Source: Hyphomicrobiales bacterium (GTDB taxonomy: Bacteria > Pseudomonadota > Alphaproteobacteria > Rhizobiales > Aestuariivirgaceae). Taken from it: 64,000 nucleotides of DNA. The translations under genes and the position numbers were made by a program. Below the pieces are notes generated by a model. The model searched no databases, was not told the origin of the DNA, and was given only the letters and a program-made list of their open reading frames with translations. Position 1 is the first letter of the stretch, and every line of letters starts with the position of its first letter. Below, in pieces: positions 1 through 64,000 of the stretch. Location: the NCBI GenBank assembly GCA_016185245.1, contig JACPNZ010000042.1:62001-126000 (forward strand), given 5' to 3'.

Positions 1-2328
1 AAGCGCTCGCGGGTGATCGCCGCCAACAATGTGGTGAACGCCATCTTCATGATCATGGCGACGGTTTTCTCGGTGCTGCTGCTGGAAGTCCTCGGCGTCT
101 CGCAACGCGGTCTGTTCCTGGCCCTGGCCATCGCCAATGGCGTGGCGGCGATCCTCATCTGCCGCCTGCTGCCCCAGGAATTCGTGGCCTATGTGTCGCG
201 CCAGATCTTCCGCCTCGTCTACCGGGTCGAGGTGAAGGGCATCGAAAATTTCCATGCCGCCGGGCGCAAGGCGGTGATCATAGCGAACCACGTGTCGCAC
301 CTCGACGGGCCACTGCTTTCGGCCTTCCTGCCGGAGCGCGCGAGTTTTGCCATCAACACCTTCGTATCGCAGCGTCGGTGGGCGAGGCCCGCCTTCCATC
401 TCTTCGACATGATTCCCATCGACCCCACCAATCCGATGGCGCTACGCAGCCTCGTCGACGAGTTGAAGAAAGGCAAGAAGATCGTCATCTTCCCGGAAGG
501 CCGCCTCACCGTCACCGGCGCCCTGATGAAGGTCTACGAAGGCCCCGGCGCCATCGCCGAGATGGCCGGCGCCAAGGTTCTGCCGGTCAGGATCGAAGGA
601 GCCCAATACACCATCTTCTCGCGCATGCGCGGCAAGCTCAGGCTGCGCTGGTTTCCGAAGATCGCTCTCACCTTCCTGGCGCCGGTCGAGTTCAATGCGC
701 CCGAAGGCCTGCGCGGCTCGGCACTGCGCCATTACCAGGCCGACAAGCTCTACGACGTGATGACCGACATGGTGTTCCGCACCTCGAATATCGACCAGAC
801 CCTGTTCGAGGCCCTGCTCGATGCCAGAGCCACCCACGGCGGCAAGCATCCGATCGTCGAGGACATCCAACGCCAGGCCGTGGGCTATGACCGGCTGGTA
901 GCGGGAAGCTTTATCCTCGGCCGCCGCATCGCTGCCTTGACCAGGGGCGAGACCAATGTTGCCGTGCTGTTGCCAAACGCCATCGGCTGCCTGCTGACGA
1001 TCTTCGGCCTGCACGCCTTCGGCCGGGTGCCGGCGATGCTCAATTTCTCCACCGGCGCCACCAACATGGCGGCGGCCTGCATCGCGGCACAGGTTTCGAC
1101 CATCGTCACCTCGCGCCGCTTCATCGAGGCGGGCAACATGGAGGCCGACCTGGAGCTTCTCGGCCGTGGCCGCAAGGTGATCTATCTCGAGGACTTGCGT
1201 GAGGCCGTGGGCCTCTATGACAAACTCTATGGCCTTGTCGCCAGGACCTTCCCGAAATGGGCCCTCACCCGGGCAGGCGCCAACCGCGATCCCAATTCTC
1301 CCGCCGCGATCCTGTTCACCTCGGGTTCCGAGGGCGTGCCCAAGGGTGTGGTACTGTCGCATCGCAATTTGCACGCCAATCGCCACCAAGCCGGCGCCCG
1401 CATTGCCTTCACCGCCCAGGACATCGTGTTCAATGCGCTCCCCATGTTCCATTCCTTCGGCCTCACCGGCGGCACCCTGCTTCCGGTTCTGGCGGGCGTC
1501 AGGGTGTTCCTCTATCCCTCGCCGCTGCATTACAAGGTCGTGCCGGAACTTTGTTATGACACCAATGCCTCGATCGTTTTCGGCACCGATACTTTCCTGA
1601 TGGGTTATGCCCGCAATGCTCATCCTTATGATTTCTTCAACACCCGCCTGGTCGTCGCCGGCGCCGAACGGGTGAAGCCCGAGACCCGCGACATCTGGAT
1701 CGAGAAGTTCGGCCTGCGCATCCTCGAAGGCTATGGCGCCACCGAATGTTCGCCGGTGCTTGCCGTCAACACGCCGATGCATTTCAAGACGGGGACCGTG
1801 GGCCGCCTGCTCGACCGCATCGAATACCGTCTCGATCCGGTGCCGGGGATCGAGGACGGCGGCCGTCTCTTCGTGCGCGGCCCCAACATCATGCTGGGCT
1901 ATCTGCGCGCCGATAATCCCGGCGTCATCGAGCCGCCCACCGACGGCTGGTATGACACCGGCGATATCGTCAAGATCGATGACCACGGCTTCGTCACCAT
2001 TCTCGGCCGGGCCAAGCGTTTTTCCAAGATCGCCGGCGAAATGGTATCTCTGTCGGCGGTCGAGGGTCGCATGCATGCGGCCTTCCCCGAGCACGAGCAC
2101 GCCGTCGTCGCTGTCCCCGATGCCAGGAAGGGCGAGCAGTTAGTGCTTTTTACCACCGATGAATCACTTGACCGGGCCCGGGTCAATGAGGCGCTGAAGG
2201 CCGCCGGCGTTTCCGAGCTGATGATCCCGCGCAATGTCTTTGCCATGAAGGAGTTGCCGGTGCTTGGTTCCGGCAAGACCGACTACGTGACCCTCAATCG
2301 CCTGGCCAGCGAGCAGGTCAAGCCTTGA
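1..2328 (+). CDS. MFS / 2-acyl-glycerophospholipid acyltransferase / acyl-[ACP] synthetase fusion (Aas-type), 5' end missing
   Basis: The reading frame is open to base 1, so the gene begins upstream; 775 residues are visible. The first 55 or so visible residues form two hydrophobic helices, as expected for the end of an MFS transporter domain. A PlsC-type acyltransferase domain follows, with the HX4D motif NHVSHLDG and the FPEGR motif. The C-terminal half is an adenylate-forming enzyme, with the phosphate-binding loop FTSGSEGVPKG, GYGATE, YDTGD and a late GSGKTDY lysine motif. The family re-acylates lysophospholipids at the inner membrane using fatty acid activated on acyl carrier protein; fused forms with an N-terminal MFS domain are thought to flip lysophospholipid inward. 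The stop codon overlaps the TTG start of the next gene. Confidence 0.85.
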   Translation, partial: KRSRVIAANNVVNAIFMIMATVFSVLLLEVLGVSQRGLFLALAIANGVAAILICRLLPQEFVAYVSRQIFRLVYRVEVKGIENFHAAGRKAVIIANHVSHLDGPLLSAFLPERASFAINTFVSQRRWARPAFHLFDMIPIDPTNPMALRSLVDELKKGKKIVIFPEGRLTVTGALMKVYEGPGAIAEMAGAKVLPVRIEGAQYTIFSRMRGKLRLRWFPKIALTFLAPVEFNAPEGLRGSALRHYQADKLYDVMTDMVFRTSNIDQTLFEALLDARATHGGKHPIVEDIQRQAVGYDRLVAGSFILGRRIAALTRGETNVAVLLPNAIGCLLTIFGLHAFGRVPAMLNFSTGATNMAAACIAAQVSTIVTSRRFIEAGNMEADLELLGRGRKVIYLEDLREAVGLYDKLYGLVARTFPKWALTRAGANRDPNSPAAILFTSGSEGVPKGVVLSHRNLHANRHQAGARIAFTAQDIVFNALPMFHSFGLTGGTLLPVLAGVRVFLYPSPLHYKVVPELCYDTNASIVFGTDTFLMGYARNAHPYDFFNTRLVVAGAERVKPETRDIWIEKFGLRILEGYGATECSPVLAVNTPMHFKTGTVGRLLDRIEYRLDPVPGIEDGGRLFVRGPNIMLGYLRADNPGVIEPPTDGWYDTGDIVKIDDHGFVTILGRAKRFSKIAGEMVSLSAVEGRMHAAFPEHEHAVVAVPDARKGEQLVLFTTDESLDRARVNEALKAAGVSELMIPRNVFAMKELPVLGSGKTDYVTLNRLASEQVKP

Positions 2329-3590
2329 GCCTCGAGCTCGAACCCCGCGACCAGACGCTACTCGCCGGCAGCGAAGGCAAGGCCATGCAGCTGGCCATGC
2401 GCCTGGTGGTGCAGGCAGCGAGGATCTTGAACGCGCCGCGTCTCATTCCCATCAGCTTCGCCCATATCGACGCCTGCTTCTATACCGGCCAGTCGCACGT
2501 CGATTTCGTCCGCTTTCTGCTCGACAATGGCGCGCGCCTTGCGGTTCCCGCCTGGACCAACAATGGCGTGGTGAGCCTCGCCGATCCGGAACTCCGTCCC
2601 GAGGCCCAAGCGCCGAAGATGGTGAGCGAAGCACGGAAACTGATGCAGCTCTATGCCGAGCTCGGCTGCCGGCCGACCTGGACCTGCGCTCCCTACCAGC
2701 TCGCTGGCGGTCCCCGCTTCGGCGATCACATCGCGGTGGGAGAATCCAATGCGGTTGCCTATTACAATTCGGTGGTCGGCGCCCGTACCAACAAGTATGG
2801 CGACTATCTCGATGTCGCCTGCGCCATTACCGGAAAGGTGCCCTTCGCCGGACTCCATACCGACGAAGGCCGCAAGGCGCAGGTGCATTTCGACGCGACA
2901 GCCTTGCCAGAAGCCTGGCGGGCGAGCGACATTTTCCCACAGCTCCTGGGTCACCACATCGGTCCCATCGCCGGCCGCCGAATCCCGGCGATTTCGGGAT
3001 TGCCCGCAGCTACACCGAAGGATGGACTCAAGGCCATCAGCGCGGCGGCGGCGGCCTCGGGCGGCGTCGAGCTGTGGCACGGGGTGGGGGTCACTCCGGA
3101 AGCAGCAGACCTTGCCAGTGTCTTTGCCGGCGGCGAAACCGTCGCCGTCACGGCGGATGCGCTGCGCCGTGCCCATGCCGACCTAACGACCGCTCGCGAC
3201 GGTCCGCTCGATGCCGTGGCGCTGGGCACGCCGCACTTCTCGTTCCGGGAATTCGCCGAGATAGTGCGTCTGCTCGATGGCCGTGCCGTGAAGACGGGTC
3301 TGCCGGTGCTGATCTCGACCAGTCGCGGCGTGCGTGAACTGATCGCGGCAAGGGGCTGGCTGGCGATCCTCGAGGGCGGTGGCGTCCGCGTGCCGGTCGA
3401 TGTCTGCACCTATTATTCGCCGCGCATTCCGGAACTCCGGGGGCGCGTCATGACCAATGCCGCCAAATGGGCCTATTACGCGCCGGGTATGCTGGGCGTC
3501 GAGGTGATCTTCGGATCGCTGCGCGAATGCGTCGAAAGTGCCATACGCGGCGAGGTCTGGCGCGATCCGGACCTATGGGTGATGCCGTGA
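2325..3590 (+). CDS. Aconitase X catalytic (large) subunit, possible cis-3-hydroxy-L-proline dehydratase
   Basis: This 421-residue protein has the AcnX fold signature: an N-terminal LIPISFAHID segment, GRPTWTCAPYQ-like and GESNAVAYYNSVVGARTN segments, and late VPVDVCTYY and TNAAKWAYYAPG segments. AcnX enzymes are dehydratases related to aconitase; the bacterial two-subunit form has been described as cis-3-hydroxy-L-proline dehydratase, while archaeal ones act on mevalonate 5-phosphate. The TTG start overlaps the upstream TGA (TTGA) and is preferred over the ATG at 2384 because the family N terminus is then complete. The small subunit follows with a GTGA overlap. The substrate cannot be read from the sequence. 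Confidence 0.8.
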   Translation: MSLELEPRDQTLLAGSEGKAMQLAMRLVVQAARILNAPRLIPISFAHIDACFYTGQSHVDFVRFLLDNGARLAVPAWTNNGVVSLADPELRPEAQAPKMVSEARKLMQLYAELGCRPTWTCAPYQLAGGPRFGDHIAVGESNAVAYYNSVVGARTNKYGDYLDVACAITGKVPFAGLHTDEGRKAQVHFDATALPEAWRASDIFPQLLGHHIGPIAGRRIPAISGLPAATPKDGLKAISAAAAASGGVELWHGVGVTPEAADLASVFAGGETVAVTADALRRAHADLTTARDGPLDAVALGTPHFSFREFAEIVRLLDGRAVKTGLPVLISTSRGVRELIAARGWLAILEGGGVRVPVDVCTYYSPRIPELRGRVMTNAAKWAYYAPGMLGVEVIFGSLRECVESAIRGEVWRDPDLWVMP

Positions 3591-3994
3591 TCCGCGCCAC
3601 CATTCTCAGCGAAGGTGCAGCAGAAGGGCCAGTGCTCCGGCTCGACGTGCCCCTGAGCTTCTGGGGCGCATTCGATCCGCAGACCGGATTGATCATCGAC
3701 GTGCATCACCCGCAGCGTGGCGCCAACCTCGCCCGTGTCATCCTGCTGATGCGCGAGAGCAAGGGATCGGGCTCGGCTCCCGGTGCCATAGCCGAAGCGA
3801 TCCGGCTCGGAACCGCACCCGCCGGCATCGTGCTCGTCGCCCCCGACATCAATCTCGCTGTCGGGGCAACCGTCGCCACAGAACTCTACGGCAAGGCCTG
3901 TCCGATCGTGACGGTAAGCGAGGCCGAGTTCGAGCGTCTCGGTGGTGAAATCCGGTTGCGGATCGCGGCCGACGGTACCATCACGCCGGCCTGA
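3587..3994 (+). CDS. Aconitase X swivelling (small) subunit, DUF126
   Basis: This 135-residue protein carries the small-domain signature of AcnX: AEGPVLRLDVPLSFWGAFDP near the N terminus and a GSGSAPGAIAEAIRLG segment. In aconitase-like enzymes this domain closes over the active site. I chose the GTG at 3587, which overlaps the previous stop (GTGA) and has GGTGA five bases upstream; an in-frame ATG at 3575 would add four residues but lacks a ribosome binding site. The stop codon directly abuts the stop of opgH on the other strand, with no base between. Confidence 0.8.
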   Translation: MIRATILSEGAAEGPVLRLDVPLSFWGAFDPQTGLIIDVHHPQRGANLARVILLMRESKGSGSAPGAIAEAIRLGTAPAGIVLVAPDINLAVGATVATELYGKACPIVTVSEAEFERLGGEIRLRIAADGTITPA

Positions 3995-5857
3995 TTATTC
4001 CGCCGCCTGCAGGAAGGTCTCCAGCTCGTCCTCGACCGAAGGCTCTGGAACCGCCGCAGCGTGTTCCTCGGGGATGCGGAACACATTGATCCGCCACAGC
4101 CAGTGCCCGAGGCCCGGAAGTCCCGTGGTCCAGGAGACGAGCGGCGCCGCCACCAGCCCGGTGACGATCGGCAGGAACCACAGGAAGGTGGTCCAGCCGG
4201 TGATGAAGGCGACCGCGCCGAAGGCCGCACCCGCCGCCACATGGGCGATATGCCGGCGCAGCACCGTCCTGAACGGAATGGCCGCATCGTCGCGGTTCTG
4301 GCTGTTCCAACCGGAATCGCGACCGAGCAGCACATCGGCCACGAAGCGCGACTGGATCATCATCATCACCGGCGACAGCAGCATGGAGAGCAGCGTTTCG
4401 GCGGCGACACTCTTGATCAGCCCGGCAACGCCGCCGCAACCCGCCCGCAACTCAGGATCCCTGAACGCCAGAATCAGGCCAAGCAGCTTCGGCAGATAGA
4501 GCACCACCATGGTGACGCCCAGGAGCCGGAGCGCCAGTGCCGGATCGAACACCGGCCAGGCCGGGAACAGCGAGAAGCCGGTGGGGAAGTAGTTGGGCTC
4601 GGCGTAGCGGGCAACCGTGGCAAGCCCCAGGCCCGCCACCAGCAGGAGCAGCCACAGGGGCGAGGCGAGGTAGGACATGACGCCCTGGACGAGATGCACC
4701 CGGCTTGCCCAATGGAGCCCGCGCGCCCCGACGATCTTGATGTGCTGCAAATTGCCTTGCGCCCAGCGCCGGTCGCGGGCCGCAAGATCGATGAGCGACG
4801 GCGGCGTTTCCTCATAGGAACCGCCGAGACAGGGCAGCATGTAGACGGCCCAGCCGGCCCGCCGCATCAAGGCCGCCTCGATGAAATCATGGCTGAGGAT
4901 ATGGCCGCCGAAAGGCTTGCGGCCGGTGAGTTCGGGAAGCCCTGCGGCCTCGGCAAAGGCGCGGGTGCGGATGATGGCGTTATGGCCCCAGTAATTTCCG
5001 TCACGGCCATGCCAGGCGGCAAGCCCGGCGGCAATGACCGGGCCATAGACCCGGCCGGCAAATTGCATCATGCGGGCATAGGGCGTCCAGCGGTTGCGCA
5101 GAAGCGGCAGGGTCTGGATGATGCCGGCCTTGGGATCGGCCGCCATGGTGCGGGCGAGCGTCACCAGGGTCTCGCCCGACATGTCGCTGTCGGCGTCGAG
5201 AACGATCATGTGCTCATAGGCGCCGCCCCAGCGGGTGACGAAGTCGGCGATGTTGCCGGCCTTGCGATGGCGGTTCTCGGCCCGGCGCCGGTAGAATACA
5301 CCCAGTCGGCCGGCCAAGTTCCGGGCTAGTGCGCGGAATTCCTGCTCCTCGAGCCTTGCCACTTCGTCCTTGCGTGTATCGCTCAGCACAAAAATGTCGA
5401 ACTGGCTGCCGGCCCCCTGGCCGATCAGCGCTTCGCCCATGCGCCAGAGTGTGGCGAACACCCGCTGCGGATCCTCGTTGTAAACCGGCATCAAGAGCGC
5501 CGTGCGTCCGGATTCCGTGAGAGGCGCCAGACACGGCATGCGGTGCTGGCCGAGCAGCAGCTTGACGAAGCCAAAGCAGGCGCTGGCGCAGGAGAAGGAA
5601 ATCCAAGTGAAGGTGAGGGCGAACAGTGCAGCGAAAATCACCTGCAGCGAGGTGACATTCACCGGGCTGATCACCTGGTACATGCCATAGGTGCCGAGCC
5701 CGGTGAGAAGCGCCGTGAGCCCGAACACGAAGATGCGTGCCGCCGACACGCCGCGAAGGCCTCCGGCCGAAGCGCGCTTGCCCGCCCAGAGGCGCAAGGC
5801 CTGGACCGGCATGTCGAGGGGCCGTTCGGCCGGGGCCGATATCAGGATCTTGTCCAT
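3995..5857 (-). CDS. opgH: Glucans biosynthesis glucosyltransferase H
   Basis: This 620-residue inner-membrane glucosyltransferase elongates the beta-1,2-glucan backbone of osmoregulated periplasmic glucans from UDP-glucose. It has two N-terminal membrane helices, a family 2 glycosyltransferase domain with DADSDMSG, the SHDF acid and the RDRRW (Q/RxxRW) motif, then further membrane helices. It is shorter than the E. coli enzyme (about 850), lacking most of the N-terminal cytosolic extension and the long C-terminal tail. The start overlaps the end of opgG by 16 bases, so the two are an operon and probably translationally coupled. Confidence 0.9.
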   Translation of the reverse strand: MDKILISAPAERPLDMPVQALRLWAGKRASAGGLRGVSAARIFVFGLTALLTGLGTYGMYQVISPVNVTSLQVIFAALFALTFTWISFSCASACFGFVKLLLGQHRMPCLAPLTESGRTALLMPVYNEDPQRVFATLWRMGEALIGQGAGSQFDIFVLSDTRKDEVARLEEQEFRALARNLAGRLGVFYRRRAENRHRKAGNIADFVTRWGGAYEHMIVLDADSDMSGETLVTLARTMAADPKAGIIQTLPLLRNRWTPYARMMQFAGRVYGPVIAAGLAAWHGRDGNYWGHNAIIRTRAFAEAAGLPELTGRKPFGGHILSHDFIEAALMRRAGWAVYMLPCLGGSYEETPPSLIDLAARDRRWAQGNLQHIKIVGARGLHWASRVHLVQGVMSYLASPLWLLLLVAGLGLATVARYAEPNYFPTGFSLFPAWPVFDPALALRLLGVTMVVLYLPKLLGLILAFRDPELRAGCGGVAGLIKSVAAETLLSMLLSPVMMMIQSRFVADVLLGRDSGWNSQNRDDAAIPFRTVLRRHIAHVAAGAAFGAVAFITGWTTFLWFLPIVTGLVAAPLVSWTTGLPGLGHWLWRINVFRIPEEHAAAVPEPSVEDELETFLQAAE

Positions 5858-7410
5858 CTATACAACCAGGTTTCGCTCACAGTGGCATCGCCGCGCTTCA
5901 GCACGGCCCGCAGTTCGGCGACGTCCACGCCGGTTGCGTCATGCTCGAAAGATAGCCGCATGCGTTTGCTGATGTCGTTGGGATAGACTACGAATGTGGT
6001 GATCTTTCCGGCGCTTGCCGAAACATCAGCCTTGATGTCGCCGGCCAGATCGCCGCCGCTGAACTCGACGACGTAGAGGCGGAAACTCGGGTCGTATTGG
6101 GGCGGATTCGCGGCGTAGTTGGGTCCGGCACCCGAGCCGGAAAAGCTCACCAATGCCACCTGCGCCTGCTGTTCGGCCGGACACTTCTCGCACCAGTGCA
6201 GGCGATAGACGAAGGAGTGGGCTTCGCCCTGCTTCATCACGTCCTTGGGGTGCCAAAACGCCACGATGTTATCGTTGGTTTCGAGCAGCGTTGGAATTTC
6301 ATAGAGTTCGACGTCGCCCGGGCCCCAGTCGCCGATCGGTTCGACCCACAGGCTCGGCCGGCGCTCGTAACGCGATTCGAGGTCGAGGAAGTCTTCGTAG
6401 CGTCGCTTGCGCTGCATCAGGCCGAAGCCGCGCGGGCTCATGTCCTGGAAGGCGCTCACCTGCAGGGCCTTGTGATTGGCGAGTGGCCGCCACAGCCATT
6501 CGCCGCGTCCCGTCAGCATCATCAATCCATCGCTGTCATGGACGGCATTGCGGTAGTCCTCGACCGGCCGACCCATGGCATCGAACAGATACATGCTGGT
6601 CAGCGGCGCAATCCCGGCGTGCGCCAGATCGCGGCGCGGAAACAGGGTCATTTCCACATCCATCTGAGTGTCGGCGCCAGGCTTGATCGAGAAGCGATAG
6701 GCGCCCGTCGCCGACGGGCTGTCGAGGAGGGCCTCGACCACGACGACGCCGGCCGCCGCCTCCGGCCGCTTGATCCAAAAGGACCGGAAAAACGGAAATT
6801 CCTCGCCCGAGGGCTGGCCCGTGTCGATGGCGAGTCCGCGCGCCGAAAGCCCGTAGAGCAGGCCCTTGCCCACGGCGCGGAAATAGGAAGCGCCCTGGAA
6901 CACCGCGAACTCGTCCATCACGTCTTTGCTGTTCAGAGGGTAGCGTAGGCGGAATCCGGAATAGTGCAGGTCGGTCTTGCCGTCGGGTTTGGGCGCCTTG
7001 GGCCCGAACACGAACAGGTCCGGGATGTATCTGAGTCGCGCCTGTTGGTCGCCGTCCACCACATAAATGTCGACCGGCGAGGTGAACAGAAAGCCAGAAT
7101 GGAACACGTCGAAGGAAAACCCGTGCGGCTCATCCTTCCAAAAGGATTTTTCCGGGTTGAAGCGGATGTCGCGGTACTGGTCGTAGGTGAGGGTGTCGAA
7201 GCCCTTCGGCATGGCGATCTTTTCCAGCACGAAGGGCTTGGCGGCGAGCTCCCTGGCAAGGTTCTGGACGGTATCGCCGCCAAAGGCGGTGGCCGTCTCG
7301 AACAGCTCCGGGGCGGCGGCCAGGGCCGGCAAGTTGCCGCCACGGGCAGCGACGGCCACGGCGGCGAGCTTCGCCGCCCCCTCGAGCAGTCCACGGCGTG
7401 TCACGTTCAT
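5842..7410 (-). CDS. opgG: Periplasmic glucan biosynthesis protein, OpgG/OpgD family, with Tat signal
   Basis: This 522-residue protein matches the OpgG/OpgD family: FDTLTYDQYRDIRF, SFDVFHSGFLF, LNSKDVMDEFAVFQGASYFRAV and SYERRPSLWVEPIGDWG are family landmarks. The N terminus from the chosen ATG is MNVTRRGLLEGAAKL, a twin-arginine motif followed by a hydrophobic stretch and AxA cleavage region, so export by Tat is likely; that feature is typical of OpgD, and the gene could equally be named opgD. An ATG at 7446 would add 12 residues in front of the signal and is less likely. It is the first gene of the opgG-opgH operon and diverges from the aminotransferase gene. Confidence 0.87.
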   Translation of the reverse strand: MNVTRRGLLEGAAKLAAVAVAARGGNLPALAAAPELFETATAFGGDTVQNLARELAAKPFVLEKIAMPKGFDTLTYDQYRDIRFNPEKSFWKDEPHGFSFDVFHSGFLFTSPVDIYVVDGDQQARLRYIPDLFVFGPKAPKPDGKTDLHYSGFRLRYPLNSKDVMDEFAVFQGASYFRAVGKGLLYGLSARGLAIDTGQPSGEEFPFFRSFWIKRPEAAAGVVVVEALLDSPSATGAYRFSIKPGADTQMDVEMTLFPRRDLAHAGIAPLTSMYLFDAMGRPVEDYRNAVHDSDGLMMLTGRGEWLWRPLANHKALQVSAFQDMSPRGFGLMQRKRRYEDFLDLESRYERRPSLWVEPIGDWGPGDVELYEIPTLLETNDNIVAFWHPKDVMKQGEAHSFVYRLHWCEKCPAEQQAQVALVSFSGSGAGPNYAANPPQYDPSFRLYVVEFSGGDLAGDIKADVSASAGKITTFVVYPNDISKRMRLSFEHDATGVDVAELRAVLKRGDATVSETWLYRWTRS

Positions 7411-7540
7411 GGCTGAGACCCGGCACCCCTTGTTGCAGCGCAGCATGAATAGCTAAGGATTTGAATTTGTAAAGCCCCCTGCGGCCTCTCGACCGCATCC
7501 CGCACATGCCCTAGAAGCAGGCCGCAACCCGGTAAATCAA

Positions 7541-8713
7541 ATGAAATTTGCGAAAGTCTGCGGCCGGCTCGAGGGTCTGGGCTCGGAAAAATGGGCCATC
7601 CACCTGGAAGGCCGCAAGCGTGCCGCGAGCGGCGAGAGCCTGATCTTCCTGTCGATCGGCGAGCCCGACGCTCCACCGCCCACCGCCGTTCTCGATATGG
7701 TCAACGACCGGATGCGGGCCGGCCGCACCCGCTATGCCGCCGGCCGCGGCGAGCCGGAGGTGCTGAACGCCCTCGCTCGTCTCTACACCGAGCGCACCGG
7801 GAGGACCGTTTCAACCCGACAGTTCATCTTTCTCCCCGGCACCCAGACGGCCCTTTTCGCCGCCATGCTGAGTCTCGTCGACGAGGGCGACGAGGTGCTG
7901 ATGGCCGATCCCTATTATGCCACCTACGAGGGGGTGATCGCTGCGGCGGGCGGCGTCACCGTGCCAGTGCGGGTCGATCCCGACCACGGCTTCCACCTCA
8001 AGGCCAGCGACCTCGAGAAGGCCATCACGCCGCGTTCGCGCGTTCTCCTGATGAACACGCCGAGCAACCCGACCGGCGCCGTGTTCACCCGCAGCGAGAT
8101 CGAGAAGATCGGCAAGCTGTGCGACAAGCACGATCTGTGGATCGTTTCCGACGAGGTCTATGCCACCCTCACCTACGGCAACACGGTCTTCGCTTCACCC
8201 TTTGACGTGGCCGAATTCGAGAAGCGCACCGTCGTCGTCTCGTCGATTTCCAAATCGCACGCCATGCCGGGATTCCGCTGCGGCTGGATCGCCGCCTCGG
8301 AGGAATTCTGCGATCATGCCGCCCCGGTGACCGAGACCATGCTGTTCGGCTCCCAGCCCTTTCTCGAGGATGCCACCGCCTTCGCCATCGACAACCATTT
8401 TCCCGAAATCGATGCCATGAAGCAAAGCTACGAGCGCCGGGCGCGCGCGCTGGTGGCGGGGCTCAAACAATCCAGGACCGTGTCGGCCCGCATGCCGGAG
8501 GGCGGCATGTTCGTCATGGTCGATGTGCGCAAGACCGGGCTCTCGGGCGAGGACTTCGCCCGCCGGCTGCTAGCTGAGGAAGCGGTCGTCACCATGCCCG
8601 GCGAAAGCTTCGGCGCCGGCGGCGCGGGACATTTGCGCGTGGCGCTCACCGTCGACGAGGATGAGATCAGCGAAGCCTGCAAGCGGATCGCGCGGCTGGC
8701 GGAGCGGCTGTAA
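7541..8713 (+). CDS. Class I/II PLP aminotransferase, arginine:pyruvate transaminase (AruH)-like
   Basis: The 390-residue protein is a fold type I PLP enzyme. It shows SIGEPD near the N terminus, the cofactor-binding NTPSNPTGA and SDEVYATL segments, the Schiff-base lysine in SISKSHAMPGFRCGW and a C-terminal arginine in GHLRVAL. From memory it resembles Pseudomonas AruH, which deaminates L-arginine to 2-ketoarginine with pyruvate as acceptor, in several segments including KSHAM and PEGGMFVMVD. Substrate is an inference; aspartate-type or other aminotransferase activity remains possible. The ATG lacks a clear Shine-Dalgarno. It is convergent with the EF-hand gene, three bases apart. Confidence 0.75.
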   Translation: MKFAKVCGRLEGLGSEKWAIHLEGRKRAASGESLIFLSIGEPDAPPPTAVLDMVNDRMRAGRTRYAAGRGEPEVLNALARLYTERTGRTVSTRQFIFLPGTQTALFAAMLSLVDEGDEVLMADPYYATYEGVIAAAGGVTVPVRVDPDHGFHLKASDLEKAITPRSRVLLMNTPSNPTGAVFTRSEIEKIGKLCDKHDLWIVSDEVYATLTYGNTVFASPFDVAEFEKRTVVVSSISKSHAMPGFRCGWIAASEEFCDHAAPVTETMLFGSQPFLEDATAFAIDNHFPEIDAMKQSYERRARALVAGLKQSRTVSARMPEGGMFVMVDVRKTGLSGEDFARRLLAEEAVVTMPGESFGAGGAGHLRVALTVDEDEISEACKRIARLAERL

Positions 8714-8716
8714 ATA

Positions 8717-10369
8717 TCAGGGACAGTTGCCGTCGATCGGCTTACCCGTCTCCTCCGATACAACGCAGGAGTGGCCCGGATCACCGCTCGGTGCCGGCAC
8801 TCCCTTGGCTAGCGCGAAGCGAACCGAATGGGCACCGGCGAGGCCTGCGGGATAGCGCATCTTGCCCAAAATGCGGTATTTGCCCGGTCCAGTGATCTCC
8901 AGTATCCCGGCTTTGACCAGCTGAAGAAGGCCGGCCTGCTGCGGCAGCACTTCATAGGCCTCGGCCTTGGTATCACTCACCACCTTGGCGGCATCGATTG
9001 TGGCGATGCCTGCCGGATTGAAGTGGTTGAAATCGGCCGTCAGCTCGGCCAGGCCGCCGGTGGAACTTGTGGCAATACCTTCGACTTTCGTAGTGCCGTC
9101 GGGCTGGATCACGATTTTCTTGTCGCCGATAATGATGGTCGGCGAGCCCCGGCTGGTATTCTTGTCCCGGGCCGGTGTGAAGGTGCCGGATGGCAGCGCC
9201 ACCACGCGGATGGCATATTGGCCGAATGTTGCGTCGGTCTTACGGCCTGTCAGCCGCTCGACTACTGTCGCCGCCAAATTCGGGTCGGATCCGTCGCTGC
9301 GCCCGAATGAATTGAAGCAGCGCTGGGAACCGAAGAATGTCACTTTGTCGCGGGCGACGCCGGTGATGCCGACCGCCGGTTTGCCGTCCCCGGCATTGGT
9401 CTGGAGCGATCCGGCATAGACCTTGGCCACGCGTTGGGTGGCTCCGGCAAATTGCCAGACAATAGCGTCGTAGGAGGTGAGCACGAGAGCCAGCGGTTCA
9501 CTACCGTCCTCAATGGTGACCGTGGCCGACGACGTCTCCCCGTCTTGTCCAGCAACGCTGACGCTCGACAGTGCCTCACCTTCATAACCACCGAGCACGA
9601 TGAGCTTTGCTCCGTCCGGCACCGTCATCGCCGGGCAGCCGGCACCCGGCTGGGCCGTGCCGCTTTGGTTCACCAGCTTCTTTTGGGCAACCAACGGGGC
9701 GATATTGCCGGCATCGCCGAGAACCTTCGCAAACAACACCATGGCCTCGGCTTCGGTCAGGCGGCCATCGCCGTCGGGATCGGCCCTGAGCGCCGCCTGC
9801 GGCAGGTCTCCCCACTGATCCAAGCGCCGGTCGCCGTCCTGTTGCGGATCCGCAACATAGATTTCGCTGCCCTCGATCTTGCCGTTGCCATCGGCATCGC
9901 GCTGCATCACCCGGTCTGCCAGGCGGCCAATCTCGCGCTTGAGCCGCTCTTCCGGCACCGCATTGCTGGCCGTGCCGCGGCGGCCCATCTCGAAGCGCAC
10001 CGCCTGCTCCACCTCGTCGCTGCTGATCGCAAGATCGCCATTGAGATCGTAGCGCAGCAGTCCGGCCGCCCGCTGGCCGCGCGACTGCGCCAAACGGATG
10101 GTCCTCGCCAGATCGATTTCGTCCTGGGTGATGCCGTCGCCGTTGCGGTCTAATTCGGCGAACATGCGCGCCACCACTGCCGGAGCGGAGTCACCGCTGC
10201 CCAACTGCACCGCGTCGGCCAGCAGGTTGCGGAGTTCGGTCATCTGCGCATCGTCGGCACGGGCGGGCCAAGAAAGCGTCGCCCAGGCAAGAAGAAGCCC
10301 AACAGCAAACCGGATCGGTCGCAACCGACGACAAGTGTGAGGCATGAATTCGATTCTCGTGAGTGGCAT
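8717..10369 (-). CDS. Secreted EF-hand protein with uncharacterised C-terminal domain
   Basis: This 550-residue protein begins with a signal peptide (basic residues, then FAVGLLLAWATLSWPARA). Residues about 74-210 hold four canonical EF-hand calcium loops: DRNGDGITQDE, DLNGDLAISSDE, DADGNGKIEGSE and DPDGDGRLTEAE, plus a degenerate one (DPQQDGDRRLD) before the last. The remaining 300 residues are not recognisable to me; they contain C-x-n-C pairs and repeated beta-like segments, suggesting an extracytoplasmic beta-rich domain. An alternative ATG at 10345 would remove eight residues and leave the signal intact. It lies 78 bases downstream of soxG on the same strand but has no evident functional link. 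Confidence 0.75.
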   Translation of the reverse strand: MPLTRIEFMPHTCRRLRPIRFAVGLLLAWATLSWPARADDAQMTELRNLLADAVQLGSGDSAPAVVARMFAELDRNGDGITQDEIDLARTIRLAQSRGQRAAGLLRYDLNGDLAISSDEVEQAVRFEMGRRGTASNAVPEERLKREIGRLADRVMQRDADGNGKIEGSEIYVADPQQDGDRRLDQWGDLPQAALRADPDGDGRLTEAEAMVLFAKVLGDAGNIAPLVAQKKLVNQSGTAQPGAGCPAMTVPDGAKLIVLGGYEGEALSSVSVAGQDGETSSATVTIEDGSEPLALVLTSYDAIVWQFAGATQRVAKVYAGSLQTNAGDGKPAVGITGVARDKVTFFGSQRCFNSFGRSDGSDPNLAATVVERLTGRKTDATFGQYAIRVVALPSGTFTPARDKNTSRGSPTIIIGDKKIVIQPDGTTKVEGIATSSTGGLAELTADFNHFNPAGIATIDAAKVVSDTKAEAYEVLPQQAGLLQLVKAGILEITGPGKYRILGKMRYPAGLAGAHSVRFALAKGVPAPSGDPGHSCVVSEETGKPIDGNCP

Positions 10370-10447
10370 CGTGCCAGCCTATCACGCCACGGCAGCATTA
10401 AACGACAATCACCGGCTCATGGCAAATGGAAGATTAAATAAATTCTC

Positions 10448-11005
10448 TTAACTTACTTGATAGCCGAATTCTTCCGCCTGCCCGGTGAGCCATTCCCAGA
10501 AGTTTTCCGAGAAGCCGCGGAACACCGAGAGCTCGAAGGCATCTTCGCCGGTGCGGGTGAGATGGACGCCGACATGGGCCATCTGGGTGACGGCACTCTT
10601 GCCGCGCAGAAATTCATTTGGATGCAGGTCGACCGGCGTGCCTTTGGCCAGAACCGCCCGCGCCTTGGGACCGGCGATGCGGATGACGATGCGGCCGTGG
10701 CTCTGGTCCGACAGCGAGGCGAGTCCCGCCAGCTTCTCCCTCAGTTCGCGATAGAGAGCGCCCTCGGCGTAAGTTTCGGACACGGCATAGTACTGGTCCG
10801 CACCGGCCCATTGCACGACGCATCCCTTGAGACCGGCAAGAGCCGCCGACAGCGCCTCGGCCTTGTCCTTTCGCGCAATAACGGTGACGATTGACAAAGG
10901 ATGGCGCACCGAAAGCTCGACACCGGGCGCACCCTTGTCGGCGCCGAAACGGCCCTGGATAGCCACATCGGCCAGCGGTGAAATGCGATGGAAACCTTCA
11001 CGCAT
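10448..11005 (-). CDS. soxG: Sarcosine oxidase gamma-type subunit (SoxG, or MgdD of N-methylglutamate dehydrogenase)
   Basis: This 185-residue protein is the last gene of a soxBDAG-ordered operon and overlaps the end of soxA by 8 bases. The sequence has the GCV_T-like features of the gamma subunit, for example RIVIRIAGPKARAVLAKGTPVDLHP and FELSVFRGFSENFWEWL near the C terminus. In heterotetrameric sarcosine oxidase gamma packs against the folate-binding half of alpha. N-methylglutamate dehydrogenase uses a homologous subunit, so the name depends on the substrate of the whole complex. Confidence 0.85.
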   Translation of the reverse strand: MREGFHRISPLADVAIQGRFGADKGAPGVELSVRHPLSIVTVIARKDKAEALSAALAGLKGCVVQWAGADQYYAVSETYAEGALYRELREKLAGLASLSDQSHGRIVIRIAGPKARAVLAKGTPVDLHPNEFLRGKSAVTQMAHVGVHLTRTGEDAFELSVFRGFSENFWEWLTGQAEEFGYQVS

Positions 11006-13910
11006 GGAGCCTCGCGTTCTCCCGGTCGAAGTGCATGGGCTCGCAGATCACGCCGTATTGATGAATGCCGCGCAGCCCATCGAAGATCTTCACCATCTCA
11101 CCGATCCGTGCGCGGCCATTGGCGAGAAGGGCGAGGCCTACCCACTGGCCAAGCATCGGCGAGAAGGCAACCGAAGTGATATAGCCCTGGTCATTGGCGA
11201 TGGATGGGGCATCGCCGCGTTTCAGAAAATGCGATCCCGACCGCAGGCGGTCGCTGCGGTGGAAGGGCCTGATGCCGACGACACATTGCCGGTTTGCGTC
11301 GGTGAGGCCTTCGCGCATCGCCATCATGCGGCCGATGTAGTCCTTCTTGGTCGACATCATCTTGCCAAGGCCAAGATCGGCCGCCGTGGTGGTGCCGTTC
11401 AACTCGCCGCCCGCCACATGGCCCTTTTCGATCCGCATGATGGAGAGCGCCTCGACGCCATAGGGCACGATGCCGAATTCCTCGCCCGCCTGCATGAGTG
11501 CCCGGGCCGCCATGTTGGCATAGTCGGCCGGCACCGCCAATTCATAGGCATGTTCGCCCGAGAACGAAATGCGGAACAGCCGCGCCGGAATGCCGCCGAG
11601 AATTGTCAACTCCTTCGCCGCCATATAGGGAACCGTCTCATCGTTGAGCGTGACGCCGTCGACGATCTTCTGCAGCGTGGCCCGCGATCTTGGCCCCGCC
11701 ACCGCCATCTGGCCCCACTGCTCGGTAACCGAGACATATTGCACGTCGAGATCGGGCCACAGGGCCTGGTGGCAGAACTCCATGTGGCTCATCACGCGCG
11801 CCGCATTGGCCGTCGTCGTGGTCATCAGAAAGTGGTCGTCGGCAAGCCGCGAGGTGGTGCCGTCGTCGAACACGATGCCATCCTCGCGCAGCATCAGCCC
11901 ATAGCGGGCCTTGCCCACCGGCAGCGTCGAAAAAGTATTGCAATAGAGCTTGTCGAGGAAGGCGCCCGCATCCTTGCCCTGCACGTCGATCTTGCCCAGC
12001 GTCGAGACATCGCAGATGCCAACGCCGCTACGTGTCGCCAGCACCTCGCGCGTCGCACTCGCCAGCCAGTCCTCGTCCGCTCGCGGAAACCACGACGAGC
12101 GCATCCACAACCCGGTCTCGACGAAGACCGCCCCCTGCTCCTCGGCCCAGTCGCTGAGCGGGGTCTTGCGCGTCGGCTGAAAATGGCGGCCGACGAAAGG
12201 ACCGGCGAAGGCGCCGAAGGCTACCGGGGTGTAATAGGGCCGAAAGGTGGTGGTGCCAACCTGCTCGATGGTCTTGCCCGTCGCCTCGGCCAGGATGGCG
12301 ATGGCATTGACGTTGCCGAGCTTGCCCTGGTCGGTCGCCATGCCGGTGGTGGTATAGCGTTTGACCAGCTCGATGTCGCTGTAGCCTTCGCGCGCCGCCA
12401 GCGGCAGGTCCTTGACCGAGACGTCGTTCTGGTAGTCGACGAAGGCTTTGGTCTTCGACTCTTTCACCCACCACAGGGCCTTGATGGCATAGGTCTCGTC
12501 GCGGCACTTCGGCGCATCCGATGGTTTACCGCCACCCTTCGCCGCACCGTCGGCGAGGCACTCCGAGAGCAGCATCCTGCCGGCTGCGGAACCCGCCGCA
12601 ACGAAGCTCTCGCCCGTGTCCGGGGGAACGAAGCCGGCGATCGTGGCATCCCATTTCGGCCTGGCGCCGCGATGACAGGCAAGGTTGACGATCGGCGACC
12701 AACCGCCCGACATGGCGACCGTGTCGCAGCCGATATGCATGTGGTCGTCGAGTTCGATGCCGGCAACCCCCTTGCCGCCCTTGACATCGACGATCTTCCG
12801 TCCACGGATCACCGGTACGCCACCAGCTTCCACCCGGCTGTCGGCGCGACTGTCAACGATCACCTCGACACGCACGCCATGGGTCCTCATGTCGCGTGCC
12901 GTGCGGTAACCGGAATCGTTGTTGGTGAAGACGACGGCCGCCTTCCCCGCCGCCGCTGCATAGCGGTTGGCGTAGGCCCGCATGGCCGAGGCCAGCATGA
13001 CACCCGGCACGTCGTTGCCGCCGAAAACGATAGGGCGCTCCTCGGCTCCCACCGCCAGCACCGCCCGCTTGGCGATCACCCGCCAATAGCGCTGCCGAGG
13101 CTCGTAAGGGCTGGGTGCTAAAACGTGATCGTTGACCCGCTCGACAGCACCGAAGATGTTGCCGTCATACCAGCCGAACACGGTGGTGCGCGGCATGAGA
13201 GTCACGTTCGGCATCGACGCCAGTTCGGCGATCGCGCTATTGGCCCAATCGAGCCCACTCTTTCCGTCGATTTCCTCGTTTTCGAAGAGGAGCGAGCCGC
13301 CGAGCCGGGTGCCCTCGTCGGCAAGAATGACCCGCGCCCCCAACCGCGCCGCCGTCAGCGCCGCCATGAGACCGGCGGGGCCAGAGCCGATCACCAGCAG
13401 GTCGCCATGGGCATAGGCCTTCTCGTACTTGTCGGGATCGGCTTCCTTGGCCGCCGAACCCAGCCCCGCGGCGCGGCGGATCAATGGCTCGTAAATCTTC
13501 TCCCAGAAACTCTTCGGCCACATGAAGGTCTTGTAGTAGAAGCCCGCCACGAACATCGACGCGGCCAGCGAGTTGATCGCCCCCACGTCGAAGGCGAGCG
13601 AAGGCCAGCGGTTCTGGCTCTTCGCCACCAGGCCCTCATAGAGCTCGATCATGGTGGCCCGCGTATTGGCCTCCTGGCGGGCGCCCTCGCGCAATTCGAC
13701 CAGGGCATTGGGCTCCGAGCTGCCTGCCGAAATGACGCCGCGCGGCCGGTGATACTTGAACGACCGGCCCATCAGGTGAACGCCATTGGCGATCAGCGCC
13801 GAAGCCAGCGTGTCGCCGGGATGCCCGGTGAAGCCCTTCCCATCGAAGCTGAAGGAGAGCGAAGCGGCGCGATCGATCAGGCCGCCTTTTTCGAGACGGA
13901 AGGAGGTCAT
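10998..13910 (-). CDS. soxA: Sarcosine oxidase alpha-type subunit (SoxA, or MgdC)
   Basis: At 970 residues the protein has the full alpha-subunit architecture: an N-terminal ferredoxin-like segment (FTGHPGDTLASALIANG), a dinucleotide-binding domain with VIGSGPAGLMAALTAARLG around residue 175, and a C-terminal aminomethyltransferase-type half (STLGKIDVQGKDAGAFLDKLY, RISFSGEHAYELAVP) that binds tetrahydrofolate in sarcosine oxidase. I used the ATG at 13910, preceded by AGGGGG at seven bases and overlapping the soxD stop (ATGA); a longer in-frame extension upstream is only read-through of soxD sequence. It oxidises an N-methyl amine together with SoxB. Confidence 0.9.
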   Translation of the reverse strand: MTSFRLEKGGLIDRAASLSFSFDGKGFTGHPGDTLASALIANGVHLMGRSFKYHRPRGVISAGSSEPNALVELREGARQEANTRATMIELYEGLVAKSQNRWPSLAFDVGAINSLAASMFVAGFYYKTFMWPKSFWEKIYEPLIRRAAGLGSAAKEADPDKYEKAYAHGDLLVIGSGPAGLMAALTAARLGARVILADEGTRLGGSLLFENEEIDGKSGLDWANSAIAELASMPNVTLMPRTTVFGWYDGNIFGAVERVNDHVLAPSPYEPRQRYWRVIAKRAVLAVGAEERPIVFGGNDVPGVMLASAMRAYANRYAAAAGKAAVVFTNNDSGYRTARDMRTHGVRVEVIVDSRADSRVEAGGVPVIRGRKIVDVKGGKGVAGIELDDHMHIGCDTVAMSGGWSPIVNLACHRGARPKWDATIAGFVPPDTGESFVAAGSAAGRMLLSECLADGAAKGGGKPSDAPKCRDETYAIKALWWVKESKTKAFVDYQNDVSVKDLPLAAREGYSDIELVKRYTTTGMATDQGKLGNVNAIAILAEATGKTIEQVGTTTFRPYYTPVAFGAFAGPFVGRHFQPTRKTPLSDWAEEQGAVFVETGLWMRSSWFPRADEDWLASATREVLATRSGVGICDVSTLGKIDVQGKDAGAFLDKLYCNTFSTLPVGKARYGLMLREDGIVFDDGTTSRLADDHFLMTTTTANAARVMSHMEFCHQALWPDLDVQYVSVTEQWGQMAVAGPRSRATLQKIVDGVTLNDETVPYMAAKELTILGGIPARLFRISFSGEHAYELAVPADYANMAARALMQAGEEFGIVPYGVEALSIMRIEKGHVAGGELNGTTTAADLGLGKMMSTKKDYIGRMMAMREGLTDANRQCVVGIRPFHRSDRLRSGSHFLKRGDAPSIANDQGYITSVAFSPMLGQWVGLALLANGRARIGEMVKIFDGLRGIHQYGVICEPMHFDRENARLHA

Positions 13911-14194
13911 GCCTTCGCCCCCTGGCGCGACTTGGTCCAGTCGCGCGCCGTCACCGTGCCATGAATTTCGTGGGTCGCGGTATTGCGCGAGACGACGAGC
14001 CAGGCCCGGCACCCACCCGAGTGCTGCACATATTCGTCGAAGCGGCCCTTCGGATTGTCGCGCAAATAGACGTAGTCGAACCATTGCTCCATGGTCGACG
14101 GATCGTTGGAGGTGGGCCGCTGTGGCCTGGCATCGCCGAGGAAAGTGTACTCCTCCACCGGCCTGGCTCCGCAATGAGGACATTTGATCAGCAT
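13907..14194 (-). CDS. soxD: Sarcosine oxidase delta-type subunit (SoxD, or MgdB), zinc-binding
   Basis: This 95-residue protein starts MLIKCPHCG, with the paired cysteines that, together with the His and Cys of QHSGGCRAW further on, match the zinc site of the delta subunit. The ATG has GAGGG eight bases upstream. The stop overlaps the soxA start and the gene sits 11 bases downstream of soxB. Delta stabilises the alpha-beta interface in the heterotetramer. Confidence 0.9.
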   Translation of the reverse strand: MLIKCPHCGARPVEEYTFLGDARPQRPTSNDPSTMEQWFDYVYLRDNPKGRFDEYVQHSGGCRAWLVVSRNTATHEIHGTVTARDWTKSRQGAKA

Positions 14195-14205
14195 GCGGAA
14201 TACCC

Positions 14206-15456
14206 TCAGTGCAAATTGGGCGTGGCGCCCTGGCCTTTTTCGTCGATCATATAGCCGCGCCGGAAGCGGTTGAGACGAAAAGCGGCATTGAGCCCGTGCG
14301 CCTCGTCCCGGGCGATGGTGTGGGCGAAACACCAGCCCGACGCCGGTGTTGCCTTGAAGCCGCCGTAGCACCAGCCGCAATTGAGATAGAGCCCATCGAT
14401 ATGGGTCTTGTCGATGATCGGCGAACCGTCCATCGACATGTCCATGATGCCGCCCCAGGAACGCAAAACCCGCACCCGGGCGAGCCCCGGGATCATGGCG
14501 ACACCCGCCTCGATAACATGTTCGACCATTGGCAGGTTGCCGCGGCGGGCATAGGAGTTGTAGCCGTCGAGATCGCCGCCGAAGACGAGCCCGCCCTTGT
14601 CCGACTGCGACACATAGAAATGCCCGGCTCCGAAGGTGACGACGCCGTCGATGTAGGGCTTGAGTCCCTCCGACACGAAAGCCTGCAGTACATGGCTCTC
14701 GATCGGCAGCTTCATGCCGGCCAGGGCGGCCACTTCCGAGGAATTGCCGGCCGCCGCAAGGCCCAGTTTGCTGCAACCGATGAAGCCCCGGCTGGTATCG
14801 ACGCCGGTAACCTTGCCGTTGTCGATCCTGATGCCGGTCACTTCGCAGTTCTGGATGATATCGACGCCACGGCTATCGGCACCGCGCGCGTAGCCCCAGG
14901 CCACCGCGTCGTGGCGCACCGTGCCGCCGCGCCGTTGCAGCAACCCGCCCTTGATCGGAAAGCGCGGGCTGTCGAAATCGAAGAACGGATACATCTCGCG
15001 CACGTCCTGTGCATCGAGAAGTTCGGCATCGACCCCGTCGATCCGCATGGCGTTGCCGCGCCGCGCGAAGGCATCGCGTTGGGCGTCGGTGTGGCAGAGA
15101 TTGAGCACGCCGCGCTGCGACACCATGGCGTTGAAGTTGAAGTCCTGTTCCAGGCCCTCCCACAACTTCATCGACCATTCGTAAAAGGGATTGTTGCCCG
15201 GCAGCATGTAGTTGGAGCGGATGATGGTGGTGTTGCGGCCGATGTTGCCGGAGCCGAGCCAGCCCTTCTCCAGCACCGCCACATTGGTTAGCCCATGCTC
15301 TTTGGCGAGGTAATAGGCGGTCGACAGCCCGTGCCCGCCACCGCCGACAATGACCACGTCATAGGACGTCTTCGGCTCGGGCGCACGCCAGGCGGGTGCC
15401 CAGTTCCGGTGGCCCGAGAGGGTGTTCCTGATAAGCGAGAAGACGGAATACTTCAT
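14206..15456 (-). CDS. soxB: Sarcosine oxidase beta-type subunit (SoxB, or MgdA of N-methylglutamate dehydrogenase)
   Basis: This 416-residue flavoprotein has the FAD-binding VVIVGGGGHGLSTAYYLA motif near residue 35, TTIIRSNY, a histidine in TVRHDAVAWGYAR that matches the site reported for covalent FMN in heterotetrameric sarcosine oxidase, and a C-terminal LNCGWCYGGFKATPASGW segment. The beta subunit carries out amine oxidation. Several segments (SNYMLPGNNPFYEW, HVLQAFVSEG, GHFYVSQSDKGGLVFGGDLDG, GWCFAHTIA) differ from the sarcosine oxidases I remember and look closer to the MgdA branch, which oxidises N-methylglutamate. AGGAAGG lies just before the start. Confidence 0.87.
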   Translation of the reverse strand: MKYSVFSLIRNTLSGHRNWAPAWRAPEPKTSYDVVIVGGGGHGLSTAYYLAKEHGLTNVAVLEKGWLGSGNIGRNTTIIRSNYMLPGNNPFYEWSMKLWEGLEQDFNFNAMVSQRGVLNLCHTDAQRDAFARRGNAMRIDGVDAELLDAQDVREMYPFFDFDSPRFPIKGGLLQRRGGTVRHDAVAWGYARGADSRGVDIIQNCEVTGIRIDNGKVTGVDTSRGFIGCSKLGLAAAGNSSEVAALAGMKLPIESHVLQAFVSEGLKPYIDGVVTFGAGHFYVSQSDKGGLVFGGDLDGYNSYARRGNLPMVEHVIEAGVAMIPGLARVRVLRSWGGIMDMSMDGSPIIDKTHIDGLYLNCGWCYGGFKATPASGWCFAHTIARDEAHGLNAAFRLNRFRRGYMIDEKGQGATPNLH

Positions 15457-15469
15457 TTTGCCTTCCTAC

Positions 15470-15569
15470 CCCGTCATTCCGGCCAAAGCCGGAATCCCGC
15501 TTTGTTGCGCGCAAATGCTGGCGGCCGTGACACCGAGAAGCGGAACCCCAGCTTGCGCTGGGGTGACGG
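15470..15569. repeat. Intergenic palindromic repeat, two hairpins with matching outer ends
   Basis: The element lies between glnT/gmaS and soxB. Its left arm folds as ATTCCGGC-caaa-GCCGGAAT (15476-15495) and its right arm as CCCCAGC-ttgc-GCTGGGG (15546-15563). The outermost bases are inverted copies: CCGTCATTCC on the left and, read on the other strand, CCGTCACCCC on the right. This two-hairpin form is typical of short non-coding interspersed repeats in alphaproteobacterial intergenic DNA. It falls inside the presumed glnT-sox transcript and could affect mRNA stability. I saw no second copy in the window. Confidence 0.6.
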
Positions 15570-15594
15570 AAAGTGGGGAATCCGGCGCCACCAA

Positions 15595-16899
15595 CTAACA
15601 ATCCAGCGTCGTGTCGCGCTCCCACTGGGTGAGATGGCGGCAATATTGATTCCACTCGTTGTGCTTGAGCTTCAGATAGGCGGCGGTGACTTCACCGCCG
15701 ATGCTGTCGCGCAAATACTTGTCCTTTTCGAAGTTGCGCAGCGCATCGAGCAGGTTGAGCGGCAGCTTCTTGGCGTTCTTGACCGTGTGGCCCTCGGCAT
15801 ACATGTCGATGTCGAGGCGCTTGCCGGGGCTCATCTTCTCATCGATCCCGTGCAGGCCCGCCACCAGAATGCCCGCCATCATCAGATAGGGGTTGGCGGC
15901 GCCATCCGGCAGACGGAACTCGGTGCGTCCGGCATCGGGGATGCGCACCATGTGGGTGCGGTTGTTGCCGCCGAAGGTGACCGTGTTGGGCGACCAGGTG
16001 GCGCCCGAGACGGTGCGCGGCGCGTTGATGCGCTTGTAGCTGTTGACCGTCGGATTGGTGATGGCGACCAGCGAATCGGCATGGTGCATGAGGCCGCCCA
16101 GGAAGTTGTAGGCGAGCGCCGACAGTCCCATCTCGTCCTTGTCGCTGTGGAACAGGTTCTTCTTGCGCTCGTTGTCCCACACCGACAGATGCACGTGGCA
16201 GCCGTTGCCGGTGAGGTTGATGAACGGCTTCGGCATGAAGGTGGCGCGAAGGCCATGCTTCTCGGCGATCGATTTCACCATGAACTTGAAGAAGGCGAGC
16301 TGATCGGCGGTGGTCAGTGCATCGCTGAAGTTCCAGTTGATCTCGAACTGGCCGTTGGCGTCCTCATGATCGTTCTGGTAGGGGCCCCAGCCGAGCTTCA
16401 CCATGGTTGTGCAGATCTCGGTGATGACATCGAGCCGGCGCATGATCGCCGCCTGATCGTAACAGGGCTTTTCCTGGGTATCGCGATGGTCGGAGATCGC
16501 CGTGCCGTCGGCGTTGATCAGATGGAACTCGGGTTCGACACCGGCCATCAGCTTCATGTTCTTCTTGGTGGTCGTTTCCATGAGATTGCGCAGCGCCACG
16601 CGCGGCGCCTGGGCCAGGGGCTCGCCGTTCATCCACGGCTCGCCCGCCACCCAGGCCACATCCGGCCGCCAGGGCAGCGGGATGATGGCATTGGTGTCGG
16701 GCATCACCAGGATATCGGGGTGGGCCGGCGTCTGGTCGAGCCAGGTGGCGAAGCCGGCAAAGCCAGCACCTGCCTTCTGCATCTTGCCCGCCGCCTCGGC
16801 GGGGACGAGCTTGGCCCGCTGGGTGCCGAACAAGTCGGTGAAATTGAACAGGAAGAACTTTATGCCGTTGTCTTTGGCATACTTCGCAAGGTCGCCCAT
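15595..16899 (-). CDS. Glutamine synthetase family protein, GlnT / gamma-glutamylmethylamide synthetase (GmaS) type
   Basis: The 434-residue protein is a glutamine-synthetase-fold ligase: GVEPEFHL and NDHEDANGQFEINW (metal-binding acids), GNGCHVHLS, the NPTVNSYKR loop and RTEFRLPDGAANPYL. It matches the GlnT group of rhizobia in length and motifs. Members of this group include GmaS, which joins methylamine to glutamate in the N-methylglutamate pathway of methylamine use. It is immediately upstream of soxBDAG/mgdABCD on the same strand, separated by 138 bases containing a palindromic repeat; that context favours GmaS, but a plain glutamine synthetase cannot be excluded. Confidence 0.82.
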   Translation of the reverse strand: MGDLAKYAKDNGIKFFLFNFTDLFGTQRAKLVPAEAAGKMQKAGAGFAGFATWLDQTPAHPDILVMPDTNAIIPLPWRPDVAWVAGEPWMNGEPLAQAPRVALRNLMETTTKKNMKLMAGVEPEFHLINADGTAISDHRDTQEKPCYDQAAIMRRLDVITEICTTMVKLGWGPYQNDHEDANGQFEINWNFSDALTTADQLAFFKFMVKSIAEKHGLRATFMPKPFINLTGNGCHVHLSVWDNERKKNLFHSDKDEMGLSALAYNFLGGLMHHADSLVAITNPTVNSYKRINAPRTVSGATWSPNTVTFGGNNRTHMVRIPDAGRTEFRLPDGAANPYLMMAGILVAGLHGIDEKMSPGKRLDIDMYAEGHTVKNAKKLPLNLLDALRNFEKDKYLRDSIGGEVTAAYLKLKHNEWNQYCRHLTQWERDTTLDC

Positions 16900-17016
16900 G
16901 ATTCCGTTTTCTCCCCTGGGGTTCTTGTGGTCTTAGTCTGAAGCCTAGCAGGGCTTCGGTGGCGTCTCAACCATCGGGAACTATTTTTTCATCGCAGGAA
17001 TGCCGCAGGCGCCGGC

Positions 17017-17766
17017 CTACTGCAGCCCTACCGGATCGACGATTCCGCCGGGACAGCCGGCAGAGGTGGGCGGGGCAGCGGCGACCAGCGCCGCTACGGA
17101 AGTTCCCGCAGAAATGTCCCCTCGGAGGCCGAGAGTCATCTCGGCGATCAGCCGGCGGTTGCCGTCGTCCTTGCAGGCAATCCGCAGGCGCTCGCCCGCA
17201 CCGGCGCCGAAGGCCGCATCGAAGCTGGCGCGGAGGTCGGCGGTCGTAACGGATTTTCCGACGTTGGCGGCGAGGAAGGCCTGCACCGGCGAAACATTGA
17301 CGGCATCGATCAATCGTACCGCGTCCTTGAAATAGGTATCCGCATTGCGTCCCGGATAGCAGGTGCCATGCTTGATCCATTCGTGGCGTTCGAGCAGAGA
17401 CCGGGTTCCCGGCATGACGCGATCCAGCGCTGCCCTGGTAGCAGGCGTGAGTTCGGGTTCCGGCAGGTCCTGCCAGCGGTGAGCATCGTCGGCGGCCTTC
17501 AGCGTCGCATCGACGCCGCACAATTCCCTGCTGCGCGGCTGCGGCCACAGCCCGTGCAGGCTGAGGTGCGTGGCATCGAACCCGCCCGGTGTCTCGGCCC
17601 GGCATTCGGGCTTGTCCGGGAAGCCTTCGCAGAAGGCCGGCTCCCACGAGAGGGCTAGCACATAGAAGGGTTGGCGGCCCTCGGCCGACGCCATCGTCGC
17701 AAGCCCGGCGAGACAGGCGATGGCAACGACGCTCCGCCGCCAAAGGGCGCAAGTCATGGACATCAT
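17017..17766 (-). CDS. Secreted ribonuclease T2 family protein
   Basis: This 249-residue protein has a signal peptide (SVVAIACLAGLATMASA) and both catalytic segments of RNase T2: CAS I as LSLHGLWPQ and CAS II as HEWIKHGTC, giving the two active-site histidines and a glutamate. Such enzymes cleave single-stranded RNA through a 2',3'-cyclic intermediate in the periplasm or outside the cell. The start ATG overlaps the stop of the XRE-cupin regulator gene (ATGA), so the two are co-translated; a second ATG follows immediately and a third two codons later. I see no obvious reason for the pairing with that regulator. Confidence 0.87.
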   Translation of the reverse strand: MMSMTCALWRRSVVAIACLAGLATMASAEGRQPFYVLALSWEPAFCEGFPDKPECRAETPGGFDATHLSLHGLWPQPRSRELCGVDATLKAADDAHRWQDLPEPELTPATRAALDRVMPGTRSLLERHEWIKHGTCYPGRNADTYFKDAVRLIDAVNVSPVQAFLAANVGKSVTTADLRASFDAAFGAGAGERLRIACKDDGNRRLIAEMTLGLRGDISAGTSVAALVAAAPPTSAGCPGGIVDPVGLQ

Positions 17767-18419
17767 TCCTCGCGACGGTAGCTGATCACCGACAGATAGC
17801 GGATAGGCAGCTTGCCCAGCTCCTCGGGCCCGTGCGGCGCATCGGCATCGAAGAACAGCGAATCGCCCGGGTGCATGTCGTAGGTTTTGTCGCCGTGCCG
17901 GTAGATGACATTGCCTTCGATCATGTAGAGGAACTCGAGGCCGGCGTGCTGGAAGGTCGGAAACACGTCCGACTCATGGGTCAGGGTGATCATGTAGGGC
18001 TCGACCACCACCGGGCCATGCGGGCTGTGGCCGAGGAGCTGATACTGGTGGCCGGCCCGCGTGCCGCGCCGCTCGATGGTGAGGCCCTGGCCCGACTTGA
18101 CGAAGCTCGCATCGCGGGTTTCCTCGAAACTGCGGAACAGGGCCGTCACCGGCACCTGCAACGCCTTGCCCAGGGCCTGCAGCGAGGCGAGCGACGGCGA
18201 AGTGGCGCCGTTTTCGATCTTCGACAGCATGCCGGCCGACATGCCGGCCGCCTTGGCGAGCTCGGAAATGGTGATGTTGAGCTTCTCGCGGAAGCGCTTG
18301 ACTTCGCGGCCGATGGCTTCCTCGAGAAACTTGCCACTGGCGCCGGCGCGGGTACCATGGGGCTCCTGGTAAGGAAGCCCGCCCTTCGCACGTGTTTTTG
18401 CCGTCTGTCGCTTGTCCAA
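17763..18419 (-). CDS. XRE-cupin transcriptional regulator
   Basis: This 218-residue protein has a helix-turn-helix of the XRE type (about residues 36-95: ISELAKAAGMSAGMLSKIENG, SPSLASLQALGKAL) joined to a C-terminal cupin domain with EFLYMIEGNVIYRHG and MHPGDSLFFDADAPHGP. This class usually senses small amines, amino acids or polyamines. The start is TTG, not ATG: GGAGG lies six bases upstream on the minus strand. It sits upstream of RNase T2, glnT/gmaS and the sox genes on the same strand and is a candidate regulator of that block. It diverges from cysD across an inverted repeat. Confidence 0.85.
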   Translation of the reverse strand: MDKRQTAKTRAKGGLPYQEPHGTRAGASGKFLEEAIGREVKRFREKLNITISELAKAAGMSAGMLSKIENGATSPSLASLQALGKALQVPVTALFRSFEETRDASFVKSGQGLTIERRGTRAGHQYQLLGHSPHGPVVVEPYMITLTHESDVFPTFQHAGLEFLYMIEGNVIYRHGDKTYDMHPGDSLFFDADAPHGPEELGKLPIRYLSVISYRREE

Positions 18420-18430
18420 GTTTTTCCTCC
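18417..18430 (-). promoter_or_regulatory. Ribosome binding site fixing the TTG start of the XRE-cupin gene
   Basis: On the minus strand GGAGG (18426-18430) is followed by six bases and TTG (18417-18419). No ATG is available at this spacing, so the TTG start is well supported. Confidence 0.7.
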
Positions 18431-18509
18431 GAGGAAAACCATATTCCGCCTAGACGAAGTCGACAACAGGCGCGAGGCCAAAGTTTGATAGGTTTTTACC
18501 GTTTGGTGA

Positions 18510-18533
18510 TCCTATTTTTCTAATAAAATAGGA
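18510..18533. promoter_or_regulatory. Perfect 9-bp inverted repeat, candidate operator between the XRE-cupin gene and cysD
   Basis: TCCTATTTT (18510-18518) and AAAATAGGA (18525-18533) are exact inverted copies around a six-base spacer, in an AT-rich stretch of an otherwise GC-rich region. The site is 91 bases from the regulator start and 44 bases from the first cysD ATG. It could bind the XRE-cupin protein, a sulfur regulator, or the HTH-like domain fused to CysD. No T-run in the right place suggests a terminator. Confidence 0.55.
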
Positions 18534-18577
18534 CAAATCCTCTCGACAAATGATGCTTCCGCAACTAAGAAGCCTTC

Positions 18578-19744
18578 ATGGATACTATTGCCAAGAGCTT
18601 CCTGACCGACATCGAGCGCTTTCTCGCTACCTCGAAACTGGACGCCACCCGGCTCGGCAAGCAGGCGATCGGCGATCCGTCCTTCGTCTTCGATCTGCGG
18701 AAAGGCCGTTCGCCCTCGGCCCGCACCATGGACAAGGTGCGCGCCTGGATGACCCAACAGAGATCCGCGCCGGCCCAGCCGCAATCAGCCCCGACCCAAC
18801 CCCTCGCCACCGCCGGAGGACCCGCCGTGACCGATGCCCTGTCTCGCCGCCTCACCCATCTCGAGCGCCTCGAGGCCGAGTCGATCCATATCATCCGCGA
18901 GGTCGCGGCCGAGTGCGAGAAGCCGGTGATGCTCTATTCGATTGGCAAGGATTCGGCGGTGATGCTGCATCTCGCTATCAAGGCGTTCTTTCCCTCCAAG
19001 CCGCCCTTCCCGCTGATGCATGTCGATACCGGCTGGAAGTTCCGCGACATGTACGAACTGCGCGATGCCACCGCCCGGAAATACGGCTGGGACCTCATTG
19101 TCTACAAGAACCCGGAAGGGGTGGCCAAAAACGTCAACCCCTTCGACCACGGCTCGGCTCTTCACACCCAGATCATGAAGACCGATGCGCTGAAGCAGGC
19201 CCTCGACCAGTACGGCTTCGACGCGGCCTTCGGCGGAGCCCGGCGCGACGAAGAAAAGAGCCGCGCCAAGGAGCGCATCTTCTCCTTCCGCGACCAGCGC
19301 CACCGCTGGGACCCCAAGAACCAGCGCCCGGAACTGTGGAACCTCTACAATGCCCGCAAGAACAAGGGCGAGTCGATCCGCGTCTTCCCGCTATCAAACT
19401 GGACCGAGCTCGACATCTGGCAATATATCCACCGCGAGGCGATCGAAATCGTGCCCCTGTACTTTGCCGCCGAACGGCCGGTGGTGATGCGCGACGGCCA
19501 GCTCATCATGGTTGACGACGAGCGGATGCGACTCAATCGCGGCGAAAAGCCGGAGATGAAAAAGATCCGCTTCCGCACGCTCGGCTGCTATCCGCTGACC
19601 GGCGCTATCGAATCGAACGCCACCTCGCTTCTCGATATCGTCGAGGAAATGCTGGTCGCCACCTCCTCCGAGCGCCAGGGCCGGGTGATCGACAAGGACC
19701 AGTCGGCCTCGATGGAGAAGAAGAAGCAGGAAGGATATTTCTGA
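18578..19744 (+). CDS. cysD: Sulfate adenylyltransferase subunit 2 with an N-terminal HTH-like extension
   Basis: The reading frame encodes 388 residues, against about 300 for ordinary CysD. Residues about 88-388 are canonical CysD: the PP-loop [68 protein letters not shown] and [12 protein letters not shown]. It makes APS from sulfate and ATP with CysN. Residues 1-61 form a separate small domain ([45 protein letters not shown]) resembling stand-alone small HTH regulators of rhizobia, joined by a Pro/Ala/Gln-rich linker. An internal GTG at 18827 with GGAGG seven bases upstream would give normal-length CysD, so both fused and unfused forms are possible. The ATG at 18578 has only a weak ribosome site. 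It overlaps cysNC by one base. Confidence 0.88.
18815..18829 (+). promoter_or_regulatory. Internal ribosome binding site and GTG start within the cysD frame
   Basis: GGAGG (18815-18819) precedes GTG (18827-18829) by seven bases, in the cysD frame. Translation from here gives a protein beginning [16 protein letters not shown], which aligns with the usual CysD N terminus. It is stronger than the site before the upstream ATG. Confidence 0.7.
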
Positions 19745-21651
19745 TGGCCCGTTTCATCGAGTTCACCGGCGGCGACGTCGAGGCCTATCTGCAGTCCCAG
19801 GAGAAGAAAGACCTGCTGCGCTTCATCACCTGCGGCTCGGTCGACGACGGCAAGTCGACCCTCATCGGCCGGCTTCTCTACGAGGCCAAGATGCTGTTCG
19901 AGGACCAACTCACCGCCCTTGAGGCCGATTCGAAGAAGATGGGCACGCAAGGAGGCAATCTCGATTTCGCCCTGCTGGTCGACGGGCTTGCCGCCGAACG
20001 CGAGCAAGGCATCACCATCGATGTGGCCTATCGCGCCTTCACCACCGACAAGCGCAAGTTCATCGTCGCCGATACGCCGGGCCACGAGCAATATACCCGC
20101 AACATGGCAACCGGGGCTTCGACCGCCGACCTCGCCATCATCCTGATCGACGCCCGCAAGGGAGTTCTGACCCAGACCCGCCGCCACACGTTCATTTGCA
20201 CTCTTCTCGGCATCCGGCATCTAGTCGTCGCCGTCAACAAGATGGACCTGATGGATTACCGCCAGGATGTCTTCGCCCGGGTCGACGAGGACTACCGTAG
20301 TTTCGCCCGCTCGCTCGGCGCCACCGACATCACGGTCATACCAATTTCGGCATTGGCCGGCGACAATGTCATCGCCCGCTCGGCCAACATGGCCTGGTAT
20401 CACGGCTCAACCCTCATGGCCCATCTCGAAACCGTGCCGGTCGGCGACACCCTGGATAGCCAGCCGTTCCGCCTGCCGGTGCAGTGGGTGAACCGCCCGG
20501 ACCAGAATTTCCGCGGCTTTTCCGGCACCGTCGTATCGGGTTCGGTGAAGCCTGGCGATCCGATCACGGTCATGCCGTCGGCCCGCACCTCCACCGTCGC
20601 CCGCGTCGTCACTTACGACGGCGAACTCCCCGAAGGCGTCGCCGGACAATCGCTCACCGTGACCCTTGCCGACGAGATCGACGTGAGCCGTGGCGACGTC
20701 CTGTGCGCCGGCGGCGATCCGGTGGAAGTCTCGGACCAGTTCGAGGTCGAGATCCTGTGGATGGGCGACGAGCCCATGTTGCCGGGCCGCTCCTATGTCA
20801 TCAAGGCCGGCGCCGCCACCGTGCCGGGCTCGCTCGAGGAACTGAAGTACAAGGTCAACGTCAACACCATGGAGCATGTGGCGGCCAAGAGCCTTGCTCT
20901 CAACGAGATCGGCGTGTGCAACCTGGAACTCGATCGGGCCATCGCCTTTGCGCCCTATGCCGAGAACCGGCATCTCGGTTCGTTCATCGTCATCGACCGT
21001 TTTTTCAATACCACGGTCGGCATGGGGCTCATGCGCTTTGCCTTGCGCCGCGCCGCCAACATTCACTGGCAGGCGGTCGATGTGCACAAAGCGGCGCGTG
21101 CCAGACTTGCCGGCCAGAAGCCGGCGGTCTTGTGGTTCACCGGCCTGTCGGGAGCGGGCAAGTCGACGATCGCCAATCTGGTCGAGAAGAAACTTCACGC
21201 CCTGGGCCACATGACCTACCTGCTCGACGGCGACAACATCCGCCACGGCCTCAACCGCGATCTGGGATTCACCGACGCCGACCGGGTGGAAAACATCCGC
21301 CGTGTCGCCGAGGTCTCGCGGCTGATGGTCGACGCCGGCCTCATCGTGCTCGTCTCCTTCATCTCGCCGTTCCGCTCCGAACGCCTGATGGCGCGCGAAA
21401 TGCTGGACCCCGGCGAGTTCATCGAGGTGTTTGTCGATACCTCGCTGGCGGAAGCCGAGAAGCGCGACGTGAAGGGCCTCTATGCCAAGGCGCGGCGTGG
21501 CGAGATCATGCACTTCACCGGCATTTCCTCGCCCTACGAGAAACCGGAAAACCCGGAAATCCGCATCGATACGGTAAGCCTCCCATCCGAAGCCGCAGCC
21601 GAGGGAATCGTCGCCTATCTTGCCGAGAAGGGCCGTCTCAGCAAGGCCTGA
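19744..21651 (+). CDS. cysNC: Bifunctional sulfate adenylyltransferase subunit 1 / adenylylsulfate kinase
   Basis: The 635-residue protein joins a CysN GTPase to a CysC APS kinase. The GTPase part has [18 protein letters not shown] and NKMDL, followed by elongation-factor-like beta-barrel domains. The kinase part starts near residue 455 with the P-loop GLSGAGKST, then [15 protein letters not shown] and FISPFRSER. CysN drives APS synthesis by GTP hydrolysis with CysD, and CysC makes PAPS. The ATG overlaps the cysD stop (TGATG). It converges with the TetR gene 10 bases away. Confidence 0.95.
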
Positions 21652-21661
21652 AGCACCGGCC

Positions 21662-22267
21662 TTACGGCCGCGCTCGTCTAGACCTGAGGCCGGCCACGGA
21701 GTTTTGCACCAGCGACTGCACCATGGTCTCGGGCGACTCTCCGGGCGGCAGTTTCCCAGCCGTGGCCAACGCGGCAATGCCGTAGAGGCTGGCCCAGAGA
21801 ACCTGGGCCTCGTGGCGGCGCGCCGCCTCTTCGCTCTCCTGGAACAGCGGCGCAATCGCCCGTTCGGCAAGACCCAAGAGGCTGCGGGTTCGCTCGCGCA
21901 GCCAGTCCGGGGCTATACGCCCTTCGGGCAGGCTATGTTCGAAGACTGCGTTCCACAATCCGCGATTGTTGCCGACATAGGAGATGTAGCGGCGCGCCAG
22001 TTCCTCGAGCGCCGCCTCGGGTCCGGCTGCGAGATCAACATCGCGGCAGGCCTCGATCAGGCCATCGAGGGTTGCCGCGTTGATATGCAGGATCAGGTCG
22101 TCGAGATCCTCAAACAGCTGGTAGAGGGTGCCGGGAGAATAGCCGATGCCGGCTGCGATCTGCCGCGTGGACAGTCCGCGAAGCCCTTGTTTTGCAATGA
22201 TCTTACGCGCCGCGGCCAGCGCCATGCGGGTCAGCTCATCGCGGCTGTGATCGGAACGCCTGGCCAT
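21662..22267 (-). CDS. TetR-family transcriptional regulator
   Basis: This 201-residue protein has an N-terminal TetR HTH (ALAAARKIIAKQGLRGLSTRQIAAGIGYSPGTLYQLFEDLDDL) and a helical C-terminal domain of the WHG type (RYISYVGNNRGLWNAVFEH). The ATG at 22267 is chosen because the family begins a few residues before the first helix; an ATG 12 codons upstream is possible. It diverges from a 51-residue peptide gene and an ABC exporter and probably represses them through the two palindromes between the genes. Confidence 0.85.
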   Translation of the reverse strand: MARRSDHSRDELTRMALAAARKIIAKQGLRGLSTRQIAAGIGYSPGTLYQLFEDLDDLILHINAATLDGLIEACRDVDLAAGPEAALEELARRYISYVGNNRGLWNAVFEHSLPEGRIAPDWLRERTRSLLGLAERAIAPLFQESEEAARRHEAQVLWASLYGIAALATAGKLPPGESPETMVQSLVQNSVAGLRSRRARP

Positions 22268-22282
22268 GACGCAAGAATTATA

Positions 22283-22297
22283 TTGACCGACGATCAA
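22283..22297. promoter_or_regulatory. Palindrome, candidate TetR operator 1
   Basis: TTGACCGACGATCAA is symmetric around its centre apart from two mismatched pairs and lies 16 bases upstream of the tetR start. Position, size and symmetry fit an operator of the adjacent TetR regulator. Confidence 0.5.
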
Positions 22298-22310
22298 TTT
22301 CAATGCTAAT

Positions 22311-22329
22311 AATTAAACGTCGATTAATT
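22311..22329. promoter_or_regulatory. Palindrome, candidate TetR operator 2
   Basis: AATTAAACGTCGATTAATT has matching AATTAA/TTAATT ends and a central CG-CG core similar to the neighbouring palindrome (22283-22297). It lies 19 bases upstream of the small peptide start. Confidence 0.5.
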
Positions 22330-22348
22330 CAAGCGAAGGAGAATGCCC

Positions 22349-22504
22349 ATGAAATCGCTTCTCGGTCTTGCCGCTGCTGCCGTGATGATCTTCTCCCTTC
22401 CGGGCTTCAAGCTTTCTGGCAACTTCGCCGACTGGGCCAATGGCAATGCCCAGTCGCGTTACGCCGCCCAGATGCTTGCCGACAACATGACCCATATGCG
22501 CTAG
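22349..22504 (+). CDS. 51-residue exported or membrane peptide, unknown function
   Basis: The frame MKSLLGLAAAAVMIFSLPGF... ends with NMTHMR and a TAG stop. The first 20 residues look like a signal peptide or single membrane helix; the rest is polar and rich in Asn, Gln and Met. GGAG lies seven bases before the chosen ATG; an ATG two codons earlier is too close to it. It sits between the divergent TetR regulator and the ABC exporter on the plus strand, so it is probably the first gene of the TetR-controlled unit. No family was recognised. Confidence 0.6.
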   Translation: MKSLLGLAAAAVMIFSLPGFKLSGNFADWANGNAQSRYAAQMLADNMTHMR

Positions 22505-22578
22505 CGCCGGACCGTTGACACAAGTTTGAAGTCCCGCCCCTTGATTTTCCCGGAGACCTTCGCCATACACTGTAAGGT

Positions 22579-23505
22579 ATGGTGCCCATTATCTCGATCA
22601 AGAATCTGACCAAGACCTATGCCTCGGGCTTTCAGGCCCTGAAAGGTGTCAACCTCGATATCCGGCAAGGTGAAATCTTCGCCCTCCTTGGGCCCAACGG
22701 GGCGGGCAAGACGACGCTCATCGGCATTGTCTGCGGCATCGTCCGTCCGGGCGAGGGCTCGATCACCGTGGGCGGCCACGACATCATTCGCGACTACCGC
22801 GCCGCCCGCTCGCTGATCGGCCTGGTGCCGCAGGAACTCTTCACCTCCTATTTCGAGACTGTCTCGGCCAATGTCGCCATGAGCCGCGGCCTGTTCGGCC
22901 TGGCGCCCGATCCCGCCCGCATCGAGAAAGTGCTGAAGGACCTGTCCCTGTGGGACAAGAAGGACTCGCCCGTCATGACGCTCTCGGGCGGCATGAAGCG
23001 CCGGGTGCTGATCGCCAAGGCGCTGGCCCACGAGCCCAAGATCCTGTTCCTCGACGAACCCACGGCGGGGGTCGATGTCGAACTGCGCCGCGACATGTGG
23101 AGCCAGGTCAGGCGGCTGCGCGACGAAGGCGTCACCATCATCCTCACCACCCATTACATCGAGGAAGCCGAAGAGATGGCCGACCGCATTGGCATTATCA
23201 GCAAGGGCGAGATCATCCTGACCGAGGACAAGGCGGAACTGATGCGCAAGCTCGGCCGCAAGGAGATGACGCTGCATCTCAAGGACGCGCTCGCAACCGT
23301 GCCGGCACCGCTTGCCGGCCACCGGCTGGCGCTGGCCAATGGCGGAAGAGAGCTCGTCTTCACCTATGACAGCGCCACCGAGCGCGACGGCATTGCCGCC
23401 CTGTTCGGCGATCTCGCCGCCGCCGGTATCCTGCTCAAGGACGTACACACAAGGCAAAGCTCGCTCGAGGAGATTTTCGTCGGGCTCCTGAAGGAACGGT
23501 CATGA
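22579..23505 (+). CDS. ABC-2 type exporter, ATP-binding protein (YadG-like)
   Basis: This 308-residue ATPase has Walker [10 protein letters not shown], a VPQE Q-loop, the LSGGMKRRV signature, Walker [13 protein letters not shown] and the H-loop [10 protein letters not shown]. The C-terminal part after residue 230 is the extra domain common in exporters of the YadG, NodI or drug type. Its end overlaps the permease gene by four bases (ATGA). A TTGATT/CATACA pair spaced 17 bases apart lies just before the start, which would give a very short leader. Substrate unknown; TetR neighbour suggests a toxic or hydrophobic compound. Confidence 0.9.
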
Positions 23506-24263
23506 ACATCGAGGCCATACGCACCCTTTACCGTTTCGAGATGGCGCGCACCTTGCGCACGCCGACCCAGAGCATCGTCTCGCCGGTCATTTCGACCTCA
23601 CTCTATTTCGTAGTGTTCGGCTCGGCCATCGGCTCGCGCATCCAGGAAATCGGCGGGGTGAACTACGGTTCCTTCATCGTGCCGGGCCTGATCATGCTAT
23701 CGCTCCTGACCCAGAGCATCTCCAATGCCGCCTTCGGCATTTACATGCCGCGCTTCTCCGGCACGATCTACGAGGTGCTCTCGGCCCCCATTTCCTCCCT
23801 CGAAGCGGTGATTGCCTATGTCGGCGCCGCCGCCTCCAAGTCGGTCATGCTCGGCCTGGTCATCCTGGTCACCTCGCTGTTATTCGTGCCGATGACCATT
23901 GTGCATCCATTCTGGATGGTGGTGTTCATCGTGCTCAGCGCCTTCACCTTCAGTCTCCTGGGCTTCATCATCGGCATCTGGGCCGAAAGCTGGGAGCGCC
24001 TGGAACTGGTGCCGCAGCTCGTGGTGACGCCGCTGACCTTTCTCGGCGGCAGCTTCTACTCGATCGACATGCTGCCGCCCTTCTGGCAGAAGGTCAGCCT
24101 GTTCAACCCGGTGGTCTATCTGATCTCCTGCCTGCGCTGGAGCTTTTTCGGCAAGGCCGATGTCAGCATCGCCGCCAGTCTGGCGGTGATCGTGGCTTTC
24201 CTGGCCGTCTGCCTCGGCGTCGTCGCCTGGATCTTCCGCACCGGCTATCGGCTCAAGAACTGA
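23502..24263 (+). CDS. ABC-2 type exporter, permease (YadH-like)
   Basis: This 253-residue integral membrane protein has about six hydrophobic helices and the ABC-2 membrane signature near the C terminus ([39 protein letters not shown]). It forms the channel for the preceding ATPase. Its 3' end overlaps the convergent DsbA-like isomerase gene by 11 bases. Confidence 0.9.
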
Positions 24264-24846
24264 GGCGGGCGAGGTGCCGGTCGAGAAGCCCGAGCCGGTC
24301 GTTGCCGAAATAGAGCTTGGTCCCCGTATCGACCGTCGGCACGCCGAACACGCCGCGGGAGATCGCCTCCTCGGTGTTGGCGTCGATCTTCATTTTGTAG
24401 TCCTCGGCGACGGCCACGGCGCGGATCGCCTCGCCATCGAGCCCGCATTCGACGCCCCAGCGGGCGAGAAGATCGAGATCGGTGATGTCGCCGGCCTCGG
24501 ACCAGTAGGCGCGCAGCACCCGCCGCACGAAAGCTTCCCCCTTTCCCTGCTCGGCTGCGTACTGGCAGGCCCGCAGCGCCCGCGAATTGCGCAAGGGATA
24601 CTGTGGGTGATAGGCGATGGGCACGCCCTGAAGCTCGGCCCAGTCGAGAATATCCTGGTTGAACCAGCGGACCCGGGCGGGTGTTGCTTCCAGCGGCTTC
24701 ACCCCGCCGATCGCATCGAGCAGGCGCGGCAGGTGCAGCGGCCGCCAAATGAGGTCGTGCCCGTGCGCCCGGGCGATGTCGCCGACGCGATGGGAGGCGA
24801 GATAGACCCACGGCGAATGGACGTCGAACCAGAAGGTCAGGGTCAC
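24253..24846 (-). CDS. 2-hydroxychromene-2-carboxylate isomerase / DsbA-like thioredoxin-fold protein
   Basis: The 197-residue protein begins [18 protein letters not shown], with the SPW motif of the kappa-class GST/HCCA isomerase branch of the DsbA fold, and ends with [23 protein letters not shown]. These enzymes use glutathione to isomerise aromatic ring-fission products; many relatives have other or unknown substrates. The GTG start overlaps the stop of the ligase gene (GTGA). It is the last gene of a five-gene minus-strand run that starts with hutF. Confidence 0.82.
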
Positions 24847-26387
24847 GGCAGCAACTCCAGACGCTTTTCCTCGGCCAGGCGGCGAAGCTCCACCTTGCGG
24901 ATCTTGCCCGACGGCGTCAGCGGGAATTGGGTGATCCGATAGAGCGTGGCGGGAACCTTGAACCTGGCGATGCGCTCGGCGCAAAAATCGCGAAGCTCGG
25001 CAGCGGTTATCTCGCCCGTCAGCTTGACCGCCGCCGCGACGGTCTCGCCATAATAGCCGTCCTTGAGGGCGAATACCGCGATCTCTGTCACGGCCGGATG
25101 CCCCTGCAGCACGTTCTCGATCTCGGCCGGATAGATGTTCTCAGCCCCCCGGATGATCATGTCGCGCAGCCGCCCGCCTGCCACCGCCAGGTGGCCGTCC
25201 CCGGTCAAATAGCCCAGGTCGCCGCTGCGCAGCCAGCCATCGACGATCGTCTCGGCCGTCTCTTCCGGCTTGTTGTAGTAGCCTTCCATGACCATGGGCC
25301 CGCGCGCCTGGATTTCGCCGATGGTACCGGCAGGCAAGGGCGCGAGCGTCTGCGGATCGACGATGCGGATTTTGTAGCCGGGCAGAATCTCGCCCGCCGT
25401 ATCGAAACGCTGCGGATCGTCGAACCGCGGACAGGAAAAGAGCGTGGCCCCCTCCGTCTGGCCATAGACCTGACAAAGGCCGGGCATCGGGAATTCAACC
25501 GCGCAGCGCCGCAGAATCTCCGGATTGCAGTCGGCCCCGCCGCAAGTGCCGGCCCGCAACGACGAGAGATCGTAGTTTTTCCGCGCCGGATGATCGAGCA
25601 TGGCGAGATAGGAGGTGGGCACTCCCGAAAGACAAGTGCAGCGCTCGTCCTCGATCACCTTGAACATGCCCTCGGCGTCGAAACTCGGCACCCCCACATA
25701 GGTCGCCCCGAACTGCAGCGATCCGAGTATGTTCATGATGCAGCCGGCGCAATGAAACAGCGGGATGATCGAGGTCCAGCGGTCGGAGGCAACAAGACCG
25801 AGCCGGGTGGCGGCCCCATGCGCGTCCATCATCATGGCCCGGTGCGAGAGCAGCGCCCCCTTGGGAAAGCCGGTGGTGCCAGAGGTATAAAGCAGCGCCG
25901 CCACCGCTGCAGACTCGGTCGCAGCCGGGTTGAAAGCATGAGCTTCGCCGACAAGTCGCGGATAGTCCTGTTCCAATGTGAACACATGAGCAAGCAGCGG
26001 CAGTTGTGGCCTGAGCGCCGTTACGTTGTCGAGATAGGGATTCGAACGATAGCTGGTCGAGCAGATCAGCGCCTTGGCATCCGACTGCTTCAGCGCATAG
26101 GCGAGATCGTCCTTGCGATAGTGGGTGTTGAGGGGAACGAACACCGCACCCAGTGCGGCACAGGCCATCTGCACCACCGGCCATTCGGCGCGGTTTTCGG
26201 CAAGAAGAGCGATGTGATCGCCGCGGTGGAGGTCCCGTGCTGCCAAGGCGCCGGCAAGTGCGAGAGTCTCGTCGTGCCATTGCCGGAACGTGAGCCGCGC
26301 CTGCTGGTGTGGAAATACCAAGGCGTCCTCCGCCGGCCAGGTTCCGGCCGCATGTTCAAGTGCGACCCAGGGATGATCGATGCTCAC
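24843..26387 (-). CDS. AMP-dependent acyl-CoA synthetase / ligase
   Basis: This 514-residue adenylate-forming enzyme has LLYTSGTTGFPKGALLSH, VYGQTEG, WLRSGDLGYL, RLRDMIIRGAENIYP and the catalytic lysine motif PSGKIRK. It resembles medium-chain or aromatic acyl-CoA ligases. The GTG at 26387 was chosen because it overlaps the upstream TGA (GTGA) and gives VSIDHPWVALEH; an ATG at 26399 adds four residues. Its neighbours, an SDR and a DsbA-like isomerase, suggest a small carboxylic-acid catabolic module. Confidence 0.88.
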   Translation of the reverse strand: MSIDHPWVALEHAAGTWPAEDALVFPHQQARLTFRQWHDETLALAGALAARDLHRGDHIALLAENRAEWPVVQMACAALGAVFVPLNTHYRKDDLAYALKQSDAKALICSTSYRSNPYLDNVTALRPQLPLLAHVFTLEQDYPRLVGEAHAFNPAATESAAVAALLYTSGTTGFPKGALLSHRAMMMDAHGAATRLGLVASDRWTSIIPLFHCAGCIMNILGSLQFGATYVGVPSFDAEGMFKVIEDERCTCLSGVPTSYLAMLDHPARKNYDLSSLRAGTCGGADCNPEILRRCAVEFPMPGLCQVYGQTEGATLFSCPRFDDPQRFDTAGEILPGYKIRIVDPQTLAPLPAGTIGEIQARGPMVMEGYYNKPEETAETIVDGWLRSGDLGYLTGDGHLAVAGGRLRDMIIRGAENIYPAEIENVLQGHPAVTEIAVFALKDGYYGETVAAAVKLTGEITAAELRDFCAERIARFKVPATLYRITQFPLTPSGKIRKVELRRLAEEKRLELLP

Positions 26388-27148
26388 AGGGCGCACCATC
26401 CGCCATCGGCCAGAAGGATCGTGCCGGTGACGAAAGAGGCTGCATCGGAAGCAAGAAACACGGCAGGCCCCACCATCTCGCGCATCTCGGCCACGCGGCG
26501 AAGCGGGGTGCGCGCCACGATCTCCCGCTGCGCTTCTGCCAGGTAAGCCTGCCCCTGGTCGGTCATCGAATGGTTGGTATAGCCGGGATTGAAGGCGTTG
26601 ACCCGGATGCCCATGGGGCCCCACTCGGCAGCGAGCGACCTGACCAGCATGTCGACGCCGCCCTTGGCCGCGCAATAGGGCGTCAAGTCCTCGAAGGCCC
26701 TGACCGAGGCATTGGAAGAATTCATCACGATCGCCCCGCCGCCACCCTGCCGGATGAACTGCCGGGCCGCCGCCTGGGCGGTGAGGAAATAGGCTCGCAA
26801 ATTCCCGCCGATGACCGTGTCGAATTCGGCAGCGGAGAAGTCGATGGCCGGCTTCTTGACGTTCACCCCGGCATTGCACACGAGAATGTCGAGCCGGCCA
26901 TAGCGCCGCACCGCCCCCTGGATCAGCGCTTCGCAGTCCTCCGGTTTCGTCACGTCGGCGAGGAGCGCCAGCGCCTCGTGGCCCCTGGCGCGGATTTCGG
27001 CGGCGGTTTTCTCGGCCCTTTCGTAACTTCGGGCACAGCCCACTACAATTGCGCCCGCTTCGGCAAAACCATGGGCCAGTTCCCGGCCGATGCCGCGGCT
27101 CGTTCCGGTGATGACCGCCACGCGGCCGGTGAGATCGAAGAGCTTCAT
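26384..27148 (-). CDS. SDR-family NAD(P)-dependent oxidoreductase
   Basis: This 254-residue classical short-chain dehydrogenase has TGTSRGIGRELA (cofactor loop), NAGVN, the serine in VMNSSNASV, the YCAAK catalytic pair and a C-terminal ILLADGGW. It starts 10 bases after hutH and overlaps the ligase gene by four bases. The substrate is unknown; gluconate 5-dehydrogenase-like and 3-oxoacyl reductase-like members look alike at this level. Confidence 0.88.
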   Translation of the reverse strand: MKLFDLTGRVAVITGTSRGIGRELAHGFAEAGAIVVGCARSYERAEKTAAEIRARGHEALALLADVTKPEDCEALIQGAVRRYGRLDILVCNAGVNVKKPAIDFSAAEFDTVIGGNLRAYFLTAQAAARQFIRQGGGGAIVMNSSNASVRAFEDLTPYCAAKGGVDMLVRSLAAEWGPMGIRVNAFNPGYTNHSMTDQGQAYLAEAQREIVARTPLRRVAEMREMVGPAVFLASDAASFVTGTILLADGGWCAL

Positions 27149-27158
27149 GCCCGTGAAA

Positions 27159-28691
27159 CTAGCGGCAGCCGAGGTCGGCGAGAAGTCCCGGCACGAAGCG
27201 GGCGAAGGTTTCAGCCTCGACCAGCCCCGCCACCGCCTCGATATCGGTGGAAAACTCCCGGTCCTCGTCGCGGCGCGCCGACTTGCCGCGGATCAGCCCG
27301 TGTGCGGCTTCGAGGAGCTCCGATGAAATGAGTGGCCGGCGGAAGTCGATTCCTTCCGATGCCGCCATCAACTCGATGGCGATGATGCGGGCGAGATTGG
27401 CGTTCATCGGGCCGAGACGCCGCGCCCCATGGGTCGCCATCGACACATGGTCTTCCTGGTTGGCGGAAGTGGGGGCCGAATCGACCGAGGCCGGATGCGA
27501 CATCTGCTTGTTTTCGCTCATGAGCGCCGCCGCCGTGCATTGCGGGATCATGAACCCCGAGTTGAGTCCCGGGTTGCGGATGAGGAAGGGCGGCAAGAGC
27601 GAGATCGAGCTGTCGATGAGTGCCGCGATGCGGCGCTCGGAGAGCGAGCCCACTTCGGCGATGGCCATGGCGATCATGTCGGCGGCGAAGGCCACCGGCT
27701 CGGCATGGAAATTGCCGCCCGACAGCACCGCGCCATCTTCGGCGAAAACCAGCGGATTATCGGAAACGCCGTTGGCTTCGATCATCAGGGTCCGCCCGGC
27801 ATTGGCCAACAGGTCGAGGCAGGCGCCCATCACCTGGGGCTGGCAGCGGAAGGAATAGGGGTCCTGCACCCGGTCGTCGCCCGATAGATGCGAGGCGCGG
27901 ATGACGCTGCCCTTGAGCAGCCGGCGGAAGTGCGCCGCCGCGAGCTTCTGGCCGGGATGCGGGCGAAGCTCATGGATGCGTGGATCGAATGGCGTATCCG
28001 AGCCCATCACCGCATCGATCGAGAGGGCGCCCGCCAGCACGGCGGCGGCGGCATTGCGTTCGGCGCCGATAAGGCCGGAAAGCGCCAGCGCGGTTGAAAC
28101 CTGTGTGCCATTGAGCAGCGCCAGCCCCTCCTTGGGGCCGAGCCGCACCGGCGTCACACCGGCGAGCTTCAGCGCCTCCGCACCGGAAACGCGTTTCCCC
28201 CTGGCAACGGCAAGGCCCTCGCCGATCAGCACCAGACTCATGTGGGCGAGAGGTGCCAGATCGCCCGAGGCGCCGACCGAGCCCTGGCCCGGAACAACCG
28301 GCAGCACATCGGCATTGATCAGCGCTGCCAGTGTTTCCATGGCACGGAGCGAAATACCGGAAGCCCCCTGCGACAGAGAATTGATCTTGAGCAGCATGAT
28401 GAGCCGCACCACGGCAGAATCGAGTGGGGCGCCCACGCCCGCCGCGTGCGAGCGCACGATATTGATTTGCAGGGCGTTGAGGTCGGCGGCGGCGATGCGG
28501 GTCTTGGCGAGCTTGCCGAAGCCGGTGTTGACGCCGTAGATCGCTTCGCCGGTGCCAAGAAGACGTGTCACCGTGGCGGAGCTCCGCTCGATCTGGGCGC
28601 GGGCCTTGGTGGTCAATTCGACCTTGATGGGTCCGGCGAGAGCGGCACGGACATGGTCGAGAGCAAGGGGGCCTTCGGCAAGGGCAATCAT
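27159..28691 (-). CDS. hutH: Histidine ammonia-lyase
   Basis: The 510-residue enzyme converts L-histidine to urocanate and ammonia. The MIO cofactor triad Ala-Ser-Gly is present in [26 protein letters not shown] and the SH pair in NIVRSHAAG are the residues that favour histidine over tyrosine or phenylalanine in this family. The start overlaps the hutF stop (ATGA). Confidence 0.95.
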
Positions 28692-30052
28692 GGGGTGAGC
28701 CTTTCGACAGCGGAACGGAAGCGGGCGGCGATTGCATCCTCATTGTAGTGGCGGCGGTCGCGTACGACATGCTTTCCGGCGACGAATACATCTTTAACGG
28801 CGGCGTTGCCGGCCGAGAATATCCATGTATTGAGCGCGGTGTCGCCGGAGCGGCCGATGAGTGCGGAATGGGTGGAGTCCAGTACCGTGATGTCGGCCCG
28901 ATAGCCCGGCGCAAGGACGCCGACCGGCTGGTCCATGGAGCGAGCCCCGCCGGCGAGTGCTGCGTCAAGCAGACGGCGGCCGGTCGACTGACCGGGGCCG
29001 CCGGCCAGCGCATTGCGGGTCAAGTCGCGCAGGCGCTGCGAATATTCCAGCAGGCGAAGGTCTTCGGCCGGAGACACGGTAATGTGGCTGTCGGAGCCGA
29101 TGGCGATGGCACCCTGGGCCGCAAGATAGGCGACCGCCGGAAAGATGCCGTCACCGAGATTGGCTTCCGTCGTCGGGCACAGGCCCGCGATCGCCCCCGA
29201 TTCGGCGAGCCTCAGGGTCTCGGCCGCCGTCATGTGGGTGGCGTGAATGGCGGTCCAGCGTGACGAGACATCGAAGCTGTCGAGCAGAAACTCGACCGGG
29301 CGGCGGCCGCACCATGCCACACAGTCGTCCACTTCCTTCACTTGCTCGGCCACATGCACATGGATGGGGGCGGTGGGATCGATGGCGGCGATCACCTCGC
29401 TCAGGAGCTCCGCGGTAACCGCCCGGAAACTATGGGGCGAGATGCCGAGGCGGCCCAGCGGATGGTTAGCCATCTCTTTCCGCAGAGTTTCGTGGATGCG
29501 AAGGAAGCGGTCGGCGCCGTTGAGGAAGCGCCGCTGCCCGCTAATGGCTTCCTTTCCGCCGAAGCCACTGAAGCCGTAGAGGGTGGGAAGCAGCGTGATG
29601 CCGATGCCCGCCTGTTCGGCCGCGGCAAGGCAGCGGAGCGACAGTTCGGCGGGATTGTCATAAGCGCTGCCGTCCGGCTGGTGGTGCAGGTACTGGAACT
29701 CGCCGACGACCGAAAAACCGGACTTCAGCATCTCGACATAGAGCTGGGCAGCGACCGCCTCGAGGTCTTCCGGCCCGAGCCTCAGGGCGAAACCATACAT
29801 TGCCTCGCGCCAGGTCCAGAAACTGTCGGCTCCGGGCCCGGCCCGCTCCGCCAACCCCAGCATAAGTCTTTGATGGGCATGGGAATGAACGTTGGGTATG
29901 GCCGGTATGGCGATGCCGGAGATGGGCTCGCCTTCACCCGACCCGGCGACGATCGCATCGGTCATACCGTCCGGCCCTACTGAGACGGTTACATCCCTTT
30001 GCCAGCCCTGCGGCGTCAGCGCCGACGAAAAATGCAACTTGGTGCTTTGCAT
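28688..30052 (-). CDS. hutF: Formimidoylglutamate deiminase
   Basis: The 454-residue amidohydrolase has metal-binding [23 protein letters not shown] and IGSDSHI. HutF removes ammonia from N-formimino-L-glutamate to give N-formylglutamate, the branch that then needs the deformylase HutG. No hutG is present in the window. It is the first gene of the minus-strand hut unit and diverges from hutI across the HutC-like operator. Confidence 0.93.
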
Positions 30053-30064
30053 GGCTCGCAGTAT

Positions 30065-30089
30065 ACTGTATAGACAACCTTATACAAGT
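30065..30089. promoter_or_regulatory. HutC-like operator in the hutF-hutI divergent promoter region
   Basis: Within this 48-base intergenic region, TGTATAGACA (30067-30076) is a near-palindrome of the TGT-N4-ACA type reported for HutC sites, and the wider stretch forms an imperfect inverted repeat (ACTGTATAG ... TTATACAAGT). A HutC gene lies in the adjacent operon. Confidence 0.65.
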
Positions 30090-30100
30090 GGTTTTTGCAC

Positions 30101-31294
30101 ATGCTCCTGACCAATCTGACACTAGCGGCCATGGTAAACGGCTACGGCCTGATCCCCGACGGTGCTGTCCTGATCGAGGACGGCAGGATCGCCTGGGCCG
30201 GGAGCCGGGCCGATGCTCCCGGGGGCGAGACCGTCGACTGCCGCGGCCGGCTGGTCACGCCCGGGCTGATCGATTGTCATACCCACCTCGTCTATGGCGG
30301 CAACCGGGCCAATGAGTTCGAAATGCGCCTCACCGGCGTGCCCTATGCCGAGATTGCCAAGGCCGGCGGCGGCATCATGTCGACCGTGAGGGCAACCCGC
30401 ACCGCCAGTGAGGCCGATCTCCTCGCCAGCGCCGGTAGGCGCCTCGAAACACTGCTGGCCGAAGGCGTCACCACCATCGAAATCAAGTCGGGCTATGGCC
30501 TCGACGTCGACACCGAGCTCAAAATGCTGCGCGTTGCCCGCCACCTCGGGAAGATGTACCCGGTGGACGTTATCACCACCTTCCTCGGCGCCCACACCTT
30601 CCCGGCCGAGTACAAGGACGATCACGCTGCCTATGTGCGGCTGGTCTGCGAACGGGCCCTGCCCGCCGCTCGTGCCGAAGGACTTGTGGATGCGGTGGAC
30701 GCCTTCTGCGAGGGTATCGCTTTTTCCGTCGCGGAGACCGAGCTGGTGTTCAAGGCCGCCAAGGCCCTTGGCCTGCCGGTCAAGCTCCATGCCGAGCAGT
30801 TGTCCAACCTCGGCGGCGCCAAGCTTGCCGCCCGCTATGGTGCCCTATCGGTCGATCACATCGAATATCTCGATGAAGATGGCGTCTCCGCCATCGCCGC
30901 CTCGGGCACCGTCGCCGTGCTGCTGCCCGGAGCCTTCTACTATCTACGCGAAAAGCAGCACCCGCCGGTGGCAGCACTTCGTTCGAATAACGTTCCGATC
31001 GCCATTGCAACCGATCTCAACCCAGGATCATCACCTGTTCACTCTTTGCTCTCGACGATGAACATGGCCTGCGTGCTGTTCGGCCTCACCCCTGAGGAAG
31101 CCCTCCTTGGCGTCACCGCCGATGCCGCCGGCGCCTTGGGCCTCAAGGACCGGGGCGTGATCGCCCCCGGGCGCAGGGCCGACCTCGCGATCTGGGACGC
31201 CGAACGCCCCGGCGACCTCGCCTACCCGCTCGGGTTCAACCCGCTCGCGGCCGTCATCCGCAATGGCGAGCTAATCCGGGGCTCGCTCCCATGA
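30101..31294 (+). CDS. hutI: Imidazolonepropionase
   Basis: This 397-residue amidohydrolase has [16 protein letters not shown], the metal ligand in KLHAEQLSN and [10 protein letters not shown]. It hydrolyses 4-imidazolone-5-propanoate to N-formimino-L-glutamate. I start at ATG 30101; a TTG two codons upstream is in frame. The ribosome site is weak. The stop overlaps the hutC start (ATGA). Confidence 0.95.
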
Positions 31295-32022
31295 CCGAAG
31301 CCCAGCCCCTCTATGCGCGCGTCAAGGATCATATCCTCACTCAGATCCGCTCCGGCAGCTGGGCGCCCGGCGCCCGGGTTCCCTCCGAGAACGAACTGGT
31401 GGAAAGCTTCGGCATCAGCCGCATGACCGCCAACCGGGCGCTGCGCGAGCTCCATGCCGAGGGCTATGTCGCCCGCGTTCCCGGCGTCGGCACCTTCGTC
31501 AAGGAGCCTCCCGCCCGCGGCAGCCTGATGGAGCTGCGCAACATCGCCGAGGAGATTGAGGCTCGCGGCCATCGCCATTCATCGCGCATCGTCGCACGGG
31601 CCGAGGTGACCGCCACCCCGGCGCTGACCGAGGACTTCGAGATGAAAACGCCGCAGCGGCTTTTTCATATCGTCATCGTGCATGAGGAAAACGGTGTGCC
31701 CGTACAGATCGAGGATCGTTACGTGAACCCCTTTGCCGCACCCCGGTTCATGGCTCAGGATTTCTCGGCGACGACGCCCACCGCCTATCTGGTCGCCGCC
31801 GTTCCCGTCGACGAACTCGAGCACACGGTCGAGGCGGTGATGCCGGAACCGGCCCAGCAAGAGCTTCTCGGCATTTCGGCCAACGAACCGTGCCTCGCCT
31901 TGCGCCGCCGCTCGTGGAGCCGGGGCCATGTCGTCACCCTCGCCACCCTCACCTATCCCGCCAGCCGCTATGCCCTCTACAGCCGCTACAAGACCAGCGC
32001 GCGGGGCACCATCGCACAATAG
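31291..32022 (+). CDS. hutC: Histidine utilisation repressor, GntR family
   Basis: This 243-residue protein has a GntR winged helix ([35 protein letters not shown]) and a C-terminal UTRA ligand domain that in HutC binds urocanate. It overlaps hutI by four bases and precedes hutU by 11 bases. It most likely represses both divergent hut units through the site at 30065-30089. Confidence 0.92.
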
Positions 32023-32033
32023 GAGCCAATCGA

Positions 32034-33704
32034 ATGAACACCCGCCGCGACAATTCCCGCGTCATCAGGTCGCCCACCGGCACGCAGATCAGCGCCAAAT
32101 CCTGGCTCACCGAAGCGCCGCTCCGCATGCTGATGAACAACCTCGATCCGGGCGTCGCCGAGCGCCCCGAGGAGCTCGTCGTCTATGGCGGCATCGGCCG
32201 GGCGGCGCGCAACTGGGAGGCCTTCGACCGCATCGTCGCCAGCTTGCGCTCGCTGGAGGAGGACGAGACATTGCTGGTGCAATCGGGCAAGCCCGTGGGC
32301 ATCTTCCGCACCCACAAGGATGCCCCTCGGGTGCTGATCGCCAATTCCAATCTGGTGCCGCACTGGGGCACCTGGGACTATTTCAACGAGCTCGATAAGA
32401 AGGGCCTGATGATGTACGGCCAGATGACGGCCGGCTCATGGATCTACATTGGCACCCAGGGCATCGTGCAGGGCACCTACGAGACCTTCGCCGAAGTGGG
32501 CCGCAAGCACTATGAGGGCAAGCTCAAGGGCAAATGGTTCCTGACCGCCGGGCTCGGCGGCATGGGCGGCGCCCAGCCGCTCGCCGCCACCATGGCCGGG
32601 GCCTCGATGATCGCCATCGAATGCCAGCCGTCGCGCATCGATTTCAGGCTGCGCACCCGCTATCTCGACACCAAGGCCGCGACCATCGACGAGGCGCTGG
32701 AAATCATCTCCCGCTCGCACCAGGTAGGCAAGCCTATCTCGGTGGGGCTCCTCGGCAATGCCGCCGAACTCCTGCCGGAATTTGTGAGGCGCGGCATTCA
32801 CCCCGACGCCGTCACTGACCAGACCTCGGCCCATGATCCGGTCAACGGCTATCTGCCGGCCGGCTGGACCCTGGCCGAATGGGAAGACAAGCGCGTCTCC
32901 GATCCGCAGGCCGTGAAGGCGGCCGCCATGGCCTCGATGAAGGTGCACGTGCAGGCCATGCTCGATCTCTTTCACCGCGGTGTCCCCACTCTCGACTACG
33001 GCAACAACATCCGCCAGATGGCCCTCGAGATGGGACTCCAGAACGCCTTCGAATTTCCCGGCTTCGTGCCGGCCTATATCAGGCCCCTGTTCTGCCGCGG
33101 CATCGGCCCGTTCCGCTGGGCCGCCCTCTCCGGCAACCCGCAAGACATCTACAAGACCGACCAACGCGTCAAGGAGCTGATCCCCGACGATCCGCACCTG
33201 CACAACTGGCTCGACATGGCGCGGGAACGCATCGCCTTCCAGGGCCTGCCCGCCCGTATCTGCTGGGTGGGTTTGGGCCAGCGCCACCGGCTTGGCCTGG
33301 CCTTCAACGAAATGGTGAAGCGCGGCGAAGTGGAAGCCCCCATCGTCATCGGCCGCGATCATCTCGATTCCGGCTCGGTCGCATCGCCCAACCGCGAGAC
33401 CGAAGCCATGAAGGATGGCTCCGACGCCGTCTCCGACTGGCCGCTGCTCAATGCTCTCCTCAACACCGCGAGCGGAGCCACCTGGGTGTCGCTGCACCAT
33501 GGCGGCGGCGTCGGTATCGGCTATTCCCAACATGCCGGCATGGTGGTCGTCGCCGACGGCACCGATGACGCGGCCAGGAGGCTCGAGCGCGTCCTGTGGA
33601 ACGATCCCGGCACCGGCGTCATGCGCCATGCCGATGCCGGCTACGACATCGCGGTCCAATGTGCGAGGGAACAGGGACTGAAGCTGCCGGGAGTTACCGT
33701 TTGA
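32034..33704 (+). CDS. hutU: Urocanate hydratase
   Basis: The 556-residue protein converts urocanate to imidazolonepropionate using a tightly bound NAD+. Landmarks are [28 protein letters not shown] (NAD-binding), [18 protein letters not shown] and [17 protein letters not shown]. The ATG at 32034 has AGGAG nine bases upstream and follows the hutC stop by 11 bases; longer in-frame sequence upstream lies inside hutC and is not coding. Confidence 0.96.
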
Positions 33705-33745
33705 TGCATCTGGTTTGTGCGAGGCCATGCGGATAGAGTGCGACT

Positions 33746-33769
33746 GGCGCAGCGTCAAAGCTCTGCGCC
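33746..33769 (+). terminator. Possible weak hairpin terminator after hutU
   Basis: GGCGCAG (33746-33752) pairs with CTGCGCC (33763-33769) around a ten-base loop, 42 bases past the hutU stop. There is no run of T after it, so it may only stabilise the 3' end. Confidence 0.3.
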
Positions 33770-33796
33770 CTTGAGATCGACGGTTGGAGGAAGATC

Positions 33797-34219
33797 GTGC
33801 CGTCCCGACTTGCCATCCGCGCGCCGGTCATCGTCGTTGCCTACATGGCCGCGGCTCTTGCCGCCGGATTGATTGTCTCAGCCTACGACGTTTTGGTGAC
33901 GGGGCCCATCTTCGCGCTGGAAAGTCTCGGCAAGGCGGCAGCACTCGGTTTTGTCTATGGCAGCATCGCGGTAGTGATGGTGGCATTGCCGGCTGCCCTG
34001 TGCATCGTGCTGGCCGAATTCTTCGGCTGGCGGACCCTGTGGCTCCATCTCCTGCTCGGCGGACTTCTCGGAGCCGGCATGGCGCGGCTGATCGACCATG
34101 GCACCGGCTTCGGCCTGCGCACCACGATAGCGCTTGCTGTCGCGGGCGCCGTCGCCGGGCTGGTCTACTGGGCCATCGCCGGGCGGAAGGCGGGCTTGCG
34201 GGCGCCGCGTTCTTCGTGA
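33797..34219 (+). CDS. Small four-helix membrane protein, unknown function
   Basis: The 140-residue protein has four hydrophobic segments (about residues 8-30, 42-70, 79-95 and 107-127) and a short basic C terminus. The GTG start has GGAGG six bases upstream. It lies between hutU and argG on the same strand, with no clear link to either. No family was recognised. Confidence 0.6.
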   Translation: MPSRLAIRAPVIVVAYMAAALAAGLIVSAYDVLVTGPIFALESLGKAAALGFVYGSIAVVMVALPAALCIVLAEFFGWRTLWLHLLLGGLLGAGMARLIDHGTGFGLRTTIALAVAGAVAGLVYWAIAGRKAGLRAPRSS

Positions 34220-34252
34220 TAGGCCGCGCCCGACCCACGAAAGCGACCGGAA

Positions 34253-35476
34253 ATGCCCGCCAAACAGAAAGTGAAGAAAGTCGTGCTTGCCTACTCGGGC
34301 GGGCTCGATACCTCGATCATCCTCAAATGGCTGCAAACCGAATACGGCGCCGAGGTCGTGACCTTCACCGCCGATCTAGGCCAGGGCGGCGAGCTCGATC
34401 CCGCCCGCAAGAAGGCCGAGTTGCTCGGCATCAAGCAAATCTATGTCGAGGACCAGCGCGAGGAGTTCATCCGCGACTTCGTCTTCCCGATGTTCCGGGC
34501 CAATGCCATCTATGAGGGCGTCTATTTGCTCGGCACCTCGATTGCCCGGCCGTTGATCGCCAAGCGTCTGATCGAGATCGCCAAGGAGACGGGTGCCGAC
34601 GCCATCGCTCACGGCGCCACCGGTAAGGGCAACGACCAGGTGCGCTTCGAGCTCACGGCTTACGCGCTCAACCCCGACATCAAGGTGATCGCTCCCTGGC
34701 GCGAATGGCAGTTCAAGAGCCGCACCGACCTCATCGCCTTCGCCGAGGCTCACCAGATCCAGGTGACCAAGGACAAGCGGGGCGAAGCGCCCTTCTCGGT
34801 CGACGCCAATTTGCTGCACTCTTCCTCCGAGGGAAAAGTGCTGGAAGACCCTTGGGTGGAGCCGCCGCCCTATGTCTATCAGCGCACCATCGCTCCCGAG
34901 GATGCGCCCGACAAGGCAACCTATACCGAGATCGAGTTCCTGAAGGGCGACCCGATCGCCATCGACGGCAAGGAGATGTCGCCGGCGACACTGTTCATCG
35001 AGTTGAATCGCCTTGGCCACGACAACGGCATCGGCCGGCTCGATCTGGTGGAAAACCGCTTCATCGGCATGAAGTCGCGAGGCGTCTACGAGACCCCCGG
35101 CGGCACCATTCTGGGGGTTGCCCACCGGGCCATCGAGTCGTTGACGCTGGATCGCGAGGCGGCCCACCTCAAGGACAGCTTCATCACCAAATATGCCGAG
35201 CTCGTCTATTACGGCTTCTGGTTCAGCCCGGAGCGCGAGATGCTGCAGGCGATGATCGACAAGTCGCAGGAGCATGTCGAGGGCACGGTGCGGCTCAAGC
35301 TCTACAAGGGCAATGTCATGGTGGTGGGCCGCAAGAGCCGCAAGTCGCTCTATTCCGATACGCTGGTCACCTTCGAGGACGACCGCGGCGCCTATGACCA
35401 GAAGGATGCGGCAGGGTTCATCCGCCTCAATGCCCTAAGGCTGCGCACCCTGGCGGCGAGGAAGCGCCGGGGCTGA
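34253..35476 (+). CDS. argG: Argininosuccinate synthase
   Basis: The 407-residue enzyme joins citrulline and aspartate with ATP in arginine synthesis. The PP-loop [29 protein letters not shown], the citrulline/aspartate-binding segments ([31 protein letters not shown]) and the C-terminal [10 protein letters not shown] are all in place. It converges with the MarR gene ten bases away. Confidence 0.97.
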
Positions 35477-35486
35477 CCCGGCAGGA

Positions 35487-35987
35487 TCAATTACGGCGGC
35501 GGCTCTTGAGCTTGCGGGCGGGCTTGGCCGGCTCGCGTTCCTCGATCTTGTCCATTTCGGCGGCAAGCGCGCCGAGGTTATCGACGAAGGCCTTGCGATC
35601 GCTGTTGGCGAGGAGCGCCATGAGTTGGCGGTCGACTTCCTCGGCGCCCGGCTGGGCGGTCTTCAGTATCTTCTTGCCGATCGTCGTAATACGGATTGCG
35701 TTGGTGCGGCCGTCGTTCTTGGTACGGCGGCGTTGCAGATAACCCTGGGCGAGGAGGCGAGCTACGAGATCGGCGAGCGTCGAGCGGTCGATGCCGGTGA
35801 CCTTGACGAGATCGGTCTGGCTCTTGCCGTCGTTGGCGTCGACGGCGAGGAGCACGGTGAACTGGCGATGGGTGAGGCCGGACTTGCCAACTTCCCCCAT
35901 ATAGATGTGATTGGAGAACTGTGCCGCCCGCTTCAGCAAATGCGATGGTGAACGCGTGAATTGTTTCACGTCTCTGTTGACCGTCAT
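35487..35987 (-). CDS. MarR-family transcriptional regulator
   Basis: This 166-residue winged-helix protein has LTHRQFTVLLAVDANDGKSQTDL, the recognition region GIDRSTLADLVARLLAQGYLQRRR and the basic wing NDGRTNAIRITTIGK, with a Lys/Arg-rich tail. The ATG at 35987 has GGAG nine bases upstream; an ATG at 36008 would add seven residues and overlaps that site. Its target is unknown. Confidence 0.85.
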   Translation of the reverse strand: MTVNRDVKQFTRSPSHLLKRAAQFSNHIYMGEVGKSGLTHRQFTVLLAVDANDGKSQTDLVKVTGIDRSTLADLVARLLAQGYLQRRRTKNDGRTNAIRITTIGKKILKTAQPGAEEVDRQLMALLANSDRKAFVDNLGALAAEMDKIEEREPAKPARKLKSRRRN

Positions 35988-36264
35988 GAGCCCCTTCTCC
36001 TGCCACATGGAACCGTACGCGTTCCGCGCCTTCGGTTCAATGCCTCGCTCCGCCGTTGCCTTCTCCGGTTGCAGATCGCCCGCCGGGCGGCCGGTCCGGT
36101 CCGGAGCCGCGCTGTCCTAGCGGCTCGGCATAGACCCTGCAAGCGAAAACGCCGCCGCATCGCAACGAGAGAATTCTACCCCGGTTCGATCCCGAGTAAA
36201 GATGATCAGGACACGGAATTCAAGCCCCGACAAGGAAAGACCCGGGCGGCTCCGGCGCGACAAA
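35988..36264. other. Intergenic region between the rplS terminator and the MarR gene, no gene seen
   Basis: About 280 bases with no credible coding frame on either strand. It should hold the MarR promoter. A stretch resembling a tRNA T-loop (GGTTCGATCCCG near 36181) has no matching stem or other tRNA arms. Confidence 0.5.
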
Positions 36265-36294
36265 GAAAAAGGGCCAGCATCAGCCGGCCCTTTG
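36265..36294 (-). terminator. Rho-independent terminator of the trmD-rplS unit
   Basis: Read on the minus strand, AAAGGGCCgGC pairs with GCtGGCCCTTT around a four-base loop, directly followed by TTTTTCTTT. It begins about 24 bases after the rplS stop. Confidence 0.85.
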
Positions 36295-36317
36295 CGGAGG
36301 TCTTCGATGTGCGGCGA

Positions 36318-36722
36318 TCAGGCTTCGGTGACCTTGGCGGCGGTCGCCGGCACCAGCCCGAAGGCTTTCTGCTTTTCGGCGATACGCGCCGACTTGCCGG
36401 TGCGACCACGGAGATAATAGAGCTTGGCGCGCCGCACCTTGCCGTGGCGCACCACCTTGATCGAGTCGATCATCGGCGAATAGACCGGGAAGACGCGTTC
36501 CACCCCTTCGCCGTAGGAGATTTTGCGGACCGTGAAATTCTCGTTGAGACCGCCGCCCGAGCGGCCGATCACCACGCCCTCGTAGGCCTGAATGCGGCTG
36601 CGGTCGCCTTCGACCACGCGGACGTTGACGATGACCGTGTCGCCGGGTCCGAAATCCGGGACGGCTCGCTTGGCGGCCACGGCTGCGGCCTGCTCCTGCT
36701 CGAGCTGTGCGATGATATCCAT
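36318..36722 (-). CDS. rplS: 50S ribosomal protein L19
   Basis: This 134-residue protein has the L19 landmarks [40 protein letters not shown] and [19 protein letters not shown] use the second in-frame ATG (36722), which gives the usual MDIIAQLE start and stands nine bases after AAAGGA; the first (36731) sits directly on that site. It is downstream of trmD and ends at a strong terminator. Confidence 0.96.
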
Positions 36723-36774
36723 TGCTGTCATTCCTTTTGGGGTTGCGCGCCTATAGCCGCTCGCGCCAGAAAAA

Positions 36775-37467
36775 TCAAATCTTTCCCGATTCGTAGGCCC
36801 GCCACAGGTCGGGGCGGCGGGCCCGCGTCAATGCCTCGCGCTGCCGGCGCTTCCAGCGGGCGATGGCGCGATGATCGCCCGACAGGAGAATCTCTGGAAT
36901 TTCAGCGCCTTCCCAGAGATTGGGCTTGGTATAGTGAGGGTGTTCGAGGAGGCCATCCTCGAAACTCTCTTCGTGACCGCTGTCGGGGCGCCCCATCACG
37001 CCGGGCAGGAGCCTCACCACGGCATCGAGCAGAACCATGGCAGCGGGCTCGCCGCCCGACAGGACATAGTCGCCGATCGAAATCTCGGAGAGCTCGCGGC
37101 CATCGATCACCCGCTGGTCGACGCCCTCGAAACGGCCGCAGACGACGAGGAACCCTGGCCCCGCTGCCAACTCGCGCACCAGAGACTGGGTGAGAGGTGT
37201 TCCGCGCGGGCTCATCAGCAGGCGCGGACCTTCATGGCGACTGGCGTCGATGGCGGCGGCCAGCACATCGGGCTTCAACACCATGCCCGGGCCACCTCCG
37301 GCAGGCGCATCGTCAACGGTGCGGTGGCGGTCGGTGGCCCACGCGCGGATGTCGCGGGCTTCGAGCGACCACAGCCCTTCGCGCAGGGCGCGGCCGGCCA
37401 GCGACAGGCCAAGGGGACCGGGAAACATCTCGGGGAAAAGCGTCAATATGGTTGCTGCAAATGGCAT
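36775..37467 (-). CDS. trmD: tRNA (guanine-N1)-methyltransferase
   Basis: The 230-residue SPOUT methyltransferase modifies G37 of tRNAs with S-adenosylmethionine. It has [31 protein letters not shown] and the knot segment [16 protein letters not shown]. The ATG at 37467 has AAGG seven bases upstream; an ATG at 37473 is two codons earlier. In many alphaproteobacteria rpsP-rimM lies upstream; here an amidase gene takes that position, eight bases away. Confidence 0.96.
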
Positions 37468-37475
37468 CGGCATCC

Positions 37476-38912
37476 TTACAGCACCGGGCGGCGGCCCTTG
37501 CTGGCGTACCAGCCGCCCAGGACCTTTTCATAGGCAAGGCCGGCCTTGAACACGCGAGCGTCGTCCCAGGTGCGGCCGACAATCTGGATGCCGGTCGGCA
37601 CGCCGTTGGCGGCGTGGCCCGACGGCACGGCCAGCACCGGGCAGTTGTGCAGCATGTTGAACTGATGGGTCATTACCCAGCCATATTCGGGATCGGCGCG
37701 TCTGCCGTTGACCGTGAAGCTCTCGTCCCACGGATCGTGATCGGCCTTGACGGCCGGATAATTGTTGGTGGGGCAGACGAAGACATCGTGACGATCGAGC
37801 ACCGGGCCCAGCGTCTGATACATGGCATGGGTCCGCGCCCACGGCTTGTGCACGTCGTCCATCGCCGTCTTGGCCTCGACCGCCGCAGCCATCTTGACAG
37901 CGTAATCGGTCATCAGATCGGCATCGCGCTTCCGGTGCCAGACAGTCTGGCGGCCGAAATTCATGGTATTGTACCAATGGAAGCAATCGTGATTGACGTC
38001 GAGGGTCCAGCCGAGCTTCACTTCTTCGACTTGCGCACCCAGGCGGCAGAAAACCTCCAGGGCGGCGAGCGTGTTTTGGCGGACTTCCGGATCGACCTCG
38101 ACATAGCCGAAATCCATCGACCAGGCGATCTTCAGTCCCTCGATCGAGCCGGCTTCCAGCGGCAGCTTCACCCGGGCGCGGAGTGAATCGTGATCGCATG
38201 GATGGGGACCCGAGGTCACGTTCTGCATGAGAGCCGCATCGGCCACGGTTCTGGTCATCGGGCCGCAGTGATTGAAACGATCGAAGTTGGCGGGCGGGCC
38301 ATCGGGGTTGCGGCCGTGCGGCGGCTTGAAGCCGACGACACCCGAGGCCGCCGCCGGGATGCGGATCGAGCCACCGATGTCGGTGCCGGTGGCGAGCGTC
38401 GTAAGGCCTGCGGCCAAGGCCGCGCCCGATCCGCCGGAGGAGCCCCCCGGCGTGAAATCGGTGTTCCACGGATTGCGCGTCACCCCCCAGATGCGCGAAT
38501 GGGTAACCCCCGATAGGCAGAACTCCGGCGTGGTGGTGCGGGCAAAGATAATGGCGCCGGCCTTTTCCAGGCGCTCGATCATCGGATCGGAATGGCTGTC
38601 GATCGAATCCTTGAAGATGAGCGAGCCATGGGTGGTGCGCTTGCCCGCCACCCGCTGGGCGTCCTTGACAGCCAGCGGAACGCCCTCGAACGGCGCCAGT
38701 TTGGCGCCGCGCTTCATGTAACGCTTCTCCGACAAGGTGGCCTTCGCCATCGCCTCGTCGAAATAGCGGTCGGCGAAACAGTTGATGGCGGGGTTGACCC
38801 GTTCGGCCCTGGCAATCAGGGCAGCAAGCAGCTCGCGGGGCGAAAGCTTGCGCGTCTTGAACAGTTTCAGGGCTGCTGTAGCCGAAAGATAGCTGAGGTC
38901 GTCATTGGTCAT
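37476..38912 (-). CDS. Amidase signature family amidohydrolase
   Basis: The 478-residue protein has the Ser-cisSer-Lys triad of the amidase signature family: Lys in [10 protein letters not shown], the Gly/Ser-rich [16 protein letters not shown], and the nucleophile region [12 protein letters not shown]. It hydrolyses a carboxamide; members include indoleacetamide hydrolases, AtzF-type enzymes and GatA-like proteins, but the context (no GatC/GatB, next to trmD) does not suggest transamidation. It diverges from the DHRS6-like SDR gene. Confidence 0.88.
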
Positions 38913-38979
38913 GGACAGGCTCGGGGTGGCGGCGCTACGGAATGGCCACCAATGTGAACCGGAACGGGGAGACAAGTCC

Positions 38980-39723
38980 ATGGGCGGCAGGCTTCAGGGC
39001 AAGACGGCAATCGTTACCGCGGCGGGCCAGGGCATCGGTCGGGCGTCGGCGCTGGCCATGCACCGGGAGGGAGCGAAGGTCTATGCCACCGACATCCGTG
39101 CCGATCTTCTCGAGACCCTGGCAAAGGAGGCGCCCGGCATCGAAACCTTCGTGCTCGATGTCCTGAAGCAGGCGGAGGTCGATGCTGCGGCAAAGCGCGT
39201 CGGCACACCCGACATCCTGTTCAATTGTTCCGGCTATGTCCATGCCGGCACCATCCTCGAGACCGACGACCGGGCCTGGGATTTCTCATTCGATCTCAAC
39301 GTCAAGGCGCACTTCCGCATGATGAAGGCCTTCATGCCGGGCTGGCTGGCCCGGAGGCGTGGCGTGATCGTCAACATGGCGTCGGCCGCCTCGTCGATCA
39401 AAGGCGTGCCCAACCGCTTTGCCTATGGCGCTACCAAGGCGGCGGTGATCGGCATGACCAAGGCGCTGGCGGCCGACTTCACGGCCCAGGGCATCAGGGT
39501 CAATGCCGTGTGCCCGGGAACCGTTGAAAGCCCGTCGCTGTTCGAGCGGATGAAGGCCCAGGGCGATTTCGAGAAGACCAAGGCCGCCTTTACCGCTCGC
39601 CAGCCCATGGGCCGCATGGCCGACGCCTCGGAAATCGCCAGTCTCGTAGTTTATCTGGCAAGCGACGAGTCGGCCTTCGTCACCGGCCAGACCTTCGTCA
39701 TCGACGGCGGCTGGTCGGTCTGA
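38980..39723 (+). CDS. SDR oxidoreductase of the DHRS6/BDH2 type
   Basis: This 247-residue classical SDR has TAAGQGIGRASALA, NCSGYVHAG, MASAASSIKGV, the catalytic YGATK and CPGTVESPSL, and FVIDGGW at the end. Much of it recalls human DHRS6/BDH2 (for instance ASS-KGV-NR, TKAAVIGMTK, ADFTAQGIR, SDESAFVTG), an enzyme reported as 4-oxo-L-proline reductase, and bacterial 2-keto-3-deoxy-L-fuconate dehydrogenases. The ATG has GGGGAG eight bases upstream. A terminator follows. Confidence 0.85.
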   Translation: MGGRLQGKTAIVTAAGQGIGRASALAMHREGAKVYATDIRADLLETLAKEAPGIETFVLDVLKQAEVDAAAKRVGTPDILFNCSGYVHAGTILETDDRAWDFSFDLNVKAHFRMMKAFMPGWLARRRGVIVNMASAASSIKGVPNRFAYGATKAAVIGMTKALAADFTAQGIRVNAVCPGTVESPSLFERMKAQGDFEKTKAAFTARQPMGRMADASEIASLVVYLASDESAFVTGQTFVIDGGWSV

Positions 39724-39767
39724 CGCAGCGCCGGGCCCTGCGCCACGGGCTCACGGCGTTCGGCGCC

Positions 39768-39790
39768 AAAGGGTCCACTGGACCTTTTCT
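39768..39790 (+). terminator. Rho-independent terminator after the DHRS6-like SDR gene
   Basis: AAAGGGTCC (39768-39776) pairs with GGACCTTTT (39780-39788) around ACT, with one G-T pair, and the stem runs into TTTTCT. It lies 45 bases after the stop. Confidence 0.6.
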
Positions 39791-39882
39791 CAAAATGCAC
39801 CTCGCCCCTATTGGCAAGCCCCTCATTCTCTGGATAGGATGGTCCGTCAGCGCACAGAAGAAGCGCACCGGGAGGTATAATC

Positions 39883-40979
<1,097 letters not shown>

Positions 40980-40980
<1 letters not shown>

Positions 40981-41909
40981 TGATGCCCGAGCTCTCCAGA
41001 GCGGCGGCCGTGGCGCTGGCGGCGGAACAGGCAGCCACCTCGCGTAACCGCCTACTGACGGCACCGGCTCTCGCGGTCATCACTGTCTTCGGCATCCTGC
41101 CGCTGATCATTATCGGCGTCTATTCGTTCCTCAAGGCCGCCGCCTACGGCGGAGTGGTGTGGGAGTTTTCCACCGACGGCTATCTGAACTTCCTGTTCCA
41201 GCGCGACATCTTCGACGACTCGCTGCAATTTGCCCCCGACTATCTGATCATCTATCTGCGTACCTTGATCTACTCCGTCGCCACGACGGCGATCTGCCTG
41301 CTGGTCGGCTATCCCACCGCCTACTACATGGCGACCAGGCCGCCGGCACAGAGGAACTGGTGGGTGCTGCTGATCACCATTCCGTTCTGGTCGAATCTGC
41401 TGGTGCGTACCCTCGCCATCATGTTTATCATCCGCGACGAGGGCCTGATCAACGCTCTCCTGATATGGCTGCGTGTGATCGACAAGCCGATCACCATGCT
41501 CTATACGAATTTCGCCATCATGCTGGGCCTGCTCTATTCCTTCCTGCCCTTTATGGTTTTGCCGCTCTATGCGAGCCTCGAGAAACTCGACTTCCGCATG
41601 GTCGAAGCGGGCCATGACCTCTACGCCAACAAGCGCCAGGTGCTGTGGCGGATCATCATTCCCCTGTCGATGCCGGGCATCGTTGCCGGCTGCCTCCTGG
41701 TGTTCATCCCGGCGCTCGGGTCCTACGTGACTCCGCTCATCCTCGGCGGCGGCATTCACCTGATGATCGGCGACCTCATCGCCCAGCAGTTCGGCGTCGG
41801 TCGCAACTGGCCCCTGGGCTCGGCCCAGGCACTGATCCTCATGGCGGTGGTGTTGATCGCCCTCTACTTCTATGTGCGCAATACCTCGGGCCAGGTGAAG
41901 CATGGCTAA
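40980..41909 (+). CDS. potB: Spermidine/putrescine-type ABC transporter, permease B
   Basis: This 309-residue inner-membrane protein has about six helices, an ATP-binding-protein contact loop (EAGHDLYANKRQVLWRIIIPLSMPGI) and the motif ALGSYVTPLILGGG. ATG codons at 40980 and 40983 are both usable; the first overlaps the potA stop. It overlaps potC by eight bases. Confidence 0.9.
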
Positions 41910-42714
41910 GCGGCGCCCGCCCATCGACATCAAGGCCCAGCCCGGATTCCGCGGGGCCGCCTATATCTGCGTCATCCTGCTCTATATCCCGATCATCATG
42001 TTGATGATCCTGTCGCTCAATTCCGGCGAGGCCGTCGGCAAGTTTCAGGGCGTCAGCCTCCGCTGGTACGCCACCGCACTGCAGAATAAGGAATTCTACA
42101 GCGCCGCCAGGAACACCATCACCATCACGGTCTTCGCCACCATCGTCTCGACCATCCTGGCAACGCTGGCGGCGATCGGCACCACGCGGGTGAAACCGTG
42201 GCGTGGGCTCGGCGCGGCTTTCATGGTGATCAATCTGCCGCTGATGGTACCGGAAATCATCACGGCGGTCGCCACCCTTTCCTTCTTTGCCCTCCTCGCC
42301 GGGGCCCTGGGCCTCAACTTCGGGATCGGCAATCTGATCCTGGCGCACACGGTATTCTGCGTGCCCTTCGCCTACATGCCGATCCGGGCCCGCTTGGAAG
42401 ACATGGACTTGACGTTGGAGAGCGCCGCCGCCGATCTCTATGCTACGCCGTGGAACGCCTTCCGGCGCATCACCCTGCCGCTCCTGGTCCCCGGCATTGC
42501 TTCAGGCGGAGCCCTTGCCTTCATTACGTCATTCGACGATTTCACCATCACCCAACTGGTGGCGGGACCGGGCCAGACGACGCTGCCGCTGTTCATCTGG
42601 GGCCAGACCCGCAAGCCAATGACGCCGGAGATCAACGCCATATCGACCATATTGCTGTTGGTCTCCATCGTCTTCGTGGCCAGCTCATTCGCGATCGCAC
42701 GGCGGCGAAAGTAA
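41902..42714 (+). CDS. potC: Spermidine/putrescine-type ABC transporter, permease C
   Basis: This 270-residue inner-membrane protein has six predicted helices, the loop ESAAADLYATPWNAFRRITLPLL and SFDDFTITQLVAGPG. It pairs with PotB as the translocation channel. The start lies inside the 3' end of potB. Confidence 0.9.
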   Translation: MAKRRPPIDIKAQPGFRGAAYICVILLYIPIIMLMILSLNSGEAVGKFQGVSLRWYATALQNKEFYSAARNTITITVFATIVSTILATLAAIGTTRVKPWRGLGAAFMVINLPLMVPEIITAVATLSFFALLAGALGLNFGIGNLILAHTVFCVPFAYMPIRARLEDMDLTLESAAADLYATPWNAFRRITLPLLVPGIASGGALAFITSFDDFTITQLVAGPGQTTLPLFIWGQTRKPMTPEINAISTILLLVSIVFVASSFAIARRRK

Positions 42715-42743
42715 TCGAAACCGGCAACACAGGGAGACTTGCT

Positions 42744-43775
42744 ATGAGAAAGACCATACTTGCGGCCATTTCCGCGATGGCCGTTGCAGCCTTTGCGGGG
42801 CCCGCCCTCGCCGAGGGCGATCTGCACATATTCAACTGGGGCAACTACACCAACCCCGAACTGATAAAAAAGTTCGAAGAGACCTACAAGATCAAGGTGA
42901 CGCTCGACGACTACGACTCGAACGAGACGATGTTGTCGAAGGTCAGAGCTGGCAACTCCGGCTATGATATCGTGGTGCCATCCGACTACACTGTCAAGAT
43001 CATGATCGACGAGGGCCTGCTCGAAAAGACCGAGCCCAACACCATGTCGAATTTCAAAAATGTGCGGCCCGAATTCGTCGACGTCTATTGGGACAAGGGC
43101 CGGCACTATACGGTGCCCTGGCAGTACGGCACGACGACCTTCACCATCAATACGGCGAAATACAAGGGTGATATCAATACCCTCGCCATCATGTTCAATC
43201 CGCCCGACGAGCTAAAGGGTCGCATCAACATGCTTGACGACATCAACTCGGTCATGCATGCAGCCGAGCGCTATCTCGGCATCCCGCGCTGCGGCGACGA
43301 CAAGGCCAATCTCAAGAAGCTCAACGATCTCCTGCAGTCGGCCAAGCCCTATTGGCGGACCTTCAGCTACGACACCCAAAGCAAGATGGTTTCGGGCGAT
43401 GTCGACGTGACCCAGGACTGGAACGGCGATTCCTACCGCATCCGGCAGCAGCTGCCGACCGCCGCCTTTGCCTGGACCAAGGAAGGCATCGAAGGCTGGA
43501 TGGACAATGTGGCAGTGCTCAAGGGCGCCAAGAACCTGGAAAACGCCAAGTTGTTTCAGAATTTCATGATGGACCCGCAGAACGCGGCACTTGCCTCCAA
43601 TTTCGCCGGCTACGACAACGGCATTACCGGCTCGCATGAATTCATGACCAAGGATCTCGCCGCCTCGCCGGAACTCAACCCGCCGCCGGGATCGCCGACG
43701 CCGGAATTCGTGCCGCCGTGCCCGGCCAACGTGGTCGAGATCTACAACAAGATCTGGACCAACCTGCGCAAGTAG
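42744..43775 (+). CDS. potD: Polyamine-type ABC transporter, periplasmic binding protein
   Basis: This 343-residue protein has a signal peptide (MRKTILAAISAMAVAAFAGPALA) and PotD-type landmarks LHIFNWGNYTNPELI, YDIVVPSDY, VPWQYGTTTF and GDVDVTQDWNGDSY. Two cysteines (IPRCGDD and VPPCPAN) could form a disulfide. AGGGAG precedes the ATG. The ligand may be spermidine, putrescine or a related amine. A UUCG-loop terminator follows. Confidence 0.9.
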   Translation: MRKTILAAISAMAVAAFAGPALAEGDLHIFNWGNYTNPELIKKFEETYKIKVTLDDYDSNETMLSKVRAGNSGYDIVVPSDYTVKIMIDEGLLEKTEPNTMSNFKNVRPEFVDVYWDKGRHYTVPWQYGTTTFTINTAKYKGDINTLAIMFNPPDELKGRINMLDDINSVMHAAERYLGIPRCGDDKANLKKLNDLLQSAKPYWRTFSYDTQSKMVSGDVDVTQDWNGDSYRIRQQLPTAAFAWTKEGIEGWMDNVAVLKGAKNLENAKLFQNFMMDPQNAALASNFAGYDNGITGSHEFMTKDLAASPELNPPPGSPTPEFVPPCPANVVEIYNKIWTNLRK

Positions 43776-43797
43776 GAATTGAACAGGCTTTGCTTGG

Positions 43798-43820
43798 GGG
43801 AGGCTTCGGCCTCCCTCTTC
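43798..43820 (+). terminator. Rho-independent terminator of the potABCD operon
   Basis: GGGAGGC (43798-43804), a TTCG tetraloop and GCCTCCC (43809-43815) form a perfect seven-pair stem, followed by TCTTCATTT. It lies 22 bases past the potD stop; on the other strand, facing accA, no T-run follows. Confidence 0.8.
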
Positions 43821-43840
43821 ATTTAGGGAGGATCGCGCGA

Positions 43841-44794
43841 CTACAGCCCACGCCCAATCGCCAGGAATTTCTCGCGCCGCTGGGTGCGCAGCACGTCGCT
43901 CGAAACCCCGGAGAAGGCTTGCAGCGTGCGGGCGATGGCCTCGCCGGTGGCGGCGATCGCCTGGTCGCGACCGCGGTGAGCGCCACCCATCGGCTCACGC
44001 ACGATCTCGTCGACGATGCCAAGTTTCTTCAAGTCCTGGGCGGTGATGCGCATGGCGGCGGCGGCATCCTTGGCCCTGGTCGAATCGTGCCACAAGATGG
44101 AAGCGGCCCCTTCCGGAGAGATGACGCTATAGATGGCGTGCTCCAGCATCAGCACCGTGTTGCCGGTGGCGATGGCGATCGCTCCGCCGGAGCCTCCCTC
44201 GCCGATGATCACGGCGACGAGCGGTACGCCAAGGCCCAGACAGCAGTCGGTCGACCGGGCAATTGCTTCAGCCTGGCCGCGCTCTTCGGCTTCGATCCCC
44301 GGATAGGCGCCCGCCGTATCGACGAAGGTGATGACCGGCAGCCCGAAGCGATCGGCGGTCTCCATCAGACGCACCGCCTTGCGGTAGCCCTCGGGCCGCG
44401 CCATGCCGAAATTGCGCTTGAGGCGTGAGGCGGTGTCGCTGCCCTTTTCCTGGCCGATCACCATGACCGGCGCGCCGCGAAATCGGCCAAGACCGCCGAC
44501 CACGGCAAGATCCTCGGCGAACTTGCGGTCGCCGGCCATCGGCGTGAATTCATCAATCAGCGTCTCGATGTAGTCGAGAGCGTGCGGCCGCTCCGGATGC
44601 CGCGCAACTTGCGCCTTCTGCCAGGGCGCCAGGTTTTCATAGAGATCGGCCAGGCTTTTCGCCGCCTTCCTTTCGAGCGCCTTCACCTCGTCGGAAATCG
44701 ATACCGCCTTGTCGCCAGCGGCGAGCGTCCGGAGCTCGGCGATCTTGCCCTCCAGCTCGGCGACGGGGGCCTCAAAATCGAGATAGGCGTGCAT
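43841..44794 (-). CDS. accA: Acetyl-CoA carboxylase carboxyltransferase subunit alpha
   Basis: The 317-residue protein has the N-terminal [18 protein letters not shown] helix, [24 protein letters not shown] and [15 protein letters not shown]-type segments that bind carboxybiotin and acetyl-CoA. With AccD it transfers CO2 to acetyl-CoA to make malonyl-CoA. It is downstream of xerD on the same strand, an order common in Hyphomicrobiales. Confidence 0.96.
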
Positions 44795-44848
44795 GATCTC
44801 TCGGATACATCGCGACGGCCGCGAAAGTGGCGACCCCCGGCAGCAAAG

Positions 44849-45808
44849 TCAACTTTTCTCGGCAAGAGGATGAAAAGCCGCCACCGCCCGCCGCAACCGG
44901 TCTTCCTGGACATGGGTGTAGATCTGCGTCGTTGCGATATCGGCATGGCCCAGCATCTGCTGGACGCTGCGGAGGTCAGCGCCACCTGCCAGCAGGTGGC
45001 TGGCGAAACCATGGCGCAGCACATGGGGCGAAATGGCATCCGCCGCGAGGCCGGCGTCCGCCGCCAGGGCCTTGAGCTCGAGGGAAAAGTGCTGTCGCGT
45101 CAAGTGGCCGGCGGCGCCAAAAGAGGGAAACAACCACTTGGACCCGCCTCTCTCCAAGCCCACCTCGGCCTTGAGGTAGGCGGCAATCGCCTGGCGGGCG
45201 GCGGACGACACCGGCACTAGCCTCTGGCGCCCGCCCTTGCCAGTGACAGTGATGAAGTCGGCCTCCGCGTTTGCCGCCTGGCGGGTGAGGCCGACCAGTT
45301 CGGATACCCGCAGGCCCGTGGCATAGAGGAGCTCAAGCAGGCAGTAGAGACGCCACGCCCTGACCGCCCTTGCCCCACGCGCCCTTTCGGCCCTGGCACG
45401 GGCGTGGCCGATGAGTTTCGCGACAACCGCCTCCGAAATCATTTTGGGCAGCGGCCTGGCCGATCTGGGGCCTTCGACCGCCGTCGTGGGATTGCCGGCC
45501 GACACTCCCTCGCCGAGCAGAAAGCGATGAAACTGCCGGACTGCCGAGAGCTTGCGGGCCGCGCTGCTGCGGGCAAGGCCCCGGGCTTCGATTTCGGCAA
45601 GAAAAGCGCGCACCTGATCGGCCCCCGCCGTCCTGCGGTTGGCGCCGCGGGCAGTAAGAAAGGCTTCATAGTCGCCGAGGTCGCGGCCGTAAGCGGCAAG
45701 CGTGTTGCGCGAAGCCCCCCGTTCCGCCGCCATCATCTCGAGAAAGCGCTCGGTCAGGACGTCTCCGCCCCGTCCTTTGACCCGCTTATTTTTGCCGGAG
45801 GATTTCAT
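44849..45808 (-). CDS. xerD: Tyrosine recombinase XerD
   Basis: This 319-residue tyrosine recombinase has all catalytic residues: Arg in ATGLRVSELVGL, Lys in TGKGGRQR, His-x-x-Arg in HVLRHGFASHLL, His in LGHADIATTQ and the nucleophile in IYTHV. With XerC it resolves chromosome dimers at dif. The ATG at 45808 is chosen; earlier in-frame sequence lies in the small upstream gene, whose 3' end overlaps xerD by 23 bases. Confidence 0.93.
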   Translation of the reverse strand: MKSSGKNKRVKGRGGDVLTERFLEMMAAERGASRNTLAAYGRDLGDYEAFLTARGANRRTAGADQVRAFLAEIEARGLARSSAARKLSAVRQFHRFLLGEGVSAGNPTTAVEGPRSARPLPKMISEAVVAKLIGHARARAERARGARAVRAWRLYCLLELLYATGLRVSELVGLTRQAANAEADFITVTGKGGRQRLVPVSSAARQAIAAYLKAEVGLERGGSKWLFPSFGAAGHLTRQHFSLELKALAADAGLAADAISPHVLRHGFASHLLAGGADLRSVQQMLGHADIATTQIYTHVQEDRLRRAVAAFHPLAEKS

Positions 45809-45929
45809 GGGACAGCGGTCTGACAATCTCCGTCTGCTCGGGGGGGAAGTTGGCAAGACCCCAGGCAGCGCCATAGACCACCCCAGCCAAGCACGCGATG
45901 ATTAACAGAAAGCGAATACTGTCCGGCAC
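45786..45929 (-). CDS. 47-residue membrane-anchored peptide overlapping xerD
   Basis: The frame encodes a single hydrophobic helix (IRFLLIIACLAGVVYGAAWGLA) and a polar tail (PPEQTEIVRPLSHEILRQK). The GTG start has GGAGGAG six bases upstream. Its 3' end overlaps the xerD start by 23 bases, so xerD translation may be coupled to it. I recall similar peptides upstream of xerD in rhizobia, which supports it as a real gene; function unknown. Confidence 0.65.
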   Translation of the reverse strand: MPDSIRFLLIIACLAGVVYGAAWGLANFPPEQTEIVRPLSHEILRQK

Positions 45930-46037
45930 GAGAGGCTCCTCCACCGCCGAATCTAGACTGTCGGAACCGGTTCGGAAAGCCTTTGCCGGAGGCAATGCCT
46001 CACGTTAGAACCGCCGTCACGTTAGAGGACCAAGTTC

Positions 46038-46625
46038 ATGGCCCGCCGTTCCATCGTCAAGGAGGCTGAAAATCTGCGCCAGCGCCTGGGGAATCACCCC
46101 ATCGTGCTGGTCGGGCTGATGGGTTCTGGCAAATCGAGCGTCGGCCGCCGGCTTGCCGAGAAACTCGGCCTCCCCTTCGTCGACGCCGACCATGAGATCG
46201 AGGCGGCGGCGGGCAAGACTATCGCCGAACTCTTTGCCGACCATGGCGAGCCCTATTTCCGCGAAGGCGAACGGCGGGTTATCGCCAGGCTCCTCGGCCA
46301 GGGCAGCCAGGTGCTGGCGACCGGCGGCGGCGCCTTTATCAACGGCGAGACCCGCGCCCGCATCCGCCAGCATGGCGTCTCGGTATGGCTGAAGGCACCG
46401 ATCGACCTCCTGATGAAGCGGGTGATGAAGCGCCAGGACCGGCCCCTGCTCAAGACCGAGGATCCGGAAGGGGTGATGCGCGGCCTCATCGAAATGCGCT
46501 ATCCTGTCTATGCCGAGGCCGATGTCATCGTGGAGAGCCGCGACGTGCAGCATGGCCAGATGGTGAACGACGTGATCAGGGCGCTGGCCCAGTGGAATGG
46601 CTGGAAGCGGTTCGACAATGACTGA
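46038..46625 (+). CDS. aroK: Shikimate kinase
   Basis: The 195-residue kinase has the P-loop VGLMGSGKSSVGRRLA, DADHEIE, FREGERRV, LATGGGAF and the lid arginine in RQDRPLL-type sequence. It phosphorylates shikimate in aromatic amino acid synthesis. AGAGGA lies eight bases before the ATG. It overlaps aroB by eight bases. Confidence 0.95.
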   Translation: MARRSIVKEAENLRQRLGNHPIVLVGLMGSGKSSVGRRLAEKLGLPFVDADHEIEAAAGKTIAELFADHGEPYFREGERRVIARLLGQGSQVLATGGGAFINGETRARIRQHGVSVWLKAPIDLLMKRVMKRQDRPLLKTEDPEGVMRGLIEMRYPVYAEADVIVESRDVQHGQMVNDVIRALAQWNGWKRFDND

Positions 46626-47754
46626 GGCGGCGACCGATGCGCGGCGCGAGACTGTCCCTGTCGAACTGGGGCGGCGGAGCTACGACATCATCATCGGCGA
46701 GGGTCTGCTCACTGAAGCGGGGACCCGCCTCAAGCCGCTGTTCAAGCGGCCGCTGACGGCAATTGTCACCGACGCGAACGTCGCCCGGCATCATCTCGCA
46801 GCCTTGCAGGAATCGCTTACCGCCGCCGGGATCCGTTCGATGCCCATCGTGCTGCCGGCCGGCGAAGCGACCAAGAGCTTTCGCCACCTGGAAGAGTTGT
46901 GCAACGGCCTGCTTGCCGCCGGCATCGAGCGACGCGACCGGATCATCGCCCTGGGCGGTGGGGTGATCGGCGATCTTGCCGGTTTTGCCGCGGCAATTCT
47001 CCGGCGCGGCGTCGATTTCATCCAGATTCCGACCACCCTGCTCTCCCAGGTCGATTCCTCGGTTGGCGGCAAGACCGGCATCAACGCCGCCCACGGCAAG
47101 AACCTGATCGGCGCCTTCCACCAGCCGGTGGCGGTTCTGGCCGATACATCGCTCCTTGCCACCCTGCCGCGTCGCGAACTGGCCGCCGGCTATGCCGAAG
47201 TCGCAAAATACGGCCTTCTCGGCGATGCGCCCTTCTTCGAGTGGCTCGAGGGTGCCGCCGACGCCATCATGCGCGGCGATGCCCAGGCCCGCATCCACGC
47301 CATCCGCAAATCCTGCGAGGCCAAGTCCCGCATCGTCGCCGAGGACGAAACCGAAACCGGTGCGCGCGCCCTGCTCAATCTCGGTCACACCTTCGGTCAT
47401 GCCCTCGAAGCGGCGACCGGCTATTCCCAGAGATTGCTGCACGGCGAAGGCGTCGCCATCGGCATGGTGCAGGCTTTTCGCTTTTCCGAGCGCCGTGGGT
47501 TCTGCGCCTCCGGCACCGTCGAGCGCGTGGCACGGCATCTCGCAAGCGTCGGCCTGCCGGTCCGCGCCTCGCAAATTCCGGGCGAACTTCCCTCGCCCGA
47601 AAGGCTGGTGGAGATCATGCGCCAGGACAAGAAGGCGCTGGCGGGCCGCCTCACCTTCATTCTCGTCCGCGGGGTGGGCGAAGCCTTCATCGCCCGCGAC
47701 GTGGACGAAACCGACGTGACCGCCTTTCTCAAGGAGGACCTGAACCAGCGATGA
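46618..47754 (+). CDS. aroB: 3-dehydroquinate synthase
   Basis: The 378-residue enzyme has LGGGVIGDLAGFAA, QIPTTLLSQVDSSVGGKTG and the metal-binding LNLGHTFGHALE. It cyclises DAHP to 3-dehydroquinate using NAD+ and a divalent metal. The ATG at 46618 overlaps the end of aroK; the stop overlaps the next gene (ATGA). Confidence 0.96.
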   Translation: MTEAATDARRETVPVELGRRSYDIIIGEGLLTEAGTRLKPLFKRPLTAIVTDANVARHHLAALQESLTAAGIRSMPIVLPAGEATKSFRHLEELCNGLLAAGIERRDRIIALGGGVIGDLAGFAAAILRRGVDFIQIPTTLLSQVDSSVGGKTGINAAHGKNLIGAFHQPVAVLADTSLLATLPRRELAAGYAEVAKYGLLGDAPFFEWLEGAADAIMRGDAQARIHAIRKSCEAKSRIVAEDETETGARALLNLGHTFGHALEAATGYSQRLLHGEGVAIGMVQAFRFSERRGFCASGTVERVARHLASVGLPVRASQIPGELPSPERLVEIMRQDKKALAGRLTFILVRGVGEAFIARDVDETDVTAFLKEDLNQR

Positions 47755-49043
47755 GTCTCGATCTCGGAGTGACCATTGCCGCCATCCTGCTGCTGATCCT
47801 GATGTCGGCATTCTTTTCCGGTTCGGAAACCGCTCTTACCGCCACCTCGCGGGCCAGACTGAACGAAATCGAGCGGCGCGGCAGCCGCCGGGCCGCCATG
47901 GCTCTGGCCCTCACCAACACACGCGAGCGTCTGATCGGGGCCCTGCTGCTCGGCAACAACGTCGCCAATGTCACCGCCTCGGCGCTGGCCACCGCCCTGC
48001 TCATCGACATCTTTGGCGACAGCGGCGCCATCATCGCTTCGGTCATCATGACCGTGCTGATTCTGATCTTCGCCGAGGTTCTGCCCAAGACCTACGCCAT
48101 TGCCTATCCCGACCGCTCGGCAATCGCGGTCGCACCTCTGGTGCGGGTTCTGGTCGCCGTCTTCGGCCCCGTCGTCATGGCGGTCGAGTGGGTGGTCAAG
48201 ATGACGCTCCGGCTGTTCGGCGTCGACATCAGTATCGCCCAGAACGTGCTGTCGGCCCATGACGAACTGCGCGGCGCCATCGACCTGCACCTCAAGGAGG
48301 GTGCCGTGGTCAAGAAGGACCGCGACATGCTCGGCGGCATTCTCGACCTGCAGGATCTTGCCGTCTCCGACCTGATGGTCCACCGCACCAGGATGACGCT
48401 GATCGATGGCTCCGAAAGCCCGGCCGAGATCGTCGCCAAGGTGCTGAAGAGCGGCCACACCCGCATTCCGGTGTGGAAGGACAAGCCCGACAACATCGTC
48501 GGCGTGCTGCACGCCAAGAACCTGTTCGCCGCCCTGCAGAGGCACGGTGGCGAAGCCGAGAAGATCGATATCGAGGATGTGTTGAGCCCGGCCTGGTTCG
48601 TGCCCGACACCCGTTCGGTGACCGACCAGCTCAACGCCTTCCTCAGGCGTAAGACCCATTTCGCCATCGTCGTCGACGAGTATGGCGAATTGCAGGGACT
48701 GATCACCCTGGAAGACATCATCGAGGAGATCGTCGGCGACATCAAGGACGAGTTCGACGCGGTGGCGACCGGCGTCCGCCAGAAGCCCGACGGCTCCTTC
48801 ACCGTCGACGGCGGCGTGCCGGTGCGCGACCTGAACCGCGCCTTCGACTGGCACTTGCCCGACGACGAGGCAACGACGCTGGCCGGCCTCGTTATTCACG
48901 AGGCGCGGATGATTCCTGACGTGGGCCAAACCTTCAATTTCCACGGATTTCAGTTCGAGGTGCTGAAGAAGCGCAAGCACCAGGTCACCTCGATCAAGGT
49001 GACGCCGCTGAAGCGGGCACCCGATGAAGCCGAGGACGGTTGA
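47751..49043 (+). CDS. CNNM/CBS-domain membrane protein (HlyC/CorC family)
   Basis: The 430-residue protein has an N-terminal CNNM membrane domain of about four helices (MSAFFSGSETALTATSRARL, LPKTYAIAYP), a CBS pair (VSDLMVHRTRMTLID, IVVDEYGELQGLITLEDIIEEIVG) and a C-terminal CorC_HlyC domain (VDGGVPVRDLNRAFDW). Relatives act in Mg/Co efflux; the hemolysin name is historical. It overlaps aroB by four bases, an order often seen in rhizobia. Confidence 0.9.
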   Translation: MSLDLGVTIAAILLLILMSAFFSGSETALTATSRARLNEIERRGSRRAAMALALTNTRERLIGALLLGNNVANVTASALATALLIDIFGDSGAIIASVIMTVLILIFAEVLPKTYAIAYPDRSAIAVAPLVRVLVAVFGPVVMAVEWVVKMTLRLFGVDISIAQNVLSAHDELRGAIDLHLKEGAVVKKDRDMLGGILDLQDLAVSDLMVHRTRMTLIDGSESPAEIVAKVLKSGHTRIPVWKDKPDNIVGVLHAKNLFAALQRHGGEAEKIDIEDVLSPAWFVPDTRSVTDQLNAFLRRKTHFAIVVDEYGELQGLITLEDIIEEIVGDIKDEFDAVATGVRQKPDGSFTVDGGVPVRDLNRAFDWHLPDDEATTLAGLVIHEARMIPDVGQTFNFHGFQFEVLKKRKHQVTSIKVTPLKRAPDEAEDG

Positions 49044-49093
49044 CCTCGCCATGGTCGGGGCAAGCGTGGCCGGCCTCGGGTGCGGCGGCGCGG

Positions 49094-49492
49094 CTAAAGC
49101 AGGTCGATCAGGTGAGGGATGAGGGGAAGGTCGGCCGGCGGCATGGCGTAGTCGCGGAGCCTCAGCGGCCTCACCCAGGCAAGCTCCTGCCCCTCATGGC
49201 CCGCGGCCTGGCCCTTCCAGCGCCGACATACATAGAGCGGCATCAGTAGATGAAAATTGGCATAGGCGTGGCTGGCGAAGGTGAGCGGCGCCAGGCACGA
49301 CTCGGCGACATCGATGCCGAGTTCTTCCCGCAACTCGCGGATCAGCGCCGCTTCCGGGCGCTCGCCTGCCTCGACTTTGCCGCCGGGAAATTCCCACAGG
49401 CCGCCGAGTTCCTTGCCTTCGGGCCGACGCGACAGGAGCACGCGGCCGTCGGCATCGATCAGCGCCACGGCGGCGACGAGGACGATCTTCAT
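49094..49492 (-). CDS. mutT: 8-oxo-dGTP diphosphatase, Nudix family
   Basis: The 132-residue protein has a complete Nudix box, GKVEAGERPEAALIRELREE followed by LGID, and starts with the strand VLVAAVALIDADGRVLLSRR. It clears oxidised guanine nucleotides. It begins three bases after the argJ stop. Confidence 0.9.
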   Translation of the reverse strand: MKIVLVAAVALIDADGRVLLSRRPEGKELGGLWEFPGGKVEAGERPEAALIRELREELGIDVAESCLAPLTFASHAYANFHLLMPLYVCRRWKGQAAGHEGQELAWVRPLRLRDYAMPPADLPLIPHLIDLL

Positions 49493-49495
49493 GGC

Positions 49496-50734
49496 TCAGC
49501 TGCGGTAGGAGCCGTTGATGTCGATGTAGCGGTGGGTGAGGTCGCAGGTCCACACCCGCGCCTTGCCCTTGGCCACGCCCACATCGGCTTCAATGACGAT
49601 ATGCCGGCCTTTCATGTGCGACATGATGTCGGCCTCGTGGTAGGCGGGATCGCGCATGCCGTTCTTCGCCACCGTGATGCCGCCGATGCGGATGCGCAGT
49701 CGGTCGCGCACGGCTTTCTCGCCGGCCTTGCCGACTGCCATGACGATGCGGCCCCAGTTGGCGTCTTCGCCGGCGATCGCCGTCTTGACCAGCGGCGAAT
49801 TGGCAACCGACATGGCGATGCGATGGGCGGCGCGGTCCGATTCGGCCCCGGTAACGGCGATTTCGATGAGCTTTTCCGCCCCTTCTCCATCCCTGGCGAC
49901 CTGCTGAGCAAGATCGAGACACAGACCGTCAAGCGCCTCGGCGAAGGGTTTGAGACGGGCATCTGCCGCCGATTTGATCCCCTTCGATGCGGGACCGGCA
50001 GCGCCGGTGGCAAACAGCAGTACCGTGTCGGAAGTCGAGGTGTCGCCGTCGACGGTGATGCAGTTGAAGCTCGTATCGACCGACCGAGACAAAAGTTTCT
50101 GCAAGATCTTTGACGGGATCGCCGCATCGGTGAAGATGGACACCAGCATGGTCGCCATGTCGGGAGCGATCATCCCCGAGCCCTTGGCAATGCCGTTGAT
50201 GGTGACCGTCCTACCGCCGAGCTTCGCCGTGACCGTGGCGGCCTTGGCGAAGGTATCGGTGGTCATGATGGCGCGCGCCGCATCTGGCCAGGCTTCCGCC
50301 TTTGCCGCCCTGACAAGGCCGACAAGAGCAGAGGTAATGGGAGCTGGATCGAGCGGCTCGCCGATTACTCCGGTCGAGGCCTGGAAGATTTCACCAGGCT
50401 TGCAGCCGAGGAGCCTGGCCGCAGCACTTGCCACCGCCGTCACGGTCCTGACCCCGGCCTTGCCAGTGAAGGCATTGGCGTTGCCGGCATTGATCACCAC
50501 CGCCCGCGCCATACCTCCCTTGAGGGCATCGACGCACCAGTCGACCGGTGCCGAGCGCGATTTGGACCTGGTGAAACAGCCGGCCACCGCGGTGCCGGGA
50601 TCGAGCACGGCCAGCAGCACGTCCGGCCGGTTCTTGTAGCGGATACCGGTTGCGGCCGAAGCCAGTCGGACGCCGCCGATCACCGGCATGTCGGGAAAAC
50701 TCGCCGGTGCCAGCGGTGAAACGGTATGCGCCAT
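49496..50734 (-). CDS. argJ: Bifunctional ornithine acetyltransferase / N-acetylglutamate synthase
   Basis: The 412-residue precursor is expected to cleave itself before the threonine in [14 protein letters not shown], giving alpha and beta chains. [27 protein letters not shown] and the C-terminal [18 protein letters not shown] are family landmarks. It recycles the acetyl group in the cyclic arginine pathway. It lies between the parvulin gene and mutT on the same strand. Confidence 0.96.
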
Positions 50735-50766
50735 GGTTCAAGCCCCCTAGAGCCGATGGCCGATCG

Positions 50767-51717
50767 TCATTGCTGCGGAATCTGCAGATCGCCCTTGCCG
50801 CTGTTCGCATCGCCACCATCGCTGGAAGCGGGTTGTGTGCCATTCTGCCGGTCCTGGAAGGCTTTGGCCTGCCGGGCCGCTTCGTCGGCATATTTCTTGA
50901 GATCCTCGTCGATGATCTCGATCTTCGAGGTCTTGCGGATACCGTCCATGACCTCCTGCACCTTCTTGCGCAGGAGCACATTGCGGATCGCCGACTTCAC
51001 CTGGTCATAAGGCTGGGCAGCGCCGGTCTTGCGATCCTCCAGCTTGATGATGTGCCACCCGAAATCTGTCTTTACCGGCTGCGAAATCTCCCCCACCTTG
51101 AGAGCGAAGGCTGCCCTGGAAAATTCCGGTACCATTTCGGGTGCGGAGAAGTAGCCGAGATCGCCACCATAGTCCTTGGAGCCGTCGAGACTGTATTTCT
51201 TGGCGAGGTCCTCGAACTTCTCGCCCTTGGCCAGGCGCGCGAGGATGTCCTTGGCTTCCTTTTCGGTGCCCACCAGAATTTGGCGGGCCCGGACGCGCTC
51301 GGTCTGGGCCACTTTGGCGGCTTCGGCGTCATAGGCCGCCTTGATCTGCTCTTCGGTTACCTGCGGGCGGATCTTCTGGAAGAAATAGGCATCGCGCAGC
51401 GCCTTGGCCTGGTAGAGGGCGAGGCGGCGCTTGTATTCCGCGGTGTCGGCAATCCCTTCCTTGACCGCCAGCTGGGCCAGCATGTGGCGCTCGACCAGAT
51501 ATTCGACGACGAAGGGGTAGCGTAATTTGGGCGGCAGGTCGGGCAGCTGGCCGATGATGTCGTCGGTCGCCATCTGCACTTCCGAGACCTTGATCTCGTG
51601 GCCGTTGACGATGGCCACGGTCACGTCATCGCCCGGGGTGGCTGTCTGGGACAGGGCCGCCGGAGCCAAGGCAAGTCCCAGAGCCACCGTAGAAAATATC
51701 GTCCGAATGCGCAGCAT
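50767..51717 (-). CDS. Periplasmic parvulin-type peptidylprolyl isomerase
   Basis: The 316-residue protein has a signal peptide (TIFSTVALGLALAPAALSQ), a SurA-like N-terminal helical chaperone region and a PpiC domain (RARQILVGTEKEAKDILARLAKG, YGGDLGYFSAPEMVPEF, FGWHIIKLED). It helps fold exported proteins. ATG 51717 is used; GTG 51726 would add three residues. It diverges from secA, fitting a role in export. Confidence 0.88.
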   Translation of the reverse strand: MLRIRTIFSTVALGLALAPAALSQTATPGDDVTVAIVNGHEIKVSEVQMATDDIIGQLPDLPPKLRYPFVVEYLVERHMLAQLAVKEGIADTAEYKRRLALYQAKALRDAYFFQKIRPQVTEEQIKAAYDAEAAKVAQTERVRARQILVGTEKEAKDILARLAKGEKFEDLAKKYSLDGSKDYGGDLGYFSAPEMVPEFSRAAFALKVGEISQPVKTDFGWHIIKLEDRKTGAAQPYDQVKSAIRNVLLRKKVQEVMDGIRKTSKIEIIDEDLKKYADEAARQAKAFQDRQNGTQPASSDGGDANSGKGDLQIPQQ

Positions 51718-51726
51718 CAAGTCCAC

Positions 51727-52042
51727 CGTGTCAACGTCCTTTTGACGGACCGTCCAGCCCGACGCTTGCGCTCAATGATCGCGAAACAAGGCAACAATAT
51801 GCTGCGGCCGCGTCGTGGGAGGGATGTCAAATCGACCGGCACATTGGCTGTGTTCACGCACTGTTTCAAGGGGTTCGGCCGACATTGGATTGCCTGTTGC
51901 CGCAATACAACACATTGAAAAGCCGCCGCTCCGGGCCCATCTGGCCGGAATTCGGGAGGTGCCTGATTGCCCCCGCCCCGCAACTTGACTAGAAAGCGGC
52001 ACACCTCGGGGCTTCCCCCGCCCACGCCCAGGAACGGAACAC
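51727..52042. other. Divergent intergenic region between the parvulin gene and secA, no gene seen
   Basis: About 315 bases that should hold both promoters. No credible coding frame, hairpin terminator or known RNA was recognised. AGGAA lies eight bases before the secA ATG. Confidence 0.5.
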
Positions 52043-54784
52043 ATGCTCGGACTGCGCTCCATCGCCGCGAAGATTTTCGGCACCAGCAACGATCGCAAGG
52101 TCGCCCAGTATCGCGGCCGGGTTGACGCCGTCAACGCCCTCGAAACCGAAGTGGCGGCGCTTTCCGACGAGGCGCTGAAGGCCCGCACCGCCATGTTCAA
52201 GGCGGAGATCGAAGGCGGCAAGAGCCTCGATGACATTCTGCTGCCGGCCTTCGCCACGGTGCGCGAGGCGGCCAAGCGCACCCTCGGACAACGCCACTTC
52301 GACGTGCAGCTGATCGGCGGCATGGCGCTGCACGAGGGCCGCATCGCCGAAATGAAGACCGGCGAAGGCAAGACCCTGGTGGCGACCCTTGCGGTCTACC
52401 TCAACACCCTGTCGGGCCAGGGCGTCCATGTGGTCACCGTCAACGACTATCTGGCCCGCCGTGACGCCGCCTGGATGGGCCAGATCTACGGCTTCCTCGG
52501 TCTCACCACCGGGGTAATCGTCCATGGCCTCGACGATGCCGAGCGCCGTGCAGCCTACGCCTGCGACGTTACCTATGCCACCAACAACGAGCTGGGCTTC
52601 GACTATCTGCGCGACAACATGAAATACCATCTCGAGGAGATGGTGCAGCGCGGCCACAATTTTGCGATCGTCGACGAGGTCGACTCGATTCTGGTCGACG
52701 AGGCGAGAACGCCTCTCATCATTTCCGGCCCGATCGACGACAAGTCCGATCTTTATAACGCCGTCGACCACTATATCCCGCAGCTCGTCGCCGAGGACTA
52801 TGAGCTCGACGAGAAGCAGCGTTCCTGCACCCTGACCGAAAAGGGCAACGAGCACCTCGAGCAGGTCTTGGGCGCGGCGGGCCTCCTCAAGGGCACCAAC
52901 CTCTACGACGCCGAGAACGTCACCATCATCCATCACGTGCAGCAGGCGCTGCGCGCCCACAAGCTGTTCCAGCGCGACAAGGACTATATCGTCAAGGACA
53001 ACCAAGTCATCATCATCGACGAGTTCACCGGCCGCATGATGCCGGGCCGGCGCTATTCCGATGGCCTGCACCAGGCGCTGGAAGCCAAGGAACACGTGGC
53101 CATTCAGCCGGAAAACGTCACCCTTGCCTCGATCACCTTCCAAAACTATTTCCGCCTCTACGACAAGCTGGCCGGCATGACCGGCACGGCGTCGACCGAG
53201 GCCGACGAGTTCATGGACATCTACAAGCTCGACGTGTTGGAGATTCCGACCAACGTGGCGGTGGCCCGCCTCGACGAGGACGATCAGGTCTACCGCACGG
53301 CGCGCGAGAAGTATTCGGCGATCATCGACACCATCAACGAGGCGCGGGCCAAGGGCCAGCCGGTGCTGGTCGGCACCACCTCGATCGAGAAATCGGAAGT
53401 GCTGTCCGGCCTGCTCAAGGCCAAGGGCGTCACCCACAATGTGCTGAACGCCCGCTACCACGAGCAGGAGGCGATGATCATCGCCCAGGCCGGCGTCCCC
53501 GGGTCGATCACCATCGCCACCAACATGGCCGGCCGCGGCACCGACATCAAGCTCGGCGGCAACCTTGAAATGCGGATCGCCACCGAACTGGCCGACCTGC
53601 CGCCCGGCCCCGAACGCGACAGCCGCATCGCCCGGATCAAGGCCGAGATCGACGACGACAAGCGGAAGGTGCTGGAGGCCGGCGGCCTGTTCGTCGTCGG
53701 CACCGAGCGCCACGAGAGCCGGCGCATCGACAACCAGCTGCGCGGCCGCTCCGGCCGCCAGGGCGACCCCGGTCGCTCGCTGTTCTACCTGTCGCTCGAA
53801 GACGACCTGATGCGCATCTTCGGCTCCGAGCGCATGGATTCGATGCTGCGGACGCTTGGCCTCAAGGAGGGTGAGGCGATCGTCCATCCGTGGATTAACA
53901 AGGCCCTGGAAAAGGCCCAGCAGAAGGTTGAGGCACGCAACTTCGACATTCGCAAGAACCTTCTCAAGTTCGACAACGTGATGAACGACCAGCGCAAGGT
54001 GATCTTCGAGCAGCGCATCGGCATCATGCGCGGCGAGGACGTCTCCGAGACCATCGACGACATGCGCCACCAGGTGATCGAGGATCTGGTGCGCGAGCAC
54101 ATCCCCGAGAACGCCTATGCCGAGCAATGGGATGCCGCCGGTCTCCGGCAACGCCTGCGCGATGTGGTCGCCATCGACTTCCCGGTCGAGGACTGGGCCA
54201 AGGAAGAAGGCATTGCCGACGATGAGATCGTCGAGCGCATCACTAAGGCGGCCGACCATCTCTATGCCAGCAAGCGCGAGAAATATACGCCCGAGCTGAT
54301 GATCCAGGTCGAGAAGGCGGTGCTGCTGCGCACTCTCGACAACCTGTGGCGCGATCATATCATCACCGTCGATCACCTGCGCCAGGTCATTCATCTGCGC
54401 GGTTACGGCCAGCGCGACCCGCTCAACGAGTACAAGACCGAAGGCTTCAGCCTGTTCGAAGCGATGATCGGCAAGCTGCGCGAGAACACCACCGCTCAGA
54501 TGATGCGGCTGGAGATTCAGACCAGGCCTTCCGACGACATGCTGCCGGGCGAGGACGAACTGCCGACGATGGCCGTCCACCATATCGACGCCTCCACCGG
54601 CGACGACGACGTGGCTGTCGGTGCGATCTTCGGCGGTGCCGTTGCCACCGCCTATGCCGCCGCCCCGGCGGCCGGCGCCGTCGATCCGAAGGACCCCACC
54701 ACCTGGGGCAAGGCCGCCCGCAACGACCCCTGCCCCTGCGGCTCCGGCAAGAAGTACAAACACTGCCACGGGGCGTTTGCCTGA
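52043..54784 (+). CDS. secA: Protein translocase subunit SecA
   Basis: The 913-residue ATPase has Walker [32 protein letters not shown], the DEAD-type box [33 protein letters not shown] and [12 protein letters not shown], a helical scaffold, and the C-terminal SecB/lipid-binding zinc motif [14 protein letters not shown]. It pushes unfolded preproteins through SecYEG. Confidence 0.98.
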
Positions 54785-54889
54785 TTCGCGGGCACAGTGA
54801 AGTAACATTATGATCGAAGCCATTCGCGCCATGAAACAATCAAATATGGATGGGGTGCAATCACGATAGAAACCGATGTCCAGCATGTT

Positions 54890-55207
54890 ATGACTGCCGG
54901 TTCGTTCTGCCGAATGGCTTTGGGCATTCTATTGGCGGGAGTAGCGATGATGTTGCCCGCGGCGGAAAGCTCCTTTGCCGCCACCGGCAAGGGTGATGCG
55001 AGGATGCTCGCCTGCAGGAAAGCCTTCGGCCCTACGGTATACAGCTATGAGGTGCTGAAGAATGGCCGCCTGCGCTGCTCCTATCGAATCCAGCCGCGCA
55101 ACGCCGCCGAGGCACGGACGGCCTGCAGCAAGGCCAATTTCCAGGGCCATACTATGGTCAACGTGCGCAAATACGCCGATGGAACCTGGGCCTGCATGGT
55201 CAAGTGA
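54890..55207 (+). CDS. Small secreted cysteine-containing protein, unknown function
   Basis: This 105-residue protein has a signal peptide (MALGILLAGVAMMLPAAESSFA) and a mature part of about 75 residues with four cysteines (LACRKAF, LRCSYR, TACSKANF, TWACMVK), which could form two disulfides. The ribosome site is weak. It is 105 bases after secA and converges with the multicopper oxidase gene ten bases away. No family was recognised. Confidence 0.65.
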   Translation: MTAGSFCRMALGILLAGVAMMLPAAESSFAATGKGDARMLACRKAFGPTVYSYEVLKNGRLRCSYRIQPRNAAEARTACSKANFQGHTMVNVRKYADGTWACMVK

Positions 55208-55217
55208 CGGGTAGCTC

Positions 55218-56648
55218 TCACGCCGTGCTGGAATAGGCGATCGCTCCCATCATGCCGGAATTCATGTGATAGATGTGGTGGCAGTGGAAGGCCCAGGTGC
55301 CGGGATTGTCGGCGTCGAACTGGATGGTGACGGTGGTCTTCGGCGGCACCAGCACGGTGTCGCGTAATGCCCCGTCGATCGCTCTCCCGTCGATCGCCGT
55401 CACCTTGAAGTAATGGCCGTGGAGATGCATGGGGTGTGCCATGCCGGTCATGTTGTGCAGCATCACAGCCAGGCGCTCGCCGCGCCGCACCGTGAAAATG
55501 GTCTGATGCGCGGACGACACGCCATTGAGGCCCCAGAGGTAATCGGCACCGCCGCCGGTCAGCATCACCGTTTCGGTACGTGTGACCGGCTCGTCCGCAA
55601 GGCTGCCCACCGGCCGCAGCCGGCTCTCGAGTTCGAGATCGAGCCCCGGTAGCGCCTCGGCCTCGGAAGCCATGCGGCTTACGGCAGCTCCTTTGCTGGC
55701 CAATAGAATGCCGGTCTGCCGGGCAACGCCTTCGGGTCGGAACAGGATGGGGAAGACGCCGCCCCCCGCCGGTATCTGCAGGCGAATGTCGGCGCGCTGG
55801 GCGATCGCCAGGGGAAAGCGCTGGCCGGGCATGGCGTGCACCGGATTGCCGTCGACCGCCACCAGTTCACCCTCGATGCCGCCGAGATCGATCCACAGAT
55901 TGCTGGCGGCGGCGGCATTGATGATGCGGAGCCGGACCTTCCCGCCCTTCTCGACGGTGACCACTTCCGGGTCGTCGAGGGTCCGGTCATTGGCCAGATA
56001 GGCGTCGAAGGCCACGTCGTTGAGCGTACCGCCCATGTCCATCGTCGACATGTCCATCTTGGAATTATCCATGCCACCTGTCGTGTGCCCCGCATGGGCG
56101 CCGCCGCCGGACTTGAGCTCGGCGAAGATTTCGGCCGGGTCACGGAAAGTGAAGTCGTGCACCATGACGACGTGTTCCCGCTCGTCGAAGACCGGCTCCG
56201 CCGTCTCGCGAACGATCAGGGGTGCAGCCATCAGGCGCTGCTCCTGCAGGCCCACATGCGAATGCATCCAGTGGGTGCCGGACCGGGTATTGACGAAATC
56301 GTAGAGGAAACTGGCGCCATCGGGCAGTGCCGCCTGGGACAGTACCGGTACGCCATCCAGTTCGGAGGGCGGTTTAAGGCCATGCCAGTGGATCAGCGCA
56401 TCCTCGTCGCTGGCGTTCTCGAGCAGATATCTGAAGGGTTGGCCCAGCACGGTATCGATGCCCGGTCTGCCGTCAGGCCCGACGATGGTGAAAACCTTCG
56501 CCGCCCTGCCACTCACCTCGAGGATGCGGGTATCGATCCTCAGACGCGCCGCGGTCGCGGCCCGCGTCGCCAGCATTCCCACTCCTGCGAGTCCCGCAAT
56601 GGCTACCCCGCCGGCGATAAACCCGCGCCGTCCGATCTTGTGCAACAT
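55218..56648 (-). CDS. Periplasmic multicopper oxidase (CopA/CueO-like)
   Basis: The 476-residue protein starts with a Tat signal (KIGRRGFIAGGVAIAG) and has all copper sites: IHWHGLK, HWMHSHVG, HPMHLHGHYF and HCHHIYHMNSGMM. Residues near 195-210 form a Met-rich loop (GGMDNSKMDMSTMDMGG), typical of copper-tolerance oxidases that handle Cu(I). The ATG has GGAG eight bases upstream. No copper regulator or chaperone lies next to it. Confidence 0.9.
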   Translation of the reverse strand: MLHKIGRRGFIAGGVAIAGLAGVGMLATRAATAARLRIDTRILEVSGRAAKVFTIVGPDGRPGIDTVLGQPFRYLLENASDEDALIHWHGLKPPSELDGVPVLSQAALPDGASFLYDFVNTRSGTHWMHSHVGLQEQRLMAAPLIVRETAEPVFDEREHVVMVHDFTFRDPAEIFAELKSGGGAHAGHTTGGMDNSKMDMSTMDMGGTLNDVAFDAYLANDRTLDDPEVVTVEKGGKVRLRIINAAAASNLWIDLGGIEGELVAVDGNPVHAMPGQRFPLAIAQRADIRLQIPAGGGVFPILFRPEGVARQTGILLASKGAAVSRMASEAEALPGLDLELESRLRPVGSLADEPVTRTETVMLTGGGADYLWGLNGVSSAHQTIFTVRRGERLAVMLHNMTGMAHPMHLHGHYFKVTAIDGRAIDGALRDTVLVPPKTTVTIQFDADNPGTWAFHCHHIYHMNSGMMGAIAYSSTA

Positions 56649-57022
56649 CCCGAAGACTCCATTGCTACATCTTCGCCCGCGAATATCAGTGCCGTGTACT
56701 CGCTGTCCCAGTCGGCCGCAGGTCGCAGTCAGATTGGGCAGACATCTTTGTGGTTGTAAAGGTGGTTAAAGTTGGGTTGACGTGATCTCTGCACCATCGC
56801 GGCCAACCGCCCACGGCGTAGGGCATAGCCTTCTGCATAACTCGGTGAATCTACCCAAATAGCCGTACTTACATCACAATTCTAGTGAACTTTCGATGGA
56901 GAAGATACCGACGCCTGTTCATCGTTGCATCAAATCCGAGAGGGCAGATTAACAACTCTTTGAAGCCCCCTGTGGTCTAGTGGCAACAGGACTGGAGGAT
57001 GGCCCCGGTCGAGAGGAGCGCA
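56649..57022. other. Divergent intergenic region between the multicopper oxidase and flp genes, no gene seen
   Basis: About 370 bases, more AT-rich than its surroundings, with no credible coding frame. It should hold promoters for both genes. A short hairpin (CCTGT ... ACAGG, about 56969-56990) lies just before the flp ribosome site. I recognised no known RNA. Confidence 0.45.
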
Positions 57023-57208
57023 ATGGCCGTGCGATTTGCCGCCAACATTTTGAACCGCCTATTTCGGGAAGACCAAGGCGCGACCGCCATCGAATACGCG
57101 CTGATTGCCTCGATTCTCGGCATTGCCCTGGTGCCGGTGCTGGTCAACACCACCAACGGCGTCGCTTCCCTCTATACCCGCGTCCAGTACTATTTCAGCC
57201 TGTTCTAA
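57023..57208 (+). CDS. Flp/Fap-type pilin
   Basis: The 61-residue protein has the class IVb prepilin form: a short basic leader, FREDQG, then ATAIEYALIASILGIALVPVLV, with cleavage expected after the glycine and Glu at mature position 5. AGGAG lies before the chosen ATG; an ATG eight codons upstream is too close to its own GGAGG. No cpa or tad genes are in the window, so this is an orphan pilin here. Confidence 0.85.
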   Translation: MAVRFAANILNRLFREDQGATAIEYALIASILGIALVPVLVNTTNGVASLYTRVQYYFSLF

Positions 57209-57240
57209 GCGAGGCCAGCCAGCCAAATGTAGCGATCGGC

Positions 57241-60200
57241 CTAGCGCCGTGCCTTGCGGCGGCCGATCGGAACAACGCGGGGACTACCCGATGCGTCGCG
57301 CCCCTTGGCTGGCGCGATGACCGGCAGCGGTGCGGCCTGGCGCTCCAGATAGTCCTTGACTTCCTTCCGGTAGGCCTCGCGCCTGACGAGTGTAGCGTCA
57401 TCGAGCTCGACCCGCGCGGCGATGAACTCCTGAACCGCGACGATCTCCTGATAATGGGCGTCCGCCTTGCGGGCGTGGGTGACACTCTGCGAATGGCGGC
57501 GATGCACATTGAGGGGAGCAGCAATGAAACCGACCGGTCCGCATTCGAGGGCGGCAAGGGCATACATCTTCCAGTCGCAGGCGACCCGCATGGTGAGATG
57601 ATCGGCGCGGGTTATCTCCAAGACGTGCAACAGCGCCTCGCGCCGCCACACCACGCTACTGACATTGAGGATGACATTCTTCACCGCGAGATAGCGCCTG
57701 ACGAATTCGGCGCCATCGATGATGGCATCGCTGGTCAGCGCGTCCTCACCGAGGTCCTTGTAGTAGTAGTGGTAGCTATGGGCGAGAGAGGCGCCGGTCT
57801 CGTCGATCTGATGCGAGTCAGTGAACACCAAGGCGGCCTTGGAATTCTCCAGCACCGACATGGCGCAGTCGAGAAAGGTCGGATCGCTGAGATCGTCGGC
57901 CTCGGCGATCCACACATAGTCGCCGCGGGCCAGCGCGGCTCCCTTTTCCCACTGCCGGTAGCCGCTGCCCGAATTGCTGTCGTTGACCTCGACCCGGAAC
58001 TGCCGCCCGGTGCGGAAGGCATAAGCATCGATCTGCTCGCGGCTGTCGTCGGTCGACTTGTCGTCGAGGACGATGGTTTCGAACAGCGGGTGAGTCTGGG
58101 CGTAGATCGAATCGAGGCGCGACGAAATGAAGGAGCCGTAGTTGTAGTTGGGTACGATCGCCGTCACCTTCGCCTGGCCGACGCCGAGAAGTTGCGTGAG
58201 ATCGTAGACGTAGTCGTCGAAACGGAAGTCTCGTTCGATCGTGGCGACGCTGTCGCGGGCCCAGGCCTGGCGCTCGGCGGCGGGAGCATCGAGCAGGGTT
58301 TCGATGGCCTGGACGATCGCCACCATATCCGATCGGTCGGCGAGAATGCCGTGCCGCGCGATCAACCCGACCGAACCGCCGGAGCCGGAAAGACCGACTA
58401 GCGGCAGACCGGCGCGCATCGCTTCCAGGACCGCCGTCGGGAATGGGTCCTCGCGCGACGACAGGAAGAACAAGTCGCCGGCCTCGAAATACGGCACGAC
58501 ATCGTCGACGAAGGGCCGCAGATTGAAACGCCTCGCCAATTGCGGATCGGCGGCAATATCGTCGGTAAGCCAGGTCTGTACGTCCGGCGTGCCGCCGCCA
58601 ACCCAGAGGAAATGCACATCATTGCGTTTCGCGATGACGATTTTGGCGGCATTGAGGAAGATATCGAAACCCTTGCGGGCATCGGCGTAGCCGACATTGA
58701 TGACCAGTTTGTCATTGGCCGTCAGGCCGAGGCTCCGGCGCAGCGCCCGCGATTCCGCCGGCCGCGACAGCCAGGTGCGATAGTTGCCTTGCGGACGGAT
58801 GACAAACTTGTCGGCAGCCGACTCGCTCGCCACGCTGGCAAATCCGTCGCGCACCTCGCGGGCCGCGAAGACGATGCGGTCGGCCTCGGCGGAGATGGTT
58901 GTGGCAGCCTCCTCAAGGCGATAGTCGCGCATGAGCCGGGGCAGCTCGTGCACCAGCGAGACGACACGGAAGCCATGCCGCTTCAGCGTCGGAATAGCCG
59001 GGCCTGAAACCGTAGTATTGGCCAGCGCCAGATTGAAGCCGCGGTCCGCCAGCTCGGCAACCAGGCGTTCGAAATCGGAACTCCTCGGGGAGGCCTGATG
59101 GGTCTCGGTCACCTCGCCGAACTTCGGCAGCATTGACCCGTCGCCAAGGGACAGGATTACGGTTTCCAGGCCGAACTGCTTGTCGAGCACCATCGCCATA
59201 TGCATGGCATTGATCTGGGCGCCATGCGGATGAGCATCATGGCTGATGACCAGCACCTTCTCCTTGGCGGAGCGTGCTGCGTTGTGGGTAAGGGCCCGCG
59301 CCGTGGCGTTAAGATAGGCCGCGCCGAAATGCAAGTCGGGTTCGAGATAGGCCGCTTCTGCCCATTCGTTCCAGGCATTGACGAAAACCATCGGCTCGCC
59401 GTGAAAGGGATGCTGGCGGGCAAAGCACGACATTCGCCTGAGCCAGTCCTCGTATTTGCGTGGCGTCGATCCATGATAGACGACACCGCGACCGCGCCGG
59501 CGGGCTTCATTGTCCCAAGATGGCATGACGCCGCGCAGCAGCGGGAAGGCGGGTGGCGCGACCGACACGGATCGCCCGACCAGTTGATCGTACGATAGCA
59601 CCATTCCTTTGCGCGCGAATTCGCTGTCGAGCACGGTGACGCTGTCGATGATCGAGGTCAATCCGGCTGCCACCTTGTGGGGCGGAAACTCGACGGCGCC
59701 ATCGAGATCGTAGACTCGCGGGTCGTAATCGTCGAAGGCCTGGACCATCAGGATCAGGGGATTTTCACCGTGCCGGCTCTGCCACAGGGCGCGCCAGCGC
59801 GCGAATGTCTTGCGCGCCTCGGGCACGATGCCGGGACGATAGATGATAAACAACGGCCGGCCCGTGACCCGGATGTAGCGAGGATCAGCGAAGTGGCGCT
59901 GCAGATCGTCGATAAGTGCCGCCTCGTCCTCGTGCCGATAATCCTGGTGCAACACGATCTCGGTGTCGAGACCGTCCCAGCGCCTGGTCCAGTTCTCGTT
60001 GGCCCACATGATGGCGAAAGGCATGTCGAGCGACCGATCGGCAAGGAAGCGATCGACCGGCTTTTCCAGCACCCGCTTGCCGTTGAACCAGTAGTAGTAG
60101 AAGCAGAAACCTTCAAGGCCGGCGGCCTTGGCCATGGCGATCTGCCGGGCCATGGTGTCGGACTGTTCGAGATCGTAATAACCGAGCTCTTCGGGAATAC

Positions 60201-61665
60201 GCGGCTGATAATGGCCCTCGAAGCGCGGCAAGCCGCGCGAAGTGTTGCGCCATTCGGTGAAACCGCGGCCCCAGGCCACGTCGTTTTCGGCGATCGGGTG
60301 GAACTGCGGCAGATAGAAGGCGATGGCCCGGGCCCGCTTGATGCGTCCTTCGCCTACCGACGTATTGCGCTCCTCATGGGCCGGCGACGGCCTTGTCGAT
60401 AGCGCGGCCGTCTCGTAGACACCGCCGGCGCCCGGCTCCATGTCGGCATTGATGCGATAGCCGCGGGCCCGGCCGATCAACAGGTAGTGGATGACCGGAT
60501 CCTCGCTGGCGGCAAGGCCGTAATTGCCGCAATAGAAGACCGAATCGAAGACGGCACTGGGCTTGCGGCGTTCGAGATAGCCGCGGGTGAAGTAGTGAAC
60601 CGTCGGATCGGCACCCTCGGACTTCACGTCCGGATTGTTGTTCAGATAATAGAGGCTATCGAACACCGCATTGGGCGCGTTGAACTGCCGGGCGCCAACC
60701 TGCATGTAGTGCTGTAGCGCCGGTTGTGAATTGGGGGCGATCTTGTAGCGCTTGGCATACCAGCGGGCGTCGAACCAGGGTGCCGGGCGCAGCCCCTTCC
60801 TCGCCCCTTCCTCGATATAGTGCACCAGCGGATTGACCGCGCCGGTGCTCGTAAGGCCGGACTCGTCCAGATACCACTTGGTGTCGAAAACGAAACTCGG
60901 GCTGCGCCCCTCGCGCCAGCCATTGAAATAGTAATGGTCGAGGAGCTTGTCGTCGCTGAGCGCTGCCAGATCCTTGTTGGCCGCAGCATAATAGCGCGCA
61001 TCGAACAGCCCGGTGCCGCGGATCAGCCGCAATTCGACGTCCTGGCGCAGGGCCTGGACGGGAGATGGCGGCGTTTCGGCGGCAGGCTTCTCGGACGCCT
61101 TGAGGCGGCGCCAGCGGGCCGTCGGCTTGCGGGCCTCGCTCCGCCCGAAGGCAATGTAGTGAAAGTACGGATTGATGCCGGACTTGCGCACGTCCTCGTG
61201 GCTGGCGAGATAATAGTTGGTATCGAAGTCGCGTGACGGATTGCGCCCCTCTTGCCAGCCCAACTGCATGAAATGGTCGAAAGGAGAAAGTTCGCTGCGA
61301 CGCACTTCCGGATAGCACTTAAGGTAGTATTCTTCGTCAAAGCCCGCATGCAGGGCCTTGTCGATCTCGAGCCTTGCGCTGCTTGCCTGCTTGAGCTTGT
61401 AAACGCCGCGCTTCGGCTGGCGACCCTCGGCATGGCCATGAAGGGCGAAGTGGACAAGCGGATTCATTCCCAGATCGCGGACATCCGGGTAGAGCGACAG
61501 ATAATCGGAAGTGGAAAACTCCGGCGAGGGATCCTTATTGTCGATCCAGCCTTTCTCGAGATAATGGCCCAGCGGCTCCACCCCCGCTGCGGCGACCTCG
61601 GGGTATTGGGCTAGATAGAACTGTTCGTCGAAATACTTTGCGGCCTCGGCGCGCGCGTTCGTCAT
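57241..61665 (-). CDS. Multidomain glycan protein: nine N-terminal repeats, WbsX domain, GT4 and GT2 glycosyltransferases
   Basis: This is a 1474-residue protein. Residues about 10-405 hold nine copies of a 35-40 residue repeat built on F-D-x-x-Y-Y-L ... P-D-V ... N-P-x-x-H-Y ... G-x-x-E-G-R-x-P-S. Residues about 445-810 are a WbsX-type domain (AFYLPQFHPIAENDVAWGRGFTEW, FCFYYYWFNGKRVLEKP, IMWANENWTRRWDG, FVNAWNEWAEAAYLEPD). Then comes a GT4 transferase (about 815-1180; NVGYADARKGFDIFL, FFLSSREDPFPTAVLEAMRAGLP) and a GT2 transferase (about 1185-1430; AIVPNYNYGSFISSRLDSI, WIAEADDLSDP). No signal peptide is seen. It probably builds or modifies a surface polysaccharide. The start has only a weak ribosome site. 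Confidence 0.85.
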   Translation of the reverse strand: MTNARAEAAKYFDEQFYLAQYPEVAAAGVEPLGHYLEKGWIDNKDPSPEFSTSDYLSLYPDVRDLGMNPLVHFALHGHAEGRQPKRGVYKLKQASSARLEIDKALHAGFDEEYYLKCYPEVRRSELSPFDHFMQLGWQEGRNPSRDFDTNYYLASHEDVRKSGINPYFHYIAFGRSEARKPTARWRRLKASEKPAAETPPSPVQALRQDVELRLIRGTGLFDARYYAAANKDLAALSDDKLLDHYYFNGWREGRSPSFVFDTKWYLDESGLTSTGAVNPLVHYIEEGARKGLRPAPWFDARWYAKRYKIAPNSQPALQHYMQVGARQFNAPNAVFDSLYYLNNNPDVKSEGADPTVHYFTRGYLERRKPSAVFDSVFYCGNYGLAASEDPVIHYLLIGRARGYRINADMEPGAGGVYETAALSTRPSPAHEERNTSVGEGRIKRARAIAFYLPQFHPIAENDVAWGRGFTEWRNTSRGLPRFEGHYQPRIPEELGYYDLEQSDTMARQIAMAKAAGLEGFCFYYYWFNGKRVLEKPVDRFLADRSLDMPFAIMWANENWTRRWDGLDTEIVLHQDYRHEDEAALIDDLQRHFADPRYIRVTGRPLFIIYRPGIVPEARKTFARWRALWQSRHGENPLILMVQAFDDYDPRVYDLDGAVEFPPHKVAAGLTSIIDSVTVLDSEFARKGMVLSYDQLVGRSVSVAPPAFPLLRGVMPSWDNEARRRGRGVVYHGSTPRKYEDWLRRMSCFARQHPFHGEPMVFVNAWNEWAEAAYLEPDLHFGAAYLNATARALTHNAARSAKEKVLVISHDAHPHGAQINAMHMAMVLDKQFGLETVILSLGDGSMLPKFGEVTETHQASPRSSDFERLVAELADRGFNLALANTTVSGPAIPTLKRHGFRVVSLVHELPRLMRDYRLEEAATTISAEADRIVFAAREVRDGFASVASESAADKFVIRPQGNYRTWLSRPAESRALRRSLGLTANDKLVINVGYADARKGFDIFLNAAKIVIAKRNDVHFLWVGGGTPDVQTWLTDDIAADPQLARRFNLRPFVDDVVPYFEAGDLFFLSSREDPFPTAVLEAMRAGLPLVGLSGSGGSVGLIARHGILADRSDMVAIVQAIETLLDAPAAERQAWARDSVATIERDFRFDDYVYDLTQLLGVGQAKVTAIVPNYNYGSFISSRLDSIYAQTHPLFETIVLDDKSTDDSREQIDAYAFRTGRQFRVEVNDSNSGSGYRQWEKGAALARGDYVWIAEADDLSDPTFLDCAMSVLENSKAALVFTDSHQIDETGASLAHSYHYYYKDLGEDALTSDAIIDGAEFVRRYLAVKNVILNVSSVVWRREALLHVLEITRADHLTMRVACDWKMYALAALECGPVGFIAAPLNVHRRHSQSVTHARKADAHYQEIVAVQEFIAARVELDDATLVRREAYRKEVKDYLERQAAPLPVIAPAKGRDASGSPRVVPIGRRKARR

Positions 61666-61908
61666 GAATTAAGCACCCATTTCGCGTCCGGCCCGCTTCG
61701 GCATCATGCCGTGTCTGGTCTTCGGCATACCGCACGAATCGGCGATCCTTTTACAATCGCCCGTAGTCCTAACAAACACTATCTTGGTTAAGGTGCGGTT
61801 AGTGCCGACGCGACAATGCCATGCGATCGATTGCAAAATTTGACCATTTGAACAAAATCTGGCATGCTCGCCCCAATCACAAGAACAACGCTTCAGGAGG
61901 GAGCACCG

Positions 61909-63246
61909 ATGGCGGCAAGGAAGGGGCCCGACATTGCGGGCAAGCGCCTCACCAAGTCCCAATATGCGGCCAATTTCGCCGACCTGCATCCGCGTCTGGA
62001 CGATCACGAGGCGCTGGTCGAGAGCGATCGCTGCTACTTCTGTCACGATGCTCCCTGCATGCGAGCCTGCCCCACCTCCATCGATATTCCGATGTTTATC
62101 CGCGAGATCGCCGCCGGCCACCCCAAGAGTGCCGCCCGGACGATCTTCGACCAGAACATCCTGGGCGGCATGTGCGCCAGGGTCTGCCCCACCGAAACCC
62201 TGTGCGAGGAAGCCTGCGTACGCCAGGCGGCGGAAGGCAAGCCCGTCAAGATCGGGCAACTGCAGCGTTATGCCACCGACCTGCTGATGGCCGAACCGAA
62301 GCACCCCTATGGCCGGGCCCGGAAGACCGGCAAGCGGGTGGCGGTTGTGGGAGCGGGGCCGGCCGGGCTTGCCTGCGCTCACCGTCTGGCCATGCACGGA
62401 CACGAGGTCACCATCTTCGAAGCCCGCAAGAAACCCGGCGGCCTCAACGAATTCGGCATCGCCGCCTACAAGACGGTGGACGATTTTGCCCGCAAGGAAG
62501 TGGACTTCGTGCTGGCGATCGGCGGCATTACCGTCGAACATGGCAAGATACTTGGGAAGAAGCTCAAGCTCGCCGACTTGCAGCGCGGCTATGACGCGGT
62601 GTTCCTCGGCCTGGGCCTCGCCGGCGTCAATGCTCTGGGGGCGAAGAATGAGGACGTCGACGGTATCGAGGACGCCATTGGTTACATCGCCGAGCTGCGC
62701 CAGGCCAGGGACCTTGGCAAATTGCCGATCGGCCGGCGCGTGCTGGTGATCGGCGGCGGCATGACGGCGATCGACATCGCCATCCAGTCCAAGCTTCTCG
62801 GCGCCGAAGACGTGACCATCCTCTACCGCCGCGGTGCCGCTCAGATGAAGGCCAGCGCCTACGAACAGGAACTAGCCCAGACGCGAGGTGTCAAGATCAA
62901 GCATTGGGTGATGCCGAAGAAGGTGCTGGTCAGGAAGGGCAAGGCCATTGGACTGGCTTGCGAATACACCCATGAGGTGAAGGGCAAGCTCGCCGGCACC
63001 GGCGAGACCTTCGATTTTCCTGCCGACATGATCTTCAAGGCCATTGGCCAGACCTATGTCGATGCAACCGGCGGAGTCTTGGCGCTGGAGGGCGGCCGCA
63101 TCCGGGTCGATGCCGAGCGGCGCAGCTCGGTCAAGGGAATTTGGGCGGGCGGCGACTGCGCGGCCGGCGGCAAGGACCTGACCGTCGCCGCCGTCGACGA
63201 CGGCCGCCGCGCTGCCGAATCGATCAACGCATACCTCAAGACGTGA
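61909..63246 (+). CDS. preT: NAD-dependent dihydropyrimidine dehydrogenase, PreT/PydX-type subunit
   Basis: The 445-residue flavoprotein has an N-terminal iron-sulfur region (CYFCHDAPCMRACPTSIDIP, ILGGMCARVCPTETLCEEACV), an FAD motif VVGAGPAGLACAHRLA and an NADH motif VIGGGMTAIDIAIQSK. It passes electrons from NAD(P)H to PreA in pyrimidine reduction. The ATG has AGGAGG eight bases upstream. preA follows after 11 bases. Confidence 0.9.
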   Translation: MAARKGPDIAGKRLTKSQYAANFADLHPRLDDHEALVESDRCYFCHDAPCMRACPTSIDIPMFIREIAAGHPKSAARTIFDQNILGGMCARVCPTETLCEEACVRQAAEGKPVKIGQLQRYATDLLMAEPKHPYGRARKTGKRVAVVGAGPAGLACAHRLAMHGHEVTIFEARKKPGGLNEFGIAAYKTVDDFARKEVDFVLAIGGITVEHGKILGKKLKLADLQRGYDAVFLGLGLAGVNALGAKNEDVDGIEDAIGYIAELRQARDLGKLPIGRRVLVIGGGMTAIDIAIQSKLLGAEDVTILYRRGAAQMKASAYEQELAQTRGVKIKHWVMPKKVLVRKGKAIGLACEYTHEVKGKLAGTGETFDFPADMIFKAIGQTYVDATGGVLALEGGRIRVDAERRSSVKGIWAGGDCAAGGKDLTVAAVDDGRRAAESINAYLKT

Positions 63247-63257
63247 GGAGACGATCC

Positions 63258-64000
63258 ATGGCTGACCTTCGCTCGAATTTCGCCGGCATCAAGTCGCCCA
63301 ACCCGTTCTGGCTGGCGTCGGCACCCCCCACCGACAAGGAATACAATGTGGTGCGCGCCTTCAAGGCCGGCTGGGGCGGTGTCGTCTGGAAGACCCTGGG
63401 CGAAGAAGGCCCGCCCATCGTAAATGTCAACGGGCCCCGCTACGGCGCCATCCACGGCGCCGACCGCAGGCTTCTCGGCCTCAACAACATCGAACTGATC
63501 ACCGACCGCGATCTCGAAATCAACCTGCGCGAAATCAAGAAGGTGAAGCGCGACTGGCCCGACCGGGCCATGGTCGTGTCCCTCATGGTGCCCTGCCAGG
63601 AGGAGCCCTGGCGGAAAATCCTCAAGCGCGTCGAGGAAACCGACGCCGATGCCGTCGAGCTGAATTTCGGCTGCCCCCATGGCATGAGCGAGCGCGGCAT
63701 GGGCGCCGCCGTCGGCCAGGTGCCTGAATACATCGAGATGGTGGCGCGCTGGTGCAAGCAGCACACCCGCATGCCGGTGATCGTCAAGCTGACGCCCAAC
63801 ATCACCAACATCCGCCATCCCGCCCAGGCGGCGAAACGCGGTGGCGCCGACGCGGTCTCCCTGATCAACACGGTCAACTCCATCGTCTCTATCGATCTCG
63901 ACAATTTCGCGCCCATGCCCACGATCGACGGCAAAGGTTCCCATGGTGGTTACTGTGGGCCCGCGGTGAAACCCATGGCGCTGCATATGGTGGCCGAAAT
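63258..64000 (+). CDS. preA: NAD-dependent dihydropyrimidine dehydrogenase, PreA-type catalytic subunit, 3' end missing
   Basis: The frame MADLRSNFAGIKSPNPFWLASAPP... is open to the end of the window, 247 codons visible. It has the FMN-barrel landmarks KTLGEEGPPIVNVNGPR, VVSLMVPCQEEPW, ELNFGCPHGMSERGMG with the active-site region, VIVKLTPNITNI and SLINTVNSI. It reduces uracil and thymine to dihydro forms with PreT. GAGGAG lies seven bases before the ATG. In related organisms hydA/pydB and other pyrimidine genes follow. Confidence 0.92.
   Translation, partial: MADLRSNFAGIKSPNPFWLASAPPTDKEYNVVRAFKAGWGGVVWKTLGEEGPPIVNVNGPRYGAIHGADRRLLGLNNIELITDRDLEINLREIKKVKRDWPDRAMVVSLMVPCQEEPWRKILKRVEETDADAVELNFGCPHGMSERGMGAAVGQVPEYIEMVARWCKQHTRMPVIVKLTPNITNIRHPAQAAKRGGADAVSLINTVNSIVSIDLDNFAPMPTIDGKGSHGGYCGPAVKPMALHMVAE

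Follow-up and report, generated by a model that had tools for sequence, protein, structure and literature searches.

In the 64,000-nucleotide stretch of DNA analysed here (the window), the gene at 18578-19744 (+) encoded the small subunit of sulfate adenylyltransferase (CysD) joined in frame to an N-terminal domain predicted to fold as a lambda-repressor-type helix-turn-helix (HTH). We put at roughly three in four the probability that the gene specifies a self-repressing enzyme, in which a Cro-type domain and its operator were taken from a temperate phage switch and joined before cysD. The support obtained in silico comprised the conserved fusion, the predicted fold, the location of many stand-alone relatives in the position of cro, a candidate operator tied to the domain, a residue code for the half-site, and the spacing of the operator from TTGAC upstream of homoserine dehydrogenase (hom) fusions.

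Architecture and conservation of the cysD fusion

The gene was a single open frame of 388 aa running from ATG to TGA. Residues 1-61 (18578-18760, +) made up the Cro-like domain, delimited by its predicted fold and its conservation in the genus, and residues 62-90 (18761-18847, +) a linker rich in Pro, Ala and Gln. The CysD body, stop codon included, occupied 18848-19744 (+). NCBIfam model NF009214 covered residues 85-388 at 552 bits (cut-off 413) and TIGR02039 (CysD) covered residues 95-388 above its curated equivalog cut-off; SIGKDS, which we take to be the PP-loop motif, was present in the translation and the PP-loop region was intact. The single open frame, with NCBIfam CysD matches beginning at residue 85 or 95, bore out the claim of the initial annotation that CysD is fused in frame to an extra N-terminal part. 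Residues 1-83 matched no Pfam family above cut-off and no NCBIfam family. In a full-length model the domain was confident, linker residues 66-87 fell under pLDDT 50 and CysD was of mixed confidence. Canonical CysD-CysN(C) shares residues 95-388 and the following gene with the window locus but is without the ~83 extra N-terminal residues. A whole-protein search showed the window CysD to be the sole CysD match in its genome. Its stop codon was overlapped by the start of a cysNC-like gene (19744-21651, +), identified from the open-reading-frame list and its translation, which by position belonged to the same operon and by motifs presumably encodes CysN plus CysC. Divergent to cysD lay a regulator gene with Pfam HTH_3 and cupin matches (17763-18419), not of the S24 kind, whose neighbours we take from their motifs to be glutamine-synthetase-like (15595-16899) and sarcosine-oxidase-like (10998-15456).

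When 61 genomes were searched with the whole protein, a match was found in 49. In 25 of these, all in the window's genus and counting its own genome, the extension and CysD were kept in a single stop-free frame (E ≤ 3.9e-198), confirming that the fusion is real and beyond chance. The domain profile was positive in 28 of 37 genus genomes, with one copy each save in G035, where a second, weak match was seen (E 0.004); absence of the extension from close relatives, which the initial annotation had named as evidence against its reading, was thus not observed. All 28 domain matches lay at cysD by coordinates, 25 of them complete and three incomplete (G005, G006 and G024), and the frame continued into a clear CysD in 27 of the 28. 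The fusion in G005 was cut by a contig end, and that in G024 consisted of the domain, the linker and the first ~10 CysD residues, followed by unrelated sequence near a contig end. At G006:C104:65994-67141, CysD was split between two overlapping frames by a frameshift, real or assembly-derived.

Nine genus genomes were domain-negative. Five of them (G004, G009, G016, G023 and G026) had an unfused cysD whose product, like canonical CysD, was without the N-terminal extension, and no cysD match was found in the other four (G013, G014, G022 and G030). The five unfused members formed one group (support 99/95) in a tree of 30 CysD bodies, which is compatible with a single change, either loss or gain. 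The median pN/pS was lowest for CysD (0.14), intermediate for the domain (0.32) and highest for the linker (0.81) (231 pairs from 22 of the 25 fused sequences, with L012, L024 and L025 left out), indicating by this sequence-based measure that the domain at cysD is under purifying selection in the genus. Fusion length among 22 sequences ranged from 370 to 388 aa, and the linker varied by whole codons.

Internal start in the linker

The strong internal start described by the initial annotation was present in the window: GGAGG-N7-GTG at 18815-18829 (+), with GGAGG at 18815-18819 and GTG at 18827, was a candidate start for free CysD, and the ATG at 18578 had no Shine-Dalgarno match by a simple test. 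However, the internal start was not conserved. The linker of L032, the locus with the most similar domain, offered TTG as its sole start codon, with no Shine-Dalgarno match, and in 11 of the 27 distinct fused loci the linker contained no ATG, GTG or TTG at all, so the earlier proposal of two products, fusion and free CysD, did not hold as a general feature. Dual translation as a conserved device was ruled out. Some fused loci (e.g., L004, L016, L017 and L020-L022) had a linker start codon with a Shine-Dalgarno-like match; the internal start may work in some species, and free CysD may be made in the window's species. In several relatives the ATG abutted the candidate operator described below, and leaderless translation from this ATG was considered for them.

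Predicted fold of the N-terminal domain

AlphaFold2 models of 29 sequences gave four helices (residues 3-19, 23-30, 36-42 and 48-62), with a block pLDDT of 78-88 over residues 1-60 and a pTM of 0.55 for 83 residues. Among the best 50 of 182 Foldseek matches in the PDB, most were of the Cro/CI type (HipB, SinR, C.Esp1396I, C.BclI and the 434 repressor), many with a target TM of 0.6-0.72 and commonly with an rmsd of ~2 Å over 53-60 columns; E-values were weak (≥0.5), and the top row was a human CUT domain with an rmsd of 14.5. Judged by this predicted compact helical fold, residues 1-61 would be a lambda-repressor-like (XRE/Cro-CI) HTH. The initial annotation had viewed them as a small, complete helical domain resembling stand-alone regulators and as HTH-like; the four predicted helices and the relatives that were found agree with the former view, and structure prediction of residues 1-83, giving a lambda-repressor-type HTH, with the latter.

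Palindromic operators and self-repression are known from the SinR, HipB and C-protein families. The window domain shares its predicted fold with SinR, HipB and C.Esp1396I (PDB 3zkc, 4pu7 and 3clc) but differs from them in sequence: a sequence-profile search of PDB chains gave no match up to E 10, and Pfam HTH families stayed below cut-off, LacI (E 0.084) and HTH_26 (E 0.16) appearing for one member each among 18 members.

Occurrence of the domain on other proteins

The domain was found in 38 of 297 genomes of the order by profile search; a broader profile, applied to 385 genomes of the class, was positive in 46. Partners identified by NCBIfam or Pfam were homoserine dehydrogenase, CoaBC, class II fumarate hydratase (FumC) and AMP nucleosidase, and stand-alone members were open frames of 67-147 codons. 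Homologs of residues 1-61 thus existed in both stand-alone and fused form, where the initial annotation had reckoned with the chance that there were none. In the family of G041 (Rhizobiales), 126 of 136 genomes carried the domain, in 120 of these 126 the best match fell in a frame of at least 500 codons, and all 30 loci fetched were homoserine dehydrogenase fusions (L195 being the same gene as L076). The hom fusions (L069-L074, L076-L081, L146 and L176-L205), with the same domain and candidate operator, were the largest case of this architecture here.

A further set of ~500-residue fusions (L075, L083, L084, L088, L091, L092, L094, L098, L103, L236 and L237) was read by us as methyltransferase-like; L083, the sole member tested, matched no Pfam or NCBIfam family. 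Five loci (L100, L109, L110, L114 and L117) carried the domain twice in tandem followed by an HTH_17-like domain, with a Pfam match for L109 only.

A candidate operator upstream of the fused genes

Two candidate operators resembling TAGG-N6-CCTA were located upstream of the window gene. The proximal one, TAGGACAAATCCTC (18529-18542), had 7 of the 8 letters; the distal one, TAGGTTTTTACCGT (18489-18502), lay 40 bp farther upstream and had 6 of the 8 letters, rising to 7 in L032. Both were conserved blocks amid poorly conserved DNA in a pairwise alignment with L032. The inverted repeat reported by the initial annotation at 18510-18533 was also present and extended one base wider (18509-18533), but only its right end was shared with the proximal candidate, whose left half it overlapped. 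Taken by itself, the window would be insufficient to establish an operator, since its sites were imperfect (7/8 and 6/8; shuffle p 0.033) and 16 sites of 7/8 or better occurred in the 64 kb. No sigma-70-like promoter was found at 18380-18900.

When fused and unfused genes were compared, the site followed the domain. All 28 distinct regions upstream of fused cysD had a site of 7-8/8 within 150 nt, 13 of them exact, and most had at least two sites scoring 6/8 or better. By contrast, such a site was absent within 150 nt upstream of all 23 unfused cysD genes, four of which were second copies in fusion genomes; the upstream regions used for them ended 9 nt before the enzyme match, so promoters more than ~150 nt away would be missed, and two of the 20 fetched unfused loci (L211 and L213) were left out, apparently since no match began in their first 20 residues. 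Fused hom genes gave 36 of 36 (35 exact) and unfused hom genes 0 of 28 at the same distance and score, the unfused upstream regions here ending 24 nt before the match with the same limit. Fisher p values were 5e-15 (cysD) and 9e-19 (hom), but the counts are not independent because related rows share ancestry and reflect few independent events. Two CoaBC fusions had upstream sites of 8/8 and 7/8. No convincing TAGG operator was found at the FumC (L090) and AMP nucleosidase (L102) fusions, whose best sites scored 6/8 and 5/8; either another half-site is used there or self-control was lost. Loci with short or duplicate upstream DNA were left out of the operator, inverted-repeat, residue-code and spacing counts.

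A motif-free test for perfect 5-bp inverted repeats peaked at a gap of 6 in CysD loci (14 of 29 vs 3.6 expected; G024, with L058 and L226, was counted as CysD in this test and as stand-alone in the domain tree below), in stand-alone loci (13 of 24 vs 3.3) and in methyltransferase-like loci (5 of 9 vs 1.3). In Hom loci, gap 6 was seen in 6 of 12 (vs 1.6 expected) and was tied with gap 8.

Exact TAGG-N6-CCTA occurred 99 times in the 37 genus genomes, 18 times in the 9 domain-negative and 81 times in the 28 domain-positive ones; at least 17 of these 81 were at cysD, leaving at most 64 elsewhere. The window's genome had no exact site, the exact form alone being counted genome-wide. The stricter TAGGA-N4-TCCTA was found at eight places in the 37 genomes, six of them directly before fused cysD (one in G024). 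A wide regulon received no support, exact sites away from cysD being similarly few in domain-positive and domain-negative genomes. A reversed-pattern control was far commoner than TAGG-N6-CCTA in the genus genomes; since TAGG/CCTA should be uncommon in coding DNA anyway, no avoidance is claimed from this control.

In the 33 hom upstream regions listed, the operator always started 8-9 nt after the start of TTGAC, and the same spacing was seen in two of six phage/plasmid loci (L271 and L275). Upstream of fused cysD, TTGAC was present in only 8 of 27 regions and never at the distance seen in hom; in L018 and L024-L026, four of the eight, the best site began 23 nt after TTGAC, where a -10 hexamer would be.

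Pairing of domain residues with the half-site letter

The letter in the half-site followed residues 33-34 of the domain. Among 90 distinct loci with DP at these residues, exact TAGG was present in 59, TCGG in one and exact TGGG in none, while eight loci had no TAGG site at 7/8. Among 18 loci with DG, six had exact TGGG, none had exact TAGG and 12 had neither; exact TGGG-N6-CCCA stood upstream of the methyltransferase-like L075, L094 and L098. Two other pairs were represented by single cases: L093, with DR, had the perfect 16-bp palindrome GTCGGAATTATCCGAC upstream (GTCGG-N6-CCGAC), and L116, with DW, had CACGGATACATCCGTG (CACGG-N6-CCGTG), which suggests further specificities. We infer that this pairing is a recognition code by which the domain would bind its site. 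The link to gene control raised in the initial annotation is strongly indicated, at the level of sequence, by this pairing and by the tie between operator and domain at cysD and hom.

Phage relatives and origin of the domain

Five viral contigs encoded a stand-alone member, the nearest of which (L269) shared 60% identity with the window domain across 67 residues, and two records in a plasmid collection matched. A search of 50,697 annotated phage records gave no match. The divergent gene was a Peptidase_S24 gene in six of these seven viral and plasmid loci; the seventh, L271, gave no Pfam hit for it, and its phage contig held three exact operator copies. Among 26 stand-alone genome loci, 13 had a divergent gene with an S24-like motif, 12 of them confirmed by Pfam (L118 matched only HTH_3), and the other 14 were without a Pfam-confirmed S24 neighbour. 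Three of the five tandem-domain loci had a divergent S24 gene, all Pfam-confirmed. Many stand-alone relatives are therefore in the cro position facing a CI-type repressor. A motif search detected no divergent S24 gene at any of 27 CysD or 33 Hom loci; with none at the CysD fusions, the window protein is a fusion of a Cro-like domain and not a Cro.

In the domain tree, which had 57 columns and at most 14 CysD and 14 Hom rows and left many other forks without support, the CysD domains grouped together and enclosed phage L269 (99/97), and the Hom domains formed a second group (99/90), beside stand-alone L068 (100/94). The separate groups indicate at least two fusions. With L269 inside the CysD group, the tree fits either direction of exchange.

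Proposed mechanism and alternative explanations

In the mechanism that we propose, residues 1-61 would be a Cro-type repressor domain that came, together with its operator, from a phage, phage to host being the presumed direction. The domain would bind TAGG-N6-CCTA beside its own promoter (in the window, at 18529-18542 and 18489-18502). The enzyme part is an oligomer and would bring two domains together, and the dimer would be held at least partly in this way. Free or excess CysD would then shut down transcription of cysD-cysNC, and the signal relieving repression could be CysD-CysNC assembly or a substrate. Binding of the CysNC partner is preferred as the signal, since CysD left without a partner would in that case report its own excess.

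An improbable alternative is that the palindrome belongs to another, trans-acting regulator and that the domain serves protein contacts, RNA binding or localisation. It would account for the FumC, AMP nucleosidase and some methyltransferase-like fusions, which have no clear TAGG site, and binding by the domain itself is putative. However, the site accompanied the domain across genes and lineages that are unrelated, unfused forms of these enzymes gave no such site, the half-site letter tracked domain residues 33-34, many stand-alone members stood in Cro's place, and exact sites away from cysD were similarly few with the domain (at most 64 in 28 genomes) and without it (18 in 9). We think it just as improbable that the domain acts as an activator or regulates sulfur metabolism more widely. 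XRE-type proteins can activate, and the two or more sites upstream of most fused cysD genes would suit such a role. The position 8-9 nt after TTGAC at hom and at two phage/plasmid sites is, however, a repressor position, lying, as judged from TTGAC alone, in the would-be -35/-10 spacer, and a wider role fits poorly with a window genome devoid of exact sites and with only two of eight TAGGA-N4-TCCTA places in the genus lying away from cysD.

It is very unlikely that GTG 18827 is the main translation start, with the upstream frame a leader or the remnant of a cro-like gene and the working CysD unfused. The strength of GGAGG-N7-GTG and the missing Shine-Dalgarno match at ATG 18578 speak for it, but the one open frame kept in 25 genus genomes (own counted), the whole-codon changes in the linker, the selection on the domain and the lack of any linker start in 11 of 27 distinct fused loci, with only TTG in L032, speak against. 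An equally slim chance is given to a domain retained mainly for phage interference, as a resident Cro repressing the switch of infecting phages whose operators read TAGG-N6-CCTA. Phage contigs do share the operator, in three exact copies in L271, and L269 is close to the window domain at 60% identity, but interference leaves unexplained both why the operator is retained at fused cysD and hom loci and why biosynthetic enzymes were chosen.

Relation to known systems and wider meaning

The self-repressing reading places the window protein among trigger enzymes. Enzyme and putative DNA-binding domain lie in one chain, conserved in the genus, and a candidate site lies upstream of 28 of 28 fused vs 0 of 23 unfused cysD genes. 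PMC8249747 names five E. coli trigger enzymes (BirA, NadR, PepA, PutA and PyrH), and CysD, homoserine dehydrogenase, CoaBC, FumC and AMP nucleosidase are absent from that list. According to PMC8249747 and PMC6978683, PutA binds only its own intergenic region, and PutA and BirA are metabolic enzymes with a DNA-binding domain repressing their own operon, as the CysD fusion with its predicted domain would be; PutA and the CysD fusion each appear to have a single target beside themselves. The CysD fusion is unlike PutA and BirA in having a minimal Cro-type HTH that recurs on unrelated enzymes with one shared operator type. The DNA-binding domains of PutA and BirA are of fold types that differ from this minimal HTH. 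No description of such enzyme fusions was found in the open-access literature (PubMed Central). Trigger enzymes that gained a DNA-binding domain are already known, and a module akin to phage Cro would most likely make the window protein one more of them.

We lean slightly towards a broader proposition, namely that core enzymes of Alphaproteobacteria (CysD, homoserine dehydrogenase, CoaBC, and probably FumC, AMP nucleosidase and a methyltransferase-like protein) have repeatedly gained an N-terminal module for self-repression by the capture of phage Cro genes with their operator promoters, which would be a general route to trigger enzymes. If true, the amount of enzyme would be measured by the enzyme's own DNA binding, and, the operator still being that of living phages, host metabolism and phage switches would be coupled both ways. 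So far, only a few trigger enzymes, unrelated to one another, have been known; the present set, in which several unrelated core enzymes carry the same small phage-type domain and candidate operator, makes the origin of enzyme-level self-control directly testable and offers a family with a readable DNA code in residues 33-34 and the half-site letter. These findings suggest prophages as a source of ready-made control circuits for core metabolism.

With Cro of temperate phages (S24/CI switches) the window domain shares size and predicted fold, and many of its stand-alone relatives are divergent to S24 genes with palindromes in the intergenic region; the CysD fusion differs from phage Cro in being fused to an enzyme, in having no S24-like divergent gene (27 loci) and in being fixed in most of the genus. 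One stand-alone cro-like gene with a divergent S24 gene (L059, JAJCXP010000429.1) lay on a 3.1 kb contig titled Acidobacteriota, which may be mis-binned or phage.
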